Shown one piece after another: positions 1 to 35,128 of a DNA stretch of 35,128 bases. This DNA is from Candidatus Goldiibacteriota bacterium (GTDB lineage: Bacteria; Oederibacteriota; PGYV01; DSYL01): NCBI GenBank assembly GCA_018000835.1, contig JAGNJD010000029.1, positions 1 to 35,128 of the forward strand. Reading direction: 5' to 3'. The translations under genes were made by a program, and so were the position numbers. The first letter of the stretch is position 1, and the number at the start of each line of letters is the position of its first letter. The notes under the pieces are model-generated. The model was not told where the DNA came from and made no database searches. It saw nothing but the letters and a program-made list of their open reading frames with translations.

Positions 1-484
1 CATTAGAAGGCAGTTCTTTTTGTTTAAAATCATTTAACCGTTCAATTAATTGGTTTTTAATAAAGTTAATGTCAGAATCAGAATAAGGGAGACCAAGTTG
101 TTTTAATGAAAGGTGTAACTGGCTCTCGGAATAGCCATTAACGATGAGACTCATGAGTAAATTAACGTAAGAAGCGTCAGTTCTTTTATATTTTTCGGGT
201 AATATAAGAGGTCTGAATTCATTATTCCTGTCTCTTGGTACGTCCAAATTAAGATTCCACGAGCCCGCTGTTAAATTTCTGTTGTAATAACCATTTCCTT
301 TATTGTTTTTAGATTGTTTTAAATGCAATTCACGCTCAGAAACCATAATTTGTTCCAATACATGTTCAAGGAGTTCTTTTACAGCATTTATTTTTTGTTC
401 AGGTGTAGCTGATGGACCTACTGTTTTATTAAAAAATTCTTCAACAGGCGTTTTAGGCAGTATTTCTCTATCTATTGTGTTCAT
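1..484 (-). CDS. IS256-family (mutator-type) transposase, N-terminal part, cut by window start
   Basis: This is the first 161 codons of a transposase read leftward and still open at base 1. The start is the ATG at 484-482, with a GGGG Shine-Dalgarno-like run about eight bases upstream. Residues about 66-95 read GYYNRNLTAGSWNLNLDVPR followed by DRNNEFRP, the N-terminal signature of IS256/mutator transposases (GYxxRxL, then a VPRDR-type block). The following helix (LLMSLIVNGYSESQL) is also typical of the family. The DDE catalytic domain would lie left of the window, so I cannot say whether the gene is intact. The start overlaps the end of the small upstream ORF by 17 bases, suggesting translational coupling. 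Family assignment is by recognised motif only. Confidence 0.85.
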   Translation of the reverse strand, partial: MNTIDREILPKTPVEEFFNKTVGPSATPEQKINAVKELLEHVLEQIMVSERELHLKQSKNNKGNGYYNRNLTAGSWNLNLDVPRDRNNEFRPLILPEKYKRTDASYVNLLMSLIVNGYSESQLHLSLKQLGLPYSDSDINFIKNQLIERLNDFKQKELPSN

Positions 485-776
485 GTTTTTTTTCCCCTTT
501 CTTTTTTAATCTTAAATTGTATTTTTTCATCTTGCGAAATTTTGCCGGATTTCTGACAACTTTAATTAATCCACCAAAATGTTTTTCTATTTCATCATAT
601 AGTTCGTCCTCCCGATAATTACGTTTCCTGGTCTTTTTTGAAATTAAACCTTTTTTAGGTTTCTTTTTGCCAATATATTTTAGAACTTTTTGTCGGACTT
701 TATTTCCTTCTCTGAAATTCTCCACCTCATACCAATATTCATGTCCATTTATCAGTTTTTTCCTAAAAAACGACAT
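468..776 (-). CDS. Small basic protein overlapping the IS256 transposase, possible IS accessory ORF
   Basis: This ORF encodes a 102-residue, lysine/arginine-rich protein. I chose the ATG at 776-774 because a near-perfect Shine-Dalgarno (AAAGGAGGTGAT, about 782-793) lies eight bases before it; the longer GTG start would sit inside that site. Residues about 8-40 (YWYEVENFREGNKVRQKVLK, then YIGKKKP) resemble the short beta-rich opening module seen at the start of some IS1634/IS4-type transposases and in small IS-linked ORFs. The rest is a charged, probably helical tail with no recognised fold. The stop codon lies inside the start of the downstream transposase, which is in the +1 frame, next to an A8 run. 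It may assist or regulate transposition; this is inferred from position alone. IS256 elements normally have one ORF, so the arrangement is unusual. Confidence 0.6.
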   Translation of the reverse strand: MSFFRKKLINGHEYWYEVENFREGNKVRQKVLKYIGKKKPKKGLISKKTRKRNYREDELYDEIEKHFGGLIKVVRNPAKFRKMKKYNLRLKKKGEKKHEHNR

Positions 777-796
777 ATCTATCACCTCCTTTCGTA

Positions 797-1222
797 GTGC
801 CTAATATCTTATCATACATAAACAATAGACACAACATTAATCTTACTACCATAACGTTGTTTTTAATAATAATTTTTATTTTTAATATAACTGCTTGCAG
901 TAGTGCTTCAATACATAAAAACAATGAGAATATCAATGTATCAGAGAAAGAGACAGTTGAAATATCAAAGATAGATTCAAATAAAAAGTTAAACTATAAG
1001 GATAAAGAATGTTTTAGAAACACTTATGGTTTTATATTATTAACAATTGGATCAGCTGTTGCGGGAGGAATGATAGGATATAGTATTTGGCCACACGAAG
1101 ATATGATAATGATTGGATCAACCATTGCAGGAATAGGAGTCGGATATTTTTTGGGCTCATTTTTAAGTTATTGTTTCGGCTTTGTTTGTGAACCATTTTC
1201 TCAATCTTCAAAGGAGCAATAA
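797..1222 (+). CDS. Putative lipoprotein with glycine-zipper segment, start uncertain
   Basis: The frame opens with GTG and has no convincing Shine-Dalgarno. Residues about 16-36 form a hydrophobic stretch ending in NITACSS, which fits a lipobox (ITAC) for lipid attachment. A polar spacer follows, then a glycine-zipper-like pair of hydrophobic segments (GSAVAGGMIGYSIW and GSTIAGIGVGYFLGSFL) at roughly 85-125, as in small outer-membrane or pore-like lipoproteins. No family is recognised. The gene begins only 20 bases from the start of the divergent IS-linked ORF, so its original promoter and first codons may have been replaced by the insertion. It may be a remnant or a chimera. Asn and Asp codons before G use T here, unlike the core genes downstream, which fits a foreign origin. 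Confidence 0.45.
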   Translation: MPNILSYINNRHNINLTTITLFLIIIFIFNITACSSASIHKNNENINVSEKETVEISKIDSNKKLNYKDKECFRNTYGFILLTIGSAVAGGMIGYSIWPHEDMIMIGSTIAGIGVGYFLGSFLSYCFGFVCEPFSQSSKEQ

Positions 1223-1223
1223 A

Positions 1224-1242
1224 TTTAGGACCTGTCCCTAAA
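1224..1242. repeat. Short imperfect palindrome between two gene remnants
   Basis: TTTAGGACCTGTCCCTAAA has arms TTTAGG/CCTAAA around a short centre. It sits exactly between the lipoprotein stop and the lipase fragment. It may be a mobile-element end or a weak terminator; no function can be shown. Confidence 0.35.
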
Positions 1243-1253
1243 CTTAACATAAT

Positions 1254-1575
1254 TTGGTTGCATATAGTGCTGGAGGGATAGCCACTAGATGGTATCTATC
1301 TGGACAGTCAAATCCTCAAGTCAATAAAGTAATAACTTTACATTCCCCACATGGTGGAAGTTTTATAGCGGGAGTAGCTTTTATTGTACATGATGGCGCA
1401 ATATTATGTACTGCATTGGCGGCTATTACAGGGGCATTGACATTAATACCTGTTATAGGAGCGGATTTTATAGATGATTTTGTAACTTATACAATTTGTG
1501 CTACTAGCTAGGGAGCAGGGTATAGATGGTAAACACTATTTATATACTCTCTGTGAAGCATATTATCAGGAATAA
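1254..1575 (+). pseudogene. Fragment of a lipase-like alpha/beta-hydrolase gene
   Basis: The open frame from 1254 to 1511 begins LVAYSAGGIATRWYL and continues to VNKVITLHSPHGGS. This matches the nucleophile-elbow region of lipases and PGAP1-like hydrolases (usually GHSxGGLxARYYL, then a TPHxGS block) and keeps the Ser of G/A-x-S-x-G. An in-frame stop lies just upstream (1245-1247), so the whole N-terminal half, including the first strands and the oxyanion region, is missing. After the stop at 1509-1511 the +1 frame reads on sensibly (EQGIDGKHYLYTLCEAYYQE) to 1575, which suggests a frameshift. The visible piece lacks an assignable catalytic Asp and His. I call it a decayed lipase gene. The family call rests on one motif region only. 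Confidence 0.5.
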
Positions 1576-1631
1576 TCGGAGGCAACATACAAATTTCTTT
1601 TGGTAGGTCAGGATTTTTTTCTTTTTTTCCA

Positions 1632-1740
1632 CCTTTAGAAAAAGGGGGATAAAAGGGGGATTTGAAAGAATAAAATCTCCCCTTGCCCCTCTTTTATAAA
1701 GAGGGGAAATTGATGGAATAAATCTCCCATGACCCCTCCA
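1632..1740. repeat. Dispersed-type G-run/C-run repeat with perfect internal hairpin
   Basis: A run of GGGGGAT units (AAAAAGGGGGATAAAAGGGGG, about 1639-1659) is followed by a roughly inverted C-run copy (TCTCCCCTTGCCCCTC) and a third partial copy ending at 1739. Inside lies a perfect hairpin: CCCCTCTTT (1686-1694), loop TAT, AAAGAGGGG (1698-1706). Repeats of this look are scattered through many bacterial genomes as small palindromic elements. Whether more copies exist in this genome cannot be seen here. Confidence 0.55.
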
Positions 1741-2021
1741 TTATTTTCTGCCTTTTTAAGTGTCCACCATGTCTATCCTTATTCCCAACAGGGCCTTATT
1801 TCTTCTTGCTTTACTTCGTTTTTTCTGATATTTTTTCTCATAGCAACGTTCCTACTTATAATAATGTTTTTGATCAAACTTATTATAGGATACGTCGCTC
1901 TTATTTCATACACAACTTTTGATTATAACCCCATCAGAAAGGCTCGAATGAATTCCTCAAAAAACAAACAATCCTTTCATTATAATTGCTGTGCGGTCAA
2001 TCAATGAATTAGTATAAAATT

Positions 2022-2127
2022 GGCGGTTGCAGGATTGCTTTTTTCGGAATTGAAATGGGCTGAAGTTATGGACATGCTTTATATAATCAGATTATTTCAG
2101 ACCTTCAAAATCAATCCTTCAACCGCC
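2022..2127. repeat. 106-bp element bounded by 21-bp terminal inverted repeats (MITE-like)
   Basis: The left arm 2022-2042 (GGCGGTTGCAGGATTGCTTT, then T) is matched by the reverse complement of 2107-2127 at about 19 of 21 positions. The 64-base interior has no ORF. Further pairable bits are present, such as GGACATG inside and CATGTCC just outside the right arm. Size and terminal repeats fit a miniature inverted-repeat element. No clear target-site duplication was found by eye. Confidence 0.5.
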
Positions 2128-2303
2128 ATGTCCTGATTAGAAAAGAGATACGAAAATCCCATTATTATAGATGTCTATCTTTTTAAAATTAAAGTGAAGT
2201 ATATAATTTGAAGATGAGTATATGAAATCCATATTTTTTTACCGGACGGAAGTGATAGTAAGATGGCATATTATCCTTGTGAAAAAAAGTGCAATTAAAA
2301 GTA

Positions 2304-2331
2304 TTGACAAAAAACCGAGTATGTGTAAAAA
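2304..2331 (+). promoter_or_regulatory. Candidate sigma-70 promoter of the gap-pgk-tpiA operon
   Basis: A perfect -35 TTGACA (2304-2309) is followed 16 bases later by TAAAAA (2326-2331), with a TG two bases before it. Transcription would start near 2338, giving a leader of about 200 bases before gap. The -10 is imperfect. Confidence 0.45.
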
Positions 2332-2466
2332 TACAAACACATTTTTAACGGATTTTAGTTGCGGATTTTAAGTGACGGTAGAAAATATTTAAAATACGTT
2401 TTAAAAATCCTATATTCATAAAACAAAGACGTTTATGTTTTAATAATATAATCGTCAGATTTAATT

Positions 2467-2499
2467 TCATGGATTGTCGTAAAATATGATAATCCATGA
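2467..2499 (+). promoter_or_regulatory. Leader hairpin upstream of gap
   Basis: TCATGGATT (2467-2475) pairs perfectly with AATCCATGA (2491-2499) across a 15-base loop, about 40 bases before the gap start codon. There is no U-run, so it is not a terminator. It could be an operator for a glycolytic regulator or an mRNA-stabilising stem. Confidence 0.4.
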
Positions 2500-2539
2500 T
2501 AAGACGTAAAAATCAAAAATATAAAAGGAGGTATTTATT

Positions 2540-3553
2540 ATGGTTAAAGTTGGTATTAATGGTTTTGGAAGAATTGGTAGAAATGCTTTAAGGTCGTTGA
2601 TTGCAAAAAAGTCGGCGAAATTTGAGGTTGTTGCAGTAAACGATATTACGGATGCAAAAACCCTTGCACATCTTTTTAAGTATGACTCGGTTCAGGGAAT
2701 TTTTGACGGAGACGTATCTGTGGAAGGGGAAGATTTTATCATAGTAAACGGGAAAAAAATCAAAATTTTCAAGGAAAAAGACCCGGCAGCCATAAAATGG
2801 TCGTCTCTCGGAATTGAAATTGTAATTGAATCAACCGGACTTTTTACCGACAAAGAAAAAGCAGTCGTTCACATCACATCTGGCGGAGCAAAAAAAGTCA
2901 TTATTTCAGCACCAGCAAAAAATGAAGACATAACGATAGTTATGGGAGTAAATGAAAAATCGTATGACGCAGGCAAACACAACGTCATTTCAAACGCGTC
3001 ATGCACGACTAACTGCCTCGCTCCTTTAACGAAGGTATTAAATGACAAAATAGGAATAGTAAAAGGTCTTATGACGACCATACACTCATATACAAATGAC
3101 CAGAGAATCCTTGATTTGCCGCATAAGGATTTAAGAAGAGCGCGTGCAGCGGCTCTTTCCATGATACCTACGTCTACAGGCGCAGCAAAGGCAATAGGCC
3201 TTGTCATACCGGAATTAAAAGGCAAATTAAATGGGTATGCAATGAGAGTCCCGACGCCAAACGTTTCAGTAGTTGACGTTACTTTTGAAATGAAAAAGGC
3301 GGTAACGAAAGAGGAAATTAACGGACTTCTTAAAGATGCAGCGGAAGGCGAATTAAAGGGCATACTTGGCTATACGGATTTACCGCTTGTATCGAAGGAT
3401 TTTTTAAATGACCCAAGGTCGTCAATAATTGACGGTCAGTCAACTTACGTAGTTGATAACATGGCAAAGATTGTTTCATGGTATGACAACGAATGGGGTT
3501 ATTCCTGCAGAGTCGTTGACCTTGTTGATTACATCATTGAAAAAGGAATATAA
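2540..3553 (+). CDS. gap: Glyceraldehyde-3-phosphate dehydrogenase
   Basis: This cytoplasmic glycolytic enzyme oxidises glyceraldehyde-3-phosphate to 1,3-bisphosphoglycerate with NAD. The 337 residues match the family length. The Rossmann start is [11 protein letters not shown], and Asp35 at the end of the second strand (VAVND) favours NAD over NADP. The active-site block SNASCTTNC places the catalytic Cys at 155, and IHSYTNDQ places the base His at 182. DNEWGYS near the C terminus is also present. The ATG follows a strong AAAGGAGG site. It heads the gap-pgk-tpiA-secG series. A stable hairpin directly after the stop may let gap be expressed above the downstream genes. Confidence 0.98.
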
Positions 3554-3566
3554 TTAATTTAAAATA

Positions 3567-3598
3567 AAACAGAGGTGCTTTAACCGGCACCTCTGTTT
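3567..3598 (+). terminator. Intrinsic-terminator-like hairpin between gap and pgk
   Basis: AAACAGAGGTGC (3567-3578) pairs perfectly with GCACCTCTGTTT (3587-3598) around the loop TTTAACCG, followed by AATTATTTT. The 12-bp stem with a T-rich tail fits a partial terminator or a 3'-end protecting stem that tunes gap against pgk. Confidence 0.65.
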
Positions 3599-3629
3599 AA
3601 TTATTTTATAAATGAAAAGAGGTGTTTTT

Positions 3630-4823
3630 ATGGCAAAACTATCCATAGAAGATTTAAAAAATGAAATGAAAGGTAAACGGGTTTTAATGAGGGTTGATTT
3701 TAACGTGCCTCTTGACGAAAACAGAAACATCACGTCAGACAAAAGGATCGTTTCATCATTACCTTCAATCAAATACGTCATTGAAAACGGCGGGAAACTT
3801 ATTTTAATGTCTCATCTTGGCAGGCCAAAAGGTGGTCCGTCTCCTGAGTTTTCTCTCGACGTTGTTGCAAAAAAATTAAGCGAATTGCTTGGTAAAGAAG
3901 TAAAATTCGTAAAAGATTGCATAGGAGCGGAAGTTGAAAAGGCAGTTGCAGGTTTAAAAGACGGAGACGTCCTTCTTCTCGAAAACGTCAGATTTTATAA
4001 AGAAGAAGAAAAAAACGATGCTGAATTTGCAAAAAAATTAGCATCCCTTGGGGATTTATACATAAACGATGCTTTTGGAACGGCACATCGTGCTCATGCA
4101 TCCACGGAAGGCGTCTGCAAATACATAAAAAAATGTGCAGCAGGTTTTTTAATGAACAAGGAATTGCAATATCTTGGTCAGTTGCTTACAAATCCAAAGA
4201 GACCATTCATTGCCATTCTCGGCGGTGCAAAAGTGAGCGATAAAATAAAAGTTATAAACAATCTTTTAAATATCGTTGACGGGTTGATTATTGGTGGTGG
4301 AATGGCATATACCTTTATAAAAGCAGAGGGAAAAGAGATAGGTAATTCAATATGTGAAAACGAAAACATTCCTATTGCAAAGGAAATATTGAAAAAAGCA
4401 ATTGACAAAAACATTCCGATTTATCTTCCTATTGACCACGTCGTTGCGAAGGAATTTAAAGAAGACGCAGAAAGTATGGAAGTTTTAAGAGCATCAATAG
4501 ATTCAGGCTGGCAGGGAATGGACATAGGGCCGAATACAATAGAAAAATTCAGGAGCGTAATTTTAAAGGCAAAGACAATATTCTGGAATGGACCAATGGG
4601 AGTTTTTGAATTTGACAAATTTGCAAAAGGTACGCTTGAAATAGGGAAAGCAATTGCAGAATCAGGAGCGATAAGCGTGGTTGGCGGCGGAGATTCTGCA
4701 TCGGCACTTAAAAAATTAAAACTTACGGATAAAATGACTCATGTCTCAACGGGTGGCGGTGCATCTCTCGAATTTATGGAAGGTAAGGAATTACCCGGCG
4801 TAGCTGCTTTAACGGACAAATAA
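3630..4823 (+). CDS. pgk: Phosphoglycerate kinase
   Basis: It transfers the phosphoryl group of 1,3-bisphosphoglycerate to ADP in glycolysis. I place the start at the ATG of MAKLSIEDL (3630) because AAGAGGTG sits just before it; a longer frame from 3612 would put that site inside the gene. The product has 397 residues, as expected. Visible motifs, in order: [41 protein letters not shown], the hinge and nucleotide-side [28 protein letters not shown] and [10 protein letters not shown] near the end. No key residue is missing. It lies between gap and tpiA, the classic order. Confidence 0.98.
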
Positions 4824-4956
4824 CAATAAGACGAGATTAAGACATTTATCTGATATGTTTTGTATTTTAAAGATAAAAAACATTGCAATACCTGTTTTTA
4901 ATGTTCTTGATAACGATTGATTTTTTGACAAACTATATAAAATATGGAGGTTTAAT

Positions 4957-5718
4957 TTGCGTTTACCGATAATTGCAGGAAATTGGAAGATGTATAAAAC
5001 GATTGATGAAACGATTGAGCTTGCAACGTCTTTAAGAAGTTTGTTAAAAGACATTCCTGATGACAGGGTAGAAATCATAATCTGCCCTACGTTCGTTAAT
5101 CTGCATGCAGCGGCAGGCATAATAAAGGGTTCAAACATTAAACTGGGTGCACAGAATTTATATCCAAAACAGGAAGGTGCATATACCGGCGAGATTTCAC
5201 CTCTTATGCTTCGTTCCGTTGGGTGTAGTTACGTAATTATAGGCCATTCGGAAAGAAGACAGTATTTTAATGAAACGAACGAGTTTATTAATGAAAAAGT
5301 AAAAAGTGCAATTGAATACGGTCTGTTACCCATAATGTGCGTCGGTGAGAAATTGGAAGAAAGAGAAAAGGGGCTGACTTTTGATGTAGTAAAAGACCAC
5401 GTAGTAAACGGTTTGAAAGGCATTTCAAAGGAAAAAGTACTGCACGTGGTTATTGCTTATGAACCTGTATGGGCAATAGGGACCGGAAAAACTGCAACTC
5501 CGCAACAGGCAGAGGAAGTCCATAAATTTATAAGGAAATTACTTGCAGAAATGTATGATGAACAGACCGCACAGGCAATCAGGATACAATATGGTGGAAG
5601 CGTAAAACCGGAAAACATAAAGGAACTTATGGCATGCGAAAATATAGACGGTGCATTGGTTGGCGGTGCGTCATTAAAAGCAGATTCATTTGAACAGATA
5701 GTAAAATTTTACAGATAA
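4957..5718 (+). CDS. tpiA: Triosephosphate isomerase, TTG start
   Basis: It interconverts dihydroxyacetone phosphate and glyceraldehyde-3-phosphate. The protein starts at a TTG preceded by GGAGG six bases away. The family-typical opening (MRLPIIAGNWKMYK) begins exactly there, so the TTG is well supported. Asn9 and Lys11 bind substrate, His97 lies in GHSERRQYF, the catalytic Glu169 lies in AYEPVWAIGTGK, and the phosphate loop IQYGGSVKPEN and GALVGGASL are intact. Length (253) is normal. The 133-base gap after pgk has no clear promoter, so it is probably co-transcribed; the rare start codon may lower its translation. Confidence 0.97.
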   Translation: MRLPIIAGNWKMYKTIDETIELATSLRSLLKDIPDDRVEIIICPTFVNLHAAAGIIKGSNIKLGAQNLYPKQEGAYTGEISPLMLRSVGCSYVIIGHSERRQYFNETNEFINEKVKSAIEYGLLPIMCVGEKLEEREKGLTFDVVKDHVVNGLKGISKEKVLHVVIAYEPVWAIGTGKTATPQQAEEVHKFIRKLLAEMYDEQTAQAIRIQYGGSVKPENIKELMACENIDGALVGGASLKADSFEQIVKFYR

Positions 5719-5794
5719 TAAAGTGATTACCATTAATTCGTAATGACGTTTATATCAGATGAATTTTAAAGTTTATAAAACAAACGTATTGTGT

Positions 5795-5800
5795 TATAAT
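5795..5800 (+). promoter_or_regulatory. Extended -10 promoter candidate upstream of secG
   Basis: TGTTATAAT (TG at 5792-5793, TATAAT 5795-5800) is a perfect extended -10. The -35 region (about 5772-5777) is poor, as is common for this class. It lies 56 bases before the secG ATG and could give secG its own transcript. Confidence 0.5.
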
Positions 5801-5855
5801 AAATGCTGGTTATTGAAAGTATTTGAATACACGGATAAACATTACAGGAGGATTT

Positions 5856-6224
5856 ATGATTATTTATAACATAGTTTATGCCTTACATTTTATAATTGTC
5901 GTTTTATTGATAATAGTCGTTTTGCTCCAGACGGGAAAAGGGTCTGAGGTTGGTTTTGCTTTTGGAAGCGGGGCTGCCCAGACGATGTTTGGCTCATCAG
6001 GCGGTAAGACGTTTATTACGAGATTTACGATAATACTTGCCATTGCCTTTATGTGCACGTCAATTTTTCTCGCGATTTTCCAGGCAAGATTTGCAGGGTC
6101 TTATCAGGGAGTATTAACCAAGGTTAAAACGCAGGAACAGCCTGTTGCACCACCGCCGGCAGGCAATACAGGCAACAGTTCAATACCAATAGATACGAAC
6201 AATCAGATTCCTGTTGATAAATAA
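5856..6224 (+). CDS. secG: Preprotein translocase subunit SecG
   Basis: It is the small membrane subunit of the SecYEG channel that assists protein export. The start is the ATG at 5856 after ACAGGAGG; an upstream TTG frame opening is not needed. The product has 122 residues: a first membrane helix (about 1-22), the conserved cytoplasmic loop LLQTGKGSEVGFAFGSGAAQ and MFGSSGGKTF, and a second helix (about 50-72). A proline/asparagine-rich tail follows. Placement after tpiA is common in bacteria. SecE and SecY are not in the window. Confidence 0.95.
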   Translation: MIIYNIVYALHFIIVVLLIIVVLLQTGKGSEVGFAFGSGAAQTMFGSSGGKTFITRFTIILAIAFMCTSIFLAIFQARFAGSYQGVLTKVKTQEQPVAPPPAGNTGNSSIPIDTNNQIPVDK

Positions 6225-6261
6225 AATTTTTTTTTTAACATAAAAAGGGAAGGGTTTTTAA

Positions 6262-7899
6262 GTGAAAAAAATTTTTTTGATATTTTTGTCTATCTTTATG
6301 ATTTCACTGTTTTCCTGCAAACAAAAAGAAACTTATAAATTAAAAAAAAATTACGTAGACAAACCTGCTTATGGTGATGCTATAATTACTGCATCAATCG
6401 GCGAACCAGCAACCCTAAATCCCGTACTTGCTTCTGATTCTGCGTCACACGACATAACCGGTCTTGTATTTAACGGACTCGTAAAATTTGACAAAGATTT
6501 AAACATAACCGGAGACCTTGCTGAAAAATGGGACATACTGGATGGTGGCAGGGTAATAATCTTTTATCTTAAAAAAGGCGTTAAATGGCATGACGGAACT
6601 GAATTTACCGCAAAAGACGTTCTGTTTACCTACAATGCTTTTATGTCGCCTGATACAAAAACTGCATACAGAAGTCTGTTCGAACCTATAAAAAGCATAG
6701 AAGTGATAAATGATTATAAAATAAAGGTAACGTATAAAACTGTTTTTGCACCATCGTTACAATACTGGGGCGTTGAAATAATCCCATATCATTTGCTGCA
6801 CGACAAAGACATAAATACTGCTGAATTCAACAGAAGTCCAATAGGAACAGGGCCTTATAAATTTTTAAAATGGCAGACAGCAGATAGAATAGAACTCGTT
6901 GCAAATGAAAATTATTTTGACGGAAAACCATACATTTCAAGATATATTTACAGGATTATTCCAGACCAGAGCGTCCAGTTTATGGAAATGATGTCAGGTG
7001 GCGTTGATTCAATGGAACTAACCTCTGAATTATGGACCACAAGGGCTGAAACAGAAAAATTCAAAAAAAATTTTAATAAATTCAAAATAACGGAATTTAA
7101 TTACGTTTATTTCGGATTTAATTTAAATAACGAATTATTTAAGGACAAAAAAATAAGAAAAGCAATAAATTATGCAATAAACAAGGATGAGATAATACAG
7201 GGGGTTAAAAAAGGACTTGCGGTAAGGACATCCGGCCCTTACATACCGGGGATGTGGGCTTATAACGACTCTGATGACGTTGAAAAATACGACTATAATC
7301 CTGAAACGGCAAAAAAATTATTGTCAGAGGCAGGATGGCAGATGGAAAATGACGGTTTTATTCATAAGCAAGGAAAAAAGTTTGAATTTACCATAGTTAC
7401 GAATCAGGGAAACAAGGAGAGGGAAGAAATTGCAACCATAATCCAGCAGCAGTTATCAAAAATAGGAATAAAGGCAGAGGTCAGAATACTTGCGTGGAAC
7501 ATTCTGCTTACGGAATTCATAGACAAGAAAAAGTTTGATGCCGTAGTTATGGGCTGGTCAACCGGTCTTGACCCGGACAATTATGACATATGGCATTCGT
7601 CAAAAAACAAAGAAGGAGAGTTTAATTTTATTTCCTATAAAAATGCAGAGGTGGATAAACTGCTGATAGCGGCAAGGACGACTTTTGACGTAAATAAAAG
7701 GACACGGGCATATAAAAAAATTCATAAAATCATCGCTGATGATTCACCATACGTTTTTTTATACAGCCCATATGGACTGCCGGCAGTCCATAAGAGGTTT
7801 CATGGGATAGAACCAGCACCGGCGGGAATATCCTATAATTTTACGAAATGGTACGTTCCGCAGGAACTCATAAAATATAAATTTGAGACGGATAAATGA
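6262..7899 (+). CDS. Peptide/nickel-type ABC transporter solute-binding lipoprotein (SBP_bac_5)
   Basis: A GTG start follows AGGGAAGGG. Residues 1-18 form a signal peptide ending in LFSC, so Cys19 is the likely lipidated residue. The rest (545 residues in total) has the DppA/OppA fold signatures: NPVLASDSASHDITGLVFNG early, LKKGVKWHDGTEFTAKDVLF (about 110-130), SPIGTGPYKF, and RKAINYAINKDEI. It would capture oligopeptides or a similar ligand outside the inner membrane. No ABC permease or ATPase gene is beside it, so partner and ligand cannot be named. Its stop codon overlaps the start of the MarC gene (ATGA), showing coupling to that gene instead. Confidence 0.9.
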   Translation: MKKIFLIFLSIFMISLFSCKQKETYKLKKNYVDKPAYGDAIITASIGEPATLNPVLASDSASHDITGLVFNGLVKFDKDLNITGDLAEKWDILDGGRVIIFYLKKGVKWHDGTEFTAKDVLFTYNAFMSPDTKTAYRSLFEPIKSIEVINDYKIKVTYKTVFAPSLQYWGVEIIPYHLLHDKDINTAEFNRSPIGTGPYKFLKWQTADRIELVANENYFDGKPYISRYIYRIIPDQSVQFMEMMSGGVDSMELTSELWTTRAETEKFKKNFNKFKITEFNYVYFGFNLNNELFKDKKIRKAINYAINKDEIIQGVKKGLAVRTSGPYIPGMWAYNDSDDVEKYDYNPETAKKLLSEAGWQMENDGFIHKQGKKFEFTIVTNQGNKEREEIATIIQQQLSKIGIKAEVRILAWNILLTEFIDKKKFDAVVMGWSTGLDPDNYDIWHSSKNKEGEFNFISYKNAEVDKLLIAARTTFDVNKRTRAYKKIHKIIADDSPYVFLYSPYGLPAVHKRFHGIEPAPAGISYNFTKWYVPQELIKYKFETDK

Positions 7900-8468
7900 A
7901 GGAATTTATTCTTGCGTTTATACCTGTATTCGTTGCAATGGATGCAATAGGATTACTGCCGGTATACATTTCACTTACAAAATCCCTTCCCATGAAAAAA
8001 AAGAAAAAGATTCTTTATCAGTCGCTGGTTACGGCGTTTCTGGTTGCGATTTTTTTCATCTTTATAGGCAAAATAATATTTAACATAATCGGCATCACAA
8101 TAAATGATTTTTTGATAGCAGGCGGGATAATTTTATTTTGCATCTCAATAATTGATCTGCTGGCAGAAGAAAAGAGAACGAACGCAAGCGATGAGATAGG
8201 CGTTGTCCCGCTCGGAACGCCTTTGATAACCGGCCCCGCGGTTTTGACGGCATCTCTCATATTGATTGACCAATACGGCATATTCCCGACAGTTATGTCT
8301 ATTATAGTAAACATTGCAATCACCGGTATAATTTTTTATTTTTCTGGTTATCTTGTAAAATTAATGGGGAAAACAGGAACAAACGCAGTATCAAAAGTAA
8401 TGTCACTCATGCTTGCTTCATTTGCAATTATGATGATAAGAAAGGGGATATTTACTTTATTTAAATAA
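7896..8468 (+). CDS. MarC-family (UPF0056) integral membrane protein
   Basis: The 190-residue protein has about six hydrophobic segments. It carries family features: VAMDAIGLLPVYISLT at 14-29, an AGGIILFCISIIDLL segment, and PLGTPLITGPAVLTASLIL in the middle, the conserved GTPLxxGPA loop. MarC proteins are inner-membrane proteins of unclear transport role; some relatives have been described as amino-acid transporters. The gene overlaps the solute-binding protein by four bases (ATGA at 7896-7899) and lacks its own ribosome site outside that gene, so the two are translationally coupled. It ends facing the CDF gene. Confidence 0.9.
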   Translation: MKEFILAFIPVFVAMDAIGLLPVYISLTKSLPMKKKKKILYQSLVTAFLVAIFFIFIGKIIFNIIGITINDFLIAGGIILFCISIIDLLAEEKRTNASDEIGVVPLGTPLITGPAVLTASLILIDQYGIFPTVMSIIVNIAITGIIFYFSGYLVKLMGKTGTNAVSKVMSLMLASFAIMMIRKGIFTLFK

Positions 8469-8483
8469 TCGTATAGAAACCAT

Positions 8484-8509
8484 TGCTGTTCAATTAATTT
8501 AATTGAAGA
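8484..8509. repeat. AT-rich palindrome, related to a copy at 17652-17678
   Basis: TGCTGTTCAATTAATTTAAT continuing TGAAGA contains the palindrome TTCAATTAATTTAATTGAA (8489-8507). It lies in the 81-base gap between the convergent marC-like and CDF genes and could act as a weak two-way terminator. A near copy, with one extra base, occurs at 17652-17678. Confidence 0.4.
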
Positions 8510-8549
8510 ATTGTTGCATTTTTTGTAATAAGTGGTTGAAAAGCAGAAA

Positions 8550-9446
8550 TCATAGATCGCATGACGAATGGTGGCTGAAATTTTCACTTTCCAGTTGGAT
8601 GGTTGAATGGCAGATGTGAAATTCTTTTGCAAGAACGTCGTTTATTTTGCGGATTATTTCATCTGCCTTCGTTAAATCCGTTTGATTTATTACCACGTGT
8701 GCATCAAAAATCGTTTCCCCGGGTGTTATGTCCCATATATGAAAATGATGCATGCTTTTAATATTTAAAGAATCGTCGTTTACTAATCTTTGCTTTATTT
8801 TTTCATAATCAAAACCCGGAGGCGTTGCCTGCATGAGCACGTTTAAGGTTTGCTTTAATATTGAAAAACATTCCTTTATTATGAACATTGCAACTAAGAT
8901 TGAAAGAATAGGGTCGAGCACATAAAATGGTTTAAAAATCAGAACTATTGCAACGATTACAACTGCAATTGACGAAAATGTATCTCCGAGAAGGTGCAGG
9001 AAAGAAGATTTTATGTTTATATTTTCTTTTGAATTCCTGAATAACAATAATACTGAAATCCCATTGCCGACAAGACCTATAATTGCAATTATCAGCATTG
9101 TCTTGGAATTGATATGCCATGGATTATTTATCCTTTTTATTGCCTCATATATTATGTATATGCATATAACGATGAGGACGCAGACATTAAAAAAGGCAGC
9201 GATTATTTCTGCCCTTTTATATCCAAAGGATTTTCTCGTATTTTTTTCTTTTTTACCTATAAGCACTGCAATAAACGACATTATAAGTGCAACTGCATCG
9301 GAAAAATTATGAAATGCATCAGAGAGAAGGGCAAGAGAACCAGAAATAGTGCCGCCTATAATTTCTGCTATAGTAATTATTACGTTTATAATGATTGAAA
9401 TCAATAAATTTTTTTCATTGCTATGTTCGTGATTATGTTTTTCCAT
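8550..9446 (-). CDS. Cation diffusion facilitator (CzcD/ZitB-like) metal exporter
   Basis: It is an inner-membrane antiporter expected to export zinc or related divalent ions. The 298 residues show a short His-rich N terminus (MEKHNHEH), six predicted helices, and the transport-site residues: Asp43, His46 and Asp50 in LSDAFHNFSD (helix 2) and His151/Asp155 in HLLGDTFSS (helix 5). A cytoplasmic C-terminal domain (about 205-298) has the HHFHIWDITPG and DAHVVI elements typical of CDF dimer domains. It is the only clear core gene on the minus strand. The ribosome site is weak (GGTGA). It is divergent from nagB, and a ZIP importer lies 1.2 kb away. Confidence 0.95.
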   Translation of the reverse strand: MEKHNHEHSNEKNLLISIIINVIITIAEIIGGTISGSLALLSDAFHNFSDAVALIMSFIAVLIGKKEKNTRKSFGYKRAEIIAAFFNVCVLIVICIYIIYEAIKRINNPWHINSKTMLIIAIIGLVGNGISVLLLFRNSKENINIKSSFLHLLGDTFSSIAVVIVAIVLIFKPFYVLDPILSILVAMFIIKECFSILKQTLNVLMQATPPGFDYEKIKQRLVNDDSLNIKSMHHFHIWDITPGETIFDAHVVINQTDLTKADEIIRKINDVLAKEFHICHSTIQLESENFSHHSSCDL

Positions 9447-9768
9447 TTATTCACCGATATTTATTTTATACTTAAATAATAAGAAAGTTACACACAACCA
9501 AAAATGGTTGTATTTACAACGATTTTATAATTTCTTAAAGTAAATATATCACAAGTAAAATAACTTGACAATTATAAAATATAATTTATTATAAGAATTT
9601 GCCGGAAAAACGTGTTAAAATTATTTAGACCGGTAGGAATAATCGTTATAATCATATTTTGTGCGTGCATACGGGATTGAGCCGCGTTTACGTTACGTTC
9701 TCCAAAATGGCGAATAAAACATTTATAGTCAATTTGATAAAGAAAATCAGTTACAAGGAAGGATAAAA
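9447..9768. other. Divergent regulatory region between the CDF gene and nagB
   Basis: This 322-base gap has no ORF of note and no tRNA. It holds a perfect hairpin, ACAACCA (9494-9500), loop AAAA, TGGTTGT (9505-9511), close to the CDF start, where an operator for a metal sensor could sit. A sigma-70 promoter candidate for nagB lies at 9565-9592. The remaining 170 bases form a nagB leader without a recognised riboswitch. Confidence 0.6.
9565..9592 (+). promoter_or_regulatory. Candidate promoter for nagB
   Basis: A perfect TTGACA (9565-9570) is followed after 16 bases by TATTAT (9587-9592), a one-mismatch -10. The surroundings are very AT-rich. Transcription would begin near 9599. Confidence 0.5.
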
Positions 9769-10575
9769 ATGAGATTAATAATTCAAAATAACTATGAAGC
9801 AGTAAGTAAATGGACCGCTAATTACATAGTCAGAAAAATACTTGATTTTAAGCCGACAAAAGAAAAACCATTCGTTCTTGGTCTGCCGACAGGCTCAACT
9901 CCCGTCGGTACCTACAAAGAAATTATAAAACTTCACAAAGCAGGAAAAATATCTTTTAAAAACGTAGTTACTTTTAACATGGACGAATACGTGAACGTCC
10001 CGGAGGACGACCCCGGAAGTTATCATTATTTTATGAAAACGAATTTTTTTGACTTTATTGACATACCAAAACAACAGATAAACATATTAAATGGAAATAC
10101 AAAGGATCCTGTTAAGGAATGCACCGTATACGAAAGAAAAATAAAAAATGCAGGCGGAATTGAATTATTTCTTGGCGGTATGGGGTCAAACGGACACGTT
10201 GCCTTTAACGAACCGATGTCTTCGCTTCTGTCAAAAACGAGAATGGTAAATCTGACTTATGAAACCAGAACTGCGAATTCAAGGTTTTTTGATGACGACG
10301 TAAATAAAGTTCCTGAATCTGCATTAACAGTCGGCATCAATACCATAATGGAAGCAAGGGAAGTATTGCTTATAGTAAATGGTATAAAAAAATCTGTTGC
10401 ATTGCAGAAGTGCATGGAAGAAGGCGTAAACAGTGCATGGCCTGCATCTGCGTTGCAACTCCATCCCCGGGCACTCATCGTTTGCGATGAAGAGGCAACG
10501 GCAGAATTAAAAATAAAAACCGTCTCGTATTTCATGGACGTTGAAAAAAATAACCTGAATCCGGTAAAAATATAA
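9769..10575 (+). CDS. nagB: Glucosamine-6-phosphate deaminase
   Basis: It converts glucosamine-6-phosphate to fructose-6-phosphate and ammonia, feeding amino sugars into glycolysis. The 268 residues align without gaps to the E. coli enzyme over the active site: GLPTGSTP phosphate loop (38-45), Asp72 in FNMDEYV, PGSYHYFM, and GSNGHVAFNEP with His143 and Glu148. Residue 141 is Asn where E. coli has Asp; the Bacillus-type enzymes also carry Asn there, so activity is not in doubt. The ribosome site is AAGGAAGG. No nagA or sugar transporter is adjacent. The ZIP gene follows after 32 bases and is probably co-transcribed. Confidence 0.95.
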   Translation: MRLIIQNNYEAVSKWTANYIVRKILDFKPTKEKPFVLGLPTGSTPVGTYKEIIKLHKAGKISFKNVVTFNMDEYVNVPEDDPGSYHYFMKTNFFDFIDIPKQQINILNGNTKDPVKECTVYERKIKNAGGIELFLGGMGSNGHVAFNEPMSSLLSKTRMVNLTYETRTANSRFFDDDVNKVPESALTVGINTIMEAREVLLIVNGIKKSVALQKCMEEGVNSAWPASALQLHPRALIVCDEEATAELKIKTVSYFMDVEKNNLNPVKI

Positions 10576-10607
10576 GGGACCGCATTTTATTTTTTAAGGA
10601 GAATCAA

Positions 10608-11354
10608 ATGAATTTTATTTATGCAATTTCATCAAGCATATTTGTAAGTTTAATCTCATTCGTCGGTGCAATTAGTTTGCTTTTCAGGGAAGACCTGTTA
10701 AAAAAAGTATTACTGCTTCTGGTCGGATTCAGCGCAGGCAGTCTGATTGGAGGGGCATTTTTGCATTTACTGCCTGAAGGGCTGGAAAATATAAATGATT
10801 ATAACACAACTTTTTTAATTACTATATTCGGCATCGTGCTGTTTTTTTTAATGGAAAAATTTTTGTTCTGGAGGCATTGTCACAAAGGCGGCAGGTGTGA
10901 CGTTCATACTTTTACTTACATGAATCTGATAGGAGACGGAGTACATAATTTTATTGATGGTTTAATAATAGGGTCTGCTTTTTACGTGGACGTGAAACTT
11001 GGTGCAGCAACCGTATTTGCCATAATTTTTCATGAAATTCCTCAGGAACTCGGGGATTTCGGGGTGCTGATTTATGGAGGCATGAACAAGGCAAAGGCAT
11101 TGTTTTTAAATTTTGTCTCTGCAGCGACTGCAATTATAGGAACAATACTTGGTTTCTTTTTTTCTTCACAAGCAGCAGGGTTTACTTCTTTCCTAATGCC
11201 TTTTGCTGCGGGAGGGTTCATATACATAGCATCATCCGATTTGATTCCCGAACTACACAGGCAATCTGATACAAAAAAATCCATTTTTTCCATATTGTTT
11301 TTCATAATTGGCATTTGTTTTATGTACGTTTTAAAGATATATGGAAGTGAGTGA
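10608..11354 (+). CDS. ZIP-family metal importer
   Basis: The 248-residue membrane protein has about eight hydrophobic segments. The ZIP metal-site signatures are present in helices 4 and 5: HNFIDG (His113, Asn114, Asp117) and FHEIPQELGD (His142, Glu143, Glu147). FLHLLPEGLE in helix 2 is also characteristic. The loop between helices 3 and 4 holds a short Cys/His cluster (WRHCHKGGRCDVH, about 88-100) that could bind metal. It would bring zinc or another divalent ion into the cytoplasm, the opposite direction to the CDF protein nearby. The start ATG follows AAGGAGA. Confidence 0.93.
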   Translation: MNFIYAISSSIFVSLISFVGAISLLFREDLLKKVLLLLVGFSAGSLIGGAFLHLLPEGLENINDYNTTFLITIFGIVLFFLMEKFLFWRHCHKGGRCDVHTFTYMNLIGDGVHNFIDGLIIGSAFYVDVKLGAATVFAIIFHEIPQELGDFGVLIYGGMNKAKALFLNFVSAATAIIGTILGFFFSSQAAGFTSFLMPFAAGGFIYIASSDLIPELHRQSDTKKSIFSILFFIIGICFMYVLKIYGSE

Positions 11355-11414
11355 CAGGGAATGTCTTTACTGTTATTTCATCGTAACTGATACATTTTTA
11401 TAGTTTTAAAATTA

Positions 11415-11443
11415 TTGTATTCTCTGTCCTTTTATTGTAAAAT
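11415..11443 (+). promoter_or_regulatory. Candidate promoter for the kinase-aminotransferase cluster
   Basis: TTGTAT (11415-11420), 17 bases, then TAAAAT (11438-11443). The -10 is good and the -35 is weak. It precedes the PfkB gene by about 30 bases. Confidence 0.35.
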
Positions 11444-11474
11444 CCGATTTTAACATTTTAAATGAGGTTAAAAC

Positions 11475-12377
11475 ATGTCTGTTTTGATAGTAGGTTCAGT
11501 TGCTTTTGATACAATAGAAACGCCTTTTACAAGAAAGGAAAAAGTTCCTGGCGGTTCATGCACTTATTCGGCAATGGCCGCATCTTTGTTTACGGACGTC
11601 GGCATTGTTGCGGTCGTTGGAGAAGATTTTACGGATGAACATTTTAAAAAATTAACTGATAAAAACATTGACGTGTCCGGCGTGAAAAGAGAAAAAGGAC
11701 GATCGTTTTTCTGGGAAGGCAGATATCATCTTGACATGAATTCACGCGATACGATAAAAACAGAATTAAACGTTTTTGAAAATTTTGATCCTGACATACC
11801 TGAAAAATACATGGAAAAGGAATTTTTGTTTCTTGCAAACATAGACCCGGTTTTACAGTTAAAAGTTTTGAATTCAATGAAAAAACTTAAATTTACGTTA
11901 TGTGATACGATGGATTTGTGGATAAACGTAAAGAAGCAGGAATTAATAGAGGTATTTAAAAGGGTAGATTGCGTCGTATTAAACGATTCTGAAATCAGAC
12001 AATTCTCAGGCGTTACGAATTTAATATCTGGAGCAAGAGAGATAAGAAAACTTGGACCAAAATATGTTATAATAAAAAAAGGAGAAAATGGTGCTACTTT
12101 AATAGGCCCTGACGGGCTTTATTTTTCAGCACCTTCATATCCGGTTGAAAATGTCATTGACCCGACGGGTGCAGGTGATTCTTTTGCCGGTGCATTTATA
12201 GGTTTTCTTGCAGGGCAGAAATCCATAAATGAAGTTAATTTAAAAAAAGCAGTTGTCTACGGCAACGCCGCTGCTTCGTTTACGGTTGAGGGGTTTAGCA
12301 TAGACAGGTTGTCCGAAATAAATTTATATGATATAAATAACAGAATTTGTTTTATAAGAAAATGCATGGAATTTTAA
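11475..12377 (+). CDS. PfkB/ribokinase-family carbohydrate kinase
   Basis: It is a cytoplasmic ATP-dependent kinase of the ribokinase fold, 300 residues. It starts MSVLIVGSVAFDTIETPF, has the substrate-side PGGS (25-28) followed by YSAMAASLF, and carries the family signature DPTGAGDSFAGAF with the catalytic Asp235. KKGENGATL forms part of the ATP site. The substrate cannot be read from sequence: the subgroup with an opening GSVAFDTIETP is widespread but poorly characterised. It is the first gene of a close run with two aminotransferases. Confidence 0.88.
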   Translation: MSVLIVGSVAFDTIETPFTRKEKVPGGSCTYSAMAASLFTDVGIVAVVGEDFTDEHFKKLTDKNIDVSGVKREKGRSFFWEGRYHLDMNSRDTIKTELNVFENFDPDIPEKYMEKEFLFLANIDPVLQLKVLNSMKKLKFTLCDTMDLWINVKKQELIEVFKRVDCVVLNDSEIRQFSGVTNLISGAREIRKLGPKYVIIKKGENGATLIGPDGLYFSAPSYPVENVIDPTGAGDSFAGAFIGFLAGQKSINEVNLKKAVVYGNAAASFTVEGFSIDRLSEINLYDINNRICFIRKCMEF

Positions 12378-12394
12378 AAAGGAGATGATTTTTT

Positions 12395-13576
12395 ATGCTT
12401 GAAAACGTAAAAAGTGACAGGTTAAAAAACATACCACCTTATGTCCTTGGTTCCGTCAGAAAGGAATTAAATGCACTTAGAAAACAGGGCAAAGACGTAA
12501 TTGACCTTGGAATGGGAAATCCGGATGGCGCAACGCCCCAGCACATAGTTGATAAACTGATTGAAGCAGCAAAAAATCCAAAAAATCACAGATACTCTGC
12601 TTCGCGTGGAATTTATAAGCTTAATCTTGCCGTAACCGATTGGTATAAAAGACGTTTTGGCGTGGAACTTGACCCTGTGAAAGAAGCAATTACTACTATA
12701 GGCGCAAAGGAAGGCATATCCCATCTTATGTATGCAATAATTAATAGAGGCGATACCGTTATTGTGCCGACGCCGTGTTATCCCATACATAGCGTATCCG
12801 TAACTCTTGCAGGCGGTAACGTCATTTCAGTTCCGATCATAAAAGGCAGGGATTTTTTTGAGGACATGGTAAAAACTGTTCAGAACGTCTGGCCAAAACC
12901 AAAGATACTTTTTATTAATTATCCCCATAATCCTACAACAGAAGTCGTTGATTTAAAATTTTTCGAAAAAATAGTTAATTTTGCAAAACAAAACGACATG
13001 ATTGTTCTTCATGACAATGCTTATGCAGAAATATATTTTGACGACTATCTGCCGCCTTCTTTTTTACAGGTCCCCGGAGCAAAAGACATAGGCGTTGAAT
13101 TTTATTCTTTGTCAAAAACGTTTAATATGGCAGGCTGGCGGGTTGGATTTGCCGTTGGGAATAGTGCACTTATAGAGGCTCTTGAATTCATAAAAAGTTA
13201 CCTTGATTATGGTATGTTTCAGCCGATCCAGATTGCAGCAATACATGCCTTAAATTCCAGGGATGACTGCGTAAAAGACATAAGGGCCATTTATCAGTTA
13301 CGAAGAGACGTCCTTGTTGATGGCCTTCAGAAATTTGGCTGGGAAGTTGAAAAACCAAAAGCAACGATGTTTGTGTGGGCAAAAATACCAGATAAATTTA
13401 AGGAAATGAATTCGGCAGATTTTTCTTTAAAAATGATAAGGGAAGCAGAAGTTGCCGTATCCCCTGGCTCTGGTTTTGGAGAAGGCGGGGAAGGTTACGT
13501 CCGGTTTTCTTTAATTGAAAATGAACAGAGAATAAAGCAGGCATTGAAAAACATCAGGAAAATGATGAATTTATAG
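12395..13576 (+). CDS. Class I/II aminotransferase, AlaC-like (alanine / possible LL-DAP aminotransferase)
   Basis: This PLP enzyme of 393 residues opens RLKNIPPYVLGSVRKEL and GMGNPDGATPQHIV, very like E. coli AlaC. The PLP lysine is Lys241 in YSLSKTFNMAGWRVGF; NYPHNPTTEV, DNAYAEI and the C-terminal VRFSL (substrate carboxylate Arg) are intact. AlaC makes alanine from pyruvate and glutamate; close relatives are often labelled LL-diaminopimelate aminotransferase, so the exact substrate is open. It starts 17 bases after the kinase with an AAAGGAGATG site, and a second aminotransferase follows nine bases after its stop. Confidence 0.85.
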   Translation: MLENVKSDRLKNIPPYVLGSVRKELNALRKQGKDVIDLGMGNPDGATPQHIVDKLIEAAKNPKNHRYSASRGIYKLNLAVTDWYKRRFGVELDPVKEAITTIGAKEGISHLMYAIINRGDTVIVPTPCYPIHSVSVTLAGGNVISVPIIKGRDFFEDMVKTVQNVWPKPKILFINYPHNPTTEVVDLKFFEKIVNFAKQNDMIVLHDNAYAEIYFDDYLPPSFLQVPGAKDIGVEFYSLSKTFNMAGWRVGFAVGNSALIEALEFIKSYLDYGMFQPIQIAAIHALNSRDDCVKDIRAIYQLRRDVLVDGLQKFGWEVEKPKATMFVWAKIPDKFKEMNSADFSLKMIREAEVAVSPGSGFGEGGEGYVRFSLIENEQRIKQALKNIRKMMNL

Positions 13577-13585
13577 GAGGTATTT

Positions 13586-14770
13586 ATGATTTCGGACAGA
13601 TTAAAAAAAGTTGCACCCTCGTTAACTCTTGCAATTGATGCAAAGGCAAAGCAGATGAAAAAAGAAGGCATAGACGTCGTTGGATTTGGAGCAGGAGAAC
13701 CGGATTTTAACACTCCGGAAAACATAAAGGAAGCAGGGATAAAGGCAATAAGGGATAATCAGACAAGGTATACTCCGGCGTCAGGCATGATTGAGTTAAA
13801 AGCAGCAGTTGCCGAAAAATTCAGGAAAGACAACGAACTTGAATACAAACCTTCTGATATAATTATATCCTGCGGTGCCAAACATTCGTTATATAACGTT
13901 TTTATGGCAATTTTAAATCCGGGAGATGAAGTTATTATTTTTTCTCCATACTGGGTTTCTTACGAAGAACAGGTAAAAATGGCAGACGGCGTTCCTGTTT
14001 TTGTGGAACTTGATGAATCAAAAAATTTTGAAATTAATTTTGATTTGTTGAAAAAAAAGATAACAAAAAAGACAAAAGCAATGATAATTAATTCTCCTTC
14101 AAATCCTACCGGTGCAATTTTTTCTGAGAACACTCTGCAGAAACTTGCCGAGATAGCATTAAAAAACAACATTTTAATAGTTTCTGATGAAATTTATGAA
14201 AAACTCATTTATAATGGTAAAAAGCATGTATCTGTCGCATCGTTATCAAAAGAAGTAAAATCAAAAACTATTCTTGTTAATGGCGTTTCAAAAACATACG
14301 CAATGACCGGATGGAGAATAGGGTATGTTGCATCAGATGACAGGGAAATTGTTTCTGCAATGGATAACCTGCAATCACATTCAACCTCAAATCCTACGAC
14401 GCCGGCCCAGTTTGCAGCAATAGAAGCGTTAAAAACTCCTGAATCCGTTGTTCAGGCAATGGTTGCAGAATTTGACAAAAGGAGAAAGCATATTATTGAA
14501 AGAGTAAGAAATATACGCGGATTAACTGCTGTGGAACCTGAAGGTGCATTTTACATATTCCCGAATTTTGGTTCGTTTATTGGCAGAACAATAAAAGGTA
14601 AAACAATAAAAGGTTCTCTTGACCTTGCAGAAGTGCTTTTAAATGAGGCAAAAGTTGCAATTGTTCCCGGCATTGCTTTTGGCGACGACAGGCATTTTAG
14701 ATTGTCGTATGCAACGTCAATGGCAAACATTGACAAAGGACTGGACAGAATAGGCGATATCTTAAAGTAA
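13586..14770 (+). CDS. Aspartate aminotransferase (subgroup Ib)
   Basis: This PLP-dependent transaminase is expected to act on aspartate/oxaloacetate with glutamate. The 394 residues contain GFGAGEPDFNTPENI (33-47), NSPSNPTGA, SDEIYEKL, the PLP lysine Lys236 in NGVSKTYAMTGWRIGY, and FRLSYATS near the end. These match the thermophile/Bacillus-type AspB group. Ribosome site AGGAGG lies seven bases before the ATG. The two neighbouring aminotransferases are clearly different subfamilies, not a recent duplication. Confidence 0.92.
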   Translation: MISDRLKKVAPSLTLAIDAKAKQMKKEGIDVVGFGAGEPDFNTPENIKEAGIKAIRDNQTRYTPASGMIELKAAVAEKFRKDNELEYKPSDIIISCGAKHSLYNVFMAILNPGDEVIIFSPYWVSYEEQVKMADGVPVFVELDESKNFEINFDLLKKKITKKTKAMIINSPSNPTGAIFSENTLQKLAEIALKNNILIVSDEIYEKLIYNGKKHVSVASLSKEVKSKTILVNGVSKTYAMTGWRIGYVASDDREIVSAMDNLQSHSTSNPTTPAQFAAIEALKTPESVVQAMVAEFDKRRKHIIERVRNIRGLTAVEPEGAFYIFPNFGSFIGRTIKGKTIKGSLDLAEVLLNEAKVAIVPGIAFGDDRHFRLSYATSMANIDKGLDRIGDILK

Positions 14771-14771
14771 C

Positions 14772-15506
14772 ATGATAAAAATAAACAACGAAAATAAACC
14801 ACAGGAAGAAAAAGATCCGATATGGTTTAAGGAAGTTACCTGTCCTGTCTGCGGTGCAAAACACAGGACGCCACGCGTTAAGCCGTCTTTTTTAAAAGTA
14901 AAGTCCGTTGACTCGGATTTTCATAAAACCTATGAAATTGTGAATCCGGTTTTATATGCCATTACCACCTGCAATGAATGTAATTATTCGGCGAGAAATT
15001 CTGATTATGACAAAGTCACACTTGAATATCATAAGGAAATAATTGACCTTGCAATGTCAATAAAAAATTCAAAGAAAAACGTAATATTTAAAAACGAAAA
15101 AAATCCATCAATTGAAGAAGTCATAAATAAACATCTGCTTGCGATATATTTTTATAAAAGTTTTAAACCGGAAAATCCGAGCATAATTTCAGGGCTTTAC
15201 ATGCATCTTGTATGGATTTACAGGGATGCAGGAGACGTGGCAAAAGAAAGAGAATACGTAAAATATGCAATTGAGTATTACGTAAAAACTTACGAAAGAG
15301 GCATCCAGATACCCGAAAAAATAGGCGTTCCAGGCATTATGTATTTGATTGGAGATTTAAACAGAAGACTGGAAAATTATTCGGAGGCAGTTCAGTGGTT
15401 TTCAAAAGTCGTAAGAAGTGATATGATTGATAATTATCCAAACATAAAAAATTTGACATACGAGGCGTGGGAAAAAATTAATGAAGCAAGGAAGCATAAT
15501 CCGTAG
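14772..15506 (+). CDS. DUF2225 zinc-ribbon/TPR protein
   Basis: This 244-residue cytoplasmic protein has two CxxC pairs, CPVC (24-27) and CNEC (67-70), which form the likely zinc site of DUF2225. The C-terminal half is helical with TPR-like repeats (ISGLYMHLVWIYRDAGDVAK, then YLIGDLNRRLENYSEAVQWF). The function of the family is unknown; proteins of this build occur in Firmicutes, spirochaetes and several uncultured groups. It starts one base after the aspartate aminotransferase stop, so it is almost certainly co-translated with it. Confidence 0.85.
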   Translation: MIKINNENKPQEEKDPIWFKEVTCPVCGAKHRTPRVKPSFLKVKSVDSDFHKTYEIVNPVLYAITTCNECNYSARNSDYDKVTLEYHKEIIDLAMSIKNSKKNVIFKNEKNPSIEEVINKHLLAIYFYKSFKPENPSIISGLYMHLVWIYRDAGDVAKEREYVKYAIEYYVKTYERGIQIPEKIGVPGIMYLIGDLNRRLENYSEAVQWFSKVVRSDMIDNYPNIKNLTYEAWEKINEARKHNP

Positions 15507-15589
15507 CGGCTGGTTTGACTGCTGTTTTGCCGGGAAAAAATAATAGTTTGAAAGCGGAAAAAAGATAAAAAATAACAGGAGGATAAAAA

Positions 15590-16798
15590 ATGAAAATATT
15601 AATGGCTGCCGATACATACAGACCAAGGGTAAATGGCGTTGTAACTTCTATAGATACTTTTTCATATGAATACAGGAAACTTGGTCATGAAGTAACGATT
15701 GTTGCGCCGGAATATCCGTCTACCCAAATAGACATAAAGGATGTGACGGACAAAGAAAACGAAAAGTTTGTCATCCGACTGCCGTCAAGTTACATATTTT
15801 TTGATCCGGAAGACCGTCTGGCAAAAATCAATTCCCGTGAATCAAAAAAAATAATAAAAGAAAGGATACTGTCGCAAAAATTTGACGTCATACATTCACA
15901 TGCGCCGGCTTCCATCGGCATTGCCGCGATTTCCTGGGCAAAACAAATAGGTTGTCCGGTCATAAATACGTATCATACCCTTTTTGAACAATACGTTCAT
16001 TATATAAAAATACTGCCAAGAGGCATAGGCAGATGGCTTGCAAGGGTTTTTAGCAAAAAATTCTGTAATAAGCATGATCTTATAATCTGCCCTTCAACGC
16101 AAATGAAGCAGACTCTTATTTCCTATGGCGTCAGGAAGGACCTGCCAATAGAAGTTAATCCAACCGGCATAAAAATAGAAAAATTTGCAAATTGTAACGG
16201 TGATGCATTCAGACAGAAATATAATATCCCAAAAGATACAATCCTTTTGCTTTTTATGGGACGCATCGGATTTGAAAAAAACATTCCATTTTTGTTTAAA
16301 ATGTTAAAAAGAGTTTTAAAAGAAAAACCCAATACGAAATTAATAGTAGCAGGTAAGGGACCTGCCGAGTCAGCAGTACAGCAGGCAGCAAAAGACGAAG
16401 GCGTGTTTGATAACGTTATATTTCTCGGCTATTTTGAACCACAGGACTGGGTAAATTGTTATGCAGCAGCAAATTTGTTTACTTTTGCATCTGTAACGGA
16501 AACGCAGGGGCTTGTTGTTACGGAAGCAATGGCAGCAGGAACGCCTGTTGTGGCAATTTCCGAGATGGGAGTTGCGGAAGTAATGGCAGCAGGCAAAGGC
16601 GGTATAGCAACTAAAAATGATATTGATGAATTTACCAACGCGGTTTTAAGGATGTTAAACGACAAAGAACTTTATGAAAAAAAGAAATCAGAAACGTATG
16701 ATTATGCAAAAGAATGGTCTTCAACTTCTATGGCTATGAAGCAGTTAAAATTATATGAAAAGGCAATTGAAATACATAAGTCAAAGAACATTCAATAA
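15590..16798 (+). CDS. Family 4 glycosyltransferase (diacylglycerol glucosyltransferase / PimB-like)
   Basis: This is a GT-B enzyme of 402 residues transferring an activated sugar to a lipid or glycan acceptor at the inner face of the membrane. The N-terminal MAADTYRPRVNGVVTS with a glycine loop, HSHAPASIG and INTYHTLFEQY match the subgroup that makes monoglycosyldiacylglycerol. The donor half starts LLFMGRIGFEKN, then GYFEPQDW and the E-x7-E element in TETQGLVVTEAMAAGTPVV. The ribosome site AGGAGG is strong. Acceptor and sugar are inferred from subgroup resemblance. Confidence 0.88.
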   Translation: MKILMAADTYRPRVNGVVTSIDTFSYEYRKLGHEVTIVAPEYPSTQIDIKDVTDKENEKFVIRLPSSYIFFDPEDRLAKINSRESKKIIKERILSQKFDVIHSHAPASIGIAAISWAKQIGCPVINTYHTLFEQYVHYIKILPRGIGRWLARVFSKKFCNKHDLIICPSTQMKQTLISYGVRKDLPIEVNPTGIKIEKFANCNGDAFRQKYNIPKDTILLLFMGRIGFEKNIPFLFKMLKRVLKEKPNTKLIVAGKGPAESAVQQAAKDEGVFDNVIFLGYFEPQDWVNCYAAANLFTFASVTETQGLVVTEAMAAGTPVVAISEMGVAEVMAAGKGGIATKNDIDEFTNAVLRMLNDKELYEKKKSETYDYAKEWSSTSMAMKQLKLYEKAIEIHKSKNIQ

Positions 16799-16839
16799 AT
16801 ATAAAACGAATATTAATGGCAAATAGGAGGTGTGCAATA

Positions 16840-17217
16840 ATGAATAGAAAACTGATAATTTTATTAATGTTTGTGTTTATTGCACTATACGGGTGTAAAG
16901 ACAACAAAAAATGCAAAGTTACTTTAATTGAGATTATGTCTTCTTCTTCGTGTGAAGAATGCGTAACGACGTATAAACCGATGGTTGACGAATTAAAGAA
17001 AGAATTTACAAAAGACGTTAAATTCCTGATTTATGACACCGGCACAGATGAAGGGGTTAAAATGGCTAACAAATATGGCGTTACAAAACTGCCAACTTTT
17101 ATTTTTCTTGACAAAGAAGGCGTTGAATATTTCAGAATGAAAGACATTATTATAAAAGATGCAATGGCTGCAATAATTAATGCAAAATTAAACGAAAGTA
17201 ACGGGAACAAAAGATGA
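16840..17217 (+). CDS. Thioredoxin-fold lipoprotein
   Basis: I use the ATG at 16840, preceded by AGGAGGTG; the frame opening at 16816 includes that site. The 125 residues begin with a signal peptide ending in LYGC, so Cys19 is likely lipidated and the protein faces the periplasm. The thioredoxin-like domain has strand VTLIEIMSSSS, the redox pair CEEC (38-41), and the cis-proline loop VTKLPTFIFLD. It probably reduces or exchanges disulfides, or transfers electrons, outside the cytoplasm. Its stop overlaps the start of a tiny downstream ORF (ATGA). Confidence 0.85.
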   Translation: MNRKLIILLMFVFIALYGCKDNKKCKVTLIEIMSSSSCEECVTTYKPMVDELKKEFTKDVKFLIYDTGTDEGVKMANKYGVTKLPTFIFLDKEGVEYFRMKDIIIKDAMAAIINAKLNESNGNKR

Positions 17218-17390
17218 ATAGAATTATTACAAGAAACATAAATCCAAGACCACAAAAAAGAACTAAAAATATGGGATTTTCTTCGTTGAATTTTAACAGG
17301 AAAAGTGCAATCAGGAATTACGGGAAAGGTGCAGTTCCAAAGGGATATGCAAAAGGAAGCAGGATTACAATGGGCAGTGGCAGAGCCTGA
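17214..17390 (+). CDS. Small, very basic 58-residue ORF coupled to the thioredoxin lipoprotein
   Basis: The frame starts at the ATG overlapping the upstream stop (ATGA, 17214-17217) and ends at TGA 17388-17390. The product, MNRIITRNINPRPQKRTKNM then GFSSLNFNRKSAIRNYGKGA and a GSGRA tail, is rich in Arg, Lys, Asn and Gly with no acidic residues seen. No family is recognised. Its last codons lie inside the folded RNA-like element, so the natural C terminus may have been replaced by insertion of that element. Coupling by overlap and clean coding-like sequence before 17370 argue that it is or was translated. Confidence 0.45.
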   Translation: MNRIITRNINPRPQKRTKNMGFSSLNFNRKSAIRNYGKGAVPKGYAKGSRITMGSGRA

Positions 17391-17648
17391 CGGGGCAGTC
17401 AGACAGCCATCGGTAATTTATAGGCATCCCATCGCCGTCTAGTGGGACCCCCCTCGGGCTAAAGCCCGAGGCTCCCACAAAAAATTCAATCAACTTCGTT
17501 GATTGACCAAGGGACGAGGAATACCGGTGATATTCCGCAGCGACCTTGGAACCCTCTTGGCAAAGTAGATAAAACATTTTTAATGTGTGCATTTATAAAA
17601 TATCTCACTGAGATATTTTATTCCCCAAATTGAAGTTTGGGGTTTTCT
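17375..17648 (-). ncRNA. Highly structured RNA-like element, possible HEARO/omega RNA without nuclease
   Basis: In about 270 bases at least six perfect or near-perfect stems occur: CTGAC/GTCAG (17387-17402), GTGGGA/TCCCAC (17442-17478) enclosing CCTCGGGC/GCCCGAGG (17452-17471), TCAATCAAC/GTTGATTGA (17486-17506), CCAAGG/CCTTGG (17507-17549) enclosing GGAATA/TATTCC (17518-17536), AAAATATCTC/GAGATATTTT (17597-17619), and CCCCAAA/TTTGGGG (17623-17642). GC content is well above the neighbours. Read on the minus strand the CCTCGGGCTTTAGCCCGAGG stem and the GATGGGATGCC...GATGGCTGTC part recall guide-scaffold RNAs of IS200/IS605-type TnpB and IscB (HEARO). No IscB, TnpB or TnpA gene is adjacent. Strand and family are inference; the structure itself is plain. 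Confidence 0.5.
17623..17648 (+). terminator. Intrinsic-terminator-like hairpin at the edge of the folded element
   Basis: CCCCAAA (17623-17629), loop TTGAAG, TTTGGGG (17636-17642), then TTTTCT. On the plus strand this is a fair rho-independent terminator for the GT4/thioredoxin operon. On the minus strand it would be the first stem of the element. Confidence 0.5.
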
Positions 17649-17651
17649 GAA

Positions 17652-17678
17652 TGCTGTTCCAATAAACTTAATTGAAGA
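17652..17678. repeat. Second copy of the 8484-8509 repeat
   Basis: TGCTGTTCCAATAAACTTAA continuing TTGAAGA matches 8484-8509 at most positions with one extra base. It begins right after the folded element, so it may mark the element's flank or be part of it. Confidence 0.35.
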
Positions 17679-18171
17679 TTACAAACGTCCTTTGAGAAAA
17701 TAGAAAGTAGAGGATAGGAAGTAAATCAAAAATGATTATGAGATATGGCCCACATTACTGTGAGATATAGTTTGCAATAAAATAACATGTTAACAATGAA
17801 CGCAGGTAAAATAACCATTGTTCCATTTTTTTATAATTCAAGTCATTGCGGGGACAATGAAAGATTAAGGAAGACAGGTAATATCAGGATGGCTGGGATG
17901 GACGAAGCAATCTTGCAGTTAAAAGACGATTGTATTCGGAAACATTTCAACAGATGGATTGCTTCTGCTTTCGTTAAACCTTCTGCAGAGCTCATAAATG
18001 TTTGAAAAAAAGACAAGTAAACGTTCATTTTGTTCGCAATACTGCTCTCTGCTTTCCAATTATTATGATTTGATGTCTATTTAAAACATAATCGTTCAAT
18101 AAGATATGTATTTAAACAAAATATTCAAAATTTATTTTTTTACATGCCAGGAGTCACCATAATTATCAGAC

Positions 18172-18219
18172 ATTTGGCATTTATCACATTGCACTGTTGT
18201 TATTTGCCATTTATTCATA
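18172..18219 (+). repeat. Two similar boxes 30 bp apart upstream of trkA
   Basis: ATTTGGCATTTATCACA (from 18172) and ATTTGCCATTTATTCATA (from 18202) differ at one of the first 13 bases. Spacing is exactly 30 bp, close to three helical turns, and the -10 lies about 45 bases further on. This fits a pair of activator sites, though chance in AT-rich DNA is possible. Confidence 0.35.
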
Positions 18220-18259
18220 AGTAAACATCAATTTTATAGAAATTTATTACATTATGTAG

Positions 18260-18265
18260 TATAAT
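18260..18265 (+). promoter_or_regulatory. -10 element of the trkA promoter
   Basis: A perfect TATAAT lies 27 bases before the trkA start codon, so the leader would be about 20 bases. The -35 region (about 18237-18242, TAGAAA) is poor, suggesting dependence on an activator. Confidence 0.45.
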
Positions 18266-18292
18266 ATTATCTAATTTTTACAGGAGGATATC

Positions 18293-18727
18293 ATGAGAAT
18301 CGTAATACTTGGATGTGGCAGATTAGGCACAATCATTGCCGGAAGAATGATTAAGGACCCTAAAAATCAGGTAAACATAATAGATAAAGACCGCAATGCA
18401 CTGATGAAATTGGGAGATGATTTCCCGGGTAAAATTATGCAGGCAGATGGCGTAAACATGGCAATTTATTCCCTGATTTTGAATGAAACGGAAAAGACGG
18501 ACGTTTTTCTTGCGTTAACCAACATTGACAATACGAACATCATGGCTGCAGAGATTGCAAAACAAAAATATAAAGTTGACAAAGTAATTGCGCGAATTGA
18601 CGATCCGATACGTGCAAAGGCGTTTGAAGAACTCGGAATAGAGACGTTTTGCCCGACCACGTTATCTGAAAAAAGGATAATCAAAATGATGACTCCGGCA
18701 AAAACAGAGGAAGATAAGGGGGAATAA
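18293..18727 (+). CDS. TrkA/RCK N-domain protein (potassium-transport regulator), first of two
   Basis: The 144-residue cytoplasmic protein is a lone RCK-N Rossmann domain: VILGCGRLGTIIAGRM is the nucleotide-binding GxGxxG, IIDKD (about 34-38) supplies the acidic ribose-binding residue, and IARIDDP closes the domain. There is no RCK-C domain, unlike the next gene. Such proteins gate Trk/Ktr potassium channels in response to NAD(H) or ATP/ADP. Two adjacent trkA genes with different lengths occur in several lineages, where the products form a hetero-complex. No TrkH/KtrB membrane partner is in the window. Ribosome site AGGAGG. Confidence 0.88.
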   Translation: MRIVILGCGRLGTIIAGRMIKDPKNQVNIIDKDRNALMKLGDDFPGKIMQADGVNMAIYSLILNETEKTDVFLALTNIDNTNIMAAEIAKQKYKVDKVIARIDDPIRAKAFEELGIETFCPTTLSEKRIIKMMTPAKTEEDKGE

Positions 18728-18729
18728 AA

Positions 18730-19404
18730 ATGGCGATACAAAACGTTGAAAAAAAATTTGTCATAATCGTGGGCGCAGGTAAAACCGGATATAATCTTGC
18801 AAAATTACTGATGGAAGAGGGGCATGAGGTTTTACTCGTTGAGAAAAACAAGACACGTTATTTTGAATTGAACAACGAACTCGGCGAAAATATTTTTCTT
18901 GGCGATGCTTCCGAGTCTGATATTTTGAAAAATATAGGAACAAACAGGGCAGATGTTTTGGTTGCTGTTACGGGAGACGACGATACCAATCTTGTCATAT
19001 GCCAGTTGGCAAAAATTATGTATATGATACCGAGGACAATAGCCCGAATTTCAAATCCAAAAAATGAGGATATTTTTTCTTCTCTCGGCGTTGATAACGT
19101 GGTTAATACAACCCAGATAGTTAATTCACTTATAGAAAAAGAAGTAGATGCAGGCATGCTTGTCCCCGTTATGGAATTAAAGGGAGGGAAAGTTGAGATA
19201 ATAGAAACGGAGATAACTTCAAATTCTCCCGTCATTAATAAACAGATAAAAGACATAAAACTTCCTGAGGATTGTCTTATCGTATCTGTTGTCCGTGGAG
19301 ATGACGTCATTTTCCCACATGGCAATACAGTGCTTGAAAAAAACGATACGGTTATGGCACTTGTGTCAAAAGATAAGAAGGCGGAATTGCGAAAAATATT
19401 ATGA
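18730..19404 (+). CDS. TrkA protein with RCK-N and RCK-C domains, second of two
   Basis: The 224 residues comprise RCK-N (about 9-130, with IIVGAGKTGYNLAKLL, VEKNKTR and ARISNP) and an RCK-C domain (about 140-224, VPVMELKGGKVEIIETEIT, then VVRGDDVIFPHGNTVLEKND). It probably pairs with the preceding protein to control potassium uptake. It begins two bases after that gene and its last bases overlap the next gene, a GT-C membrane glycosyltransferase (ATGA, 19401-19404). That coupling is hard to explain by function. Confidence 0.9.
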   Translation: MAIQNVEKKFVIIVGAGKTGYNLAKLLMEEGHEVLLVEKNKTRYFELNNELGENIFLGDASESDILKNIGTNRADVLVAVTGDDDTNLVICQLAKIMYMIPRTIARISNPKNEDIFSSLGVDNVVNTTQIVNSLIEKEVDAGMLVPVMELKGGKVEIIETEITSNSPVINKQIKDIKLPEDCLIVSVVRGDDVIFPHGNTVLEKNDTVMALVSKDKKAELRKIL

Positions 19405-21458
19405 CAGGGATTATAAGTAATTTAACAGAAAATAACATAAAAAAACTGTTTGCTTTTTATTCAGCATGTATTTCAGTAATTTTTTTTGTGGCGATGATGT
19501 TTTATACCGGATTTAGACTTTCCGCACCACTTGACGACGCTTTTATTTATTTTCAGTATGCAAAAAACATGGCGTCTGGAGCATTTTTTGAATTTGTAAG
19601 GGGCGAAGGGTATTCATCAGGTGCCACTAGCTTTTTATATGCAATCATTCTCACTCCTTTTGCATTTATTTTCCGTAATTCATCATTAATTATAATTTTA
19701 TATTTAATTGGTGCAGTATGCCTGTTTTTAAGCGCATATTTTATTTATAAAATTTTAATTGAATTAAACGTTGAAAAATTATTCGCCCTTTTTGGCAGCA
19801 TTTTTTTCATAACAAACGGAAACGTTTTATGGGGGTATTTTTCAGGTATGGAAATTCCGTTGTTTTCTGCATTGATAATAATCACTCTTTATTACATTAT
19901 AAAAGATAAATTAAAAGAACAGATAATATCACTTTGTTTTCTTTCTATTGTAAGACCAGAAGGATTTTTTCTTACTTTATTTTATTGCTTAATTAAATTT
20001 ATTAATCTTTTTTTAAAGCGGAAGGGTAAAAAGGGAGAAAACCCCGTTATTTTTATTATTCCATTAATCCCCGGCATTTTGTATTTTATAACGAATAAAA
20101 TTTTTACAGGCGATTTTATGCCGAATACGATGCGTGCCAAGTCTGATTTTTCGATGTATTACCCTGTCTGGACTGAAATCATCAAAAATGGGCTGCAAAA
20201 ATATTTCAGTTTTTTGTTTAACGTTTATAACGGTGAACAGGAACACTGGTTTTTTCATTATTCCTTTCTGATTTTTATTTTTGGAATCATAGCAGGGATT
20301 GGTAGTGAAATTACGTCAAGAAAATTAAAATTTTTTTCGGTTTCTTTTGTGTGGTTTTTCCTTGGAACCTTGTCAACCGTTTTTTCGAGTTTTTTTTCAG
20401 TCCATAATTACAGATATGCAATGCCTTTTATGCCGATATTTTGCATAATATTTATTTATGGATTATACGCTCTTTTGTCAAGATTTAATTTTAAATTAAA
20501 AGCAGGAAAAGATTCTTTTTATTATTCTATAATGACGTTACTTTTGTTTTTTAATTTATTTACGATATTTGCAAATCTTGTAAATTTTGGCAGGGATTGT
20601 AAAAGTATTTATGACCAGTCAGTTTCAGCAGGAAAATGGATAAAGGAAAATCTTCCCAAAAACGCAAAAGTTGCAATAAACGACATTGGCGCAATTACGT
20701 TTTTTTCTGATGCAAAAATATACGACCTTGTCGGCCTCGTGACCAATGGTCAGGCAAGGGTATTCCGTAACGGCATAGCAGGTGTTTATGAAAAATTGGA
20801 AAAAGTCAGGCCCGATTATTTTATGTTACACCTCGGCTGGTTTAACTATGAAAGGTATTCTTTTTTTGGATTGTCAGATAAGCGTCTCGTAACTTTTAAT
20901 TTAACCCGTGAACCACCATATTATGTCGTTGGTTCGCCGGAAGTTTGCGTAAAATTTAAAACGGAACTCATAAACAGCGGCGATACCATAAAAAACGATT
21001 TTATTAAAGAAGATTTTATTGTGGTTGATAAAATTGACGTTTGTGACATAGAGTCAGAGGATAAACACGATTATAAAATCTGGACCTGTTTTGTCCCTGA
21101 CGTCCCGGGAACTTTGCTTGAGGAGACAAGAGACGTTAAAACAGACGTTTTATTGATTGACGGTGGCAGAGAAACGATAGGCGGAGAAAAATTTGTCGTA
21201 AATAATCTGAAGCCGGGCATAGATTTAAAAATTGTAAGACGCACTTTTAATCCGGAAAAATCGGAATTAAAAGTAAGAATTGATTCAAAAGATGCAGGTT
21301 TGTGGCAGCAGGATAAAGAAGATGGATTCGTTGAACTTTCATACGTTATATCCGGAGATATGGTTACATCAACAAAAGCAAAAATTGAAATATCCGAATC
21401 CGGCAAAAAAAGATATAATTCTTTTTATTACTGGATGTTACAAAGGAGGAACAAATAA
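19401..21458 (+). CDS. GT-C-type membrane glycosyltransferase
   Basis: This 685-residue inner-membrane protein has roughly ten hydrophobic helices over residues 1-395, then a soluble domain of about 290 residues facing the periplasm. The first loop holds LDDAFIYFQYAKNMASG followed by GEGYSSGATSFLYA. The DD pair and this loop are typical of polyprenyl-phosphate-sugar-using GT-C enzymes such as arabinosyl- and mannosyl-transferases. The soluble part starts VAINDIGAITFFSDAKIYDL, a block common at the C terminus of this group. The sugar and acceptor are unknown. The start overlaps the trkA stop by four bases and the end overlaps the next start by one base. Confidence 0.8.
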   Translation: MTGIISNLTENNIKKLFAFYSACISVIFFVAMMFYTGFRLSAPLDDAFIYFQYAKNMASGAFFEFVRGEGYSSGATSFLYAIILTPFAFIFRNSSLIIILYLIGAVCLFLSAYFIYKILIELNVEKLFALFGSIFFITNGNVLWGYFSGMEIPLFSALIIITLYYIIKDKLKEQIISLCFLSIVRPEGFFLTLFYCLIKFINLFLKRKGKKGENPVIFIIPLIPGILYFITNKIFTGDFMPNTMRAKSDFSMYYPVWTEIIKNGLQKYFSFLFNVYNGEQEHWFFHYSFLIFIFGIIAGIGSEITSRKLKFFSVSFVWFFLGTLSTVFSSFFSVHNYRYAMPFMPIFCIIFIYGLYALLSRFNFKLKAGKDSFYYSIMTLLLFFNLFTIFANLVNFGRDCKSIYDQSVSAGKWIKENLPKNAKVAINDIGAITFFSDAKIYDLVGLVTNGQARVFRNGIAGVYEKLEKVRPDYFMLHLGWFNYERYSFFGLSDKRLVTFNLTREPPYYVVGSPEVCVKFKTELINSGDTIKNDFIKEDFIVVDKIDVCDIESEDKHDYKIWTCFVPDVPGTLLEETRDVKTDVLLIDGGRETIGGEKFVVNNLKPGIDLKIVRRTFNPEKSELKVRIDSKDAGLWQQDKEDGFVELSYVISGDMVTSTKAKIEISESGKKRYNSFYYWMLQRRNK

Positions 21459-22678
21459 TGAAACCAAAAATAAAATTATTCAGTGACATTCCCATTAATG
21501 CCATTATAATTCCAATACTTCTGATTTTCCTGTTGCAGGTATTTATATCAATGTTTTACAACAATAACAATCTTACTTTTTATTCAATTCATTCGTTTGA
21601 CTCGTTAACAAAAGCGGATACTATGGCAAACTCAAACTGGACGGATCCTGGACGAAATATACCGGGACTAAAGGAAATTAACGGATTTTTATATCCTTTT
21701 ATCGTTTCCTTACTTATAAAACTATTCGGAAAATACAACGTTATTCCGGTTTTATACGTTATTTCCTTTTTTGTATTTTTATTAATTTCAATAATTTTTT
21801 ATAAAATTGCATACTATTTCTTTGGCGGTAATTATTCAAAATTAACGACGGTTGTCTTTATCATAACCGCTCCGGTTATGCTTTCTGTTTTTTCAGGCGC
21901 CGACGTTATATTGATTGATTTATTGTTTGCTCTAAACGTTTATTATATTTATTTTTATGCTCCGGCCAAAGATTATAAAATGTCAATAATAATATCCATA
22001 ATTTTGTTATTTACAAATTATGCCGGAATAATTTATGGATTGTCGTCACTTTTTTACATTGCGTTATCAATGAACGAAAAGAAAATAAAGGATAATTACG
22101 TCAGAAACGTTCTGATTTTAATTTCCTGTTTTGTTTTATTTTGTATAATTTTTTGTGGCTTTATTTTTATTGAAAAAATCACCCCTTCTTTTATTGAACA
22201 AAACGTCCTGAAGGAAAACAAAACGTTTTACGTTCATTCTTTTTTTAAAGACGGATTTTTATGGTCGAAATTAATTCCGCCTTTTCTTTCCATTTTCTTT
22301 TTTATTTCTTTGTTCATGCGTTATTCAAATGAAATAAGAGAAAAGAAAATATCTTTTATGACTTATGCATTGCTGGTTTCAATAGCGGCGTTTATTATAG
22401 AGTTTTTTGCAGTTTTTTCAATTAAAACAGATACGGTTCTTTTCATCGCACCTTTTTTCTTTTTGTTTACTCTTTTAAGTATGGATGGAATTTTTTATTT
22501 TGCAGATTTAATCCAGAGAAAAAACTCAATTTTTACCAAAAACAATTTAATATTGGGCTTGATATTATTTGTTATATTATATAATATAATCTGGTCGTTT
22601 ACCCTGACGATTGAAAAAAATAATGACATTAGACAACAGCACGGCAACGTGTACGTTGAAAAATTTTTTGAAAAATGA
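21458..22678 (+). CDS. Polytopic membrane protein, probable GT-C relative
   Basis: The 406-residue protein has about ten hydrophobic segments separated by short loops. The first periplasmic loop contains SFDSLTKADTMANSNWTDPG and INGFLYPFIVSLLIKLFG, the position and style of the acceptor/donor loop in GT39/GT83-like enzymes, but I see no clear DD or DE motif. It lacks the C-terminal soluble domain of its neighbours. Ribosome site AAAGGAGG lies within the previous gene and start/stop share one base (TAATG). A role with the flanking glycosyltransferases is inferred from the operon. Confidence 0.6.
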   Translation: MKPKIKLFSDIPINAIIIPILLIFLLQVFISMFYNNNNLTFYSIHSFDSLTKADTMANSNWTDPGRNIPGLKEINGFLYPFIVSLLIKLFGKYNVIPVLYVISFFVFLLISIIFYKIAYYFFGGNYSKLTTVVFIITAPVMLSVFSGADVILIDLLFALNVYYIYFYAPAKDYKMSIIISIILLFTNYAGIIYGLSSLFYIALSMNEKKIKDNYVRNVLILISCFVLFCIIFCGFIFIEKITPSFIEQNVLKENKTFYVHSFFKDGFLWSKLIPPFLSIFFFISLFMRYSNEIREKKISFMTYALLVSIAAFIIEFFAVFSIKTDTVLFIAPFFFLFTLLSMDGIFYFADLIQRKNSIFTKNNLILGLILFVILYNIIWSFTLTIEKNNDIRQQHGNVYVEKFFEK

Positions 22679-22686
22679 GGTGATTG

Positions 22687-24915
22687 ATGGCAAAGAAAAA
22701 AGAATCGTTTTTAATCGGAATTAATTCTTTTTATCCCGTTGCCATATCTTTTATTCTTGTTTTTATGGGCCAGTATTTTATGTATGATAATAAAAAAATA
22801 GTTACCGGTCTTGTTTTTTTTGGTTTTGCAGCAATATCCCTGATTTTTTCATTTTTCAGACAGAAAAACGCACAATTAAAAAAAGACGAAAAAATAGACA
22901 AAAAAACTGAAATGATACTTTTGTTTATAATAATTTTAATAGGGATATTTTACAGGTCGTATATGATAAATGAAATCCCGTCAGGCTGTTACAGGGATGA
23001 GGGACAGAATGGTAACGAAGCAATAAACATAATGAACGGAACTGTAATTGATGGAACGAGTTTACCGGTTTACATTGAAAGATGGACGCAAAATGCAGCA
23101 ATGTATTTTTATTTAATAGCAGTTTCTTTTAAACTTTTTGGCATAGGCGTTTTACAGATACGGCTCGTTTCCATTTTATTTGGCATTTTATGCATCCCTG
23201 CTTTTTATTTTTTATTAAGATATTTATTTGGCGCTCGTCTGGCTTTACTTGGAACGTTTTTAATTGCGGTCCTGAGATGGCACGTAAATTTTTCCAGAAT
23301 CGGTTTTCTCGGCATTTTAACTGTTTTTTTCGTCATTTTATGTTTTTATTTTACTTGGCGATCGTATAAAGAACGTAAACTATTTGATTTCATAATGCTT
23401 GGCATTGTAACCGCATTATCTTTATATACGTATCTTGCTTCCCGCCTAATCCCTGTTGGTATTTTCTTTTTTATGGTTTATCTTTTATTTAAGGATTTTA
23501 AATTTTACAAACAGAATTGGAAAAAAATTCTTATAGGAATTGCAGTTTTTTTTGTCGTTGGGTTTCCGTTGTTTAAATATGCAATGGAGCATCCACAGTA
23601 TTTTACAAGCAGACAGACTGCGGTATCAATATTTAATACCGAAATGTTAAGAGAGATAGGCGGAAGATATGCAGAAAAAGATGGACAGCCAAAGCACTGG
23701 ACAAAATTATATGTTGAAAATGTATGGAGAACGCTTTTAATGTTTAACTGGAGTGGTGATGGAAATCCGAGACATAATTATGGGTTAAAACCCATGCTTG
23801 ATTTTACGACTGGAATATTTTTTGTAATCGGATTTTTAACTTCAATGTTTAAATTACTAAAACCTTTTAATTTTTTGTTATTTTCGTTTTTTATATCCTT
23901 GCTGCAGGCGGGACTGCTATCTACGGAATCACCTCAGGCATACAGGACTATCGGATTGATACCCATAGTTTTAATTATGGCTGTCATTGGTTTTCAGACG
24001 ATTTATTTTGCAATAAACGAGCAATTTAGAAAAAAGGCCCCGGTTATAATTACTGTTTTGATGCTTCTGGTTGCTGGTTTTGCTGCTTATGAAAATTATG
24101 ATAAATATTTTTTTGGATTTGCAAAGAATCCAGGAAGTTGGGCTGAATTCTCGGTGGATGAATACAGTATGGGCAGATACGTTCATTCACTTGGTGATGA
24201 TTACATAGCCATTATTGACCCGGCGTGGATGAATAGTTATACTTTCAAATTTGCAACGTATCCATACAAGAATTACGTTGAGTTTTCGCCATCCGAATGG
24301 ATACCAATAAAAGCAAAAGCTGAAAAAAATTTCACATACATTCTCGACGATGAATATCTGCCCCTTGTCCCGGTTCTTAAATCGATGTATCCAAACGGCA
24401 GATACTCTGATTTCAGGCATAAATTTTACAAGGAAAAAATACTTTATTTTACTTATGAAGTGCCTTACGATGACGTAAAAAAATATCAGGATAAGCCGAT
24501 TAAAAACGGATTAATGGGACATTATTATTATGGATTGGAGTGGAAAGAACCAGCTGCATTCAGAAGAATAGATCCGTTCATATTATTTAACTGGACGGTG
24601 GACCCGATTATGGGTAAATTTTCTGTAAAATGGACCGGTAAAATAAAAATAGAACAACCAGGAGAATATACTTTTATTACGAAGTCAAACGATTACTCAG
24701 ACTTAACAATAGATGACAGGATTGTATTGAAAAATTCAGGCGGTGGAGGTGGATTAAATTCCGTTTCAGGCAGTATAAAACTTACAAAGGGATTGCATAA
24801 CATTGTGATTAGATACTATGAAAGCGTTCATTATTCAAAAATGCAGTTCTGGTGGAGAAAACCAGGGACAATGGAAGAAGAAATTGTCCCTGCAGAAGTC
24901 CTTTTTCCGGAATAA
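22687..24915 (+). CDS. GT39-like membrane glycosyltransferase fused to a PA14 domain
   Basis: I choose the ATG at 22687 after GAGGTGA (a TTG just before it is less likely). The 742 residues hold two N-terminal helices, then a GT-C body with the acidic loop IPSGCYRDEGQNGNEAINIM (DE pair as in GT39/ArnT-type enzymes), about ten helices to residue 475, and a periplasmic part. Residues about 606-742 form a PA14 domain: GLMGHYYYGLEW, VKWTGKIKIEQPGEYTF, SDLTIDDRIVL, LTKGLHNIVIRYYE and KMQFWWRKPG. PA14 modules bind glycans, so this one may hold the acceptor chain. The enzyme would transfer sugar from a polyprenyl-phosphate donor on the outer face of the inner membrane. Confidence 0.85.
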   Translation: MAKKKESFLIGINSFYPVAISFILVFMGQYFMYDNKKIVTGLVFFGFAAISLIFSFFRQKNAQLKKDEKIDKKTEMILLFIIILIGIFYRSYMINEIPSGCYRDEGQNGNEAINIMNGTVIDGTSLPVYIERWTQNAAMYFYLIAVSFKLFGIGVLQIRLVSILFGILCIPAFYFLLRYLFGARLALLGTFLIAVLRWHVNFSRIGFLGILTVFFVILCFYFTWRSYKERKLFDFIMLGIVTALSLYTYLASRLIPVGIFFFMVYLLFKDFKFYKQNWKKILIGIAVFFVVGFPLFKYAMEHPQYFTSRQTAVSIFNTEMLREIGGRYAEKDGQPKHWTKLYVENVWRTLLMFNWSGDGNPRHNYGLKPMLDFTTGIFFVIGFLTSMFKLLKPFNFLLFSFFISLLQAGLLSTESPQAYRTIGLIPIVLIMAVIGFQTIYFAINEQFRKKAPVIITVLMLLVAGFAAYENYDKYFFGFAKNPGSWAEFSVDEYSMGRYVHSLGDDYIAIIDPAWMNSYTFKFATYPYKNYVEFSPSEWIPIKAKAEKNFTYILDDEYLPLVPVLKSMYPNGRYSDFRHKFYKEKILYFTYEVPYDDVKKYQDKPIKNGLMGHYYYGLEWKEPAAFRRIDPFILFNWTVDPIMGKFSVKWTGKIKIEQPGEYTFITKSNDYSDLTIDDRIVLKNSGGGGGLNSVSGSIKLTKGLHNIVIRYYESVHYSKMQFWWRKPGTMEEEIVPAEVLFPE

Positions 24916-24923
24916 TTTATTTT

Positions 24924-25739
24924 ATGACAAAAAAAAAGAAATTAAAAGTCGTTGTCGTTATGCCGGCATATAATGCCGAAAAAACGCTGAGAAAAACCTA
25001 TGAAGATTTGCCTAAAACTGTCGTTGATAAGATAATTCTTGTTGACGACGGCTCAAAGGACAGAACCGTTGAAATTGCAAAAAAACTCGGATTAAAGGTT
25101 ATCGTTCATACTCAAAACCGCGGATATGGTTCAAATCAAAAAACATGTTATCTTGAGGCTCTTGAGGATGGAGCAGACATAATAGTCATGCTTCATCCTG
25201 ATTACCAGTATGATTCACGCCTTGTTCCGGAATTAATTGCCCCGATTATTGAAGGGCATGCCGATTTCGTCCTTGGGTCAAGAATGTTAGGACATGGTGC
25301 ACTAAAAGGCGGAATGCCTTTATACAAATACGTTTCAAATAAATTATTAACTATGTTTGAAAATTTTATACTTGGCAAGCATTATTCGGAATTACATACG
25401 GGTTTTCGCGCCTACAGCAGAAAGTGTCTTTTATCAATACCTTTTATATTAAATTCAGATGATTTTGTTTTTGATACTGAAATAATTGCACAGGTTGAGA
25501 TGCGCGGTTTTCCTACGACAGAAATACCGGTTCCAACGAGATATTTTAAGGAAGCATCGTCAATTAATTTTTTCAGGTCGGTTGTATATGGCTTTCAGAC
25601 GTTAAGAATTATGTTCCAGTTTTTATTGCATAAATGGGGCATAAAAAAATACGATAAATTTTCAAAAAATTTGGTTGATGTATTAAGCCCATTTTATGTA
25701 AAAAAAATAAAAAAATGGGATAAAAATAAAGGACGTTAA
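24924..25739 (+). CDS. Family 2 glycosyltransferase, polyprenyl-phosphate sugar synthase type
   Basis: The product of 271 residues is expected to make a polyprenyl-phosphate sugar (DPM1/DPG synthase-like) on the cytoplasmic face, the donor needed by the preceding GT-C enzymes. The start is the ATG of MTKKKKLKVVVVMPAYNAE; an upstream extension within the previous gene looks like non-coding frame. Seen: VVVMPAYNAEKTL, DDGSKDRT (41-48), QNRGYGSNQ, the metal-site HPDYQYD (Asp93), SRMLGHGAL and HTGFRAYSRK. It lacks C-terminal membrane helices. It starts eight bases after the GT39-PA14 gene. Confidence 0.88.
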   Translation: MTKKKKLKVVVVMPAYNAEKTLRKTYEDLPKTVVDKIILVDDGSKDRTVEIAKKLGLKVIVHTQNRGYGSNQKTCYLEALEDGADIIVMLHPDYQYDSRLVPELIAPIIEGHADFVLGSRMLGHGALKGGMPLYKYVSNKLLTMFENFILGKHYSELHTGFRAYSRKCLLSIPFILNSDDFVFDTEIIAQVEMRGFPTTEIPVPTRYFKEASSINFFRSVVYGFQTLRIMFQFLLHKWGIKKYDKFSKNLVDVLSPFYVKKIKKWDKNKGR

Positions 25740-25740
25740 A

Positions 25741-26799
25741 ATGTTAAAAAAGAAAAGTTTCTGGATAGGGTTAGCAGTTACATTGTTATGTTTGTATTTC
25801 GTTTTCCGTGGCATTGATTTTTTGCGGCTTTTTAACATCATAAAATCGATAAACGTATTGCTGCTTTTTGTCACTCTTGCAATTTACGTTTTCGGTTATT
25901 ACGTAAGGTCGATAAGATGGCACTTTTTGATAAAGCACATAAAAGATTTAAATCCAAATGAATTATTCCCATATCTCGTGATGGGTTTTATGTTTAATAA
26001 CATATTACCTGCAAGGGCAGGTGAATTCATAAGAGCTTACATTACTGGATTAAAAAAGCAGATTTCAAAATCGTCAACTTTTGCAACGATAATCATTGAA
26101 AGAGTTTTTGACGGACTTATCATGATTATTTATTTTATTATAGGTTACATGGCTTTTAATTATGATTATAAAATTCTATCACACGAACAATTGACGTTTG
26201 AAATGTTTGGAAGACAGTTTGGGATAAAAGACGCAGTAACTTTATTTGCAATAGCAGGGAGCATTCTTTTTTTTCTGATTTTTGTCGTTAGTTTTTTTCT
26301 GATAAACCAGAAAGAAAAAACCATTAATTTTTTTCATAAAATAATAAGTATTTTTCCGAAAAAAGTAACCGAACTATTCAATAAAATGATAGATACTTTT
26401 ATAGAAGGGTTCGGAGTTTTACGAAGCGTAAAGGACATGTTGATAGTTTTCTTTTTTTCTGCACTTGCATGGACTCTGGAAGTTTTTTCATATTATCTTA
26501 TGGCATTGGCGATGAATGTTAAAATAAGTTTTTTACTGGTTGCTTTAATAATGGCCGTTGCAAATTTTGCAATAATGGCACCATCTACGTCAGGCGGAGT
26601 TGGGCCGTTTGAATTTTTTGGAGTAGGAATAATGCTTCTTTTTTCATATCCGAAAGAAGAAGCAACTGCATACATCATAATAATACATGCAATGATTTTA
26701 TTGCCGATAATTGTTCTTGGCCTGATTTTTGTTTTTACCGAGGGCTTTGATTTCAAAAAACTTATAAAAGCAAAGGAGGTTGAAAAAAATGAAACTTAG
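25741..26799 (+). CDS. YbhN/LPG-synthase-TM family membrane protein (flippase-like)
   Basis: The 352-residue protein has about eight hydrophobic helices. Family features are [29 protein letters not shown] (the conserved LPxRxGExxR element), [13 protein letters not shown] and the [18 protein letters not shown] block. Members (AglD, MprF N-terminal part, YbhN) are linked to moving or using lipid-linked substrates. With the neighbouring GT2 and GT-C genes it suggests movement of a polyprenyl-linked sugar, though that is inferred. It begins one base after the GT2 stop and overlaps the cyclophilin gene by 11 bases. Confidence 0.87.
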
Positions 26800-27358
26800 A
26801 TTTTTGAGTATTGTATTGTCTTTATTTGTTTTTTTGTATGGCTGTGAGCAGGGCAAATCGTCATCTGCGAAAAAATCAGAACCACAACCCGTAAAGGTTA
26901 GTAAAGAGGAGAAAATGAAAAACACAAAAGAAAAAATTGCCGTAATTGAAACTGAAAAAGGCGTTATTAAATTTAAGTTTTATGAAGAAGATGCACCAAA
27001 CACGGTTGCTAATTTTATTACTCTTGCTGAAAAAAAATTTTATGACGGCCTGACTTTTCACAGATATGAGCCTGGTTTTGTAATACAGGGAGGATGTCCA
27101 AAAGGAGACGGCACGGGCGGGCCTGGTTATACCATAAAAGCCGAATTTAACGCAAAGCCTCATATTGAAGGAACGGTAGCAATGGCACGCGCACAGGACC
27201 CTGATTCTGCCGGAAGCCAGTTTTACATATGTCTCGCCCCGGCACCTTTTCTTAACGGGCAATATACGGTTTTTGGTCAGGTAATAGAAGGAATGGAAGT
27301 CGTTCATAAAATACGCGCTGGCGATAAAATGAAAAAGGTATTTATTGAATATAAATAA
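26789..27358 (+). CDS. Cyclophilin-type peptidyl-prolyl isomerase, lipoprotein
   Basis: I place the start at the ATG at 26789, nine bases after AAGGAGG; a TTG three codons upstream is less likely. The signal peptide ends in LYGC (Cys19 or nearby lipidated), followed by a Ser/Lys-rich linker and the cyclophilin domain (about 46-189). It contains [47 protein letters not shown] and [11 protein letters not shown]. The catalytic Arg lies in FHRY. It should speed proline isomerisation of exported proteins at the membrane. The short bacterial-type loop pattern is intact. Confidence 0.93.
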
Positions 27359-27448
27359 GTGGTAGATACCAGGTGCCGGTACAGGATGTGTTTGGCCATA
27401 AATATTTGAGTGCTTTTAAACTATTATATTTAAATACAGTGAATGTGA

Positions 27449-29377
27449 ATGAATAAAAAAAAAGTATTGTTATATTTTTTATTTTGTATATTCTGGGTAA
27501 GAGTAAATTTACATGCTTATAACCCGGTTTTTTTAAGAATTTCTCCATTTGCAAGACCCGTTGGAATGGCAGAGGCATTTACGTCCATTTCAACCGGAAC
27601 GTATGGCCTGTATTATAATCCTGCCGGAATGGCATCTGTTTTCAACCATGAAATACAGGGATCCTATTCATTGTGGATGCAAAAAGTAAATTCTGGAAAC
27701 GTAAGCGGGATTTTTACCGAACCGTTATTTGGTAAGGTTAAAATAGGCGGTTCATATTCGTATTCTGAGATTAGCAGGGATGATGGACAAAACTATTCTC
27801 CAGTTGACTGGTCAACATACGATGACGGCGTTCAAAAAATTACGAATAATAAATTTAATTTTGGAGCAGCAATTGAACTATTTGACCTGCTGTCCATTGG
27901 TTTGTGTTATAAATATAATTTGTCCGGCGTTGGAAACGAAAAGTTTAATAATTCAACTCTTGATATGGGAATTATTGCTAATTTTTTTATGAGGGACCAG
28001 ATTCTTAAACTTGGCTTTCTTGCATCAGGGACGGGAAATAAACTAATTACAAATGACGTTGATTTTTTTCTGCCGCCAAATTATCTGATTGGAATATCCG
28101 ACGAAATTTTGATGAACTGGACCAATTTTATGATTTCTGCTGACGTAACTTTTACGCCTGATTTAATAGCCCTTTTTAAAATAGGCGGTGAATTAATTTT
28201 ATTTAACAACGTTTTTTTAAGAGCAGGATACAAAATAGGGGCTTTTAATCATTTAACGTTTGGTGCAGGATTAAAGATGAGCCGGTTTGAACTGAATTAT
28301 GCATTTGAAGAATACGAAAATTATAATCCCTCGCATGTGATTTCTTTATTGATTAATTTTGGGACTCCTGTTATTGACCTGAAAGTATCTCCTGTGTCCT
28401 TTTCTCCGAACAACGATGGAATAATGGATAAAATAACCATAATACCGGAAATAAGGGAACCGGCAAGAGTGGTTCGTACACAGTTTAAAATTTACGATAG
28501 AGATAAAAATCTTCTATTGACAATTCCTTTGAAAAACAAAAGTACAAAGGCAATAGAATGGGATGGTAGAATAGGTGACAAGAAAATAATTGATGGTGAG
28601 TATTTTATATCCATTGCAGCTGAATATGATAAAAGTGGATGGGCAGAATCGTCTAAAAAGGGGATTAAAATAGATACGACAGCACCGGAAGTAAGAATTG
28701 AGGCAGAACCATGTATGACAAGGCCGGGCAAAAAGAAAGCATTGCTAAAGCCGGTTACTTTTCATTTTTTTGTTAATGATTTAAGCGGCATTGATAAATG
28801 TGAATTCAGGATATGGAACAGAAATAAAAAAAAGATTTTTACGGTTTCGTGGCAGGGAGAACCGCCTGATTCTTTTGTCTGGGATGGAAATGATGACAAA
28901 GGAAAATGTTTTGACACCGGCGAACCGTTTTTTTATAATTTAGTTGCGTATGACGTTTATGGAAATAAAACCGAAACAAAACCAGCAGAAGACATGCTTA
29001 TTTCTCGTGAAATTAAAATCGTCAATCATACTTATGCGGTGTTTGATAAAAGTAAATCCTACGTGAAAACATCGGCATACAGGGAATTAAAAAAATTAAA
29101 GGATAGTTTATTAAGATATCCGGACGCAGACATTGTCATTACAGGACATACCGATTCAATGGAAGATACGGGTAAATATAAAACAAGGGAGGAATTGTCA
29201 TTAGCAAGGGCAAAAGCATTAAAATTTTATTTAAGGGATGTTCTTGGATTTAAAAAGAGGTATATTATAGTTGAAGGCTATGGAGATACAATACCCATTG
29301 CAGACAATAAAACAGAGGAAGGAAGACGGAAAAACAGAAGAGTAGAAGTTACCATAAGAGCGGTGGTGTATAAATAA
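27449..29377 (+). CDS. Outer-membrane protein: PorV/UPF0164-like barrel, FlgD/Ig-like repeats and OmpA domain
   Basis: The 642 residues have a signal peptide (about 1-23). A barrel-like region (24-305) opens ARPVGMAEAFTSISTGTYGL, then YYNPAG, the hallmark of the PorV/UPF0164 group. Two FlgD-like Ig modules follow: the first starts VSPVSFSPNNDGIMD (about 308) with WDGRIGDKKIIDGEYFI, the second (about 400-515) has WDGNDDKGKCFDTGEPFFYN. A C-terminal OmpA domain (528-642) carries ITGHTDS, LSLARAKALKFYL and EGRRKNRRVEV, residues that grip peptidoglycan. It would sit in the outer membrane and tether it to the wall. The ribosome site is weak. No operon partner is clear. Confidence 0.85.
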   Translation: MNKKKVLLYFLFCIFWVRVNLHAYNPVFLRISPFARPVGMAEAFTSISTGTYGLYYNPAGMASVFNHEIQGSYSLWMQKVNSGNVSGIFTEPLFGKVKIGGSYSYSEISRDDGQNYSPVDWSTYDDGVQKITNNKFNFGAAIELFDLLSIGLCYKYNLSGVGNEKFNNSTLDMGIIANFFMRDQILKLGFLASGTGNKLITNDVDFFLPPNYLIGISDEILMNWTNFMISADVTFTPDLIALFKIGGELILFNNVFLRAGYKIGAFNHLTFGAGLKMSRFELNYAFEEYENYNPSHVISLLINFGTPVIDLKVSPVSFSPNNDGIMDKITIIPEIREPARVVRTQFKIYDRDKNLLLTIPLKNKSTKAIEWDGRIGDKKIIDGEYFISIAAEYDKSGWAESSKKGIKIDTTAPEVRIEAEPCMTRPGKKKALLKPVTFHFFVNDLSGIDKCEFRIWNRNKKKIFTVSWQGEPPDSFVWDGNDDKGKCFDTGEPFFYNLVAYDVYGNKTETKPAEDMLISREIKIVNHTYAVFDKSKSYVKTSAYRELKKLKDSLLRYPDADIVITGHTDSMEDTGKYKTREELSLARAKALKFYLRDVLGFKKRYIIVEGYGDTIPIADNKTEEGRRKNRRVEVTIRAVVYK

Positions 29378-29468
29378 TCAGGAGTAAGGAAAATAAAAAG
29401 ACTCCCAACATCACTACTAACTAATAATAAACGTCAGTAAAACTGGCGGATGAACTCAAGGAGAAAAG

Positions 29469-30497
29469 ATGAATCTTATTACAAACTGGAGCGAAGTAAT
29501 AAAAACAGGGAATCTTTCTGAAAACAAAAAAATGGATTTTATAAGCAGGTGGCTTATCATAATAAGGGTAGGTTTTTTTTCCATAACACCTACGGCAGTT
29601 CTTATAGGTGCACTTTTAGCAGCGATTGATGGCAGTATAAACATATTAAATACAACACTTGTGCTTTTGGCGATGCTTCTTGCTCATGGCAGCAGCAATA
29701 TGATTAACGATTATTTTGATTATGAATACGGACTTGATTCCGGTAATTATACAAGAATGAAATATTCTCTTCACCCAATAGGCAGCAATCTTACGTCAAA
29801 AACAGGACTTATAACTGCTTTTATTATTTTTACAATAATAGAAGCAGGCATTGGAGTTTATTTTTATTTTACCGGAAGTATTTATGCCATATTAATTGCA
29901 GTCATTGGATTCCTTATAAGTTTTTTTTACACGGCACCTCCCGTTAAACTAAAATATATAGGTGGATTAGGTGAACCGTCGGTTTTTATTGTATGGGGAC
30001 CACTCATGACGGTAGGGTCTTATTACGTTGTTGCCGGAACGATGCCTTTACACGCTTGGCTGGCTTCAATACCTTTTGGACTTCTGGTTATGAATGTGTT
30101 GTTATGTGATCACGTCAATAAATATGAAGATGACGTAAAAGCAGGAGTAAAAACATTACCTGTTGTCATAGGGTTGAAAAACACGTTTACTTTACTTAAA
30201 GTTACAACGACTTTGTTTTATGTTATAATAACGGCATTGGTATTGTTCGGGATGCTGCCTGTATTTTCTTTGCTTGTGTATCTTGCAATGCCTCAATTTT
30301 TAAAACTTATGAAAATATTTTCTTCTCCAAAACCTGAAATGACAAAAGAAAATGAGCAGATTTATCATGCATGGTATATTGTATGGATGTTTAATTTCAG
30401 TAAACCGGCAGGATGGCTTTTTTTAGCAGGGCTCGCAATCGGAGCAGTGCCATGGCATAAATTAATTAATGAATTAAAAATTTTTATGGGTGGCTGA
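29469..30497 (+). CDS. UbiA-family prenyltransferase, MenA-like
   Basis: This inner-membrane enzyme of 342 residues has about nine helices. The two Asp-rich motifs that bind prenyl diphosphate and Mg are NDYFDYEYGLD (80-90) and DHVNKYEDDVKAG (214-226). The second resembles 1,4-dihydroxy-2-naphthoate octaprenyltransferase, suggesting a role in menaquinone synthesis. The next gene makes a polyprenyl diphosphate and the nuo genes follow, which supports a quinone role. Other UbiA substrates (heme o, chlorophyll) are less likely. Start ATG after AAGGAGA. Confidence 0.88.
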   Translation: MNLITNWSEVIKTGNLSENKKMDFISRWLIIIRVGFFSITPTAVLIGALLAAIDGSINILNTTLVLLAMLLAHGSSNMINDYFDYEYGLDSGNYTRMKYSLHPIGSNLTSKTGLITAFIIFTIIEAGIGVYFYFTGSIYAILIAVIGFLISFFYTAPPVKLKYIGGLGEPSVFIVWGPLMTVGSYYVVAGTMPLHAWLASIPFGLLVMNVLLCDHVNKYEDDVKAGVKTLPVVIGLKNTFTLLKVTTTLFYVIITALVLFGMLPVFSLLVYLAMPQFLKLMKIFSSPKPEMTKENEQIYHAWYIVWMFNFSKPAGWLFLAGLAIGAVPWHKLINELKIFMGG

Positions 30498-30609
30498 CGC
30501 GATGGCTTGATTTCCTGGCAAAAGAAAATTAAACGTTTGGATACATTCTTTTAATTTTATTTCGTATCCGCCCTGTCTTTTCTTATTCCAAATTCCAGAA
30601 TGTTTTTTC

Positions 30610-30637
30610 TTGACAAATATTTATTTAATATTAAAAT
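30610..30637 (+). promoter_or_regulatory. Promoter of the polyprenyl synthase-nuo operon
   Basis: TTGACA (30610-30615), 16 bases, TAAAAT (30632-30637): a perfect -35 and a one-mismatch -10. Transcription is predicted near 30644, inside the palindrome at 30642-30667. Confidence 0.65.
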
Positions 30638-30641
30638 AAAT

Positions 30642-30667
30642 TAGTTTGAGAAATTTTTCTCAAACTA
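30642..30667. promoter_or_regulatory. Perfect 12-bp-arm palindrome at the predicted transcription start
   Basis: TAGTTTGAGAAA (30642-30653) and TTTCTCAAACTA (30656-30667) are exact reverse complements around two T's. Its position over +1 suggests a repressor operator. As RNA it would form a 5' stem followed by TTTTATTTT, so an attenuator is an alternative. Confidence 0.6.
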
Positions 30668-30704
30668 TTTTATTTTAAAAATAAATATAAAAAAGGTAAT
30701 TTTG

Positions 30705-31658
30705 ATGCTTAACGACGTTAACATAAAGAGAAAACTTGACTTATTAAAAAAAAGCGTTTCATTCGTAAAGAAAACAAATAATAAAAGTATAAAATATATA
30801 TTCAAAAATTTTAAATTGTTATCAGGTAAAAATATAAGAGGATTGCTGGTTTTAACTACGACAGAAGCGTTATCCGGCAAAATAAACATGTCAGCCATTA
30901 ATGCAGCGGTTGCAATAGAACTCTTACACCAGGCAACCCTGATACACGACGATATAATTGACAATTCATATAAAAGAAGAGGCGACCCGACATTAAATAA
31001 AAAAATTGGTTATGAATTATCGGTTTTAACCGGTGATTATCTTTTTTCTTACGTTAACAGACTGGTAGTTAACCAGAAATTACCGATACTCCTGAAAATT
31101 TTCTCAGAAACGGTAAAGGATATATGCGAAGGAGCAATTGACGAAGTATACAATAAAAATAATACTTCCATGAGCGAAAAGCAGTATTTTGACATTATAA
31201 ATAAAAAAACGGCATCGTTGATTAAAATGAGCGTTTTATGCGGTTCAATTATTTCAGGAAATAATTTTAACGGCTGTTTATCTGATTATGGCAGATACGT
31301 TGGAATTGCTTTCCAGATAAAGGATGACATACTTGATATGTCTTCTACTTCAAAAAGACTTGGTAAACCGGCCGGCTCTGACATAAAAGAAGGCAAAATA
31401 ACACTGCCGTTCATATTTGCTTTAAAAAATGCAGATAAGAAAGAAAAAAAAGAAATGATAGAATTATTCAATAAAAGAAAAATAAAGCCGCTTATAAAAT
31501 TAATCAAAAAAAATAATGGAATAGATGATGCTTTTGCAATTGCACAGGATTACGTAAAAAAAGCCAAGGAACGGTTAAACAAGGTAAATTTTAAACATCT
31601 GAAAAACAAAACTCAGCTTGAAAAAATTGCTGATTATGCGATAAACAGGGATTATTGA
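30705..31658 (+). CDS. Polyprenyl diphosphate synthase (trans-isoprenyl type)
   Basis: This cytoplasmic enzyme adds isopentenyl units to an allylic diphosphate, making the side chain for quinone or the polyprenyl carrier. The ATG at 30705 is preferred to the adjacent TTG. The 317 residues carry the first Asp-rich motif LIHDDIIDNS (Asp82, 83, 86) with RRGDPT, GDYLF, and the second motif FQIKDDILDM (Asp207, 208, 211). KNIRGLLVL replaces the usual GKRxRP opening with KNIRGLL. Chain length depends on residues before the first motif (ELLHQATL), which lack the large aromatics of short-chain enzymes, so a long product is likely. Confidence 0.9.
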   Translation: MLNDVNIKRKLDLLKKSVSFVKKTNNKSIKYIFKNFKLLSGKNIRGLLVLTTTEALSGKINMSAINAAVAIELLHQATLIHDDIIDNSYKRRGDPTLNKKIGYELSVLTGDYLFSYVNRLVVNQKLPILLKIFSETVKDICEGAIDEVYNKNNTSMSEKQYFDIINKKTASLIKMSVLCGSIISGNNFNGCLSDYGRYVGIAFQIKDDILDMSSTSKRLGKPAGSDIKEGKITLPFIFALKNADKKEKKEMIELFNKRKIKPLIKLIKKNNGIDDAFAIAQDYVKKAKERLNKVNFKHLKNKTQLEKIADYAINRDY

Positions 31659-31689
31659 TGTTTAAATAATTAAAAAGGAGACGTTCATT

Positions 31690-32043
31690 ATGGATTACGG
31701 TTATATTTTAATGTTTATTTTTTTGAACGTTGTAATAATTGCAGGCGGAATAATTCTTAATTATATATTGATGCCGTATAAACCCAACCAGGAAAAATTA
31801 TCAACCTATGAATGCGGGAACGACCCTGTTGGTGATGCACAGATACGCTACCAATTCAGATTTTACGTTTTTGCCCTGTTATACGTAATTTTTGCAGTCG
31901 TTTCTGCTTTTCTTTTCCCATGGGCTGTCGTTTTTAAAAAGATTCATGGAATGTTACCTTTTACTGCCGCTTTGATATTCATTTTAGTCATTGTTTTTGG
32001 ATTGATTTATGCATGGATTAAAGGAGAATTAAAATGGGATTGA
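31690..32043 (+). CDS. nuoA: NADH-quinone oxidoreductase subunit A
   Basis: A small membrane subunit of complex I, 117 residues with three helices. The conserved loop after helix 1 reads [20 protein letters not shown], followed by [13 protein letters not shown], exactly the family pattern including the Cys and the E/D pair. AAAAGGAG precedes the ATG. It overlaps nuoB by ten bases. Confidence 0.96.
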
Positions 32044-32540
32044 TGGATGGTGTTGACGAAAAACTCATAAAAAAAGTTCCGGGTGCTCCCGTTTTTATGA
32101 CGGCATTAGAGTGGGTAATTAATGCATCGCGTGCAAATTCATTATGGACGGTGACTTTTGGACTACGCTGTTGTGCAATAGAAATGATGCATACCGGCGC
32201 AACAAAAACCGACTGGGCAAGATTTGGTTTTGAAGTCCCGGCAGCATCTCCGAGACGTTCTGATGTTATGGTCGTTGCAGGAACGGTATCAAAAAAAATG
32301 GCACCCATTGTAAAACGTCTTTATGAGCAGATGCCGGACCCAAAATACGTGCTCGCCATGGGTTCCTGTGCAATATCAGGCGGGCCTTTTGTATACGATT
32401 CTTATTCGGTCGTTCGCGGGGTTGATACAATTATCCCCGTTGATGTGTATATACCTGGATGTCCGCCGAGGCCGGAAGCGCTAATAGACGGATTCATAAA
32501 ATTACAAAAAAATATTATGACGCAGAAATTCAGGAAGTAA
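32034..32540 (+). CDS. nuoB: NADH-quinone oxidoreductase subunit B
   Basis: The 168-residue peripheral subunit holds the N2 iron-sulfur cluster next to the quinone site. The tandem cysteines in [13 protein letters not shown] (46, 47), Cys112 in [12 protein letters not shown] and Cys143 in [11 protein letters not shown] are all present. [20 protein letters not shown] is the usual core. The first ATG overlaps the end of nuoA; its ribosome site AAAGGAG lies within nuoA. Confidence 0.97.
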
Positions 32541-32542
32541 AT

Positions 32543-33001
32543 ATGAACTATCAGGAACTACTTGAAAAGATAAAAACAAAAGTTGAGCCGGTTTATTCAA
32601 AAGAGGACCTGGGCATATTAAATGCAGAAATAAAGTCCTCTGACGTCAGAATTACTCTAACTTTTTTAAAGGAAGAACTATCATTTGACTGGATGAATTT
32701 TATAACTGCAATTGACTGGATGGCAAATAACTGCATAGAGGTTATTTATCAGTTATATTCTAACGCAACAAAAGATAAAGTAGTAATAAGGGTAAAACTT
32801 GACAGAAGTAATCCCGGCATAGAAACCGTCTCGGATATTTACCGCACTGCAGAGTGGCATGAAAGAGAGACGGCAGAAATGTTTGGGATAAAATTCATAA
32901 ATCATCCGAATCCTGCCCGTCTTTTAACCATAGACGGCATGGATACTCCGTTACGCAAGGATTTTAAGAGTAACGACGTGATACCGTTACCAAAGGAATA
33001 A
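32543..33001 (+). CDS. nuoC: NADH-quinone oxidoreductase subunit C
   Basis: The 152-residue peripheral-arm subunit. The start ATG at 32543 follows CAGGAAG two bases after nuoB; a longer frame reaches back into nuoB and is not used. The signature WHERETAEMFGIKFINHPN, then LRKDF, is complete. It is separate from nuoD, not fused as in E. coli. Confidence 0.95.
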   Translation: MNYQELLEKIKTKVEPVYSKEDLGILNAEIKSSDVRITLTFLKEELSFDWMNFITAIDWMANNCIEVIYQLYSNATKDKVVIRVKLDRSNPGIETVSDIYRTAEWHERETAEMFGIKFINHPNPARLLTIDGMDTPLRKDFKSNDVIPLPKE

Positions 33002-33008
33002 AAAAGAC

Positions 33009-34127
33009 ATGACAGAAACAAATTTAGAACAAATAGCATCAGACGAATATATTTTATCGCTCGGACCCCAGCATCCGTCAACGCATGGGGTATTACGCAT
33101 AGTATTAAAGATGGACGGGGAATACGTCGTGGACGTTCAGCCGGACATAGGGTATATTCATTCAGGAATAGAGAAGATATGCGAGAACAGGAAATATGAG
33201 CAGATAATGCCATATACGGACAGGATGGATTATCTGTCCGCAGTTAATTATAACTGGGCGTATGCCCTTGCAGTTGAAAAACTCCTTGGCGTAAAAATTC
33301 CAGGGCGGGCAGAGTATATAAGAGTTATATTGGCAGAAATAAACAGGATAATGAGTCATCTTTTGTGGTTTTCTGCTTTTGGCATGGACCTTGGTGCACT
33401 GACACCGATATGGTATGCATTCAGGGAAAGGGAAAATCTTATGAGTCTGATAGAAGCACAGACCGGAGGTCGTCTTACTCATAATGCACTCAGAATTGGC
33501 GGGATAAAAAACGATTTACCAAAAAATTTCATGCCTGATTTAAAAAAATTTTTATCAAATTTTGACGATTATGTAGATGAATATGAGGCATTGCTCATAA
33601 ATAACGTAATTTTTGTTGCAAGGACAAAGAACATAGGCATATTAAAAAAAGATGTTGCCATTTCTTATGGTATGGCCGGGCCGACAATACGCGGCTCAGG
33701 CGTTGACATTGATTTAAGGAAAACCGAGCCGTATTCAGTTTACGACAAATTTAATTTTAAAGTTTGTACCGGAAAAAATGGCGATACGTGGGACAGATGC
33801 AAGGTCAGAATGGATGAGATGAGGCAATCCGCTGAAATTTTAAGGCAGGCAATGGAAACCATACCATCAGGTGACGTTATGGCAAAAGTCCCGAAAATAA
33901 TAAAGCCGGCTCCCGGCGAAGTTTATGCAAAAGTTGAGGGGCCAAAAGGAGAAGTCGGCGTTTATATCGTTTCTGATGGTTCTGAAAAACCATACAGAAT
34001 AAAATTCCGCAGTCCTTCATATTCAAATTTAAGCGGCTTGCGGGAAATGTGCATTGGATATAAAATTGCAGATTTGATTGCCATTATGGGCAGTCTTGAC
34101 CTTGTAATACCGGAAATTGACAGATGA
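33009..34127 (+). CDS. nuoD: NADH-quinone oxidoreductase subunit D
   Basis: The 372-residue, 49-kDa-type subunit lines the quinone pocket with NuoB. LGPQHPSTHGVLRIVL at the N terminus holds the His that contacts quinone, then GYIHSGIEKICENR, LLWFSAFGMDLGALTP, GPTIRGSG and the C-terminal DLIAIMGSLDLVIPEIDR. The ending IDR is the normal terminus. It is followed directly by nuoH after 37 bases; nuoE, nuoF and nuoG, often found here, are absent from this position. Confidence 0.97.
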   Translation: MTETNLEQIASDEYILSLGPQHPSTHGVLRIVLKMDGEYVVDVQPDIGYIHSGIEKICENRKYEQIMPYTDRMDYLSAVNYNWAYALAVEKLLGVKIPGRAEYIRVILAEINRIMSHLLWFSAFGMDLGALTPIWYAFRERENLMSLIEAQTGGRLTHNALRIGGIKNDLPKNFMPDLKKFLSNFDDYVDEYEALLINNVIFVARTKNIGILKKDVAISYGMAGPTIRGSGVDIDLRKTEPYSVYDKFNFKVCTGKNGDTWDRCKVRMDEMRQSAEILRQAMETIPSGDVMAKVPKIIKPAPGEVYAKVEGPKGEVGVYIVSDGSEKPYRIKFRSPSYSNLSGLREMCIGYKIADLIAIMGSLDLVIPEIDR

Positions 34128-34164
34128 CGCATATCAATATTGATACTGTTAATGAGGTGAAAGA

Positions 34165-35128
34165 GTGAATTTATTAAAGGAGTTACTTTATAATACAGGT
34201 GAACCACTTTCACGATTTTATATGTGGTTACATAAGATATGGGCCGGATTTAATTTCCCGCCGGTTGTCCTTGACGTCATAATACAGTTTATAGTTGCTT
34301 TGTTTGTTTTTGTTTTTATAGCATTAAATGCTCTTTGGATAATCTATTATGAAAGAAAATTTTCAGCAAAACTTCAGATAAGAAAAGGACCCAACAGGGT
34401 AGGCCCGGTTGGAATTCTGCAGACGGTTGCAGACACAATAAAACTTTTGATAAAGGAAGACATAAATCCGGTAAAAGTAGATAAAGTTGTTTTTTTTATT
34501 GCACCTGGCATTGTTTTCCTGGCAACGTTTCTTGCTTTCGTCGTGATACCTTTTGGAAATGGACTCATAGTTGCGGATTTGAGCATAGGTATTCTTTATC
34601 TTTCAGCGGTAAGCGGACTTGCAGTTATAGGGATACTTTGTGCCGGATGGTCTTCAAATAATAAATTTTCATTAATAGGCGGATTACGTTCTGCTGCCCA
34701 GATAGTTGCCTATGAAATTCCGAACATAATAGTCATATTGACTGTCGTGATGCTTGCCGGCTCTATGAAAATGAGCGATATCATTAATGCCCAGTCAGGT
34801 TACAGATGGTTTATATTTTATCAGCCGATTGCTTTTTTATTGTTCATAATTTCAGGTAATGCAGAAATAAACAGGGGTCCATTTGACCTTCCTGAAGCAG
34901 AATCAGAACTCGTTTCCGGATATCTTACTGAATATTCGGCAATGAAATTTGCATTTTTCTTTCTCGCTGAATATACGAATTTATTTATAATAAGTGCCGT
35001 TGCAACGACCCTGTTTTTAGGCGGCTGGCAGGGACCATTTTTACCGCCTTTTGTATGGTTCATAATAAAAACTTACGCAGTAGTTACTTTATTAATGTGG
35101 ATAAGATGGTCTTACCCGAGGATAACGG
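34165..35128 (+). CDS. nuoH: NADH-quinone oxidoreductase subunit H, cut by window end
   Basis: The frame opens with GTG at 34165 after GAGGTGA and is still open at the last base, giving 321 codons of a protein usually about 330-360 long. It is the membrane subunit that joins the quinone site to the proton-pumping arm. Conserved parts are YYERKFSAKLQIRKGPNRVG, GPVGILQTVADTIKLL with KED, GGLRSAAQIVAYEIP, and ISGNAEINRGPFDLPEAESE followed by LVSGYLTEYS. Only the last helix is missing. Its place right after nuoD supports a nuoABCDH... order. Confidence 0.96.
   Translation, partial: MNLLKELLYNTGEPLSRFYMWLHKIWAGFNFPPVVLDVIIQFIVALFVFVFIALNALWIIYYERKFSAKLQIRKGPNRVGPVGILQTVADTIKLLIKEDINPVKVDKVVFFIAPGIVFLATFLAFVVIPFGNGLIVADLSIGILYLSAVSGLAVIGILCAGWSSNNKFSLIGGLRSAAQIVAYEIPNIIVILTVVMLAGSMKMSDIINAQSGYRWFIFYQPIAFLLFIISGNAEINRGPFDLPEAESELVSGYLTEYSAMKFAFFFLAEYTNLFIISAVATTLFLGGWQGPFLPPFVWFIIKTYAVVTLLMWIRWSYPRIT

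Follow-up and report, generated by a model that had tools for sequence, protein, structure and literature searches.

PATEs are gene-less derivatives of IS605-type transposons which have near-terminal palindromes and a targeting oligonucleotide, cause no target duplication and are described as being without terminal inverted repeats (PMC3119063). A PATE-like sequence has also been reported in a bacterium (PMC7290912), and IS608 and ISDra2 target the lagging-strand template for insertion (PMC6006769). Here, we describe a repeated and structured element (element A, family A) in a 35,128-nucleotide stretch of DNA, referred to as the window, from the draft genome of Candidatus Goldiibacteriota bacterium (GCA_018000835.1, contig JAGNJD010000029.1). 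The preliminary description of this locus had regarded positions 17375-17648 as an orphan folded RNA resembling HEARO or omega RNA. Based on the analyses below, we instead consider it probable (about 0.82) that family A is a gene-less, PATE-like non-autonomous IS200/IS605 element, representing a new family of a known kind.

The host assembly (2.32 Mb, 74 contigs, 94.5% complete) was searched for copies using R1, a covariance model built for family A, which resulted in 53 matches, with split hits and contig-end fragments counted in, that is, roughly fifty copies. The borders of the aligned copies place the repeated unit on the minus strand at 17441-17661, with the TTTAT target adjoining at 17662-17666, rather than at 17375-17648 (Table 1). 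Read 5' to 3', the element runs TGGAACAGC...GTCCCACT in the window and ATTGGAACAGCATTC...GTCCCACT in the family, with a unit length of about 195-250 nt across the aligned copies. The folded stems themselves are well founded, as the fold of 17375-17648 beats dinucleotide shuffles on both the plus (z -5.6) and the minus strand (z -4.6), with 0/200 shuffles as good, and both the AAAATATCTC/GAGATATTTT arm and the CCTCGGGCTTTAGCCCGAGG hairpin exist in the sequence. The raised GC content is likewise real (0.46 for the interval 17375-17648 and 0.43 for element A vs 0.35 for the whole window). The GATGGGATGCC/GATGGCTGTC part, previously seen as belonging to an RNA scaffold, is located in the 66-base single-copy flank, the fold of which is no better than that of shuffles (z -0.4 plus, -1.2 minus). 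Finally, the element is an orphan in that no nuclease or transposase gene was found among the neighbouring genes scanned, but with its many genome copies it does not stand alone.

Mean identity among the host copies is 93%, and a few of them are 5'-truncated. The insertions are essentially intergenic: 34/39 are outside any ORF of at least 80 aa, and the other five are in ORFs of 81-92 aa that may be spurious. Outside the host genome, R1 matched seven times in G009, a genome from another family of the same order with copies 69-77% identical to those of the host, while no element A was found with R1 in two genomes of the same genus. This horizontal spread, with absence from two same-genus genomes and presence in a different family, counts in favour of the PATE-like reading. 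A genome-collection pattern scan found element A in DYJU01 only (labelled Candidatus Methylomirabilis sp.), where three loci hold the same copies as G009, the remaining matches being chance matches inside genes. Viral contigs gave chance matches only, relatives of element A itself were not found in the plasmid and phage collections, and among 384 relatives, outside phyla included, there was no additional genus with element A except for a weak match in G029.

Element A is composed of a left-end (LE) structure, two internal hairpins (P2 and P3) and a right-end (RE) structure. Within the LE, the outer stem arms at 17649-17654 and 17589-17594 pair with each other, one pair being broken in the window copy. 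The AT-rich palindrome is missing in most G009 copies and some host copies, and P2 is a simple 22-nt hairpin in G009 and in the host copy C74:26768. The family also contains a conserved ATCTACTTTGCC stretch, and the element ends with ...GTCCCACT about 10 nt past the inner RE hairpin. Across the copies, the AT-rich palindrome, the P2 inner hairpin, the extra P3-loop hairpin and the LE hairpin are optional modules. Additionally, the right arm CCCTTGG has two potential partners, the tandem left arms that read GCCAAGAGGG and TTCCAAGGG across the family (minus strand, window ~17543-17561 and 17507-17513), and their co-variation with it in several copies suggests alternative pairings.

Table 1 Features of element A and its surroundings in the window.
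Feature	Positions	Strand	Basis
Family-A element, PATE-like non-autonomous IS200/IS605 type (probable)	17441..17661	-	Boundaries from aligned copies, sharp 5' and 3' borders
Single-copy flank outside element A, holding GATGGGATGCC/GATGGCTGTC	17375..17440	.	No other genome copy; fold does not beat shuffles
Target pentanucleotide TTTAT, host side of left end	17662..17666	-	Border base counts; TTTAT/GTTAT also before haloarchaeal TnpB-element left ends
LE structure, outer stem GCATTC/GAATGC around AGAAAA spacer and hairpins	17589..17654	-	Double changes in G009; layout common to TnpB-element left ends
LE hairpin, 8-bp stem, 4-nt loop, CCCCAAAC..GTTTGGGG in family	17623..17642	-	Aligned copies
Optional AT-rich palindrome ATAAAATATCTC/GAGATATTTTAT (the AAAATATCTC/GAGATATTTT arm)	17595..17621	-	Aligned copies
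Internal hairpin P2, CCAAGG.../...CCTTGG, with inserted inner hairpin	17507..17549	-	Aligned copies
Internal hairpin P3, TCAATCAAC/GTTGATTGA	17486..17506	-	Aligned copies; extra loop hairpin in some
RE structure, GTGGGA with TCCCAC around hairpin CCTCGGGC/GCCCGAGG	17442..17478	-	Aligned copies

Three observations had been named beforehand as refuting the RNA reading. Two of them, a single genome copy and a lack of compensatory base changes in relatives, do not apply, and the third, no covariance-model hit, does. Among ten representative sequences, 10/63 pairs changed on both sides, and the double-change cells amounted to 16 vs 5.3 in shuffles, with slid registers performing far worse. Clear double changes were found in the LE outer stem (GCATTC/GAATGC to GTGTTC/GAACAC in G009), in P2 (CCAAGGG/CCCTTGG-type to CCAGAGAG/CTCTCTGG) and in the RE hairpin, where CCTCGGGC/GCCCGAGG is replaced by ACCGAC/GTCGGT in locus L071. 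These double changes imply that the palindromes of family A are maintained.

The insertion sites are highly specific on one side only. At the 5' border of the 32 full-length copies, T is found at position -2 in 32/32, at -1 in 31/32 and at -3 in 22/32, followed by an invariant AT, so that the copies come after TT plus AT, mostly as TTTAT (22/32). The 3' side ends with CACT, and the flank beyond it is unconstrained. Flank matches were not in excess of shuffles at any border offset tried, and there is thus no target duplication. When the two ends are compared, their terminal 8 bases (ATTGGAAC/GTCCCACT), which partly include target bases, are complementary at 6/8 positions, with fewer complementary in G009. 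Further, the TTTAT-bearing strand is the one richer in G across the ~6 kb around the insertion in 30/32 copies (t-test p 3.6e-9), compared to 42% of control intergenic TTTAT sites (binomial p 1.1e-9 vs copies), and at the ~20-kb scale in 29/32, the exceptions being C15, C17 and the window copy. Genes are mostly co-oriented in the host genome and transcription is therefore a possible confounder of this bias. However, third-position GC skew on that strand is 0.074 for the 272 co-directed and 0.061 for the 48 opposed genes and, being positive for both orientations, is linked to replication. The G-rich strand corresponds to the leading-strand sequence and hence to the lagging-strand template. The strand bias of family A thereby fits an element that a Y1 enzyme moves in single-stranded form. 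The window copy is on the minority strand, with positive skew throughout the surrounding window, and could reflect a local inversion or an insertion into the leading-strand template.

The affiliation of the element is best seen from its left end. In G029, R1 matched a 113-nt element with an E-value of 1.3e-5 in that genome, a weak but credible match, and this element is present in two genomes (G029 and G038) from another family of the same phylum. Its left half in turn matches haloarchaeal plasmids with 90% identity over 41 nt (E 4e-6), and all four such sites that were inspected lie upstream, by ~100 bp, of a CDS whose annotation reads TnpB (two) or transposase only (two). The LE layout is the same in element A, in that of G029 and in all four haloarchaeal elements, with TTTAT (one GTTAT), 18-20 nt, outer stem, AGAAAA/AGAATA, a hairpin of 8 bp and a 4-nt loop, ATGAAT and the second outer-stem arm. 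Within the 32-nt LE core, identities are 25/32 between A and the G029/G038 element, 29/32 between G029 and haloarchaeal elements and 22/32 between A and haloarchaeal elements, the best background match among 119,892 positions being 20/32. The right ends of the three are alike in layout (hairpin, ~10 nt) and different in sequence. Together, these comparisons support homology between the left end of A and those of IS200/IS605 elements that carry TnpB. The 113-nt element is itself PATE-like (L131, L132, L136), has an LE nearly identical to the haloarchaeal TnpB-element left ends and, judged from this resemblance, may link the bacterial phylum with the haloarchaeal elements.

The suggestion that the locus could be a non-autonomous mobile element is borne out by a dispersed multi-copy repeat with covarying stems and an LE homologous to TnpB-carrying elements, and the superfamily first proposed was roughly right, while the HEARO/omega RNA identity is unsupported. 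Family A has several of the traits of PATEs, namely a near-terminal palindrome related to IS605 at the left end (at the right end by layout only), a short fixed target with a TTAT core on one side only and a length of ~195-250 nt, which is too short for a transposase. It also matches IS608 and ISDra2 in inserting on the lagging-strand template, the window copy excepted. According to the PATE-like reading, family A would be moved in trans by a Y1 (HUH) transposase that binds the LE and RE hairpins while the DNA is single-stranded. Its left cut would follow TTTAT and its right cut CACT, which would release the element as a single-stranded circle for insertion 3' of a TTTAT that lies exposed on the template of the lagging strand. 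Copy number, borders, target, lack of target duplication, strand bias, the homology of the LE and the covarying stems are observed here, whereas we infer which enzyme mobilises A, exactly where it cuts and that a circle is formed; the positional evidence for A all fits a substrate of DNA transposition. Against the PATE-like reading we count that no intact partner with A ends was found in the host genome, G009 or relatives, that the A right end has no sequence counterpart among the right ends of TnpB elements, that 6/8 terminal bases are complementary even though terminal inverted repeats are described as absent from PATEs, that the window copy is on the minority strand, and that P2 and P3 covary although transposition should need the ends only.

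For the partner enzyme, only two Y1 matches were found in the host genome, both weak or decayed: C11:37698 contains an internal stop and C47:119306 is a 77-codon fragment. No Y1 match was found in G009 (84% complete). None of the 23 Y1-gene loci in 12 relatives had A ends in the R1 search. The decayed IS200 of the host (C11:37698, L051) may have a faint 3' similarity to A (GGTATCACT vs GGTCCCACT). A TnpB fragment in G009 (L182) and the intact TnpBs in G007 (L181, L190) were considered as parents and rejected, as they do not carry the A ends; no model match to the A right end was found in TnpB-element loci, and none that was convincing in the G007 tnpB loci. In the host genome, the transposase that would mobilise A seems to have been lost or to have escaped assembly, and more generally the enzyme may have been lost or may sit in unassembled repeats of the draft genomes. 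Such a loss is reported for Haloquadratum, in which most tnpA genes are disrupted (PMC3119063).

Movement of a REP/BIME-like element by a RAYT, not by an IS200-type TnpA, is an unlikely explanation. The GTGG head beside the 3' palindrome, GTGG-GAG-CCTCGGGC...GCCCGAGG, agrees with the GT(A/G)G head rule for REPs (PMC2817692, PMC6006769), and one genome of the same genus has a Y1 gene beside REP-like GTAGCCGCAGGC...GCCTGCG repeats (L166), whose hairpins gave the best R1 hit beside any Y1 gene without amounting to an element match. Nevertheless, the LE has an IS605-type layout without a GT(A/G)G head, the unit is ~220 nt with a fixed TTTAT target, and no intact RAYT flanked by A was found among the Y1 genes in 12 relatives. 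The REP-like hairpins accompanying the Y1 transposase gene in L166 (G001) are GTAGCCGCAGGCTTTAGCCTGCG and GTAGCCGCAAACTTTAGTTTGCGG.

We also regard as quite improbable that A is an orphan omega RNA or reRNA, in which a minus-strand transcript would be the scaffold for a TnpB or IscB encoded elsewhere, with the guide 3' of CACT and TTTAT as the target-adjacent motif. The LE homology to TnpB-carrying elements, the TTTAT left flank and the covarying internal stems would all agree with such an RNA. However, Rfam gave no match at the gathering threshold and, with hits up to E 10 considered, nothing credible on either strand, and the right-end RNA is not common with tnpB loci. The idea that the element is served by a nuclease elsewhere finds no support in the TnpB profiles PF07282 and PF01385, which gave no match in the 94.5% complete host genome and did give matches in control genomes; a search with PF14239 (IscB) had no match in the host genome, but none in any control genome either, and this silence carries no weight. 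If minus-strand RNA were under selection, G-U should exceed A-C at paired positions. The minus strand has 16 G-U vs 23 A-C pair types, and without a G-U excess nothing in the stems points to selection as a minus-strand RNA. Template switching can also homogenise palindromes, and with the few covariation events at hand covariation thus leaves an RNA function of A unproven. We give similarly little weight to a functional RNA domain, retained or newly acquired by A (P2/P3 and the nearly invariant single-stranded AUCUACUUUGCC), that would act with a guided nuclease in trans or regulate the movement of the element itself, making A a mobile, RNA-only relative of TnpB systems.

A classical MITE of a DDE insertion sequence, with ATTGGAAC/AGTGGGAC as short TIRs, would account for the 6/8 complementary terminal bases and would have company in the clear TIR-type MITE family B of the same genome, but we find it very improbable given the missing target duplication, the asymmetric target specificity and the strong strand bias. 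DDE insertion sequences can lack target duplication, and its absence therefore lowers the probability of a DDE MITE without excluding it. Least credible of all is an origin by retro-insertion of an RNA, for example a degraded group II intron: group II introns can also favour the lagging-strand template, and the strand bias, structured body, few 5'-truncated copies and terminator-like hairpins directly preceding three G009 copies would agree, yet there is no group II intron or other Rfam match, terminator adjacency is not enriched in the host genome (4/39 vs 5-9% in controls) and the LE is homologous to an IS605-type end.

Two further repeats were also noted. Family B, a second dispersed repeat with 45 genome matches and TIRs CATTGCTGTCCGGTTAATTTAATGGAAGGATTG (loci L084-L113), looks like a classical MITE and has left two relics in the window, at 8481-8537 and 1947-1987. 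Some A copies are nested in B (L043 5936-6150, L048 2498-2682, L036 3443-3532 and C54:16039, i.e. L202), all of them without the 3' hairpin, joining B at a single point between TTT and ATTACG and ending with ...TTTTTAYT. They may stem from a single old insertion that multiplied together with B, or may be a shorter form of A that is itself mobile. As they lack the 3' hairpin, the junction provides no clean empty site for full-length A. A third gene-less repeat (~319 bp in L071, ends GTAATAGTTCAGCCAC...) is inserted into A copies of G009 (L069, L071, L075, L077), with an apparent 8-bp target duplication in L071, and has a 21-base match at window positions 17904-17924, beside element A.

This locus illustrates that what stands out in raw sequence as a structured "orphan RNA" can instead be a substrate of single-stranded-DNA transposition, and that target motif, absence of target duplication, replication-strand bias and the balance of G-U vs A-C are tests that part the two. 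The insertion pattern is evidence from a natural genome that a non-autonomous element inserts on the lagging strand, and the LE layout appears to be common to a little-studied bacterial phylum and haloarchaeal TnpB elements. Should the internal domain be functional as RNA, it would bear on guide RNAs outliving their nuclease.

Among described systems, the PATEs of Haloquadratum walsbyi (PMC3119063) resemble A in having no transposase gene, IS605-related near-terminal palindromes, no target duplication, a 5' targeting oligonucleotide, many copies, nested mobile elements and mostly decayed host tnpA, whereas A is bacterial, has two extra covarying internal stems and a faint 6/8 terminal complementarity, and its parent was not found. 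REPs and BIMEs with RAYTs are like A in the GT(G)G head before the 3' palindrome, the dispersed intergenic copies and the probable single-stranded DNA enzymology; A differs in its larger unit, distinct left end and fixed TTTAT, and its cognate RAYT was not found. HEARO is a multi-copy structured element that can exist without an ORF, as A does, but the HEARO/IscB omega RNA is unlike A in that A has no covariance-model match and no adjoining nuclease gene. IS1341-type TnpB-only elements of haloarchaeal plasmids (L177-L180) have LE spacer and stem lengths equal to those of A, TTTAT/GTTAT and an RE hairpin followed by ~10 nt, but carry tnpB, and their RE sequence GGAGGATGTCAA and internal RNA region are unrelated. 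The 113-nt element of G029 and G038 is half as long and without P2 and P3, but has in common with A the LE layout, the TTTAT target and an RE hairpin with an outer stem.
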